This document shows, piece after piece, positions 1 through 34,028 of a stretch of DNA of 34,028 nt. The stretch's first letter is position 1, and the number at the start of each line of letters is the position of its first letter. The notes beneath the pieces were generated by a model. It saw only the letters and a program-made list of their open reading frames with translations, was not told the origin of the DNA and did not search any database. The stretch is from NCBI GenBank assembly GCA_944323985.1, contig CALUUP010000015.1:1-34028 (forward strand), written 5' to 3'. The position numbers and the translations under genes are program-made. This DNA is from Candidatus Gastranaerophilales bacterium. GTDB taxonomy: Bacteria > Cyanobacteriota > Vampirovibrionia > Gastranaerophilales > Gastranaerophilaceae.

Positions 1-371
<371 letters not shown>

Positions 372-395
372 TTATTTTCCTTTCTATTTATTTCT

Positions 396-476
396 TAGTG
401 AGTAGTGAATAGTGATTAGTGAATAGAAGTTTTAAATTTTTTTAGTACTAATCACTAGTCACTATTCACTAGTATC
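396..476. repeat. Imperfect inverted repeat of TAGTGAATAGTGA type in the dnaK leader
   Basis: AGTGAATAGTGA at 404-415 is the exact complement of 459-470, and GTGATTAGT at 412-420 is the complement of 447-455. An RNA from either strand could therefore fold into a long AT-rich hairpin. A 19-nt stretch of the right arm (455-473) recurs exactly, in the other orientation, at 22567-22585, so it belongs to a dispersed intergenic family. It lies between the divergent dnaK and DUF1653 starts and would be in the dnaK 5' untranslated region. Confidence 0.75.
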
Positions 477-550
477 ATTAAACCACTATTTTTTAATAAA
501 CTTGAAAAAATAAACAAAAAATTAATATTTTAGAAATTAGGATTTTATAT

Positions 551-562
551 TAAAATTAGGAT
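551..562 (+). promoter_or_regulatory. -10 box for a probably leaderless DUF1653 mRNA
   Basis: TAAAAT at 551-556 is followed by exactly six bases and then the ATG at 563. Transcription normally starts about 6-7 nt after the -10 box, so the mRNA would begin at the start codon. There is no convincing ribosome binding site. No good -35 box is visible, so this single call is moderate; the same spacing recurs in the window. Confidence 0.5.
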
Positions 563-772
563 ATGCAAAAAATTGAAGTTGGAAAAATTTATAGGCATTA
601 TAAAGGTAATATTTATAAAATTATTGCTCTTGCAAAGCATTCTGAAACAGAAGAAGATATGGTTGTTTATCAGAATATTGAAAAAGGTGATATTTGGACT
701 CGTCCTAAATTTATGTGGAATGAGTTTGTTGATAATAAAAATACTTTAAGATTTACTCTAATGGAGGAATAA
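563..772 (+). CDS. DUF1653 domain protein
   Basis: A 69-residue protein that is almost entirely a DUF1653 domain. It shows the typical GKIYRHYKGN start, the HSETEEDMVVYQ segment and the WTRPKFMW block. DUF1653 proteins are small cytosolic proteins of unknown function, sometimes fused to other domains. The length is normal for a stand-alone version. The start is fixed by the family's N-terminal pattern and by a -10 box ending 7 nt upstream. Its 3' end contains the GGAGG ribosome binding site of the next small gene, so the two are likely co-transcribed. Confidence 0.85.
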   Translation: MQKIEVGKIYRHYKGNIYKIIALAKHSETEEDMVVYQNIEKGDIWTRPKFMWNEFVDNKNTLRFTLMEE

Positions 773-774
773 TT

Positions 775-933
775 ATGATTACTCGAGAAGTTAGAGAATG
801 GCTGCAAAAGGTTGAGAGAAGACAGTATTCTTATGATGATGCTATGTATGAATTTATGAGATTTTTTTCTTTTTTAACGAGAGAAGAAATGAAACTTCTA
901 AAATCTAAGATTGAACAAAGTTACAAAGCTTAA
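775..933 (+). CDS. Small hypothetical protein, 52 aa
   Basis: An ATG at 775 opens a 52-codon frame ending in TAA at 931-933. It begins MITREVREWLQKVERR, is rich in charged and aromatic residues, and is probably helical. GGAGG inside the end of the DUF1653 gene, about 8 nt before ATG, is an ideal ribosome binding site, and only two bases separate the genes. This makes translation in one operon likely. No family is recognised. It has no signal peptide or membrane segment, so it is probably cytosolic. Confidence 0.6.
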   Translation: MITREVREWLQKVERRQYSYDDAMYEFMRFFSFLTREEMKLLKSKIEQSYKA

Positions 934-1012
934 TATTTATTTGAAAAAACGCAATTTTTTAAGATTTTTGAACTTTATATACTTGTAGCAGGTCTTGAAG
1001 GTTATTATTTTC

Positions 1013-2548
1013 ATGTCTATTGAAGGTTTTAACAATTATAATAATTCATATTCTTTTCAAAGTAGTATTGGATTTCGAGCTAATCAGGAAAAAGATAAAG
1101 ATAAAAGCTTGATTATCAAAAAACCTGTGGAAAAAGTTGAAAATGTAATTAATAAAACGGTAGATACATTTGTTAAAACAGACGGGAATGAAGAGAAGAA
1201 AAAGAAATATAGAAAAGCTGTTACAGTAGGCAGTACGGTGCTTGTTATTGGTGGTTTAATGGCATTATTAAACCCTAAGTTTTCAGGTAAGTTTATTAAT
1301 AAAATGAGAAAAAATGCTTCAAAAGCAAATGCGGAAGCTTTAAAAGGAAATAGAACGTCTTTAAAAGCTCAATTTAATCAATTTAAATCAGATTTTTTAT
1401 CTTTTGGAGCAGATTTTTTACAATTTACAAATACTGCTAATGCTGGTAAAGATCAGGTATTTAAATGGTTTTGTGCAGAAAAAAAATCTTTTAATAAAGT
1501 AAAAAATGAAACTCTACGTAATGTATTAAGGAAAGTAGATGATGGATTTACAACGATAATGAGAAAACCTCATAATGCTATTACAAATATGTTTGATAGT
1601 ATAAGTAAGCATACGGTTCATTCAAAGTATGATGGAGCCTCTAAAAAACTTAATGAATTAGAGAATTTGATTCAAAGTTATAAAACAAAACTTCCATATT
1701 CTAAACAATTAGAATTAGAAAACAAGTTAAAGGAAATAACAAAGGCTCGTGAATATTTTTCAAGAAATCAAGTAGATTCACGTTTACAAGAACAAGAAAA
1801 ATTAATGTCTAATTTAGAAAAAGATTTTAGAGCAAAATTTCAAGAATATCGTAAGAATTTTAAATGGTTTAAAGCAGAAGGAACTTTTAAAGAAAAATCA
1901 AGACATAATTATCAAAACTTTAGAGAAAATATGTCATATTGGGCAGAAGATATAATGATGCCTGATAGAAACAAGCTTGAACAAAATGGAAAAGATATCG
2001 TAAATATTATTTTAGGTGATGGTAAAACTCAACAAGGAAAATATAATGAAGTAATTGATATGCTTTCACCTTTTATTTCAAAAGAAGAGAAATTAGTTCT
2101 TGAAACTACATTAAAGAAATCCGGTAAGACTCTTAGAAAAGCGAATTACAGTGAAACAGTTGAATATTTTGACAAGAAACGTGATTTAATGTTAGGCGGT
2201 GCTCCTACGGATATTTTAACTGCATTGTTTGGTATTGGAATGAGTGGTGTTGCAATAGGTTCTGCGGATACTAAAGAAGATAGAATTTCAAGAGCCATCA
2301 CAGTAGCATTCCCTGCAATTGCCGGACTTGGCGTTTCAACGGCGCTTACTGCAATGTTAGTATCAGGAGCAAAGAGTCTTGGTATCGGTTTTGCTTCTTC
2401 TATAGGACTTAGTATGATTGGAAACACTGCTGATAAATATTTGAATCCAAAATCTGATTTAATAGCTAATCAATCGAATAATTTAAATAAAAACCAACAA
2501 ACCGCTACAAAACAACAGATTAACAATCAGGAGGTAGTAAATGCTTAA
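1013..2548 (+). CDS. Large hypothetical membrane-associated protein, possibly lineage-specific
   Basis: About 511 residues from the ATG at 1013 (MSIEGFNNYNNSY). An upstream in-frame TTG at 995 is possible but has no better ribosome site. The protein has an N-terminal polar stretch, a hydrophobic segment near residues 75-95 (AVTVGSTVLVIGGLMALL), a long charged and probably coiled middle region, and a glycine/alanine-rich hydrophobic C-terminal third that looks like two or three membrane helices. I recognise no domain. The layout resembles the unknown protein at 22826-23734 (short polar N-terminus, hydrophobic segments, long charged region). The stop overlaps that of the convergent kinase gene in a shared TTAA. 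Confidence 0.7.
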   Translation: MSIEGFNNYNNSYSFQSSIGFRANQEKDKDKSLIIKKPVEKVENVINKTVDTFVKTDGNEEKKKKYRKAVTVGSTVLVIGGLMALLNPKFSGKFINKMRKNASKANAEALKGNRTSLKAQFNQFKSDFLSFGADFLQFTNTANAGKDQVFKWFCAEKKSFNKVKNETLRNVLRKVDDGFTTIMRKPHNAITNMFDSISKHTVHSKYDGASKKLNELENLIQSYKTKLPYSKQLELENKLKEITKAREYFSRNQVDSRLQEQEKLMSNLEKDFRAKFQEYRKNFKWFKAEGTFKEKSRHNYQNFRENMSYWAEDIMMPDRNKLEQNGKDIVNIILGDGKTQQGKYNEVIDMLSPFISKEEKLVLETTLKKSGKTLRKANYSETVEYFDKKRDLMLGGAPTDILTALFGIGMSGVAIGSADTKEDRISRAITVAFPAIAGLGVSTALTAMLVSGAKSLGIGFASSIGLSMIGNTADKYLNPKSDLIANQSNNLNKNQQTATKQQINNQEVVNA

Positions 2549-3060
2549 TTTAATTTGTGAACTATTTCTAAAACATTTTTCTTTAATGTTTCATAATCCT
2601 TGTTATTGTAGATTAGAAAATCCCAATTCTGAATATTATCTAAATCAACTTCAGTAATGTCGTTTTCTCCTACTAATTTGCCACCTCTAGCTTCTCGAAT
2701 TTCTCGATTAGCTTCTACTCTGATTGAAACAGCACCGGCGTTTTTAAAAACTTCATATTCGTGCTTAATTCTTACATCTGTTACAACGATATTACCTTCT
2801 TGAGATATGATTTTTTCAAGCCAAAAATCAGGACTTTGTGAACGTCCCCAATTCCCTAAATCAATTAATCCTTGACGGTATTGGGCTTTGTTGGTTTCTA
2901 TTTCTTGATAAGTTAAATTATGAAGTTTTCCGTATTCTATTTTTATGATATCACCCATTGCACAACGCCTAAAACTTGGCATTGCATCCATTAAAATTTT
3001 TGCGGCTGTATCTTTGCCTGAGTATTGTTTTCCTGAAAATATTATAATTTTATTTGCCAT
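2545..3060 (-). CDS. P-loop kinase resembling phosphomevalonate kinase or deoxynucleotide kinase
   Basis: 171 residues from the ATG at 3058-3060, which has GGAGG just upstream. A longer reading beginning at 3099 would run through yidD and is not needed. The N-terminus [10 protein letters not shown] is a Walker A loop ending in Asp rather than Ser/Thr. That form is known in animal-type phosphomevalonate kinase (P-mevalo_kinase family) and in T4-type dNMP kinases. Later blocks [17 protein letters not shown] and DFLIYNN also resemble animal phosphomevalonate kinase. Cyanobacterial relatives make isoprenoids by the MEP route, so a nucleotide or other small substrate is as likely. The start overlaps the yidD stop by 11 nt, implying coupled translation. 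Confidence 0.7.
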
Positions 3061-3280
3061 TATTTTCCTCCAATGGTAATGGGTCATATCCGCCTTCATT
3101 CAACGGATGACATTTGCATATCCGTTTTAAGCCTAGAAGGCCACCTTTAACTAAGCCATAATGTTCTATTGCTTGTTTTGTATATTCTGAACAAGTCGGG
3201 TAAAATCTACATCTTGGTGGTGTATAGTTTGATAGTTTTTGATATATTTTTATTAAAAATAAGATAAATTTTTTTAACAT
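3050..3280 (-). CDS. yidD: Membrane protein insertion efficiency factor YidD
   Basis: A short protein with the full YidD signature: an N-terminal amphipathic/hydrophobic segment ([14 protein letters not shown]), [21 protein letters not shown], and [13 protein letters not shown]. YidD helps the YidC insertase place proteins in the inner membrane. I choose the ATG at 3278-3280 because the first ATG, at 3286, abuts the -10 box TAATAT with no gap. From 3280 the spacing is six bases, as in other leaderless genes here, and the N-terminus matches the family. The usual partners rnpA, yidC and rpmH are absent; a P-loop kinase follows with an 11-nt overlap. Confidence 0.92.
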
Positions 3281-3286
3281 ATTCAT

Positions 3287-3295
3287 ATATTAACA
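3287..3295 (-). promoter_or_regulatory. Extended -10 box for leaderless yidD
   Basis: On the minus strand TGT-TAATAT (3295 down to 3287) is an extended -10 element, followed by six bases and the ATG at 3280. No ribosome binding site is present. The arrangement matches that of ribE and the TPR/NHL gene. Confidence 0.55.
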
Positions 3296-3310
3296 TGAAT
3301 TTTTAACATT

Positions 3311-3343
3311 AAAAAACCAAGTATTATCTTGTAATACTTGGTT
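3311..3343 (-). terminator. Intrinsic terminator of the lysA-cdaA-yitT operon
   Basis: A perfect 12-bp stem, AACCAAGTATTA paired with TAATACTTGGTT, with a 5-nt loop. On the minus strand it is followed by six T residues. It lies 21 bp after the stop of the gene at 3365-3709 and separates that operon from yidD. Confidence 0.9.
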
Positions 3344-3364
3344 CTATATTTATTTTATATCAAA

Positions 3365-3709
3365 CTAGAAAGGTTTAGTTTGGTTTAATTTTGCTCGAAG
3401 TTCTCTAAATCTTGCGATATCTTCTTGAGTTTTAGAAGATTCTCTAAATAACGCCTGAGATGTAGGATGAACCATTCTGATTGAATCCATATGTAATTCC
3501 AAAAATTCATATCTTTTTGGAGGTTGGTTAGAGTTTTTAGCATAAATTTCCACATTAGTAACAGCTAAGAATCTACGATTAGGATCATTTAAAAGTTGAG
3601 TTAATTGTCTATTTGCAGGAGTAGAACCTGAAACATAAACTGTTCCTTTAATATCATCATTATCTGTTAAAATTATCACCTCTACAGGTATCATATCTGT
3701 ATTTGCCAT
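3365..3709 (-). CDS. Small conserved protein, possibly DUF6812-like
   Basis: 114 residues with a GAGAGGA ribosome binding site before the ATG. The pattern VEVIILTDNDDIKGTVYV, then LTQLLNDPNRRFLAVTNVEIY, then a short charged C-terminus recalls DUF6812-type proteins (a compact beta domain with an R-x-LLN...RFLAVT core). I assign this only tentatively. No signal or membrane segment is seen. It lies 50 bp downstream of yitT with no terminator between, and a strong terminator follows it, so it is probably the last gene of the lysA-cdaA-yitT transcript. Function unknown. Confidence 0.7.
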   Translation of the reverse strand: MANTDMIPVEVIILTDNDDIKGTVYVSGSTPANRQLTQLLNDPNRRFLAVTNVEIYAKNSNQPPKRYEFLELHMDSIRMVHPTSQALFRESSKTQEDIARFRELRAKLNQTKPF

Positions 3710-3759
3710 TATTAATCCTCTCTTAATATTTAAATTTTATACTACTTTTAAGTATATGT

Positions 3760-4650
3760 CTAGTGTTTTTTCTTTTTAACTCTTACGCCTTCTACTTCAT
3801 AGACATCTTCTGTTACAAGAAAAGCTATCGGGTCAATTGAATGTACTAATTCTTTTAGTTTAACCATTTCAAATTTGTTTACGACACAATAAGTTTGGAT
3901 TTTTTCTTTTCTTGAATATCCGCCCATAGTTTTCATATAGGTAACGCTTACATCTAATTCTTTCATAATAGCATCACCAATTTCACGGTAGTGTTCTGAA
4001 AAAATTCTAACAGATTTTGCTTTGTCTAAACCTTCTAAAACTGAGTCAATAACTTTTGAAGCAATGTAATAAGTCAAAATTGAATATAATGCTCTATCCC
4101 AACCGTATAAGAATGCAGCTCCCATATATATAAAAAGATTTATGAACATTAAAAGTTCGCCAACGGATACTATTTTTAATTTTTTAGAAATGTTTATTGA
4201 TAACATTTCTGTCCCGTCTAAAGATGCGTTATTTCTGAGGATTAATCCAACACCTAAGCCTAATATAATTCCACCGAAAACGGTTGCTAATAATAAATCT
4301 TCAGTAGCTTGTTTACCGTGAAGTACATTTGTTGCAATACCTAACATTGCAGTCGCATAAAATGTTTGGAATACGAATTTTTTTCCTAAATTTTTGTAAG
4401 CCATTAAGATGAATGGGATATTTATACAGAAAATCAACAAACCTAAATTGAATTTAGTGATGTATGAGAGCATCATTGAAATACCAATTACTCCACCATC
4501 AATAATTTTATTTGGCAGTAAAAACATTTCCAAACCTACGGCTACTATAAAAGCACCTAAGGTTAAGAAAAGGATTTTAAAAAGATATTCACGAAAAATT
4601 TCACCTTTAGTTTTTTTTATCGGTTCTGTTTTTTTTCTACCAAAGAACAT
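3760..4650 (-). CDS. YitT family membrane protein
   Basis: 296 residues with a basic N-terminus, five or six hydrophobic segments between about residues 20 and 200, and a soluble C-terminal DUF2179 domain (SVTYMKTMGGYSRKEKIQTY and a following region). The segment ALGVGLILRNNASLDGTE-like around residues 130-150 is typical of YitT/DUF161 proteins. These are inner-membrane proteins whose substrate is unknown. The ribosome site AGAGGG lies in the last codons of cdaA, and only 7 nt separate the two genes, so it is co-translated with the cyclase. In cyanobacteria uppS often follows lysA-cdaA; here yitT takes that place. Confidence 0.9.
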   Translation of the reverse strand: MFFGRKKTEPIKKTKGEIFREYLFKILFLTLGAFIVAVGLEMFLLPNKIIDGGVIGISMMLSYITKFNLGLLIFCINIPFILMAYKNLGKKFVFQTFYATAMLGIATNVLHGKQATEDLLLATVFGGIILGLGVGLILRNNASLDGTEMLSINISKKLKIVSVGELLMFINLFIYMGAAFLYGWDRALYSILTYYIASKVIDSVLEGLDKAKSVRIFSEHYREIGDAIMKELDVSVTYMKTMGGYSRKEKIQTYCVVNKFEMVKLKELVHSIDPIAFLVTEDVYEVEGVRVKKKKH

Positions 4651-4657
4651 TTAATTA

Positions 4658-5545
4658 TTATTTCCCTCTTAAAATTTCGAAAATATTTTTGTGTTTAGTT
4701 TGAATTTCATCAGCTTGTTTAATACCTAAAATAGATTCTAAATCTGTTTTTAGAGTCATTAAATCTTCGTATTTCTTTAATAATCCATCCATACAAATAG
4801 AAACATCTCCTGTTTCTTCAGAAACAACAAGGCACGCGGCATCAGAAACTTCTGACATTCCGATAGCGGCTCTATGTCTGGTTCCATATTTCCAACTAAG
4901 TTTCGGATCCTCTGTTAATGGAAGCAAAACTCCTGCAGAATGGATTTTTGTATCTTTAATAACCATAGCTCCGTCGTGTAGCGGAGTGTTTGGATGAAAA
5001 ATCGTTAAAATTAATTCTGTCGAAATAATAGCATCGATTGTTGTTCCGACGTCTGAATAAACCCCTGCATCCATATCTTTTTGAAAAACTATTAATGCTC
5101 CGGTTTTTGTTTTGGTTAAATATTTAACTGCTTCAATAATTTCTTTTATTATATCAACGTCAGCTTCTAAAGCTTTTCTATAAGGACCGGATGTGAAAAA
5201 CGTTCTTCTTATAAAACCGGGCTGACCTAGATAGCCTAAAAATTTTCTTAATTCAGGTTGGAATATTACAATTAAACTCAATGAAATTAATGTTACTAAT
5301 GATTTTAAAAATACACCTAAGATTTTTAAGTCTATTAAAATTAAAATTTCACTGAAAATCCAAGCAAAAATTAAAAAGAAAATACCTTTAACAAGTTTTT
5401 CAGCCTGAGTATTTTTTATAAACTTTTGATAGAATACAAAAAGTATTAAAACAATAAAAGAAATTTCCAACACATTAATCCAGTTCAAAGACCATTGAAG
5501 AGGACTTATAATATTTTGGATTAAGGAAATCAATGCTTCTATCAT
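4658..5545 (-). CDS. cdaA: Diadenylate cyclase CdaA (c-di-AMP synthase)
   Basis: Makes the second messenger c-di-AMP from two ATP at the inner membrane. The 295-residue protein has three N-terminal membrane helices (about residues 25-100) and then the DisA_N catalytic domain. Both active-site motifs are intact: DGA at residues 191-193 and RHR at 223-225. Its ATG overlaps the TAA of lysA by one base (TAATG), so it is translationally coupled. No ybbR or glmM gene, the usual Firmicutes partners, is nearby. The coupling to lysA resembles the cyanobacterial arrangement as I recall it. Confidence 0.96.
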   Translation of the reverse strand: MIEALISLIQNIISPLQWSLNWINVLEISFIVLILFVFYQKFIKNTQAEKLVKGIFFLIFAWIFSEILILIDLKILGVFLKSLVTLISLSLIVIFQPELRKFLGYLGQPGFIRRTFFTSGPYRKALEADVDIIKEIIEAVKYLTKTKTGALIVFQKDMDAGVYSDVGTTIDAIISTELILTIFHPNTPLHDGAMVIKDTKIHSAGVLLPLTEDPKLSWKYGTRHRAAIGMSEVSDAACLVVSEETGDVSICMDGLLKKYEDLMTLKTDLESILGIKQADEIQTKHKNIFEILRGK

Positions 5546-6852
5546 TACTTTTTCAACCTATCAGGAATAACATCTTTAGAAACTAAATCATCTAAAGTCT
5601 CTCTATTTACTATAATATCAGATAGAGAATTATTTACAAGTACCATCGCCGGTTTTTCTACTTTATTATAATTAGAAGCCATTGAATAATTGTAAGCTCC
5701 TGTATTATATACGCAAAGTATATCTCCAGTTTCTAATTTAGGTAGCTCAATTTCATTTATTAAAATATCTCCGCTTTCACAAAAACGTCCTGCAATAGTA
5801 ACTTTTTCGATATTTTCATGTTTAGGTTTATTAGCAACTTGAGCAAAATATTCAGCTTGATACATACTTGGTCTTGGATTGTCTGCCATTCCACCATCTA
5901 TAGCTACATATTTTCTTCCATTAGGAACTTGTTTAGAACTTCCAACAGTATATAAAGTAACGCCTGAAGTTGAAATTATACTTCTTCCGGGTTCAATGTA
6001 TATAGTAGGGACATCAATTCCATATTTTTGCATTGAATCGGTAATTGATTTAGCTAATTCTTCAATACTTGGAGGGTTATCATTGGTTGTATATTTTACT
6101 CCTAAACCACCGCCAATGTTCATTTCACTTAATTCGATGTTGTGAATTTCTTTTATTCTTTTGATTTCTTTTATTAAAATTTCTATTTCGTCGTAATAAG
6201 ATTTTAGTTCAAAAATTTGAGAACCTATATGAGCGTGTAACCCTTTTAAATTAAGATTTTTGTATTCATTTTTAATTAAACCTATTATTTCATCTATTTG
6301 GGTTAAGTCAAAACCGAATTTGGAATCTGTTTGACCTGTTTGGATATAATCGTGTGTGTGACATTCAATTCCGGGAGTAATTCTTAATAAAATATCAATA
6401 GTTTTATTTTTTTCATAAGCGATTTTATTTAATAAATTTGCCTCATAAAAATTATCAACAGAAAATCTTCCGACACCTAAGTCTATTGCAAGTTCAATTT
6501 CTTTTAAAGATTTATTATTGCCGTTAAATAAAACTTTCGACATATCAACATTTGATTTGTATACAGTATAAATTTCTCCTGCGGAAACAGTATCAAAACC
6601 AAATCCTTCTTCATCTAAAATTCTACATAAAGCAGATGTGCATAAAGCTTTTGATGCATACATCATTTTTATGTTTTTGTAATTTTTAAAGGCACTCTTA
6701 TAATTTTTACAAATTTCCCTTAAAGAAGCTTCATCAATTACATATAAAGGAGTTCCATATTTTCGGGCTAAATCAACTAAATCACAGCCACCAAGAAATA
6801 AATGTTCTTTTTCTTCTAATGTTAAAGGTTTAATTGATTGATTTATGCTCAT
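5545..6852 (-). CDS. lysA: Diaminopimelate decarboxylase
   Basis: A PLP enzyme that converts meso-diaminopimelate to lysine, the last step of lysine synthesis. The 435-residue length is normal. Visible motifs are PLYVIDEASL and MMYASKALC (PLP-binding lysine), HAHIGSQI, GGGLGVKY (phosphate binding), EPGRSI, CESGDIL with the substrate-contact cysteine, and YNYSMASNYN near the end. It heads the lysA-cdaA-yitT operon. Its ribosome binding site (GAAAGGA) lies in the 3' arm of an 18-bp hairpin that ends just before the ATG, so initiation is probably regulated (separate entry). Confidence 0.97.
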   Translation of the reverse strand: MSINQSIKPLTLEEKEHLFLGGCDLVDLARKYGTPLYVIDEASLREICKNYKSAFKNYKNIKMMYASKALCTSALCRILDEEGFGFDTVSAGEIYTVYKSNVDMSKVLFNGNNKSLKEIELAIDLGVGRFSVDNFYEANLLNKIAYEKNKTIDILLRITPGIECHTHDYIQTGQTDSKFGFDLTQIDEIIGLIKNEYKNLNLKGLHAHIGSQIFELKSYYDEIEILIKEIKRIKEIHNIELSEMNIGGGLGVKYTTNDNPPSIEELAKSITDSMQKYGIDVPTIYIEPGRSIISTSGVTLYTVGSSKQVPNGRKYVAIDGGMADNPRPSMYQAEYFAQVANKPKHENIEKVTIAGRFCESGDILINEIELPKLETGDILCVYNTGAYNYSMASNYNKVEKPAMVLVNNSLSDIIVNRETLDDLVSKDVIPDRLKK

Positions 6853-6903
6853 AAAAAATCCTTTCTTGTTTTTTAGTATTTTATCAAAAACAAGAAAGGA
6901 TTT
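6853..6903 (-). promoter_or_regulatory. Hairpin that hides the lysA ribosome binding site
   Basis: An 18-bp perfect stem, 6856-6873 with 6886-6903, with a 12-nt loop. Read on the minus strand, the 3' arm contains GAAAGGA and is followed by six T residues (6858-6853) and then directly by the lysA ATG. The structure can act as a terminator for transcripts arriving from the upstream small gene. In lysA mRNA it would also block the ribosome binding site. It is far too short to be a lysine (L-box) riboswitch. The stem is certain; the regulatory role is inferred. Confidence 0.75.
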
Positions 6904-6912
6904 CGTAGTCTT

Positions 6913-6918
6913 ATTATA
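6913..6918 (-). promoter_or_regulatory. Candidate -10 box for lysA
   Basis: A consensus TATAAT on the minus strand. Its expected transcription start (about 6905-6907) is immediately before the 5' arm of the lysA hairpin, so the hairpin would form the very 5' end of the lysA mRNA. No good -35 box is seen. Confidence 0.45.
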
Positions 6919-6929
6919 CTAATTTTAAC

Positions 6930-7172
6930 TTATGCAGCTTCCGTTTGGACATATTTAGCAGACTTAGCAACTACTCCATAACAGACCATTGTAAGTCGAT
7001 TATTCAAAGCAAGCATTGTTCTAAAATTATTCGCTGAACAATTCATTGCAGACATCATATCATCTGCATTAACTTTAGAAACTAAAGCATTATCATCGTG
7101 GTTATCAACTTTTTCTTGTGCATACTTTTCAACTAATAATTTGTCAATAAAATCTCTTGCTCCAATTGCCAT
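6930..7172 (-). CDS. Small hypothetical protein, 80 aa
   Basis: Begins MAIGARDFIDKLL and has a clear AGGAG ribosome binding site. The protein is rich in Ala, Asn, Asp and Met, contains two Cys (in MNCSANN and MVCYGV), and has no membrane segment or signal peptide. I recognise no family. The T-run hairpin downstream (6853-6903) would terminate its transcript. Its upstream region shares a composite motif with the promoter region of the ribbon-helix-helix gene at 12531, suggesting shared control. Confidence 0.65.
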   Translation of the reverse strand: MAIGARDFIDKLLVEKYAQEKVDNHDDNALVSKVNADDMMSAMNCSANNFRTMLALNNRLTMVCYGVVAKSAKYVQTEAA

Positions 7173-7285
7173 AATAAATACTCCTATATTAAATTATTAC
7201 TAATACTTGAATTGATTTTTAAGAAAATAAATATAGTATTATCAAAATTTTAATGGTTTTGATTTTACTCTTTTTACTCTCTTAT

Positions 7286-7329
7286 ATATCTTGTATATAT
7301 AAAAAGTATTTAATTATGAAAAAATTGCT
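7286..7329 (-). promoter_or_regulatory. Composite promoter motif shared with the 12531 gene
   Basis: Read on the minus strand: AGCAATTTTTT (7329-7319), 17 bases, then TATATATACAAGATAT (7301-7286). The same elements with the same 17-nt spacing occur at 12608-12563. It lies about 115 nt before the ATG of the 80-aa gene. The 17-nt gap suggests a promoter-like or paired-site architecture; no exact -35/-10 boxes can be fixed. Confidence 0.4.
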
Positions 7330-7372
7330 TTTTTTAGTAAGAATTGTTAAGTTTTATTAACATATTAAAGAT

Positions 7373-7405
7373 AAAAAACTTGAGAATTTAAATTCTCAAG
7401 TTTTT
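7373..7405 (-). terminator. Intrinsic terminator of nrdD
   Basis: A perfect 32-bp palindrome (7374-7405; arms AAAAACTTGAGAATTT and its complement) 22 bp after the nrdD stop. On the minus strand it ends in a run of six T (7378-7373). Because it is symmetric it could work in both directions. Confidence 0.85.
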
Positions 7406-7427
7406 AGTTAGTTATTTTACGGTTAAA

Positions 7428-9716
7428 TTACATAGATTTTCTATCGGCTAATTCTTCCATTTTAGCGTCATTTAAACGAGTATCTCCTTTTACTCTTGAA
7501 TAAGATAGATATCCGTTCATTCTATCAATTTTAGTTAAATTTCTGCTTCCACATTTAGGACAAACATCCATATTTAATTCTTCATGTCCGCAGTCGTCAC
7601 AGTAAGAAAGTGATAGATTAACACCTTCATAGAATCCCATATCCATAGCTCTGTGAACCAAAGTTTCTACAGCTTCAGTATTATAATCAAGCGGATATTT
7701 TACATATTGTATTTTACCACCGTTTAATAAATCCCAAAAACGTTTTTCTAAATCTTGTTTTTGAATAGGGCTTATATCTTCACTAACGTGGCAGTGGAAA
7801 CTATTTGATACATAGCCTCTGTCTGAAACATTAGCTACAACACCATACTTTTTACGGAACTGTTTTACTTGTAATCCACAAAGATTTTCAGCAGGAGTTC
7901 CATAGATTGCATATAAATATCCATCTTGTTCCTTAAATTCATTAACTTTTTTATTAATATATTCCATAACTTCAAGAGCAAAAGCTCCATCTTCTACTAA
8001 AGATTTTCCGTTATGTAATTCTTGCAATTCATTTAAAGCTGTAATACCAAAAGAAGCTGTTGCAGATTTTAATAAAGGTTTAATTTTATCGTGAATACCT
8101 AAATGTCCGCCTAAGAATCCGCCTTCACAATAAGCAAGAGGGTTTACAGAAGCCTTCATTTCTCCTAAATAATCATAAGTTCTTATATGTAATTTTCTGA
8201 TTAATTCCATATAATAATCAAGAACTTCGTAAAAATCTTTGCTTTCTTTTTTAGCTTTAGCATAAATCATAGGTAAGTGTAAACTAATTGCACCAATGTT
8301 AAAACGACCAACAAAAATAGGTTCGTCTTTTTCATCAGCCGGATGCATACCGCCTCTTTCATACCAAGGCGAAAGAAATGCTCTACATCCCATTGGAGAA
8401 ACTACTTTTCCATATTTTTTATACATAGAAGCTACATAACCTTCACCTGATAAAGATAACCAATCAGGATACATAGCTTTTTTAGAACATTCTATACCTA
8501 CTTTAAATAAATCTTCATTAATCTTGCCTTCGCCATGTAAATTTTCATCATATAAGAAAACTATTTTAGGGAATAAAACAGGTTTTTTACATTCTTTCTT
8601 ACCTTGTCCCTTCATTCTTATAGACAACATAGCTTTTGTAGCCATTTTTTCATATTCACCTGTTCCTAAACCTGCAGAAACAGTAATGAAAGGATAATCA
8701 CCTCTTGAAGAAGCTACAGTGTTGAATTTGTATTCCCAACCTTGGAATCCTTGTTCAAAATCTTTTTGTAAATCTTTTAAAGCTTCTTCTCTAGCTTTTT
8801 CAAAAGACAAGCCTAAGCATAAGTATTTATTATACTGTCTTTCATAAGTTTTTTCTGCATACGGTGCCAAAATTTTATCAACTTCAGCAACCGTAAATCC
8901 ACCATATTGTTGACTTGCTGCAGCCATAACAATATCACCGATTACATCAAATGCTACATCAAGAGATTTTGGTTCATTATACCAAAGGTTGCCCATTTCA
9001 AAACCACCTTTTAAAACTGATGCAACATCAAACAAACAACAATTCATTGTATCTCTTCTTGCTGACATATCGTGAATGTATATATAACCATCTCTGATTG
9101 CTTGTAATTCGTCAACTGTTAAGAAGAATTTTTTATATAATTCTTTATTTAATTCATTAAAAATTAAAGAACGTTTTGTTGATACCAAAGTAGAATCCGC
9201 ATTAGAGTTTTCTTTATCTCCAATGTACATAATCTTTTGACTTTCTTGGTATACTTTATCAAGCATATGAACAAAATCCTGCTTATAATTTCTATAATTT
9301 CTATAGCTATGAGCTACATTAGGATTAATGTGTTCTAAAGCACCTTCTACTATATTATGCATTTCTGCTATAGTTACTTCGGTTTTATTCATTCTTAAAA
9401 TGTTATTATCTACAAAATCACATATTTGTTTTAATTCCACATCAGATAATTCTACTAACATTCTTGTTGCAGATTTTTTTACAGCGTTAATAATTTTGCT
9501 ATTATCAAATTCTTCTTTTGTTCCATCTTTTTTGATTACTAAGACGTTATTCATCTTTATAGGAGTAATTTTTTGCTCTGATTGTATATTGATTTTTGAT
9601 ATTGGTGATGAAATATAATCATTATTTACAGCTGCATTACCCTTAATTACATCTGTAACTACTTTATTTGAGGCAAATTCTACTATATTTCTTTCCTTAT
9701 TTAAACTATTTTGCAT
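7428..9716 (-). CDS. nrdD: Anaerobic (class III) ribonucleoside-triphosphate reductase
   Basis: Reduces ribonucleotides to deoxyribonucleotides under anoxic conditions using a glycyl radical made by the SAM enzyme NrdG. The 762-residue protein starts with a 55-residue extension, then an ATP-cone regulatory domain (about 56-145, VIKKDGTKEEF...), then the catalytic barrel (for example ASSRGDYPFITV). At the C-terminus are a zinc site (CDDC and CPKC) and the radical loop RMNGYLS, with the likely radical at Gly735, ending KMEELADRKSM. AGGAGG precedes the ATG by 14 nt, longer than usual. nrdG is not in this window. The enzyme marks an anaerobe. Confidence 0.97.
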   Translation of the reverse strand: MQNSLNKERNIVEFASNKVVTDVIKGNAAVNNDYISSPISKINIQSEQKITPIKMNNVLVIKKDGTKEEFDNSKIINAVKKSATRMLVELSDVELKQICDFVDNNILRMNKTEVTIAEMHNIVEGALEHINPNVAHSYRNYRNYKQDFVHMLDKVYQESQKIMYIGDKENSNADSTLVSTKRSLIFNELNKELYKKFFLTVDELQAIRDGYIYIHDMSARRDTMNCCLFDVASVLKGGFEMGNLWYNEPKSLDVAFDVIGDIVMAAASQQYGGFTVAEVDKILAPYAEKTYERQYNKYLCLGLSFEKAREEALKDLQKDFEQGFQGWEYKFNTVASSRGDYPFITVSAGLGTGEYEKMATKAMLSIRMKGQGKKECKKPVLFPKIVFLYDENLHGEGKINEDLFKVGIECSKKAMYPDWLSLSGEGYVASMYKKYGKVVSPMGCRAFLSPWYERGGMHPADEKDEPIFVGRFNIGAISLHLPMIYAKAKKESKDFYEVLDYYMELIRKLHIRTYDYLGEMKASVNPLAYCEGGFLGGHLGIHDKIKPLLKSATASFGITALNELQELHNGKSLVEDGAFALEVMEYINKKVNEFKEQDGYLYAIYGTPAENLCGLQVKQFRKKYGVVANVSDRGYVSNSFHCHVSEDISPIQKQDLEKRFWDLLNGGKIQYVKYPLDYNTEAVETLVHRAMDMGFYEGVNLSLSYCDDCGHEELNMDVCPKCGSRNLTKIDRMNGYLSYSRVKGDTRLNDAKMEELADRKSM

Positions 9717-10075
9717 TTTTATCTATCTAACCTCCTAATTTACGACAAAATAAGCTACTCTATTATTATTCCGCTTATTTCTATTTAGAGAATAACATTC
9801 TCTTCCCAAAATCTAATCCTATATTTAAATGATAATTCAAATAAGTATTCTAATCAAATTTTTCACAAAATTTCATAATTCCTGTAATTCAATAAAATCA
9901 ATGCTTTTACATTTCTAAATATTATTAAAATTGTTACATTTTTCGCATGAAAAGTATATACTTTTCTTGACAAAATCTCAAACCCTTATTAATTGTAAAA
10001 CACACACTATACACTAAAAAAAATAAAAGAAAGAAATAAAAAAAGTGGCATGCCAATTTTGCTAAAATTTTTAAT
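9717..10075 (-). other. Long nrdD leader and intergenic region
   Basis: A 359-bp stretch without a credible gene. It holds a predicted minus-strand promoter (9953-9981) that would give nrdD a leader of about 230 nt, and a small hairpin AGAGAAT/ATTCTCT at 9786-9802. The rest is plain AT-rich sequence in which I see no known riboswitch. Confidence 0.5.
9949..9981 (-). promoter_or_regulatory. nrdD promoter with palindromic operator over the -10 box
   Basis: On the minus strand TTGAGA (9981-9976), a 17-nt spacer and TATACT (9958-9953) form a good sigma-70 promoter. An 18-bp perfect palindrome, GAAAAGTATATACTTTTC (9949-9966), covers the -10 box and is a natural repressor site. It does not match the NrdR box closely, so the regulator is unknown. 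Confidence 0.55.
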
Positions 10076-10104
10076 AAAAAAAGAAGCTTTATACAAAGCT
10101 TCTT
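10076..10104 (-). terminator. Intrinsic terminator of tRNA-Pro
   Basis: A 10-bp stem, AAGAAGCTTT/AAAGCTTCTT (10081-10104), with loop ATAC. On the minus strand it is followed by T residues (10082-10076). It starts 7 nt past the tRNA 3' end. Confidence 0.85.
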
Positions 10105-10111
10105 TTTAAAA

Positions 10112-10188
10112 TGGTCGGGATGACACGATTCGAACGTGCGACCCCCTCGTCCCAAGCGAGGTGCGCTACCAAGCTGCGCTACATCCCG
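10112..10188 (-). tRNA. tRNA-Pro (anticodon TGG), CCA encoded
   Basis: 77 nt on the minus strand folding as a full cloverleaf: acceptor CGGGATG/CATCCCG, D-arm GCGC AGCTTGGTA GCGC, anticodon loop CTTGGGA with TGG, and T-arm with GTTCGAATC. The 3' CCA is encoded in the DNA. Two tandem repeat units upstream carry copies of the tRNA's first 11 nt. Confidence 0.97.
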
Positions 10189-10328
10189 TTATTCAGTTTT
10201 CAAGTTTTCTTCTAAATGCAGCTTGGTATATCTTATATACGGCTCTCTCGAGGCTTAGCCTCTCGTCTCGCCTACCTCCACCCAAAACGATACTTAATCG
10301 TTTTGTTCGGAGTCCTTGCTACATCCCG
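10189..10328 (-). repeat. tRNA-Pro leader repeat, unit nearest the tRNA (140 bp)
   Basis: Read in the tRNA direction, the unit starts with CGGGATGTAGC (10328-10318), identical to the first 11 nt of tRNA-Pro. Next come CTCC, a 9-bp hairpin (CAAAACGAT/ATCGTTTTG), TGGAG, AGGCGAGACGAG, a GAGGC/GCCTC hairpin and a GTATAT/ATATAC hairpin. Then comes TACCAAGCTGC (10228-10218), the exact antisense of 11 nt in the tRNA D-arm (10167-10177). It ends with CTTGAAAACTGAATAA, a copy of the original tRNA leader. Not a gene: frames across it are an accident of the repeat. It appears to be transcribed as part of the tRNA precursor. Confidence 0.85.
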
Positions 10329-10468
10329 TTATTCAGTTTTCAAGTTTTCTTCTAAATGCAGCTTGGTATATCTTATATACGGCTCTCTCGAGGCTTTGCC
10401 TCTCGTTTCGCCTACCTCCATCCAAAACGATACTTAATCGTTTTGTTCGGAGTCCTTGCTACATCCCG
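10329..10468 (-). repeat. tRNA-Pro leader repeat, distal unit (140 bp)
   Basis: A second copy directly in tandem, identical to the proximal unit at 137 of 140 positions. The three differences fall in predicted unpaired positions (hairpin loop AAA versus TAA, the GAAACG versus GAGACG linker, and GGAT versus GGGT), while all stems are unchanged. Upstream of it (10469-10484) only the leader piece GTTGAAAACTAAATAA remains. That marks the junction with the original tRNA leader. Confidence 0.85.
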
Positions 10469-10537
10469 TTATTTAGTTTTCAACAACTTCTATAACCTAT
10501 AAAATAAATTTTTTGTCGGCTTTCGAAGTGCATGTTA

Positions 10538-10566
10538 ATATTACTTTAAACAAAAATAGAAATCAA
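10538..10566 (-). promoter_or_regulatory. Promoter for the tRNA-Pro repeat leader and tRNA
   Basis: On the minus strand TTGATT (10566-10561), a 17-nt spacer and TAATAT (10543-10538). It lies about 70 nt upstream of the first tRNA-fragment repeat, so both repeat units would be in the precursor RNA. It is back to back with the ilvB promoter. Confidence 0.6.
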
Positions 10567-10589
10567 GTATTTTATTTTTTATTTTGAGG

Positions 10590-10595
10590 TATAAT
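10590..10595 (+). promoter_or_regulatory. -10 box of ilvB
   Basis: A consensus TATAAT ending 9 nt before the ilvB ATG at 10605, so the mRNA would have almost no leader. There is no ribosome binding site and only a weak -35 region. An out-of-frame ATG-CGA-TGA at 10600 overlaps the real start. Confidence 0.5.
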
Positions 10596-10604
10596 ATCCA
10601 TGCG

Positions 10605-12215
10605 ATGATAAGTAGTGTTAAATCGAAACATATTTCTAATTCTTCTGCATTAGTTAATACTCTTCAAGAACTTGGAGTTGATAGTGTTTTTGGTTATCCG
10701 GGTGCTGCGGTTTTAAGCGTTTACAATGAACTTGCTGATAATAATTTTATTGAACATTATTTAGTAAGACATGAGCAAGCAGCTGTTCATGCTGCTGAAG
10801 GTTATGCAAGAGTTAGTGGAAAAACCGGAGTTGTTTTAGTGACTTCTGGACCGGGCTTTACTAATACTGTTACCGGAATTGCGAATGCTTTTGCTGATTC
10901 TACACCTCTTGTTATTTTAGTTGGGGATGTTTCGGAAAATTATAACGATGAGAAAATTTTTCAAAATATTGATATAGAATCTATTGTGAAACCTTGTTGT
11001 AAAGAAGTTTTTAAATTAAAAAAAGGTGATGATATTGTTAAAATTATCAATACGGCATTTTTAACTGCAAATTCTGAAGTTAAAGGACCTGTTGTTGTTA
11101 TTTTGCCAAGAAATATTCTTGAAGCGGATTTTAACAATAGTAGTTTTGTAAATAATTTTAATCAAGACAAGGTTGAAATTATTGAAAGTGATATAGATAA
11201 AATTTTTAATGAAATTAAAATGGCGAATAAACCACTTTTTCTTTTAGGGGGTGGGTGTATTGATTATGCTGTTGAAATTGAAACTTTAATTTCTAAGTTT
11301 CAAATCCCTGTTATTTCTACTCTTATGGGAATTGGCGTATATCCTTCTGAAAATAATTTATATTTGGGGATGATTGGGCTTAATGGAACGGAAATTGCTA
11401 ATAAGGCTCTTAATGAATGTGATTTATTAATTTCTTTAGGAGTAGCTTTTTCTGATAGATCTACTTGTAAGAAGAAGAATTTTTTTGAAAATTTAAAGAT
11501 TATAAATGTTAATATTGAATCTTCTAATAGAAATATTTATATGGAATTAATTTCTGATGTTGGTAGTGTTGTTCGCAAGTTATCTGAATATGAAATTAAT
11601 AAATCTTATAACAGATGGTTATTGGAACTTGATTTATATAAATCAGAATTTATTTTACCGGAAAGTCTTTCACAAAAACTTTCTTCTTCTATAGTATTGA
11701 AAACCATATCAGAATATACAAAATATTATGAACCGATTGTGGTAACTGATGTTGGTCAGCATCAGATGCTTACTGCTCAGTTTTTTAATTTTAATAAGCC
11801 AAGAAAATTTATAACATCAGGCGGATTAGGGACTATGGGCTTTGGACTGCCTGCTGCGATGGGGGCTAATATCGCAAAGTCTGAAAATTTAATTCTTAAT
11901 ATTACTGGGGATGGTTCTTTTCAAATGAATTTGCAAGAGCTTGCAACTTGCAGAGAGCATAATATTCCTATTAAAGTAATTATAATGAATAATGGTTATT
12001 TAGGTATGGTTAGACAGTTGCAAGAAAAAATTTATAGTAGATGTTATCAAGTTGAGATGACTAATCCTGATTTTGTTAAAATTGCAGAGGCTTATGATTT
12101 AATGGCAATAAGAATCAAAAGTATTGAAGAATTGATTCCGGCTTTAGAAAAAGCCATTAATCATAATGGAACTGTGATTCTTGATGTTATTATTGATTCT
12201 TTCGAAAATATATAA
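10605..12215 (+). CDS. ilvB: Acetolactate synthase, large subunit
   Basis: A thiamine-diphosphate enzyme that joins two pyruvates (or pyruvate and 2-oxobutyrate) in branched-chain amino-acid synthesis. From the ATG at 10605 it has 536 residues, the normal length. The three domains are in order: N-terminal pyrimidine-binding domain with the catalytic Glu in RHEQAAVHAAEGYA (Glu57); a middle domain; and a C-terminal pyrophosphate domain with GDGSFQMN...IMNNGYLG. An upstream in-frame TTG at 10584 lies before the -10 box and is unlikely. It is alone: neither ilvN nor ilvC is nearby, so the small subunit must be elsewhere or absent. A terminator follows. Confidence 0.95.
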   Translation: MISSVKSKHISNSSALVNTLQELGVDSVFGYPGAAVLSVYNELADNNFIEHYLVRHEQAAVHAAEGYARVSGKTGVVLVTSGPGFTNTVTGIANAFADSTPLVILVGDVSENYNDEKIFQNIDIESIVKPCCKEVFKLKKGDDIVKIINTAFLTANSEVKGPVVVILPRNILEADFNNSSFVNNFNQDKVEIIESDIDKIFNEIKMANKPLFLLGGGCIDYAVEIETLISKFQIPVISTLMGIGVYPSENNLYLGMIGLNGTEIANKALNECDLLISLGVAFSDRSTCKKKNFFENLKIINVNIESSNRNIYMELISDVGSVVRKLSEYEINKSYNRWLLELDLYKSEFILPESLSQKLSSSIVLKTISEYTKYYEPIVVTDVGQHQMLTAQFFNFNKPRKFITSGGLGTMGFGLPAAMGANIAKSENLILNITGDGSFQMNLQELATCREHNIPIKVIIMNNGYLGMVRQLQEKIYSRCYQVEMTNPDFVKIAEAYDLMAIRIKSIEELIPALEKAINHNGTVILDVIIDSFENI

Positions 12216-12217
12216 TA

Positions 12218-12248
12218 AAAAACCATCATTTATATTGATGGTTTTTTT
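12218..12248 (+). terminator. Intrinsic terminator of ilvB
   Basis: An 11-bp stem AAAAACCATCA/TGATGGTTTTT with a 7-nt loop and a run of seven T, starting 3 nt after the ilvB stop. Confidence 0.92.
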
Positions 12249-12342
12249 ATTCCTAAATTTTCCCTTTTCCTTTTCCGCTTCTTTTGTATCAATTTAATAT
12301 TATCTTTTTAATAATAAATTGATTTTAGTAAATATTTTTAAT

Positions 12343-12531
12343 TTAATCAAGCAGAGCTTCTAAAATAGCTGCATTTTTACCAGCCATAGTATTAGCTTTT
12401 ACTCGGCTCTTATACATGTAGCTTCTTAAAGCTTCTCTAATTAATTCTGAACGCGTACGATTTTCACCTTCTGCTACTTGATCGATTCTGTCTAAAAATT
12501 CTTCGGGCATTGAAATTAAAACTCTTGCCAT
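12343..12531 (-). CDS. Ribbon-helix-helix (CopG-type) DNA-binding protein
   Basis: 62 residues with the classic pattern: MARVLISMPEEFLDRIDQVA (beta strand and first helix), then NRTRSELIREALRSYMY (second helix). It should bind DNA as a dimer, as CopG/Arc/NikR-type regulators and many antitoxins do. AAGGAG precedes the ATG. No toxin gene lies next to it on the same strand, so it is more likely a stand-alone regulator. A short inverted repeat ATATC-TTG-GATAT (12563-12575) upstream could be an autoregulatory site. There are two short hydrophobic patches but no membrane segment. Confidence 0.9.
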   Translation of the reverse strand: MARVLISMPEEFLDRIDQVAEGENRTRSELIREALRSYMYKSRVKANTMAGKNAAILEALLD

Positions 12532-12562
12532 ATATTTCTCCTTTACTATGTAATGATTTTTG

Positions 12563-12608
12563 ATATCTTGGATATATATATTAAGTTTTAAAAAAATAAA
12601 AAATTGCT
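12563..12608 (-). promoter_or_regulatory. Composite promoter motif shared with the 80-aa gene; possible operator
   Basis: On the minus strand AGCAATTTTTT (12608-12598), 17 bases, then TATATATATCCAAGATAT (12580-12563). It matches the region upstream of the 80-aa gene (7329-7286) in both elements and in spacing. The proximal element contains the inverted repeat ATATC-TTG-GATAT. It ends about 30 nt before the ATG. Confidence 0.42.
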
Positions 12609-12639
12609 AAATTTTAAATATTTTATTAAGTTTTGTTAC

Positions 12640-12676
12640 AAAAAATCCTTGCTATTTAGTAATAACAAGGATTTTT
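12640..12676 (-). terminator. Intrinsic terminator of the ribE-ribBA-GNAT-SLH operon
   Basis: An 11-bp stem AAAAATCCTTG/CAAGGATTTTT (12641-12651 with 12666-12676), extended inward by TATT/AATA after one mismatch. A minus-strand T-run follows. It is 22 bp after the SLH gene stop. Confidence 0.9.
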
Positions 12677-12697
12677 GTTTTTATGAATTAAATCATT

Positions 12698-14119
12698 TTA
12701 GTAAAGAATAGTTAATTCTTCATCCGGATTTAGACTTGAATCATTTGTAGTATTCGGAACGAAGATGTATTTTACTTCGTCAACTAATTCATAACAAACA
12801 CCAAATACTCCGCTTGCAGCAATTTTAGTTACGTTGTAAACTCCTTTACCTATTGTAATAAAACTGCTTCCAACACTTTTCAAGCCTTTTAGCGGGTGAA
12901 GAGAAGCTGTATCACAGAAAGCATCTGACCAGTTATCGCCAAATTCTTCTGCACCATTTGAGATTACTTCACAAGTAGAAGAAATTGAACGCCCTGCAAC
13001 ACCTGCTGTACGGCCTATTATTGAGAATGGTGCTCCTAAAATTCTTGATGCAATATTTGGGTTTTTAGAAACGTTAACATCTGCACTTGACATGATTTTA
13101 GGAAATTCTGCTACATTATCTCCATTTTTAATATTTTTAAATTCTATTTGAACATATCCAGGATTTTTAACACCAGGTCTTGAAATTCCTGAAACAATTC
13201 CTTTTACTGTAGAGCCTGCTGGATAGCATACTCCGCCTATTGTTACATCTTCAGTTGTTTTGGCTGTGAAAGTATCACCAACGTTAGAAGTTCTTGCACT
13301 AATTCTTTCGCTTAGTTTGATTTTCATACTAATTGGTTCATATTTTTTTGTTGCGCAGTTAACAAGACCGTTTGATGTATCTATATTAAAGCCGGCTTTT
13401 AAAGCTCCAAGCATATATGCAACTTGTTCTTTTGATAAATATTCATCGTTTATTAATTTATCTTTATCTGGCATTTTATTTAAAATATTTGATGCTATAA
13501 CTTCATTTGTAGCGTTATAAGCCCAATTAGGGATGTGTTTAATTGTATTTCCTTCAAAGGTTGGTGCTGTTTTTGTATCAACATCAAGATTTATCATTTT
13601 GGCAAATGTTGCAAAAACTTCTGCTTTTGTAATTGGTTGATCTGGTCTAAAATTTAGATCAGGGTATCCAATCATAATATCTGCAGTTAATGCTTTATCA
13701 ATTTCATCTTTTGCCCAATAATCAGCATCTATATCTTTGTAATTATTTGCTTTTACTGTTTTTAGCTCAAGTCCTTCTGCTAAGATAAATGCCATTTCTG
13801 AGCGTAATACTGGCATTTTAGGATTAAATAATCCTGCTCGTCTTGCATCCATTTTACCTTTCATATTATCAAGCATATGTTTTGCAAAATGACCGATAAT
13901 AACATTTTCTTTTCCTTCCATTGTCTTAGCTTGACAAGGTTTGTAAACTTTTCCGCCAATAATTGCTTCACTTTCAGCGTTTACTAGAGTTTGAGCTTGT
14001 GTCCCAAACATTGTTGGGTGAGCATAAGCTTGAATTTTTGCCGGTTCTTTTGCTATTACCATACAGGATGTCACACACACAGCACTTAGGGCTGCTAATA
14101 ATTTACTTGATACTCTCAT
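12698..14119 (-). CDS. Exported S-layer-homology (SLH) domain protein
   Basis: 473 residues. The N-terminus (MRVSSKLLAALSAVCVTSC) is a signal peptide; VTSC fits a lipobox with Cys19, though cleavage after an AXA-type site is also possible. Three SLH-like repeats follow: about 75-118 (weak), 125-178 (clear, YKDIDADYWAKDEID...ITKAE) and 194-240 (weak). SLH repeats bind pyruvylated cell-wall polymer. A domain near 265-345 (KLSERISARTSNVGDTF...PAGSTVKGIVSG) resembles a beta domain seen in cyanobacterial surface proteins. The C-terminus has no porin barrel pattern. AAGGAG precedes the start, 24 nt after the GNAT gene; it is the last gene of the riboflavin operon. Confidence 0.85.
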   Translation of the reverse strand: MRVSSKLLAALSAVCVTSCMVIAKEPAKIQAYAHPTMFGTQAQTLVNAESEAIIGGKVYKPCQAKTMEGKENVIIGHFAKHMLDNMKGKMDARRAGLFNPKMPVLRSEMAFILAEGLELKTVKANNYKDIDADYWAKDEIDKALTADIMIGYPDLNFRPDQPITKAEVFATFAKMINLDVDTKTAPTFEGNTIKHIPNWAYNATNEVIASNILNKMPDKDKLINDEYLSKEQVAYMLGALKAGFNIDTSNGLVNCATKKYEPISMKIKLSERISARTSNVGDTFTAKTTEDVTIGGVCYPAGSTVKGIVSGISRPGVKNPGYVQIEFKNIKNGDNVAEFPKIMSSADVNVSKNPNIASRILGAPFSIIGRTAGVAGRSISSTCEVISNGAEEFGDNWSDAFCDTASLHPLKGLKSVGSSFITIGKGVYNVTKIAASGVFGVCYELVDEVKYIFVPNTTNDSSLNPDEELTILY

Positions 14120-14143
14120 ACTTCTCCTTTCGTGTAGTAAGTA

Positions 14144-15136
14144 TTAACGTTTTTTCTGCACCAAATATGCTTGAGGATAGCAGAAATCCTCTTTAAACCC
14201 GACTTTACGGTACATTTTTAAAGCTTTATAATTATTTGTTTCTGTTGTTACATTTACTTCTGCAAAAATTCTGGTTCCTAATTTTGTCCAATCTACAAGT
14301 GTTTTTATAGAGCGGTTTAAAAGATGGGTTGAGAAACCTTTACCACGATGTTCCTTTTCTATTGCTACCAATGGTAAATTTGCTATCGTTCCGCCTGTTA
14401 CGTTAGCAAATGCAAAACCGACTGGAGAGTCTTTATATAATAATACTGAAGTTACTTCCGGTAAAAATTCGCCATATACATTTTCTACTATTTTATTAAT
14501 TATATCGGTAGTTCCTTCTATTGATAAAAATCTTGTATCATAAACTGCATCTTGTGTATCTTTAAATGATTCATGAATTATTCTTATAGCTTCTGTTTTA
14601 TAAGTATCAGAATAACCTACTATTTTATAATCTTCTGGTTTTTCCGGAAGTTTCATATTTTCTAATACTCTTTCTGAAGAGGCATTGCCCATTATAAATC
14701 TTAAAACTGCTAAGCCTATAAATTTAAAACCATATTTGGCAATATCTCCACTGAATATGGATTGGTGACCTAACATTGGATATGATACTACTTTATTTTT
14801 GCGGTCTTCTTCGGTTAATTCTAAAAATTTTTCAATTAGAAGTTTTATTTTATTTATTTCATCTTCTGTACCAAGACAATGTATTAGATTTAATTCTATT
14901 GCTTCGGATATCGATGTTGTATAAACTAAAAATGCTGTTGGAATTTCATTTTCTTTTAAAACAATGCATTTCATGTATTGTTTTTCGATGGCATCTATAA
15001 ATTCTTCATATTCTAGCGGTGCTAATTCGAATTTATATTCTTCAACTGCTTTTGCTTTAAAGTCGTTGTATACTCCTTTAAAGATTTTATGTAAACTTCC
15101 GTCTAATAATCCTACTTCGTAAGCTGTTTCTGCCAT
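14144..15136 (-). CDS. GNAT family N-acetyltransferase
   Basis: 330 residues, long for a single GNAT. The C-terminal half holds the acetyl-CoA fold: PVGFAFANVTGGTIANLPLVAIEKEHRGKGFSTHLLNRSI, with the R-G-K-G-F pyrophosphate loop, then NNYKALKMYRKVGF, the usual last strand. The N-terminal half may be a second degenerate GNAT-like domain. The substrate cannot be read from sequence. AAAGGA precedes the ATG, and the gene sits 10 nt after ribBA and 24 nt before the SLH gene. It may acetylate a small molecule or a wall component. Confidence 0.85.
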   Translation of the reverse strand: MAETAYEVGLLDGSLHKIFKGVYNDFKAKAVEEYKFELAPLEYEEFIDAIEKQYMKCIVLKENEIPTAFLVYTTSISEAIELNLIHCLGTEDEINKIKLLIEKFLELTEEDRKNKVVSYPMLGHQSIFSGDIAKYGFKFIGLAVLRFIMGNASSERVLENMKLPEKPEDYKIVGYSDTYKTEAIRIIHESFKDTQDAVYDTRFLSIEGTTDIINKIVENVYGEFLPEVTSVLLYKDSPVGFAFANVTGGTIANLPLVAIEKEHRGKGFSTHLLNRSIKTLVDWTKLGTRIFAEVNVTTETNNYKALKMYRKVGFKEDFCYPQAYLVQKKR

Positions 15137-15146
15137 AAAATATCCT

Positions 15147-16367
15147 TTACATTATATGATGCATTTTTTCTCGTTTTGTATTGATATATTTTTCATTGTA
15201 TTTGTTAATTTCAGATTTAAGGTTAATGTTTTCATGAATAGTCAAGCCATAACCTTTAAGTCCTACAATTTTTTTAGGGTTATTGGTAATCAAATTAAAG
15301 TTATTAAAACCTAAATCAAGAATAATTTGAGCTCCAACGCCATAGTTTCTTAAATCTGGAGCAAATCCTAATGATACGTTTGCTTCAACGGTATCTTGTC
15401 CTTCATCTTGGAGTTTATATGTTTTTAATTTATTAATTAAACCAATTCCACGTCCTTCGTGATCTCTTAAATATATTAAAGCACCTTTTCCATACTCATT
15501 AATCATTTTAAGTGCTGTATGTAATTGCCAGTTGCAATCGCATTTAAGACTGTGGAAAATATCTCCGGTTAGACATTCACTGTGAACTCTTATTAGAGGA
15601 ATTTTATCAGTGCCATCATCTTTATATAAAGCAACGTGTTCACAACCTGTAATTGTATCAGTGTAACCTACAATTTTAAAATCTCCAAATTGAGTTGGTA
15701 AAAAGACTTCAACTTCTCGTTTTACAAAGGTTTCTTGTTTTAATCTATATGCAATTAAGTCTGATACTGTTATAAATTTAAAACCGTGTTTTTTAGCAAA
15801 TTCGTGTAAATCATCTCTGCGAGCCATTTCGCCGTTTTCTTTCATAATTTCACACATAATTCCAGCTTCTCTGTGTCCGCATAATTTTGCTAAATCAACA
15901 ACAGCCTCTGTATGACCGCAGCGTTTTAATACTCCACCTTTTTTAGCAACACAAGGGAACAAATGCCCCGGTCTTCTTAAATCAGACGGTGTCGCATCTG
16001 GTGCGATAGCAACTTCGATAGTCTTTGCTCTGTCAAAAGCTGAAACTCCGGTTGTTACTCCGTATTTTGGGTGTGCATCAATACTTAATGAAAAGGCTGT
16101 TTGCATGCTTTCGGTATTTCTTTCAACCATTTGAGGAAGTTCTAATTTTTCTGCAATCTCTTGAGAAATTGCTAAGCATACAATCCCTCTACATTCTTTA
16201 GTAATGAAATTAACTAATTCAGGGGTTACAAATTGTGCTGAACAGATTAGATCGCCTTCGTTTTCCCTATCTTCATCGTCAGCAACTATAATTGGTTTTC
16301 CTATGCGAAAATCCTCTAATGCTTCTTCTATTGTATTAAATTGATTTGTCATGTTAGCAAAATCCAT
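15147..16367 (-). CDS. ribBA: Bifunctional 3,4-dihydroxy-2-butanone-4-phosphate synthase / GTP cyclohydrolase II
   Basis: Supplies both precursors of riboflavin. Residues ~1-205 are the RibB domain (DDEDRENEGDL metal/substrate loop and HTEAVVDLAKLCGH). Residues ~206-400 are the RibA domain with zinc cysteines in ECLTGDIFHSLKCDC and the GRGIGL loop. The 406-residue length is standard. The start overlaps the ribE stop by 14 nt. An internal Met six codons in (MTNQFNTIEEAL) is also possible; neither has a strong ribosome site, so coupling to ribE is likely. ribD and ribH are not in the window. Confidence 0.97.
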   Translation of the reverse strand: MDFANMTNQFNTIEEALEDFRIGKPIIVADDEDRENEGDLICSAQFVTPELVNFITKECRGIVCLAISQEIAEKLELPQMVERNTESMQTAFSLSIDAHPKYGVTTGVSAFDRAKTIEVAIAPDATPSDLRRPGHLFPCVAKKGGVLKRCGHTEAVVDLAKLCGHREAGIMCEIMKENGEMARRDDLHEFAKKHGFKFITVSDLIAYRLKQETFVKREVEVFLPTQFGDFKIVGYTDTITGCEHVALYKDDGTDKIPLIRVHSECLTGDIFHSLKCDCNWQLHTALKMINEYGKGALIYLRDHEGRGIGLINKLKTYKLQDEGQDTVEANVSLGFAPDLRNYGVGAQIILDLGFNNFNLITNNPKKIVGLKGYGLTIHENINLKSEINKYNEKYINTKREKMHHIM

Positions 16368-16983
16368 TTCTTTGGAGAAATTCCATATCTATTCTTGACT
16401 TATTATCACCCGTTGATAAAAATTTTTCAATATATTTAGCCAAAATATCGACTTCAATGTTAACAAAATCATCCTTTTGATGTGTTTTTAAATTTGTATT
16501 TTCAAATGTGTGAGGAATTATTGCAATAGTTACTAAATTATCGACGATATTTGCAACTGTCAGGCTTATCCCATCTATTGTAATTGAACCTTTTTTTACT
16601 ACATATCTTGAAGAATTACTGTTTAAGATAATTTTGAGATTGTAGAATTCAGTATTTTTTTCTATCTCTAAAATTTTAGCAATGCTATCTACATGACCTG
16701 ATACGATATGTCCTCCAAATCTTCCATCTGCTGCCATTGCTCGCTCAAGATTTACTATAGAATCTTTTTTTAGTTCTTTTAGAGCACTGACTTTATATGT
16801 CTCTGGAGATATATCAGCACAAAAAGAGTTATTACTTAAATCTGTTACTGTAAGGCAGACTCCATTTACAGCAATACTATCGCCGATTTTTGTCTTATTA
16901 AGTACGATATCAGCTTTAATAACTACGATTTTATCTGTGATAGATATGATTTTTCCCGTTTCTTCAATAATTCCGGTAAACAT
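16354..16983 (-). CDS. ribE: Riboflavin synthase, alpha subunit
   Basis: Converts two 6,7-dimethyl-8-ribityllumazine molecules to riboflavin. The 209-residue protein starts MFTGIIEETG, the diagnostic N-terminus, and contains two lumazine-binding halves (AVNGVCLTV near 40-48 and TIDGISLTV near 135-145), with GGHIVSGHVD between. It heads the ribE-ribBA-GNAT-SLH operon. There is no FMN riboswitch and no ribosome binding site. An extended -10 box six bases before the ATG predicts a leaderless mRNA. Confidence 0.96.
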   Translation of the reverse strand: MFTGIIEETGKIISITDKIVVIKADIVLNKTKIGDSIAVNGVCLTVTDLSNNSFCADISPETYKVSALKELKKDSIVNLERAMAADGRFGGHIVSGHVDSIAKILEIEKNTEFYNLKIILNSNSSRYVVKKGSITIDGISLTVANIVDNLVTIAIIPHTFENTNLKTHQKDDFVNIEVDILAKYIEKFLSTGDNKSRIDMEFLQRNGFC

Positions 16984-16989
16984 AGAGTG

Positions 16990-16998
16990 ATTATATCA
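16990..16998 (-). promoter_or_regulatory. Extended -10 box for leaderless ribE operon mRNA
   Basis: On the minus strand TGA-TATAAT (16998-16990), a perfect extended -10, then CACTCT and ATG. Only 41 bp separate ribE from the upstream gene, leaving no room for a leader. Confidence 0.65.
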
Positions 16999-17024
16999 TG
17001 CTCATAGGAAAAAGTATAGTTTAA

Positions 17025-17339
17025 CTAAAAATCTTCAAGCCACCTGAAAAAATAAATTGAATTGTTTAGTTTTCGATAAGGACCGATGTTTTTATCTTGT
17101 ATTGAAAAATTAATATCATCATAAAGAGCTTGGGCATTATATATAGCATTTAAATTTTTCAAAACTATGAGATTTAATTTTTTTTTGGAATTGAACGTTA
17201 TTTTAAATTCATATTCAAAATTAGATTGTTTTTTGAAACTTACCATTTCTGGTTCAAGGTTCATATAATCACAAATAAGGTGCTTGATATAATAAATTGT
17301 AAAGTCGTTTTTGTTATTTTTTATAATTTTATTTCCCAT
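17025..17339 (-). CDS. Hypothetical protein, 104 aa
   Basis: Begins MGNKIIKNNKNDFTIYYIKH. It is lysine- and asparagine-rich and has alternating beta-like stretches (EYEFKITFNSKKKLNLIVLK) and an aromatic end (SIYFFRWLEDF). No signal peptide, membrane segment or known domain is seen. It has a near-consensus promoter containing a palindrome and lies divergent from a small XRE regulator, which suggests control by that regulator. There is no clear ribosome binding site before the ATG. Confidence 0.55.
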   Translation of the reverse strand: MGNKIIKNNKNDFTIYYIKHLICDYMNLEPEMVSFKKQSNFEYEFKITFNSKKKLNLIVLKNLNAIYNAQALYDDINFSIQDKNIGPYRKLNNSIYFFRWLEDF

Positions 17340-17382
17340 TAGCTTGTTAACTTTTATTTCATATTTTTATATCTATAAGAAT

Positions 17383-17411
17383 ATATTACTCAGTATACTG
17401 AAATATGTCAA
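17383..17411 (-). promoter_or_regulatory. Near-consensus promoter with palindromic operator in its spacer
   Basis: On the minus strand TTGACA (17411-17406), a 17-nt spacer and TAATAT (17388-17383) form an almost ideal sigma-70 promoter for the 104-aa gene. The spacer contains the perfect 12-bp palindrome TCAGTATACTGA (17390-17401). It lies about 30 bp upstream of the divergent XRE gene's -10 box, so one bound dimer could affect both genes. Confidence 0.7.
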
Positions 17412-17442
17412 CTTATGTGAATAAATCTTCTAAAATACTAAT

Positions 17443-17646
17443 ATGATAAAAAATAATGTTTCAATATTGATAGGAATGCGAAGAATGACAATAGCAGAAA
17501 CTGCTAAACTTGCAGGTGTTTCTTATAACACGGTTTATGCTTTATATCATGATAAAACTGCAGGGATAGAGTTTGAAACTTTAAATAAATTATGTTTTGT
17601 GCTTAATTGTACTCCTAATGATTTATTTAAGTATATTGAAGATTAG
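17443..17646 (+). CDS. Small XRE/Cro-type transcriptional regulator
   Basis: 67 residues forming a single helix-turn-helix of the XRE class: MTIAETAKLAGVSYNTVYALY is the HTH, followed by IEFETLNKLCFVLNCTPNDLFKYIED, as in YozG-like small regulators. There is no effector domain. TAAAAT at 17431-17436 sits six bases before the ATG and there is no ribosome site, so the mRNA is probably leaderless. The palindrome TCAGTATACTGA in the divergent intergenic region is the best candidate target. Confidence 0.9.
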   Translation: MIKNNVSILIGMRRMTIAETAKLAGVSYNTVYALYHDKTAGIEFETLNKLCFVLNCTPNDLFKYIED

Positions 17647-17715
17647 TAATTTTGTAGTATATAAAAATACTTAGAATAAAATAATCTATGAATTTATGAT
17701 ATAATCATTCCAGGT

Positions 17716-18780
17716 ATGAAACGTATTTTAAGAAAAATTTTTTCAAAAGTAACTTTGGTTATTCTCATTTGTATATGTGCTATTTTGGCTTTTTTCTTTT
17801 GGGGTTGGATTGAAAAGCAATTTAATAAAGCGAAGGGTACCTATTACATTTATAGAGGAGATCAAGCTTATTATCAAAATAATATTGCTAAAACGCTTGA
17901 GTATTATAATTCCGGATTAGAATTGTATCCTGAACATTATGAGGCTTGGTTTAATTTAGGTAATATCTATGCTGTTTATGAAGACTATTATTCTGCAGTT
18001 GATGCTTATGAACATGCAATTAAATATAACCCAAATTACGTTTTAGCAAGAATGAACTTAGGTATAATTTATTCAGAAAATTTGGGTTTATTTGATGATG
18101 CTATTGAACAATTTGATGCTATTCCTAAAATAAAAATTTTCAAATTATGGATACCTTTTGTTTATAGTAATATCAAAAGTGTTCCTGCAAATAAAGGTAT
18201 TGCTTATTATAATAAAGGAGTTGCATATAAAAAGAAAGCCATGTATCTTCCTTTAGATAAAAGATATTTGACATATAAGTATTTAGGTGAATCTGTTGAG
18301 GCATACAAAAAAGCTCTTAAATATTTAAAAAACAGCTATGATGTTTATTATAATAAAGCAGTTGCACATCATTTAAGAGGAGATTTTAGAGAAGCCGGAT
18401 TATATTATTGTAAGGCTATTAAAATAGATCCTATGAAATATGAAGCTCATTATAATTTGGCAGTACTGTTAAAAGGTTTGCATCGGTATAGAGATTCGGT
18501 TGATGAACTTCAAAAAGCTGCAATGTTAATTTTAGAAGATCCTGATACTACAAATTTACAATCAGCTTATATTTTTAATTTACTTAATGATGTCACTAGG
18601 AATTTTATTTCCAGTCAAGAATATTATTCTCAACGTTTATCGGATGAACCTACTACTGCGTTATCTTATACATATGTCAATGGTAAAATTGTTCCGGATG
18701 AAGAATTTGATAAAGCTATTATAGAAAATTTTAAATCTTGTGCAGGATTTGAATATTTTAATGAGGAAGAAGAATTTTAA
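17716..18780 (+). CDS. Membrane-anchored TPR protein
   Basis: 354 residues. A single membrane helix (about 8-30, rich in I, L, F and W) is followed by tetratricopeptide repeats from about residue 36 to 275. Typical units are GDQAYYQNNIAKTLEYYNSG, AWFNLGNIYAVYEDYYSAVD and YYNKAVAHHLRGDFREAGLY. TPRs form protein-binding solenoids; here the domain probably faces the periplasm, but orientation is inferred. An extended -10 (TGA-TATAAT, 17697-17705) ends 10 nt before the ATG, so the leader is only a few nt. The stop overlaps the next start as TAATG, coupling it to a diguanylate cyclase. Confidence 0.88.
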   Translation: MKRILRKIFSKVTLVILICICAILAFFFWGWIEKQFNKAKGTYYIYRGDQAYYQNNIAKTLEYYNSGLELYPEHYEAWFNLGNIYAVYEDYYSAVDAYEHAIKYNPNYVLARMNLGIIYSENLGLFDDAIEQFDAIPKIKIFKLWIPFVYSNIKSVPANKGIAYYNKGVAYKKKAMYLPLDKRYLTYKYLGESVEAYKKALKYLKNSYDVYYNKAVAHHLRGDFREAGLYYCKAIKIDPMKYEAHYNLAVLLKGLHRYRDSVDELQKAAMLILEDPDTTNLQSAYIFNLLNDVTRNFISSQEYYSQRLSDEPTTALSYTYVNGKIVPDEEFDKAIIENFKSCAGFEYFNEEEEF

Positions 18781-20177
18781 TGAATAATAAAGACTTTTTA
18801 TTTTTATCAAGATTTTCTAATATTTTAACTAGAGAGTTTAATATTTCTGATTTGGATTTAAATTTGAAAAAAGAATTCTCTGAATTTATTAAATTTGAAA
18901 AGTTAGATTTATACGTTTTTGATGAAGTAACAAACACATTAAGAAATTGTGGAAATAATTGGAGTATAATTAACGATAATGATGAGGTTTATGAAGCTTT
19001 TGAAAACCTTAAAGAATATGATTTTATAATTAATAAAAAGGCTTATAAAATTCCTAATCAAATTGGGGATATTGCTATAAAAATAAATTCATTAATTATT
19101 CCTTTAATTAAAGGAGAGAATATTTTTGGGTTAATAAAATTAGAATTTAACAATGAAGAAACATTAAATACATATTTCTTACAAATAATGAAAATTTTTG
19201 CTACAGAAATTTCTTTAAAGATACAAAATATTGTTTTAAATGAACAATCAAAAATCAATGTTGATTTTCATGATTCAATGAAAAATATTGCAAAAATTAT
19301 AGAAACTCAATATGAGTTAAATTATATAGTTCCTCTAATTGGTGAAATGTTAGATAGATTTATTTCAGATCATTTAATATATGTATTTTTAAAGAATAAT
19401 AACAAATTTGATTTAGTTTGGCCGAAGGCTTGTAATGATGAAAGGATTTACGAGATTTTATCTAAATTAAATAATAATACTGAATATCTTTTAACAAATG
19501 ATAATAAAATTGGAGCGTTTCCGCTAACATCTGAAGGAGAAATTACAGGCTGTATCGTTGCAAGAAGTACATTAGATTCGCTATCAAAAAGAGATATTAG
19601 CTATTTGGAACAATTAACAAGACAATCTGCAATTACAATAAATCGCGCTAATACTTATTCAAAAGTTTTACAATATGCGACATTAGATGCTTTAACAAAT
19701 TTAAATAATCGCAGGCAGTTCGAAGTTCGTTTAGGTCAAGAAATTGCAACTACAAAGCGTCAAAAAAATCCGCTTTGTGCAATGATGATTGATATTGACT
19801 TTTTTAAAAAAGTTAATGATACATATGGTCACGCAAGTGGTGATATTGTTTTAAGAATAGTAGCACAGATTATAAAAGAACATTTACGGGAGTCTGATAT
19901 TCCTTCCAGATATGGTGGAGAAGAGTTTGCAATTCTTCTTCCTTATACGCATATTGATGAGGCTCAAATTGTCGGAGAACGTCTTAGAAAAGCAGTTCAA
20001 GATACGCCGATTTGTCTTGACAAACAAAATATAAATGTCACAATTAGTATGGGACTTGCCGAATTAGACTCTAATGAGAGTGGTGAAGATTTATTTAAAA
20101 GAGCGGATAAAGCTCTATATGAAGCAAAAGAAAGCGGAAGGAACAGGGTATGTTTAGACAAAAATGCAAAACCTTAG
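18780..20177 (+). CDS. GAF-GGDEF diguanylate cyclase
   Basis: 465 residues making c-di-GMP from two GTP. The N-terminal ~130 residues are of unknown type. A GAF-like sensory region spans about 150-295, and the GGDEF domain starts at DALTNLNNRRQF. The active-site motif is GGEEF (379-383) and an RxxD inhibitory site, RESD (370-373), lies five residues before it. It should therefore be active and feedback-inhibited. No membrane helix is seen; it may partner with the membrane TPR protein it is coupled to. It also overlaps tsaE by 28 nt. Confidence 0.93.
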   Translation: MNNKDFLFLSRFSNILTREFNISDLDLNLKKEFSEFIKFEKLDLYVFDEVTNTLRNCGNNWSIINDNDEVYEAFENLKEYDFIINKKAYKIPNQIGDIAIKINSLIIPLIKGENIFGLIKLEFNNEETLNTYFLQIMKIFATEISLKIQNIVLNEQSKINVDFHDSMKNIAKIIETQYELNYIVPLIGEMLDRFISDHLIYVFLKNNNKFDLVWPKACNDERIYEILSKLNNNTEYLLTNDNKIGAFPLTSEGEITGCIVARSTLDSLSKRDISYLEQLTRQSAITINRANTYSKVLQYATLDALTNLNNRRQFEVRLGQEIATTKRQKNPLCAMMIDIDFFKKVNDTYGHASGDIVLRIVAQIIKEHLRESDIPSRYGGEEFAILLPYTHIDEAQIVGERLRKAVQDTPICLDKQNINVTISMGLAELDSNESGEDLFKRADKALYEAKESGRNRVCLDKNAKP

Positions 20178-20608
20178 ATGATACAAAGGCTTTAGCATAT
20201 AAATTTGCAAAACTTGTAGAAAAGGATGGTTGTTTTGTGAATTTATTTGGAGAAATCGGGGCTGGAAAAACAGCTTTTGTTAAATTGGTTGCAGAAGCTT
20301 TGGGGATAAAAGAAAAAGTAACTAGTCCTAGTTTTGTTATTCTTAATGAATACCACAGTGCTTCAATTCCTGTTTATCATTTTGATTTGTATAGACTTGA
20401 GCATACCGGAATAAAAACAATTACTGATGAATTACGAGAATATTCTTATGGTAGAAAAATTACATTCGTAGAATGGGCAGAATTTTCACAAGGTGAGTTA
20501 CCATTTGAAAGAATAGAAATAAATGTTACATATGATGACGATGATAGTAGAATTTATGAGTTCAAATCAATCGGCAAAGATGAAATTATAGAAGGATTAA
20601 AAAATTGA
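20150..20608 (+). CDS. tsaE: tRNA threonylcarbamoyladenosine biosynthesis ATPase TsaE
   Basis: 152 residues. It works with TsaB and TsaD to make t6A at position 37 of ANN-decoding tRNAs. The Walker A loop is GEIGAGKT (34-41). TSPSFVILNEY and YHFDLYRL are family blocks, and FVEWAEF is the Walker B-like region. The start is inside the end of the GGDEF gene (28-nt overlap), preceded by GGAAGGAACAGG. Overlap with the tsaB start follows. Confidence 0.96.
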   Translation: MFRQKCKTLDDTKALAYKFAKLVEKDGCFVNLFGEIGAGKTAFVKLVAEALGIKEKVTSPSFVILNEYHSASIPVYHFDLYRLEHTGIKTITDELREYSYGRKITFVEWAEFSQGELPFERIEINVTYDDDDSRIYEFKSIGKDEIIEGLKN

Positions 20609-21219
20609 AAATATTAGCTTTTGATACTTGTCTTGACAAGACTTATATTACTTTAAGTGATGATGACAAAATTATAGAAAGTAAAATAATTTTATCTGAT
20701 GGTGAGAATTATCATTCAGCATATCTAATTTCAACTATTGTTGAAATCTTAAAGTCTAATAATTTAGATCCTAAAGATATTGATATGATAGCTACAGATA
20801 TTGGTCCTGGAAGTTTTACCGGAATTCGTGCTTGCACTACAGTAGCAAGAGTTTTGGCTCAACAGTTGGATATAAAAGCTGTTGGGGTTTCTTCTTTAGA
20901 AATATTATCAAAAATTTTAGGCGGAAATGATTTAGTGGCATTGGATGCTCGTAAAAATAAAGCTTATATTTATGATGGGAAAATTTTAGGTGCAATTGAA
21001 TTAGAGGAAGTTGATAGAATTGTAAAAGGCAGAAGGGTTATTTCTGATAATAGCTTATTTGATAGATTAAAAGAAAATGCAAGTGAGGTAATTTCATATC
21101 AACAAGATGAATATCCTCTTGGAGAAATACTTGCAAAATTAGCATTAGAAAAAACAGAAACTGATTGGAGGAAATTAAAACCCTTATATATTCAACCGCC
21201 TCCTGTTTTTGGAAAATAA
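20605..21219 (+). CDS. tsaB: tRNA threonylcarbamoyladenosine biosynthesis protein TsaB
   Basis: 204 residues of an ASKHA-fold scaffold that partners TsaD in t6A synthesis. It shows MKILAFDTCLDKTYITL at the start and IGPGSFTGIRACTTVAR, the family hallmark. The start codon is TTG, overlapping the tsaE stop in TTGA (4 nt), with GAAGGA upstream. The C-terminus (LKPLYIQPPPV) matches the family. tsaD is elsewhere. Confidence 0.95.
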   Translation: MKILAFDTCLDKTYITLSDDDKIIESKIILSDGENYHSAYLISTIVEILKSNNLDPKDIDMIATDIGPGSFTGIRACTTVARVLAQQLDIKAVGVSSLEILSKILGGNDLVALDARKNKAYIYDGKILGAIELEEVDRIVKGRRVISDNSLFDRLKENASEVISYQQDEYPLGEILAKLALEKTETDWRKLKPLYIQPPPVFGK

Positions 21220-21291
21220 AATCAATTGTCTGGTTGTATTATTGCGAATTATTTTTTATTAGGATATCTTATTTGGTGAGGAGAAAGTTAG

Positions 21292-22545
21292 ATGACAGTT
21301 ATAGAAAAAATTAGTGAAATAAATGATGTTGTAAAGGAAATTTTTGAATTTACTCAAAATAATGAAAAAGTAAAATCAGATTTTGAAGAATATCTCGCAA
21401 CAATTGGAGCAAGAAATATTTCTCTTAATCAAATGGAAAAAATCTTTCTTCCTTACATTTTTGAACGTAGAATTGATAATAAATCAATTTTAGAAATGTT
21501 TAAAGAAAATGGAACTAAAAACGAAAAAATAACTGAAAGTTTCATAAACGCTCAAGCTTCAATTTTTGAAATCAAAAAGATTTTGAAAAACGGGTTTGAA
21601 TTGTATAATTTGATTAATGAAAAAACTTATAAAGTACTTTCTCTTACTAAAATGACAAATTTTAGAGGAGTATATGCAGGGCAATATATTGTTGCTCGTA
21701 TTTTTGAATTAGAAGGTGAGTACTATATTATAGAGATTTCAAGTATTCTTTCTCATTCTCAAAAAGCTGATGCAATAAGATATGCCGTGATGAAACTGGT
21801 TCAAACTCCACGATTATTGTATTTGGATAATCCGGAAAAAGAAAAAGAAATTCAAAATACAATTTCTGAAATGTATCAAAAATTTATCAAAACTTTTGAT
21901 AAAGATATAATTTTAACTACAAATAAGCACGCAGATGAAATAATCGGGGCTTTTAATGATGATGAAGAAATCGATTTGTCAGATAAGGGTTCAAATATTG
22001 AAAATTATAAATTTTTCCATGTAAAAGAATTAGATAACAATTATTCTAATTTCTTAGAAAATTCAATGGGTGGTTTTTCTTCTCATAATGAGATTTATGA
22101 TGTTGCAGTAATTTTTGAAGAAAAAAACGGACTTTATGCAATACCATTCTTTGAAACATTCTGTAAAATCTTTGAAGATAAAGAAAAAGTTGAAAATGCA
22201 AAAGCCTGTGTTGAGTATTTTTTAACAAATGATTCTATTCCAAATACTATTTTAGATAGGGTATCTACTAAATATTCTAACTTTATGGATGTTGTAAATG
22301 AATTTATGGGTACAACTTATAATTATGAAGAGTTAATTAAAAATTATAAGTTTGATTATCTTGAAAATAAAATCTATTCATCCGCAACAATATTGTTCTG
22401 TTCTCAATCATTCTCAGAAATTTTTGATTACATAACAACTCCGGTAGAGGAAAAAACTCCAATAACAGAAAAAGTTGGAAGAAATGAACCTTGTCCTTGC
22501 GGTAGTGGTAAAAAATATAAAAATTGCTGTGGGAAAAATTCTTAA
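21292..22545 (+). CDS. SEC-C zinc-motif protein of unknown function
   Basis: 417 residues. The last 25 form a SEC-C motif ([20 protein letters not shown]), a small zinc-binding module found at the end of SecA and of many unrelated proteins, often linked to ribosome or SecB contact. The first ~385 residues are soluble, acidic and helix-rich, with no domain I recognise and no signal peptide. GAGGAG is an ideal ribosome binding site. It follows tsaB by 72 nt with no terminator and may belong to that operon. Confidence 0.85.
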
Positions 22546-22555
22546 AAGACAAACT

Positions 22556-22585
22556 AGTGGTTAGTAACTAGTGAATAGTGACTAG
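22556..22585 (+). repeat. Second copy of the TAGTGAATAGTGA repeat
   Basis: ACTAGTGAATAGTGACTAG at 22567-22585 is identical over 19 nt to 455-473 (opposite strand) in the dnaK leader. Within this region AACTAGTGAAT (22566-22576) is also mirrored by ATTCACTAGTT at 22734-22744. The repeat follows the SEC-C gene stop by 10 bp. Confidence 0.7.
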
Positions 22586-22599
22586 AATTTTATTTTTGA

Positions 22600-22757
22600 C
22601 ATAAAATTAAGCCCCTTTCGGAAGAGAGACAAAAGGAGCAAGGCTAATTATTATGAAGAAAAGATTTTGGTTTTAATGATGTAAGTCGAACACACACACA
22701 ATGCCTAATCATTTTTTTAGTCGAAATCCGACAATTCACTAGTTGCCTTCGACTTAC
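22600..22757 (-). ncRNA. Candidate structured RNA or 3' element, minus strand
   Basis: The 280-bp gap between two genes' 3' ends contains several inverted repeats. ATGTAAGTCGAA (22679-22690) pairs perfectly with 22748-22759, closing a 57-nt loop that has a smaller GTCG/CGAC hairpin. Farther on is an 8-bp stem (22611-22618 with 22632-22639). That stem has a G-U pair on the minus strand but an A-C mismatch on the plus strand, favouring a minus-strand RNA. TGC-TAAAAT (22772-22764) is an extended -10 placed to start the RNA. No known RNA family is recognised; it could instead be a small mobile element. Confidence 0.4.
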
Positions 22758-22825
22758 ATATATATTTTAGCATTTTTATTAAAACTTCTTAATGCTCTAT
22801 AGAAGTAATCCTTTAGAACGATATT

Positions 22826-23734
22826 TTAATTTTTGTTGGCTTTCTTTGGAACTTTTATCTTATCAATTTCAGGTCCGAGATATTTTCCGATTAAAACGTG
22901 TTCAACAAATTTATCAATAGGTTTAATAGCTAGTCCTAAAGCAATAAAACCTCCGATTGTTTTAATAAATTTACCTTTCATCATTTTACTCTTCTGAAAC
23001 TGTCTAAGAGCAGTTTTCACAGCTACAGTTTCTGTTTGTCCAGAATTAAGAGATTTTATATAATTTGAATACCAATCACCAGCTTTAAATTCAGAAGATG
23101 GATTTAAAAGGTTTTTTCTCATTTCAATTAAATTTGTTATTGTTTTTGTAGCATATTTACTAACATTTTTTTCATTGTCACTTCTAAATACTTTTAATTT
23201 ATTTTTTAAAGATTTTTTCTTTTGACTATAATCAAGAGAATTCGCAACAGTATTTAAAAACTCTTTAATACACTCTTCATCTTTACCATCAAAAGCTCGC
23301 ATTTTACCATTTTTTACAAAATCTTCAGCTAATTTAGAAATATGTTCTTTTGTATTAATACTAACTTTATCTTCTCCAAATTTTCCAAATTGAGAAAAAA
23401 TATTTTGTCCGGCAGTAACTGCAATTAATGGTAAAAAGATACTTGCTAAACCTTGAAAAACTGCTTGTTTTAAGCATCTTTTAGAATTAGGACTATATTC
23501 TGTTTCATTATTTTTATATTTATCATAAACATCAGCACCTATGTATAAAAGAGCGGGAACCCAAAATAAATTTGCAGTATTTCCTATCAAAGGTCTTAAA
23601 GCTTCTCCAACTTCATTTGAAAAAGCAGCACCTCTAAGCGGCCATTTTAAAAGTGGATCATTATAATTCTTATTCTCAACTTCTTTTGGTTTAGATCTAA
23701 ATACGTTTCTTTGAACCCCAATAGGTGTTATCAT
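22826..23734 (-). CDS. Hypothetical membrane-associated protein, possibly lineage-specific
   Basis: 302 residues, starting MITPIGVQRNVFRSKPKEVE, with AAGGAG 10 nt before the ATG. Hydrophobic segments lie near residues 50-70 (LFWVPALLYIGADVY), 95-112 (GLASIFLPLIAVTAG) and 262-285 (IGGFIALGLAIKP); between them is a long lysine-rich charged region. No signal peptide or known domain is seen. It has the same style as the 511-aa protein at 1013-2548: short polar N-terminus, basic middle region, glycine/alanine hydrophobic stretches. Confidence 0.7.
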   Translation of the reverse strand: MITPIGVQRNVFRSKPKEVENKNYNDPLLKWPLRGAAFSNEVGEALRPLIGNTANLFWVPALLYIGADVYDKYKNNETEYSPNSKRCLKQAVFQGLASIFLPLIAVTAGQNIFSQFGKFGEDKVSINTKEHISKLAEDFVKNGKMRAFDGKDEECIKEFLNTVANSLDYSQKKKSLKNKLKVFRSDNEKNVSKYATKTITNLIEMRKNLLNPSSEFKAGDWYSNYIKSLNSGQTETVAVKTALRQFQKSKMMKGKFIKTIGGFIALGLAIKPIDKFVEHVLIGKYLGPEIDKIKVPKKANKN

Positions 23735-23839
23735 CCAACCAGTTCTCCTTCATACACATTTTGCTATTTATAAAAAATTTGCTAAAAAATAAATTTGCTT
23801 ATCTATTTACAAAATTTTACATAATTTATATTTGGCATG

Positions 23840-23853
23840 TATAATTATATCAT
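23840..23853 (+). promoter_or_regulatory. -10 box for near-leaderless uvrB
   Basis: TATAAT (23840-23845), preceded by TG, lies eight bases before the uvrB ATG. Transcription should start at or within two bases of the start codon. No ribosome binding site and no LexA-type box is visible. Confidence 0.55.
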
Positions 23854-25836
23854 ATGGAAAGAAAATTTGAAATTGTTTCTAAATACAAACCTTCAGGAGA
23901 TCAGCCAAAAGCTATTGAACAGTTAGTTGAGGGCTTAAAAAATGGTGATGATGCTCAAACTCTGCTTGGGATTACAGGTTCAGGGAAAACGTTTACGATA
24001 GCGAATGTAATAGAAAGAATTCAAAAACCAACTTTAATTATTGCTCATAATAAGACTTTGGCAGCACAATTATATAATGAGTTTAAAGAACTTTTTCCAA
24101 ATAATGCAGTAGAATATTTTATTTCTTATTATGATTATTATCAACCGGAAGCGTATATTCCAAGAACTGATACTTATATCGAAAAATCAGCAAGTATTAA
24201 TGAAGAAATTGATAGATTAAGACATAATACAACAAGAAGTCTTTATGAAAGGAACGATGTAATCATAGTTGCTTCTGTAAGTTGTATTTATGGTTTAGGT
24301 CTGCCTGAAAGTTATTTTAAAGGAACAATTAAGGTTTCTGTTGGAGATACTCTTGATAGAGCTGATTTAATAAAACATCTTGTTATGACTCAATATACTA
24401 GAAATGATTTAGTATTAGAGCGTTCAACTTTTAGAGCTAGGGGCGATATTTTAGAGATCATGCCTGCATATGAAAAAATTATTACAAGAATTTATTTCTT
24501 TGGTGATGAAATAGAAAAAATTGTTAGAATTGATAATTTAACAGGAGAAATTATCGAAGTTCCTGATTCAGTTATGATTTATCCAGCAGTGCATTATATA
24601 GCATATGATGAGAATGAAGAAGAAACTATTCAGATGATAAAGCAGGAGCTTAATAATAGAGTAGTAGAACTGGAAAGCCAAAATAAAATTTTAGAATCTC
24701 AAAGACTTCAACAAAGAGTGAAGTATGATATTGAAATGATAAAAGAGATGGGTTATTGTTCAGGGATTGAAAATTATTCAAGAATAATAGAGCGTCGTCC
24801 GGTAGGCTCTGCCCCAGCTACATTATTAGATTATTTTAGAGGAGATTTTTTAACTGTAATTGATGAATCTCATGTTACACTTCCGCAATTGAACGGGATG
24901 TATCATGGTGATGCTTCAAGAAAAAATACGCTTGTAGAGTTTGGTTTTAGACTTCCTTGTGCAAAGGATAATAGACCATTAAAAAGTGAAGAATTTTTTG
25001 CAAAAGTCGGACAAAAAATCTACATTTCAGCAACTCCTGGTGAATTTGAAAAAGAAACATCCGAGCAAATGGTAGAACAAATTATTAGACCTACAGGCTT
25101 AGTTGACCCTAAAATTTCTGTAAGACCTATTGAGACTCAAATTTCTGATTTAAAAATTGAAATCGAAAAACGAGCAAAAAAAGAAGAACGGGTGCTCATC
25201 ACAACTCTTACTAAAAAAATGGCAGAAGATTTATGTGATTACTTTTTACAAGATGGAATTCGGGTAAGATATCTGCATAGCGGCATAAAATCAATTGAGC
25301 GTGTTGAAATCTTGAGGGATTTAAGATTAGGAGAATTTGATGTTCTTATTGGTGTAAACTTATTAAGAGAAGGCTTAGATATCCCAGAAGTTTCACTTGT
25401 TGCAATTATGGATGCAGATAAAGAAGGCTTTTTAAGATCAGAAACCAGTTTAATTCAAACAATCGGTCGTGCTGCAAGAAATTCTTGCGGAGAAGTAATT
25501 ATGTATGCGGATAAAATTACTGATTCTATGCAAAAGGCTATTGATGAAACCAATAGAAGAAGAGAGATTCAACTTGCTCATAATAAAAAATACGGAATTA
25601 TACCTCAAACTATTAAAAAACCGATTGAAAATAATCTTTTATCGCTTGTTGCAAGTTATCGTGATTTAGAAGATATTGTGGCGGAAGAAATGGTTGATTT
25701 AGGTATTGATAAAAAGGATTTACCAAAGTTGATTTCAAAATTAGAAAAAGATATGCATAAAGCTGCTAAAATACTTGATTTTGAACGAGCTGCAGAAATC
25801 AGAGATCAACTCAAAAAACTTAGGGAAATGATTTAA
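23854..25836 (+). CDS. uvrB: Excinuclease ABC subunit B
   Basis: A DNA-damage verification helicase of nucleotide excision repair; loads from UvrA and recruits UvrC. The 660 residues are full length. Walker A is GITGSGKT (39-46). The damage-probing beta-hairpin is in [20 protein letters not shown]. Helicase motifs include DESHVTLPQ and QTIGRAARN. The C-terminal UVR motif ([20 protein letters not shown]) binds UvrC. It stands alone without uvrA or uvrC nearby. Confidence 0.98.
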
Positions 25837-25870
25837 TAACAAAAAAAATTTTTATGGTTTTTACATTGAT

Positions 25871-26374
25871 ATGAAAAATTTTAATTTACCATTTCCAAAA
25901 CAAAAAATTCCTCAAAGTTTAATCTTTAATCCAAGAGGATCAGATTCTTATAGGATGTTTAATACAAAAAATGGAAATCTTATAGGAGAAATGGTTGCAT
26001 ATCCTTCTGTAAAGCAAGATGTTTTTATTGATAGATTGTTAATATATAAAGATAGGCGAAATGGTTATGGTAAAAATTTTTTAAATTTTGCCAAAAATAT
26101 GAGTAAGAATTTTGGTTTTGAAGGACGAATGTCTGTTTGTGCAGGGACTTTAGCAGAAGATCCTTTTAATCCTCCTCATATTTTTTATAGAAAATATGGG
26201 TTCACATCAGATAATAAAAAATTATTGAAAATGATTGATCAACATATGAATAAAAATAAACAATTAAATTATAGAACTATGCCAGATCTTATGATGTATT
26301 ATGATCCTGAGTTAAAAATTAAAAATACTAAATCTTTGTGGCAAAAAATAAAAAATATTTTTAAAAATATTTAA
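25871..26374 (+). CDS. Small GNAT-like acetyltransferase
   Basis: 167 residues. FIDRLLIYKDRRNGYGKNFLNFAKN contains the R-x-x-G-x-G-K acetyl-CoA loop, and PHIFYRKYGF is the usual C-terminal GNAT strand. The N-terminus (MKNFNLPFPKQKIPQSLIFNPRGSDSYR) and the basic C-terminal tail (SLWQKIKNIFKNI) are not typical and may bind a membrane or RNA. Substrate unknown. It begins 34 bp after uvrB with no clear ribosome site. Confidence 0.75.
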   Translation: MKNFNLPFPKQKIPQSLIFNPRGSDSYRMFNTKNGNLIGEMVAYPSVKQDVFIDRLLIYKDRRNGYGKNFLNFAKNMSKNFGFEGRMSVCAGTLAEDPFNPPHIFYRKYGFTSDNKKLLKMIDQHMNKNKQLNYRTMPDLMMYYDPELKIKNTKSLWQKIKNIFKNI

Positions 26375-26394
26375 TTTTATGTTAATCTAAAATT

Positions 26395-27258
26395 ATGAAG
26401 AAATTAGCTTTATTATTCTGTTTACTATTAGTATCACAAAATTTTGTATTCTCAAGACCAACTGTTTTTAATGAAGATGGGAAATTTGGTTTAAAAAATG
26501 AATGTGGCCAAGTTATTGTGGATGCAAAATATAAAAAAATGATAAATCTTGGAGAAAGTAGTTGGATTATCCAACATAAGAATAAGTTTGGAATAATGAA
26601 TGATAATGGAGATATAATAGTAGAGCCAAAATATTCACGTGCAGATAGAGTTTTAGGAAAATTTGCTAAATTTACTAAAGGGGATAAGAATGGAATATTT
26701 GATGAAAAAGGTTTTGAAGTATTACCTGTAGAATATTCTTCTATTGATTTATTGTACGGTGGAATGTTTTTGACTTGTAAAAATTATAAATATGGAGTTA
26801 CTGATCTTAATGGACAAGTAATTTTAGATAATATTTTTGATGATATTTATATGCCTAAACCTCATTTAATGGTGATTGTGTATAATGGAAATCAATATGA
26901 AATAGAAGGAGTAAAGGGAACTGAGTTAACTTTACCATTTGATAAATTAGCAGATAGTTCTAATTTTAAAATTACAGAAATTATGTCAAATCCAGCAACT
27001 GCAACTGGGTATTATGGTGTTACTGCAACAAATTACTTTTTAAAAATATTTTCATCAATATCTCCTGCTTATGAAGATACGATTGATGAATTAATGTTTT
27101 TGCAAGGAGCAGATGCTGCAAATACTATTATTAAATTTTCTTGGATACCTAAATTTCCATTTGTTTATGCAAAAAAATACTATCAAAATCTCATTGCACC
27201 GAATAATGGACCTTTAAGTGGTGTAAAAAGTGATCTAAAACGCCAATTAAACAACTAG
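26395..27258 (+). CDS. Exported WG-repeat protein
   Basis: 287 residues with a clear signal peptide (MKKLALLFCLLLVSQNFVFS) and three or four WG/KWG-type repeats of about 40 residues: GKFGLKNECGQVIVDAKYKK, NKFGIMNDNGDIIVEPKYS, GDKNGIFDEKGFEVLPVEYSS, and YKYGVTDLNGQVILDN. WG repeats form beta-propeller-like binding surfaces of unknown role. The C-terminal 110 residues have no recognised domain. A TGT-TAATCT box sits six bases before the ATG, again suggesting a leaderless mRNA. The stop shares CTAG with the convergent TPR/NHL gene. Confidence 0.82.
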   Translation: MKKLALLFCLLLVSQNFVFSRPTVFNEDGKFGLKNECGQVIVDAKYKKMINLGESSWIIQHKNKFGIMNDNGDIIVEPKYSRADRVLGKFAKFTKGDKNGIFDEKGFEVLPVEYSSIDLLYGGMFLTCKNYKYGVTDLNGQVILDNIFDDIYMPKPHLMVIVYNGNQYEIEGVKGTELTLPFDKLADSSNFKITEIMSNPATATGYYGVTATNYFLKIFSSISPAYEDTIDELMFLQGADAANTIIKFSWIPKFPFVYAKKYYQNLIAPNNGPLSGVKSDLKRQLNN

Positions 27259-28079
27259 ATTTTTTGTCGTAAGACAGAATTAGAACCTTGGCAAGTAATA
27301 AATAACATATTACCGTTAACGTGTAAACCGTAAGGTTTATCAATTTTTTCAACAAGTACAGAAATTTCTCCTCTTGAAGAGATTTTAAGGACATTATTGG
27401 TATTATAGTTAGAGACATAGATGTTGCCGATACTGTCACTTGCTAAGCTAATTGGTCCGCTGATTTTTGTACTTTTTACAAAAACTTGTCTTTTTCCATC
27501 AGGAGTTATTTTTATGATAGAGTTATCTGAAAATGTTGCAACATATATATTTCCTTGCATATCAGATGTTATTCCTGTTGGACTGAGTATATTTTCATAA
27601 ATTCCGGATTGAGTTGCAATTTTTGATGGTGTATTGATTTTTTGTGGTGGTAAAGTTGTTGAAATTTTAATTGATTCTGCTAATTCTTGACCATTTTTAT
27701 AATAACTGCTTGTTTGTGGAATTAGTTTTAAAAATTCTGAAGCCTTTTGATAATCTTCTAGTTTTGAATTCATTAACGCAATTTTATAAATTACTTCATA
27801 ATCGTTCGGATTTCTTAAATAAACTTGTTTATATATAGAAAGAGCTTCAGCATATTGTTTTAAGTATTCTAATATTGTTGCCAAATTATAATATGCATCA
27901 ATATAATCTGGATATGTTCTGATAGCGGATCGAAAAGATTCTATTGCTCTTTCATACATTCCTAATTTATAAAAATCAATTCCTTGATTATAATCTAATT
28001 TAGCATCTACAGGTATTTCAACCGCATTTGCAGTTAAAGAAATTGATAACAGTGCTATGGTTATAATTTTTTTAAGCAT
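27255..28079 (-). CDS. Exported TPR and NHL-repeat protein
   Basis: 274 residues. A signal peptide (MLKKIITIALLSISLTANA) precedes three TPRs (about 28-130: YNQGIDFYKLGMYERAIESF, AYYNLATILEYLKQYAEAL, VIYKIALMNSKLEDYQKA). Then come three NHL-type blades (about 165-270: PTGITSDMQGNIYVATFSDN, PISLASDSIGNIYVSNYNTN, PYGLHVNGNMLFITCQGSN). Both halves are protein-interaction folds, so it is probably a periplasmic or surface scaffold. It is divergent from miaA and its ATG is six bases after a perfect extended -10 box. Confidence 0.87.
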   Translation of the reverse strand: MLKKIITIALLSISLTANAVEIPVDAKLDYNQGIDFYKLGMYERAIESFRSAIRTYPDYIDAYYNLATILEYLKQYAEALSIYKQVYLRNPNDYEVIYKIALMNSKLEDYQKASEFLKLIPQTSSYYKNGQELAESIKISTTLPPQKINTPSKIATQSGIYENILSPTGITSDMQGNIYVATFSDNSIIKITPDGKRQVFVKSTKISGPISLASDSIGNIYVSNYNTNNVLKISSRGEISVLVEKIDKPYGLHVNGNMLFITCQGSNSVLRQKI

Positions 28080-28085
28080 GCACGT

Positions 28086-28118
28086 ATTATAACATAGTTT
28101 TTAATTTTACGGTAGAAT
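28086..28118. promoter_or_regulatory. Back-to-back leaderless promoters in a 46-bp gap
   Basis: Minus strand: TGT-TATAAT (28094-28086), six bases, then the TPR/NHL ATG. Plus strand: TAGAAT (28113-28118), seven bases, then the miaA ATG. The whole gap between the two start codons is 46 bp and contains no ribosome binding site for either gene. Confidence 0.65.
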
Positions 28119-28125
28119 GTAAAAT

Positions 28126-28983
28126 ATGAGTATTGAAAAACCTAAAGTTATAGCTATTGTAGGTCCGACAGCGAGTGGAAAAACCGCTATGTCTATCGAG
28201 TTTGCAAAGAAATATAATGGAGAAATAATTTCTGCAGATTCAAGATTGGTTTATAAAGGTTTTGATATTGCAACTGCAAAACCAACTTTAGAAGAAAGAG
28301 AAGGTATTCCACATTATTTAATAGATATTGTTGAACCTGAATTTGATTATTCTGTAGGAAATTATTATGATGATGCGAAGTTAGTTATAGATAAAATTAT
28401 ACAAAAAGGAAAAATTCCTATTATTGTAGGCGGAACCGGTTTATATTTTAGAATTTTACTTGAAAATTATGATTTACCAAGGGTTGCTCCAAATTATGAG
28501 CTTAGAGAAATGCTTGACATAAAAGAAAAAGATGAATTATTGCAAGAATTAAGAGAACTTGATAAATTAACTTATGAACGACTTAAAGATTCTAATAAAA
28601 GAAGGATTATAAGAGCTTTAGAAGTAATTAAAATATTGGCATGCCCTCTTTCTGAAGTCTCAATTCAAAAAGAACCTGAATATGATGTAGAATGGCATAT
28701 TCCTAAAATAAATTCCCGAGAGGAACTCTATGACAGAATTAATAAACGTGTAGATATTATGCTTGAAAAAGGTTTAATAGATGAAACTAAAAATCTTTTG
28801 AAAAAACACGGTCGAATTAAAAATTTTACTGAAACAATCGGTTATAAAGAAATATTATCTTTTTTAGATGGAGAAACTTCACTATCAGAAGCTGTTGATA
28901 AATTAAAACAACATACAAGGAATTACGCAAAAAGACAACTTACGTGGTTTAGAAAAAATCCTGATTTAAATATAAATTATTGA
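28126..28983 (+). CDS. miaA: tRNA dimethylallyltransferase MiaA
   Basis: Transfers a dimethylallyl group to A37 of tRNAs that read UNN codons. The 285 residues include the P-loop IVGPTASGKT (11-20), ISADSRLVYKGFDIATAKP (substrate/tRNA contacts), VGGTGLYFRIL, and the C-terminal KQHTRNYAKRQLTWFRK. This is slightly shorter than many homologues but complete. hfq is not next to it. Its stop overlaps the convergent gene by 7 nt. Confidence 0.97.
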   Translation: MSIEKPKVIAIVGPTASGKTAMSIEFAKKYNGEIISADSRLVYKGFDIATAKPTLEEREGIPHYLIDIVEPEFDYSVGNYYDDAKLVIDKIIQKGKIPIIVGGTGLYFRILLENYDLPRVAPNYELREMLDIKEKDELLQELRELDKLTYERLKDSNKRRIIRALEVIKILACPLSEVSIQKEPEYDVEWHIPKINSREELYDRINKRVDIMLEKGLIDETKNLLKKHGRIKNFTETIGYKEILSFLDGETSLSEAVDKLKQHTRNYAKRQLTWFRKNPDLNINY

Positions 28984-29774
28984 GGGTTTTCTACAAGTTT
29001 GATTTCTTCGTTATTGTTTTCATCATTTTTTTCTTTGTGATCTTTTATGAAAGTTAAAAGAGCATCCATTTTTTGTTTTAAAATTTCATTTTCTTCTTTT
29101 AATTTTGTATTTTCCACCCGAATGTCGAATTTTTCTTTTTCCATTGTTAAAGTTGGTATGTCATCTGGATTTAAAGAAAATCTTTTTCCGGATTCTTCTT
29201 TCATAAAAATAATACTTTTAACATCTTTTTCTTGTACGCAACCCATTTGAACCATTAATTCTGCTATAAATACGTGTTTTCCTTCCGCGTTCATTTCTTG
29301 TTGTTTATTTAAAACATTATCTAATTGTTCAATTGTCATTTTCCCTGCACGAATAAAATATTCCCCTGTACGATATTTCCCGGCAATAAATCCGGCAATC
29401 GCACTAACTAATTTAGGTACTTCTTTTGAGAAGAAACCGGAAGTTTTACAGAAAGTAAATGCTTTAGCAACTTCTTCCATTGTAAAATTATTTTCGATTG
29501 CTATTTCTATTAAAGACATTCCTTTTGAACAACAATTAAGGAAAGAATATATGCTTTCATCAAACTTAGATTCTTTTGTTAATAGCTCATTTTGTCCTAA
29601 ATCAGAAAGAACAGGTTTGTAAATATGGAATAGTTCTCCTTCAGGCATATCTAGGAAATCATTACTTAAATATGTAGTTAAATCATTTGAGAGATTTAAA
29701 AATATAGTTTGTTTAATCCAAAGCGGAAAAGATAGCATTTTTTCCATATAATTTATAAATAAACTGTTGCTCAT
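28977..29774 (-). CDS. MshEN-like/coiled-coil protein of unknown function
   Basis: 265 residues. The middle region (about 140-200: GEYFIRAGKMTIEQLDNVLN...FIAELMVQMGCVQEKDV) looks like the N-terminal domain of type II secretion/pilus ATPases (MshEN-like), which in some proteins binds c-di-GMP. Before it is a helical, winged-helix-like region (about 70-120). The last 60 residues form a coiled coil with an acidic tail. No ATPase domain is present. AGAAGGG precedes the ATG. It is divergent from flagellar genes, so a role in surface motility or signalling is possible but unproven. Confidence 0.6.
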   Translation of the reverse strand: MSNSLFINYMEKMLSFPLWIKQTIFLNLSNDLTTYLSNDFLDMPEGELFHIYKPVLSDLGQNELLTKESKFDESIYSFLNCCSKGMSLIEIAIENNFTMEEVAKAFTFCKTSGFFSKEVPKLVSAIAGFIAGKYRTGEYFIRAGKMTIEQLDNVLNKQQEMNAEGKHVFIAELMVQMGCVQEKDVKSIIFMKEESGKRFSLNPDDIPTLTMEKEKFDIRVENTKLKEENEILKQKMDALLTFIKDHKEKNDENNNEEIKLVENPQ

Positions 29775-29862
29775 AAAATATACCCTTCTTTTATATGATG
29801 TAGATAATTTGATTATAGCATAAGATTAAAAAAGTAAATATTTGTAAAGGAAGCTTCATAAA

Positions 29863-30318
29863 ATGGGCATGGATGGTTTATCAATATCAAATACAGGAGC
29901 TGTAAAAGAATCTACATCCGCAGATTATGCAAGTAAGACTGAACAAGCAATTCAAGCAGATGATAATCAAATTAATAGACAAGTCCAGTCTTTGAGTGTT
30001 AATCAAAGGGTTCGTTCAAAAGACGATGATGAGGATTCTGGAAATAAAAAAAAACAATCAAATGCACAGACAAATGGAGAGACTTTTGAGGACGGTTTAG
30101 TAGAAGATGATGAAATTTCTGATGAGGAAGTTGATATAGAAGAGATAGAAAATCCGAATAAGGATTTTTATGTCAAATTAAATACAAAAGATGATATAAT
30201 AGAATTATATGATAGTGCGACTGACAAATTAATAGAAACAATTTCCGGAAATGAACTTGGGGAATTAGTACAAAAATTAAATATGGCTTCCGGAATATTT
30301 ATCAATAAGAAGGTATAA
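29863..30318 (+). CDS. FlaG-like flagellar protein
   Basis: 151 residues. The N-terminal two thirds are low-complexity, acidic and Ser/Asn/Gln-rich (probably disordered). The last 50 (DFYVKLNTKDDIIELYDSATDKLIETI...GELVQKLNMASGIFINKKV) resemble the FlaG domain, including a D-x-x-T-x-K-L-I-x-x-I block. FlaG affects flagellar filament length. AAAGGAAG lies before the ATG. Its stop is followed at once by the fliS start, which supports the flagellar assignment. Confidence 0.65.
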   Translation: MGMDGLSISNTGAVKESTSADYASKTEQAIQADDNQINRQVQSLSVNQRVRSKDDDEDSGNKKKQSNAQTNGETFEDGLVEDDEISDEEVDIEEIENPNKDFYVKLNTKDDIIELYDSATDKLIETISGNELGELVQKLNMASGIFINKKV

Positions 30319-30795
30319 ATGCCACCAATAAATCCATACAACAAATATATAAAACAATATCAGGCGAGTAATATTAATACTGCGACGCCGGAGAAGTTAA
30401 TGATATTATTATTTGATGGTGCATTACAGTTTTTACAAAAAGCAAAAGTTGCAATAGAGGAGAAAAACTTAAAAGAAAAAACTGTAAATATAGAAGGTGC
30501 AAGAAAAATAATTCGAGAGTTAATGCGAACCATAGATTTAGAGAATGGGAATGATGTTTCTAAGCAGCTTTTCAGATTGTATAATAAAATGGTGTTAAAT
30601 TTAATAAAAGCAAATGTTCAGAAGAATGCTACCAAAATAGATGAAGTAATAGAGGATATAACAAATATTCGTTGGGGTTTTCAGAAAGCAATTGAGATAC
30701 AAAACGGTATAACTACAGTAGAAGAAGCAATGAATGAACAAAGAGAAAATATTGTTCATCCACTGTTAAATAATGGTGATGATAATGCAGGATGA
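30319..30795 (+). CDS. fliS: Flagellin export chaperone FliS
   Basis: 158 residues. FliS binds the disordered C-terminus of flagellin in the cytosol and delivers it to the export gate. Typical features are NPYNKYIKQYQASNINTATPEKLMILLFDGALQFL, the four-helix-bundle core, and ELMRTIDLENGNDVSKQLFRLYNKM. The start follows the FlaG stop with no gap; AGAAGG precedes it. The fliT-like gene overlaps the end. fliD and flagellin genes are not in the window. Confidence 0.93.
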   Translation: MPPINPYNKYIKQYQASNINTATPEKLMILLFDGALQFLQKAKVAIEEKNLKEKTVNIEGARKIIRELMRTIDLENGNDVSKQLFRLYNKMVLNLIKANVQKNATKIDEVIEDITNIRWGFQKAIEIQNGITTVEEAMNEQRENIVHPLLNNGDDNAG

Positions 30796-31159
30796 AAAGC
30801 AATTTGAACAATTGATATTACAATATACTCAGTTAAGAAATGGTTCGGAAGATATTTCTCGGATTATTGATAATGAGGATTATGATAATGCAATAACAAT
30901 GATAAAAAATAGGGAACAGTTATTTTTGAGTTGTAAGTGTATTCGTAAGTATTTAGAACTTACCCCTGTTCAAGAAGAAGAATTAAATGCTTTGCTTGAT
31001 GAAATAAGAGATTTGGAGATGAAGAATATTAAAAAATTAGAACAAAATATGGAAAATGTGAAAATAGAATTGAAGAAAACTCAAAAATCTCAAAAAATAC
31101 AACAAGCTTATGAATTATCCTCTGATATAAAAGGTAGTATTTTAAATATACAAGAATAA
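30785..31159 (+). CDS. FliT-like flagellar chaperone (tentative)
   Basis: About 124 residues from the ATG at 30785 (MQDEKQFEQLILQY). Earlier in-frame ATGs at 30773 and 30779 are possible and no ribosome site decides between them. It overlaps fliS by 11 nt. The protein is almost all helix and highly charged, with a long C-terminal helix, as in FliT-type chaperones that bind FliD. The call rests mostly on position after fliS and on size. Confidence 0.55.
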   Translation: MQDEKQFEQLILQYTQLRNGSEDISRIIDNEDYDNAITMIKNREQLFLSCKCIRKYLELTPVQEEELNALLDEIRDLEMKNIKKLEQNMENVKIELKKTQKSQKIQQAYELSSDIKGSILNIQE

Positions 31160-31269
31160 ATTTACCTAAAAAATGTCAGTTTTTACTCTATTAATACTAT
31201 AAAAATAGGGTTTTGTTTTTGTGCTTCGGCTAGGATATAGAAAAAATAGGCTTTTCAAGAAAAAAAAGC

Positions 31270-31297
31270 TTGCATTTTAAAATGGAGTCTGTATAAT
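31270..31297 (+). promoter_or_regulatory. Promoter of the HU gene
   Basis: TTGCAT (31270-31275), a 16-nt spacer and TATAAT (31292-31297). Transcription would start near 31304, giving a leader of about 26 nt with AAGGAG at 31317-31322. Unlike the leaderless genes here, this one has both a -35 box and a ribosome binding site. Confidence 0.7.
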
Positions 31298-31329
31298 AGA
31301 TTTTGTAAATAGAAGAAAGGAGTTTTATA

Positions 31330-31608
31330 ATGAACAAAGAAGAATTAGTACAAGAAATTGCAAAAAAATCAAAAGTTACTCAAAAAGAAGCTAATGAAGT
31401 ATTATCAGCTTTAATTGAAACAGTTCAAAAAACAGTTTCTAAAGGTAAAAAAGTTACTTTAGTAGGTTTTGGAACATTTGAACCACGTAAGAGAGCTGCT
31501 AGAAATGGTAGAAACCCTCAAACTGGTAAAGAAATTAAAATTCCTGCTAAAACAGTTCCTGTATTCTCAGCTGGTAAAAAATTCAAAGAAGTTGTTAACG
31601 GAAAATAG
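31330..31608 (+). CDS. hup: DNA-binding protein HU
   Basis: 92 residues of a nucleoid protein. MNKEELVQEIAKKSKVTQKEA is the dimerisation half, KVTLVGFGTFEPRKRAARNGRNP carries the signature, and TGKEIKIPAKTVPVFSAGKKFK includes the DNA-bending arm with its Pro. It is monocistronic with its own promoter and terminator, and has a higher-GC, optimised codon use compared with its neighbours, as expected for a highly expressed gene. Confidence 0.97.
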   Translation: MNKEELVQEIAKKSKVTQKEANEVLSALIETVQKTVSKGKKVTLVGFGTFEPRKRAARNGRNPQTGKEIKIPAKTVPVFSAGKKFKEVVNGK

Positions 31609-31633
31609 CTTGCAATTTTTGTAGAGGAAATAA

Positions 31634-31670
31634 AAGGCTCAAGCATTATGCTTGAGCCTTATTTTATTTT
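31634..31670 (+). terminator. Intrinsic terminator of the HU gene
   Basis: A 12-bp GC-containing stem AAGGCTCAAGCA/TGCTTGAGCCTT with a 3-nt loop, followed by a T-rich tract. Starts 25 bp after the HU stop. Confidence 0.93.
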
Positions 31671-31685
31671 TGTTATTATATAAGA
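31671..31685 (+). promoter_or_regulatory. Extended -10 box for leaderless four-wHTH regulator gene
   Basis: TGT-TATTAT (31671-31679), then six bases, then the ATG at 31686. It follows directly on the T-tract of the HU terminator. No ribosome binding site. Confidence 0.5.
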
Positions 31686-32738
31686 ATGATTAAAAATAAT
31701 GATTCAAGACAGATAATAGTTTCAGAAATGGCTCCACATGTTCATAGCTTTGGCTTGAATGAAAATAAGGTGGATAAAATATTTTCTTGGTTGCAATTAT
31801 GGATAGAGCAGGCTTTAAAAGATAAAAAGATTAAATATGGAGATAGATTACCATTAAAAGGCGATTTAGCTTTCCATATAGGCGTAAGTGTGGGGACAAT
31901 ACAAAGTGTTTTTAGACGTTTGGAGGATGTCGGACTTGTAGAATCCAAGCAAAGAATTGGAACATTTATATCTTCTAACGATTTGAAAAATATAAATCCT
32001 AAAATGACATCCAGAAAAGATTATGCAGAAGAGTTAATAAAAATTTTTATAAAAAATAATTATCAAATAGGAGAAAAGCTTTTTTCTACAAGAAAATTAG
32101 CTAATATTTTAGATTTATCGGATTCTACTGTTCGATTCGCTTTGAAGAATTTAAAACGGCAAGGTGTTCTTATTCAAAAAGATAAAATATATTTTGTAGA
32201 GAGTTTGAATTTTGAGATAAAACAAATAGAGATTAAGTCTTTGGCTGAAAAAATTTCAGAAAAAATAGAAAAATATATTTTGGATAACAATATAAAAAAT
32301 AGAAAAATTTTATCAAATAAAGAACTTTCAATTAAATATAATGTAAGTATAAAAACTATTCATGATGCATTAAAGCTTTTATCTAAAAAAGGCATAATAT
32401 ATACTCGTAGGGGGAATTATGGTACTCTTGCCGTTGAAAAGGATAATCAACAAAAATTATATTTTTATGAGGAAATAGAGTTAAAAATTAAACAATATAT
32501 TATAAAAAATTGTGAGATAGGTGATAAATTACCAACAATAGAGAATTTTTCGATTGAATATAAAGTGAGTACAAAAACAATAAAACGAGCATTAGAAAAT
32601 CTTTTAGAAGATGGTTATATAACTTTTACTAGGGGTAGAAATGGTGGAACTTATGTTACAGATATTCCGCAAGCAAGTAAAGAAAATTATAAATGGTTAG
32701 TTTTAAATACCGGTTATGTTATAAATAAAGATATTTAG
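31686..32738 (+). CDS. Regulator with four tandem GntR-type winged helices
   Basis: 350 residues made almost entirely of four winged-helix domains: about 31-96 (GDRLPLKGDLAFHIGVSVGT...GTFIS), 112-171 (GEKLFSTRKLANILDLSDST), 184-250 (SNKELSIKYNVSIKTIHDAL...GTLAV) and 260-326 (GDKLPTIENFSIEYKVSTKT...GTYVTDI). Each resembles the DNA-binding domain of GntR regulators, but no ligand-binding domain (FCD, UTRA or aminotransferase) is present. Normal GntR proteins carry one such domain. It may read an extended or repeated operator. It sits between hup and infC with no clear target; the infC promoter overlaps its 3' end. Confidence 0.8.
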   Translation: MIKNNDSRQIIVSEMAPHVHSFGLNENKVDKIFSWLQLWIEQALKDKKIKYGDRLPLKGDLAFHIGVSVGTIQSVFRRLEDVGLVESKQRIGTFISSNDLKNINPKMTSRKDYAEELIKIFIKNNYQIGEKLFSTRKLANILDLSDSTVRFALKNLKRQGVLIQKDKIYFVESLNFEIKQIEIKSLAEKISEKIEKYILDNNIKNRKILSNKELSIKYNVSIKTIHDALKLLSKKGIIYTRRGNYGTLAVEKDNQQKLYFYEEIELKIKQYIIKNCEIGDKLPTIENFSIEYKVSTKTIKRALENLLEDGYITFTRGRNGGTYVTDIPQASKENYKWLVLNTGYVINKDI

Positions 32739-32746
32739 CCTATAAT
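32718..32746 (+). promoter_or_regulatory. Candidate infC promoter
   Basis: Consensus TATAAT at 32741-32746; a weak -35 (GTTATA, 32718-32723) lies 17 nt before, inside the end of the upstream gene. It would give infC a leader of about 58 nt. Confidence 0.5.
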
Positions 32747-32810
32747 ACTTGAAAATTATACAGTGCATGATATTATTAATAATGTAAAAGCCAGTAGAAG
32801 GAGAATAGTT

Positions 32811-33356
32811 ATCGCAAACGAAGATAAAAGCCCAAAAGGGTTAGGCAAGGATAAAGCTTTAATAAATGAAAGAATTAGAGCAAAGGAAGTAAGATTAATA
32901 GATGAGAATGGGACAAATCACGGTATTGTTTCAACAGCTCAAGCTTTGAAGATGGCAGAGGAAGCAGAATTGGATTTGGTAGTAATAAGTCCAAATCAAG
33001 CACCACCTGTTGCGAAAATTTTAAATTATGGCAAATATAAATATGAATTAGAAAAAAAAGCAAAAGAAGCTAAGAAAAAACAGCATGTAGTCGATATAAA
33101 GGAAGTAAAAGTACGTTATAAAATAGATACCCATGATTATGAGGTTCGATTAAAAAATATCAAGAAATTTATTTCACAAGGCAATAAGGTTAAAATAGTT
33201 GTAACTCTTCGAGGCAGAGAAATGCAACATTCACAATTGGCAATCGATTTGGCAAATAGGTTTATTGCGGATTTAGCAAATGATCCAGTTGCGGTAGAAA
33301 AGAAACCGATGATAGAAGGTCGTAACGTTACGGCTTGGTTAGTTCCAAAATCATAA
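32811..33356 (+). CDS. infC: Translation initiation factor IF-3, predicted AUC start
   Basis: Binds the 30S subunit, blocks premature 50S joining and checks the start codon. From the ATC at 32811 it has 181 residues, the family length, with ALINERIRAKEVRLIDENG near the start, the lysine-rich linker (KYELEKKAKEAKKKQ) and the C-terminal domain ending EGRNVTAWLVPK. AAGGAG at 32798-32803 is spaced 7 nt from ATC, the best possible placement. The in-frame GTG at 32763 has no ribosome site and would add an untypical tail. IF-3 genes are known to use AUU, AUC or AUA for self-control. rpmI and rplT do not follow; a tRNA locus does. Confidence 0.93.
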   Translation: MANEDKSPKGLGKDKALINERIRAKEVRLIDENGTNHGIVSTAQALKMAEEAELDLVVISPNQAPPVAKILNYGKYKYELEKKAKEAKKKQHVVDIKEVKVRYKIDTHDYEVRLKNIKKFISQGNKVKIVVTLRGREMQHSQLAIDLANRFIADLANDPVAVEKKPMIEGRNVTAWLVPKS

Positions 33357-33365
33357 AATAAAAAC

Positions 33366-33393
33366 TTGATAAATATTTTTTAGCAAATAGAAT
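33366..33393 (+). promoter_or_regulatory. Promoter for the tRNA-Phe repeat leader and tRNA
   Basis: TTGATA (33366-33371), a 16-nt spacer and TAGAAT (33388-33393). Transcription would begin near 33400, before both repeat units, so the units would be part of the tRNA precursor, as at the tRNA-Pro locus. Confidence 0.6.
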
Positions 33394-33415
33394 ATAAATA
33401 TAGACAGAAAGATGT

Positions 33416-33609
33416 GCCGCAATAGCTCCCTTGAGTGGAGTCGAAGGCGGAACGGGTTAGAGATAATGTAGAGCTTGCTCTGCCAACCCGATGAAAATTA
33501 AATATAAGATATGCCGCAATAGCTCCCTTGAGTGGAGTCGAAGGCGGAACGGGTTAGAGATAATGTAGAGCTTGCTCTGCCAACCCGATGAAAATTAAAT
33601 ATAAGATAT
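33416..33609 (+). repeat. tRNA-Phe leader repeat: two identical 97-bp tandem units
   Basis: Units 33416-33512 and 33513-33609 are identical. Each starts with GCCGCAATAGCTC, the first 13 nt of tRNA-Phe. Then come CTCC...GGAG and AGTCGAAGGCGGAACGGG, and a GGGTT/AACCC stem enclosing AGAGC-TT-GCTCT. CTTGCTCTGCCAAC (33474-33487 and 33571-33584) is antisense, with one G-U pair, to tRNA D-arm positions 33624-33637. The unit ends with AAATATAAGATAT, resembling the sequence just upstream of the first unit. No open reading frame of note. Same plan as the tRNA-Pro repeats. Confidence 0.88.
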
Positions 33610-33682
33610 GCCGCAATAGCTCAGTTGGTAGAGCAAGGGACTGAAAATCCCTGTGTCCTTGGTTCAATTCCGAGTTGCGGCA
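33610..33682 (+). tRNA. tRNA-Phe (anticodon GAA)
   Basis: 73 nt with a full cloverleaf: acceptor GCCGCAA/TTGCGGC, D-arm GCTC AGTTGGTA GAGC, anticodon stem AGGGA/TCCCT with loop CTGAAAA, T-arm CTTGG TTCAATT CCGAG, discriminator A. CCA is not encoded, unlike tRNA-Pro here. A T-run (33685-33691) follows and may terminate transcription. Confidence 0.97.
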
Positions 33683-33772
33683 TATTTTTTTGTTAAAATC
33701 ATCAATGATTATAGAAATAAAAAAATTTAGTAGTTTAGTTAAAGCTCAATCTATAATTTTTATATCATTGAA

Positions 33773-33993
33773 CAGACATTGCAGGAATTTGATTTTTTTT
33801 GAACGAATAGAAAGTAGGATGTGGTAAATCTATGATTTACCGCATCAATAATATAATGTTTCGGTAATCATAGATTACCAAAATCTACTAATTTTTATAC
33901 TCAAACCAGTTGTCCAAAATTATCAAACAAATTGTCGTTTTACAATTATGGTTTGACAGACATTGCAGGAATTTGATTTTTTTGAACTAATAG
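33773..33993 (+). repeat. Direct repeat pair of about 37 bp
   Basis: Copies at 33773-33810 and 33957-33993 begin CAGACATTGCAGGAATTTGA, continue with a T-run, and end GAAC(G/T)AATAG. They differ by one T in the run and one base near the end. They bracket about 146 bp containing two hairpins. Confidence 0.8.
33823..33879. repeat. Two related hairpins, one the inverse of the other
   Basis: GGTAAATC-TAT-GATTTACC (33823-33841) and GGTAATC-ATA-GATTACC (33863-33879). The central AATCTATGATT of the first is the exact reverse complement of the centre of the second. They are not followed by T-runs, so they are not typical terminators. Confidence 0.7.
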
Positions 33994-34028
33994 GGGTGTG
34001 TTTCAAATATATCTTGATTTTTTTAGTC

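What the first reader, a model, noticed from the sequence alone, without database searches (positions are those of the whole stretch)
33416..33682. tRNA-Phe independently has the same plan: two identical 97-bp units each starting with its own 5' end
The tRNA differs and the unit length differs (97 versus 140 bp), yet the design is the same: 5' tRNA fragment, structured insert, leader copy, twice in tandem, then the intact tRNA. The two units are identical, which means recent amplification or active homogenisation. Two unrelated tRNA genes with the same architecture in 34 kb argues for a dedicated element or mechanism that targets tRNA 5' ends.
Basis: seen in the sequence. Interest (0 to 1): 0.8.

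Follow-up and report, generated by a model that had tools for sequence, protein, structure and literature searches.

The report
Half-tRNA hairpin repeats flanking tRNA genes
In gut-dwelling relatives of cyanobacteria (Gastranaerophilales), close to half of the tRNA genes, and the tmRNA gene, carry beside one end small repeated units made of a copy of the tRNA's own outer half folded back on itself around a mobile hairpin, so tRNA genes appear to be a systematic landing or birth site for an undescribed class of repeat.

Summary
Two identical 97-bp units (33416-33512, 33513-33609), each starting with tRNA-Phe nt 1-13, precede the intact tRNA. It is not limited to Phe and Pro. In this genome 10 of 33 tRNAs have such 5' copies and 7 of 32 have mirror-image 3' copies, against 0.3-0.5% for mismatched tRNAs. 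The tmRNA gene is affected too, and relatives show the same pattern. Each 5' unit has the outer 5' half-tRNA, usually a structured module near the D-loop, often the rest of the D-arm followed at once by its own reverse complement, and then a leader copy; 3' units mirror this around the T-arm, often beyond the terminator. Module families recur at different tRNAs and in dispersed intergenic repeats, and unit number changes between close relatives. Best explanation: mobile, hairpin-conserved DNA modules plus fold-back (template-switch) duplication of tRNA ends, tolerated because an intact tRNA is always left, and amplified or removed by recombination. A selected RNA switch remains possible, because the upstream copy can pair with the tRNA's 3' strand, but units beyond terminators and frequent empty sites argue against it. 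No described family matched. The mechanism is inferred, not shown.

The parts
33366..33393 (+). probable promoter of the tRNA-Phe transcript (TTGATA ... TAGAAT)
   Evidence: seen in the sequence; a similar TTGATT ... TANAAT arrangement precedes empty tRNA-Phe loci of relatives; inference
33416..33512 (+). outer unit 1, 97 bp
   Evidence: identical to unit 2
33513..33609 (+). unit 2, 97 bp, next to the tRNA
33416..33428 (+). copy of tRNA-Phe nt 1-13 (GCCGCAATAGCTC) in unit 1
33513..33525 (+). copy of tRNA-Phe nt 1-13 in unit 2
33429..33467 (+). structured module in the position of the D-loop, unit 1 (the same in unit 2 at 33526-33564)
   Evidence: alignment of 23 Phe units
33468..33487 (+). fold-back hairpin, unit 1: GTAGAGC (D-arm sense) TT GCTCTGCCAAC (D-arm antisense)
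33565..33584 (+). fold-back hairpin, unit 2
33585..33609 (+). leader copy with the recurring TGAAAATTAAATA motif
33610..33682 (+). intact tRNA-Phe(GAA)
10329..10468 (-). tRNA-Pro outer unit, 140 bp: nt 1-11 copy, type A module, antisense D-arm TACCAAGCTGC (10368-10358), leader
10189..10328 (-). tRNA-Pro inner unit, 140 bp, antisense D-arm at 10228-10218
10112..10188 (-). intact tRNA-Pro(TGG)

Best explanation
The units are fold-back duplications of the outer half of a tRNA (or tmRNA) gene, most of them carrying a mobile hairpin module in or near the D-loop (5' units) or T-loop region (3' units). Shown: a 5' unit starts with the acceptor 5' strand plus D-arm start, has a structured module, in most cases carries the antisense D-arm (often straight after the D-arm's own 3' part), then a leader and the intact tRNA; 3' units mirror this around the T-arm, often beyond the terminator; related modules occur at unrelated tRNAs and in dispersed intergenic repeats; unit number changes between close relatives. 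Inferred: (1) the modules are REP-like mobile hairpin DNA that moves through single-stranded hairpin intermediates, perhaps helped by Y1/RAYT transposases; (2) the duplication arises when a replicating strand folds back at the D- or T-arm hairpin, copies itself, and returns to the template at the leader or trailer; (3) only events that leave an intact tRNA survive; (4) RecA-type or slippage recombination between the direct repeats expands, homogenises or deletes units.
For: Generality with a mismatch control. Antisense of the arm matches the unit's own tRNA: longest complement to nt 8-28 averages 9.9 nt for the own tRNA against 5.7 for other isotypes. Fold-back signature in 42 of 83 units against 9% of mismatched tests, e.g. 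L170 TGGTAGCG|A|CGCTACCAAGCTGC. 77 tRNA-Phe loci: about 25 carry units, the rest are empty, and the antisense D-arm is found only in unit-bearing ones. Close pair G000/G063: Phe 2/0, Lys-ctt 1/0, Leu-gag 1/0, Arg-cct 1/0, Asn 2/1. Type A modules at Pro, Lys-ctt and Leu-gag; type D at Arg-cct, Met and 5' of tmRNA; type B at Pro, Leu, Val, Met, Thr, at tRNA/tmRNA 3' ends antisense, and in dispersed intergenic copies, up to about 25 copies per genome. Type B stem covaries: 91.7% of cells paired, 10 of 12 pairs of the long helix changed on both sides, 0/500 shuffles for paired cells and covariation score. Template switching is a known source of perfect hairpins and compensatory changes (PMC8794818).
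Against: No transposition or template-switch event was caught in the act. The return jump to the leader has no identified microhomology rule. Half of the units do not show the sense/antisense pair within the thresholds used, and some type B and D units have no antisense arm. Y1 transposases were found in only 36 of 65 genus genomes and not in unit-bearing G064. Phe units have kept the same architecture across many species, which may need selection. The dispersed copies are parts of larger repeats whose origin is unknown.
Confidence: 0.5

Rival explanations
1. Selected cis-acting RNA device: the pre-tRNA has two states. In one the tRNA folds with its own 5' half; in the other the upstream 5' copy pairs with the tRNA 3' acceptor strand while the antisense D-arm sequesters the real D-arm, so maturation is delayed or regulated.
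For: In 11 of 12 unit+tRNA sequences the minimum-energy fold is this second state, 2-21 kcal/mol better than unit and tRNA folded apart; for Arg-cct and tmRNA with type D units the upstream copy also takes the 3' strand. The outer copy matches its tRNA at 10-13 of 13 nt in 22 of 23 Phe loci found by hairpin alone. GNRA- and CUUG-type loops are read by eye.
Against: 3' units often lie beyond intrinsic terminators and read the module on the antisense strand. Most relatives lack units at tRNA-Phe. Degenerate outer copies persist (L044, L051, L108). Two identical 5' strands plus an antisense arm give this fold automatically, whatever their origin.
Confidence: 0.22
2. Dedicated site-specific insertion: each unit is a cassette put into tRNA ends by a recombinase (tyrosine integrase) or by an RNA-guided enzyme, the sense copy and antisense arm being attachment or guide sequences (in IS110 bridge RNAs, from my own knowledge, the two guides pair with opposite strands of the two target halves).
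For: Direct repeats of the tRNA end flank each unit. Units occur at either end of tRNAs and tmRNA. Sense copy of one target half plus antisense of the other, with the junction shifting with module family.
Against: No recombinase gene inside the units; the units are short and no ORF was recognised in them. The antisense arm can be explained by fold-back. IS110 and tyrosine recombinase genes were not searched for. Modules also sit away from tRNAs.
Confidence: 0.15
3. Ordinary chance tandem duplications or assembly artefacts with no common cause.
For: Tandem repeats with different periods; tRNA contigs often end near the arrays.
Against: Seen in many independent assemblies and in two families of the order; 30% of tRNAs against 0.5% control; shared modules and mirror symmetry.
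Confidence: 0.03

Closest known systems
REP / BIME palindromes and RAYTs (REP-associated Y1 transposases; PMC3733652, PMC2817692)
   Same: Small non-coding palindromic repeats; modules carry GTAG or GGAG next to a hairpin; RAYT genes exist in many of these genomes and two sit inside a type B hairpin of a 3' unit.
   Different: REPs are 20-40 bp extragenic palindromes; these units are tied to tRNA/tmRNA ends, carry a copy of the host tRNA half and its antisense, and occur in a genome where no RAYT was found.
Repetitive or double hairpin elements of mitochondria (PMC2800124)
   Same: Recurrent invasion by structurally divergent hairpin elements with a scattered distribution.
   Different: Those invade intergenic mitochondrial DNA; the abstract read here does not describe fold-back copies of tRNA halves.
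Quasipalindrome / template-switch mutations (PMC7202029, PMC8794818)
   Same: Creates reverse-complement copies next to the source and keeps stems perfect.
   Different: Described as small local mutations; here the pattern recurs at many tRNA genes together with a duplication of the gene end.
tRNA-integrated genomic islands and ICEs (tyrosine recombinases), from own knowledge
   Same: Intact tRNA plus a displaced copy of its end as a direct repeat.
   Different: Units are roughly 0.1-0.35 kb, have no integrase, and many sit at the 5' end.
E. coli tyrT 178-bp repeats (rtT), from own knowledge; not found in the library
   Same: Tandem repeats each containing a tRNA end.
   Different: One locus, 3' end, no fold-back or mobile module known to me.

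Membership tests
REP/RAYT elements | GTAG (or similar) tag directly 5' of an imperfect palindrome | tested here: inconclusive
   GGTAG closes the type B module (part of the search pattern) and precedes a hairpin; GGAG in Phe units; read by eye, no statistical test
REP/RAYT elements | cognate Y1 transposase in the genome | tested here: not met
   PF01797 in 36 of 65 genus genomes; none found in unit-bearing G064. Units could still be relics
REP/RAYT elements | transposase gene flanked by the same repeats | tested here: inconclusive
   RAYT in G006 is bounded by GTAG-hairpins of its own; the element lies inside a type B hairpin but its ends are not type B
tRNA-integrated elements (tyrosine recombinase) | tRNA end duplicated as direct repeat around the insert | tested here: met
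tRNA-integrated elements (tyrosine recombinase) | integrase gene in the insert | tested here: not met
   units are too short to hold an integrase gene
IS110 bridge-RNA elements | DEDD recombinase with adjacent structured RNA | not tested
   no IS110 family search was made
T-box or other described RNA families | covariance-model match of the unit | tested here: not met
   no match at a family's gathering score other than tRNA and tmRNA in the unit loci searched
Group I tRNA introns | intron inside the functional tRNA, self-splicing core | tested here: not met
   the functional tRNA is uninterrupted in the unit-bearing loci; no Rfam intron match
Quasipalindrome template-switch product | sense segment followed at short distance by its own reverse complement | tested here: met
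   42 of 83 units against 9% in mismatched control

The most novel reading that the evidence does not exclude
The units are working devices: mobile RNA modules that make pre-tRNAs bistable and thereby regulate the supply of individual tRNAs and tmRNA, or elements that carry their own target guide and home to tRNA ends.
Probability: 0.2. Interest if true: 0.92.

Novelty: new variant of a known kind. Interest (0 to 1): 0.66.

Why it matters
Nearly half of the tRNA genes of a small genome carry partial, folded-back copies of themselves, which makes tRNA genes a visible, repeated natural experiment in how hairpin-forming DNA creates duplications and how mobile hairpins spread. It offers many filled/empty pairs for testing whether template switching builds and maintains RNA-like stems, may explain why many of these metagenome contigs break at tRNA genes, and, if the RNA fold is used, would be an unknown way to control tRNA maturation.

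Tried and rejected
Rfam: no family fits the units. A pure 5'-leader or RNase P explanation was given up after 3' units were found. 'Target-site duplication of a transposon starting exactly at tRNA nt 1' was considered: the shared stretch is 0-23 nt of leader plus nt 1..j, variable, so there is no fixed duplication length (by eye). The dispersed repeats of genus g14 were checked for an adjacent transposase in three loci; none was seen. RNase P RNA was used as a control gene: in G000 and G063 it has about 140 nt more than in G064, inserted in P12, not a half-gene unit. Literature searches found no description. The E. coli rtT search returned nothing useful.

Full report
What was claimed and what is there. 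The two 97-bp units before tRNA-Phe are exact: 33416-33512 and 33513-33609 are identical, and nt 1-13 of the tRNA recur at 33416, 33513 and 33610. The Pro array on the other strand has a 140-bp period. The window belongs to a 1.86-Mb, 68-contig genome; named relatives retrieved with the neighbouring IF-3 gene are mostly labelled Candidatus Gastranaerophilales.

How general it is. Of 35 tRNAs in the genome, many have their first nucleotides repeated upstream: Phe, Pro, Met, Lys-ctt, Asn, Val-gac, Leu-taa, Leu-caa, Leu-gag and others. With a uniform test (9-mer within 350 bp up, 400 bp down) 10 of 33 have 5' copies and 7 of 32 have 3' copies, 15 tRNA kinds in all, against 0.5% and 0.3% when the tRNAs are mismatched; G063, G048, G064, G214 and G225 behave alike. 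The tmRNA gene carries a type D unit with a copy of its first ~23 nt in this genome, and antisense 3' units in G225 (L327). A genome of another family in the same order (G250) has 5' and 3' units, including threefold tandem ones with different modules; in partial samples of one genome of a third family and one of another family in the class, none of 13 tRNAs each had them. The type B module pattern was found in 90 of 382 class genomes, all in the window's own family, with no match of the backward control.

Anatomy. A 5' unit reads: acceptor 5' strand and start of the D-arm; a structured module; often the rest of the D-arm; then at once the reverse complement of the D-arm; a leader containing a recurring TGAAAATTAAATA-like motif; then the intact tRNA. 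For Phe: GCCGCAATAGCTC-[module]-GTAGAGC-TT-GCTCTGCCAAC-leader. A scan of 83 units found the sense/antisense pair at short distance in 42, against 9% in mismatched tests, and the antisense fits the own tRNA better than other isotypes (9.9 against 5.7 nt). Where tRNA-Pro differs between species in the D-arm (GCAGCTTGG or GCAGTTTGG) the antisense of type A units differs with it. 3' units are mirror images: tRNA, trailer and often terminator, antisense of the T-arm (clear in some, weak in others), module, copy of the 3' end. So modules such as type B lie in sense at 5' ends and in antisense at 3' ends.

Empty sites and dynamics. Of 77 tRNA-Phe loci about 25 carry units and the rest have a plain leader. 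Loci picked only by the fold-back hairpin have the outer copy in 22 of 23 cases, so the parts go together. Close relatives differ in copy number and in module (Phe 2/0, Asn 2/1, Pro A,A against A,B). Outer units are often degenerate, inner ones mostly intact.

Modules are mobile. Type A (Pro, Lys-ctt, Leu-gag), type B (Pro, Leu-taa, Val, Met, Thr) and type D (Arg-cct, Met, tmRNA) recur at unrelated genes with gene-specific flanks. In genus g14 type B is also part of a dispersed intergenic repeat, sometimes twice in one copy. The type B stem covaries strongly, which shows conservation of pairing but, given that template switching itself makes compensatory changes (PMC8794818), not necessarily an RNA function. 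Two RAYT elements sit inside a type B hairpin; RAYTs are hypothesised to mobilise GTAG-tagged REPs (PMC3733652), but unit-bearing G064 has no Y1 match.

How it most likely works. Step one, shown: outer half-gene copies with reverse complements of the adjacent arm exist at both ends of tRNA genes. Step two, inferred: a replicating strand folds back at the D- or T-arm hairpin, copies itself, and resumes at leader or trailer; this yields the observed order and its mirror image without any tRNA-specific enzyme. Step three, inferred: hairpin modules enter the loops of the spare copy, where they do no harm. Step four, supported by copy-number differences: recombination between direct repeats multiplies or removes units. 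The alternative that the RNA is used is real: in 11 of 12 folds the upstream copy takes over the 3' acceptor strand and the antisense arm holds the real D-arm. It is not preferred because 3' units are often beyond terminators, many species do without units, and the fold follows from the copies themselves. These energies are predictions only.

Limits. Genomes are metagenome assemblies, and arrays often run off contig ends. The 9-mer test counts only good copies. No expression data exist here. IS110 and tyrosine recombinases were not searched. The similarity between the P12 insertion of RNase P RNA and a tRNA-Met 3' unit of G214 was seen by eye only.

Noticed in passing
L282 (G000 C2:39802-39907, minus strand): tmRNA gene carries a type D unit with a duplicated 5' end (GGGGATGTACTGGTTTTGRCGCC).
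   Followed up: yes
L056 1848-2402 and L188 1753-2283: RAYT (Y1_Tnp) elements with GTAG-hairpin ends sit inside the hairpin loop of a type B module downstream of tRNA-Phe (G006) and tRNA-Met (G063): the module may be a preferred target.
   Followed up: partly
L320-L324, L328-L333, L336-L339 (genus g14): Dispersed intergenic repeat of about 250-500 bp (TGTCTGAG...GTCAGTTGACWATATGAAA) with nested type A/B modules and variable insertions; no transposase seen next to the three copies checked.
   Followed up: partly
L372 (G000 rnpB) P12; compare L362 (G214 tRNA-Met 3' side): RNase P RNA is about 140 nt longer than in G064; its P12 insert resembles the 3' unit of tRNA-Met in G214 (..CCGCCGTTACG..TGATTGCACAGGCGGAATTAA), by eye.
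   Followed up: partly
window 33771-33805 and 33957-33990: Direct repeat GACAGACATTGCAGGAATTTGATTTTTTT downstream of tRNA-Phe, about 187 bp apart.
   Followed up: no
leaders of many tRNAs, e.g. window 33585-33609: Recurring leader motif TGAAAATTAAATA / TGACAATTAAATAA, also in unit-free tRNAs; might be a boxA-like or processing signal.
   Followed up: no
L270 (G048 C40): At least four tandem type A units run off a contig end, probably towards an unassembled Pro tRNA, so true copy numbers are underestimated.
   Followed up: no
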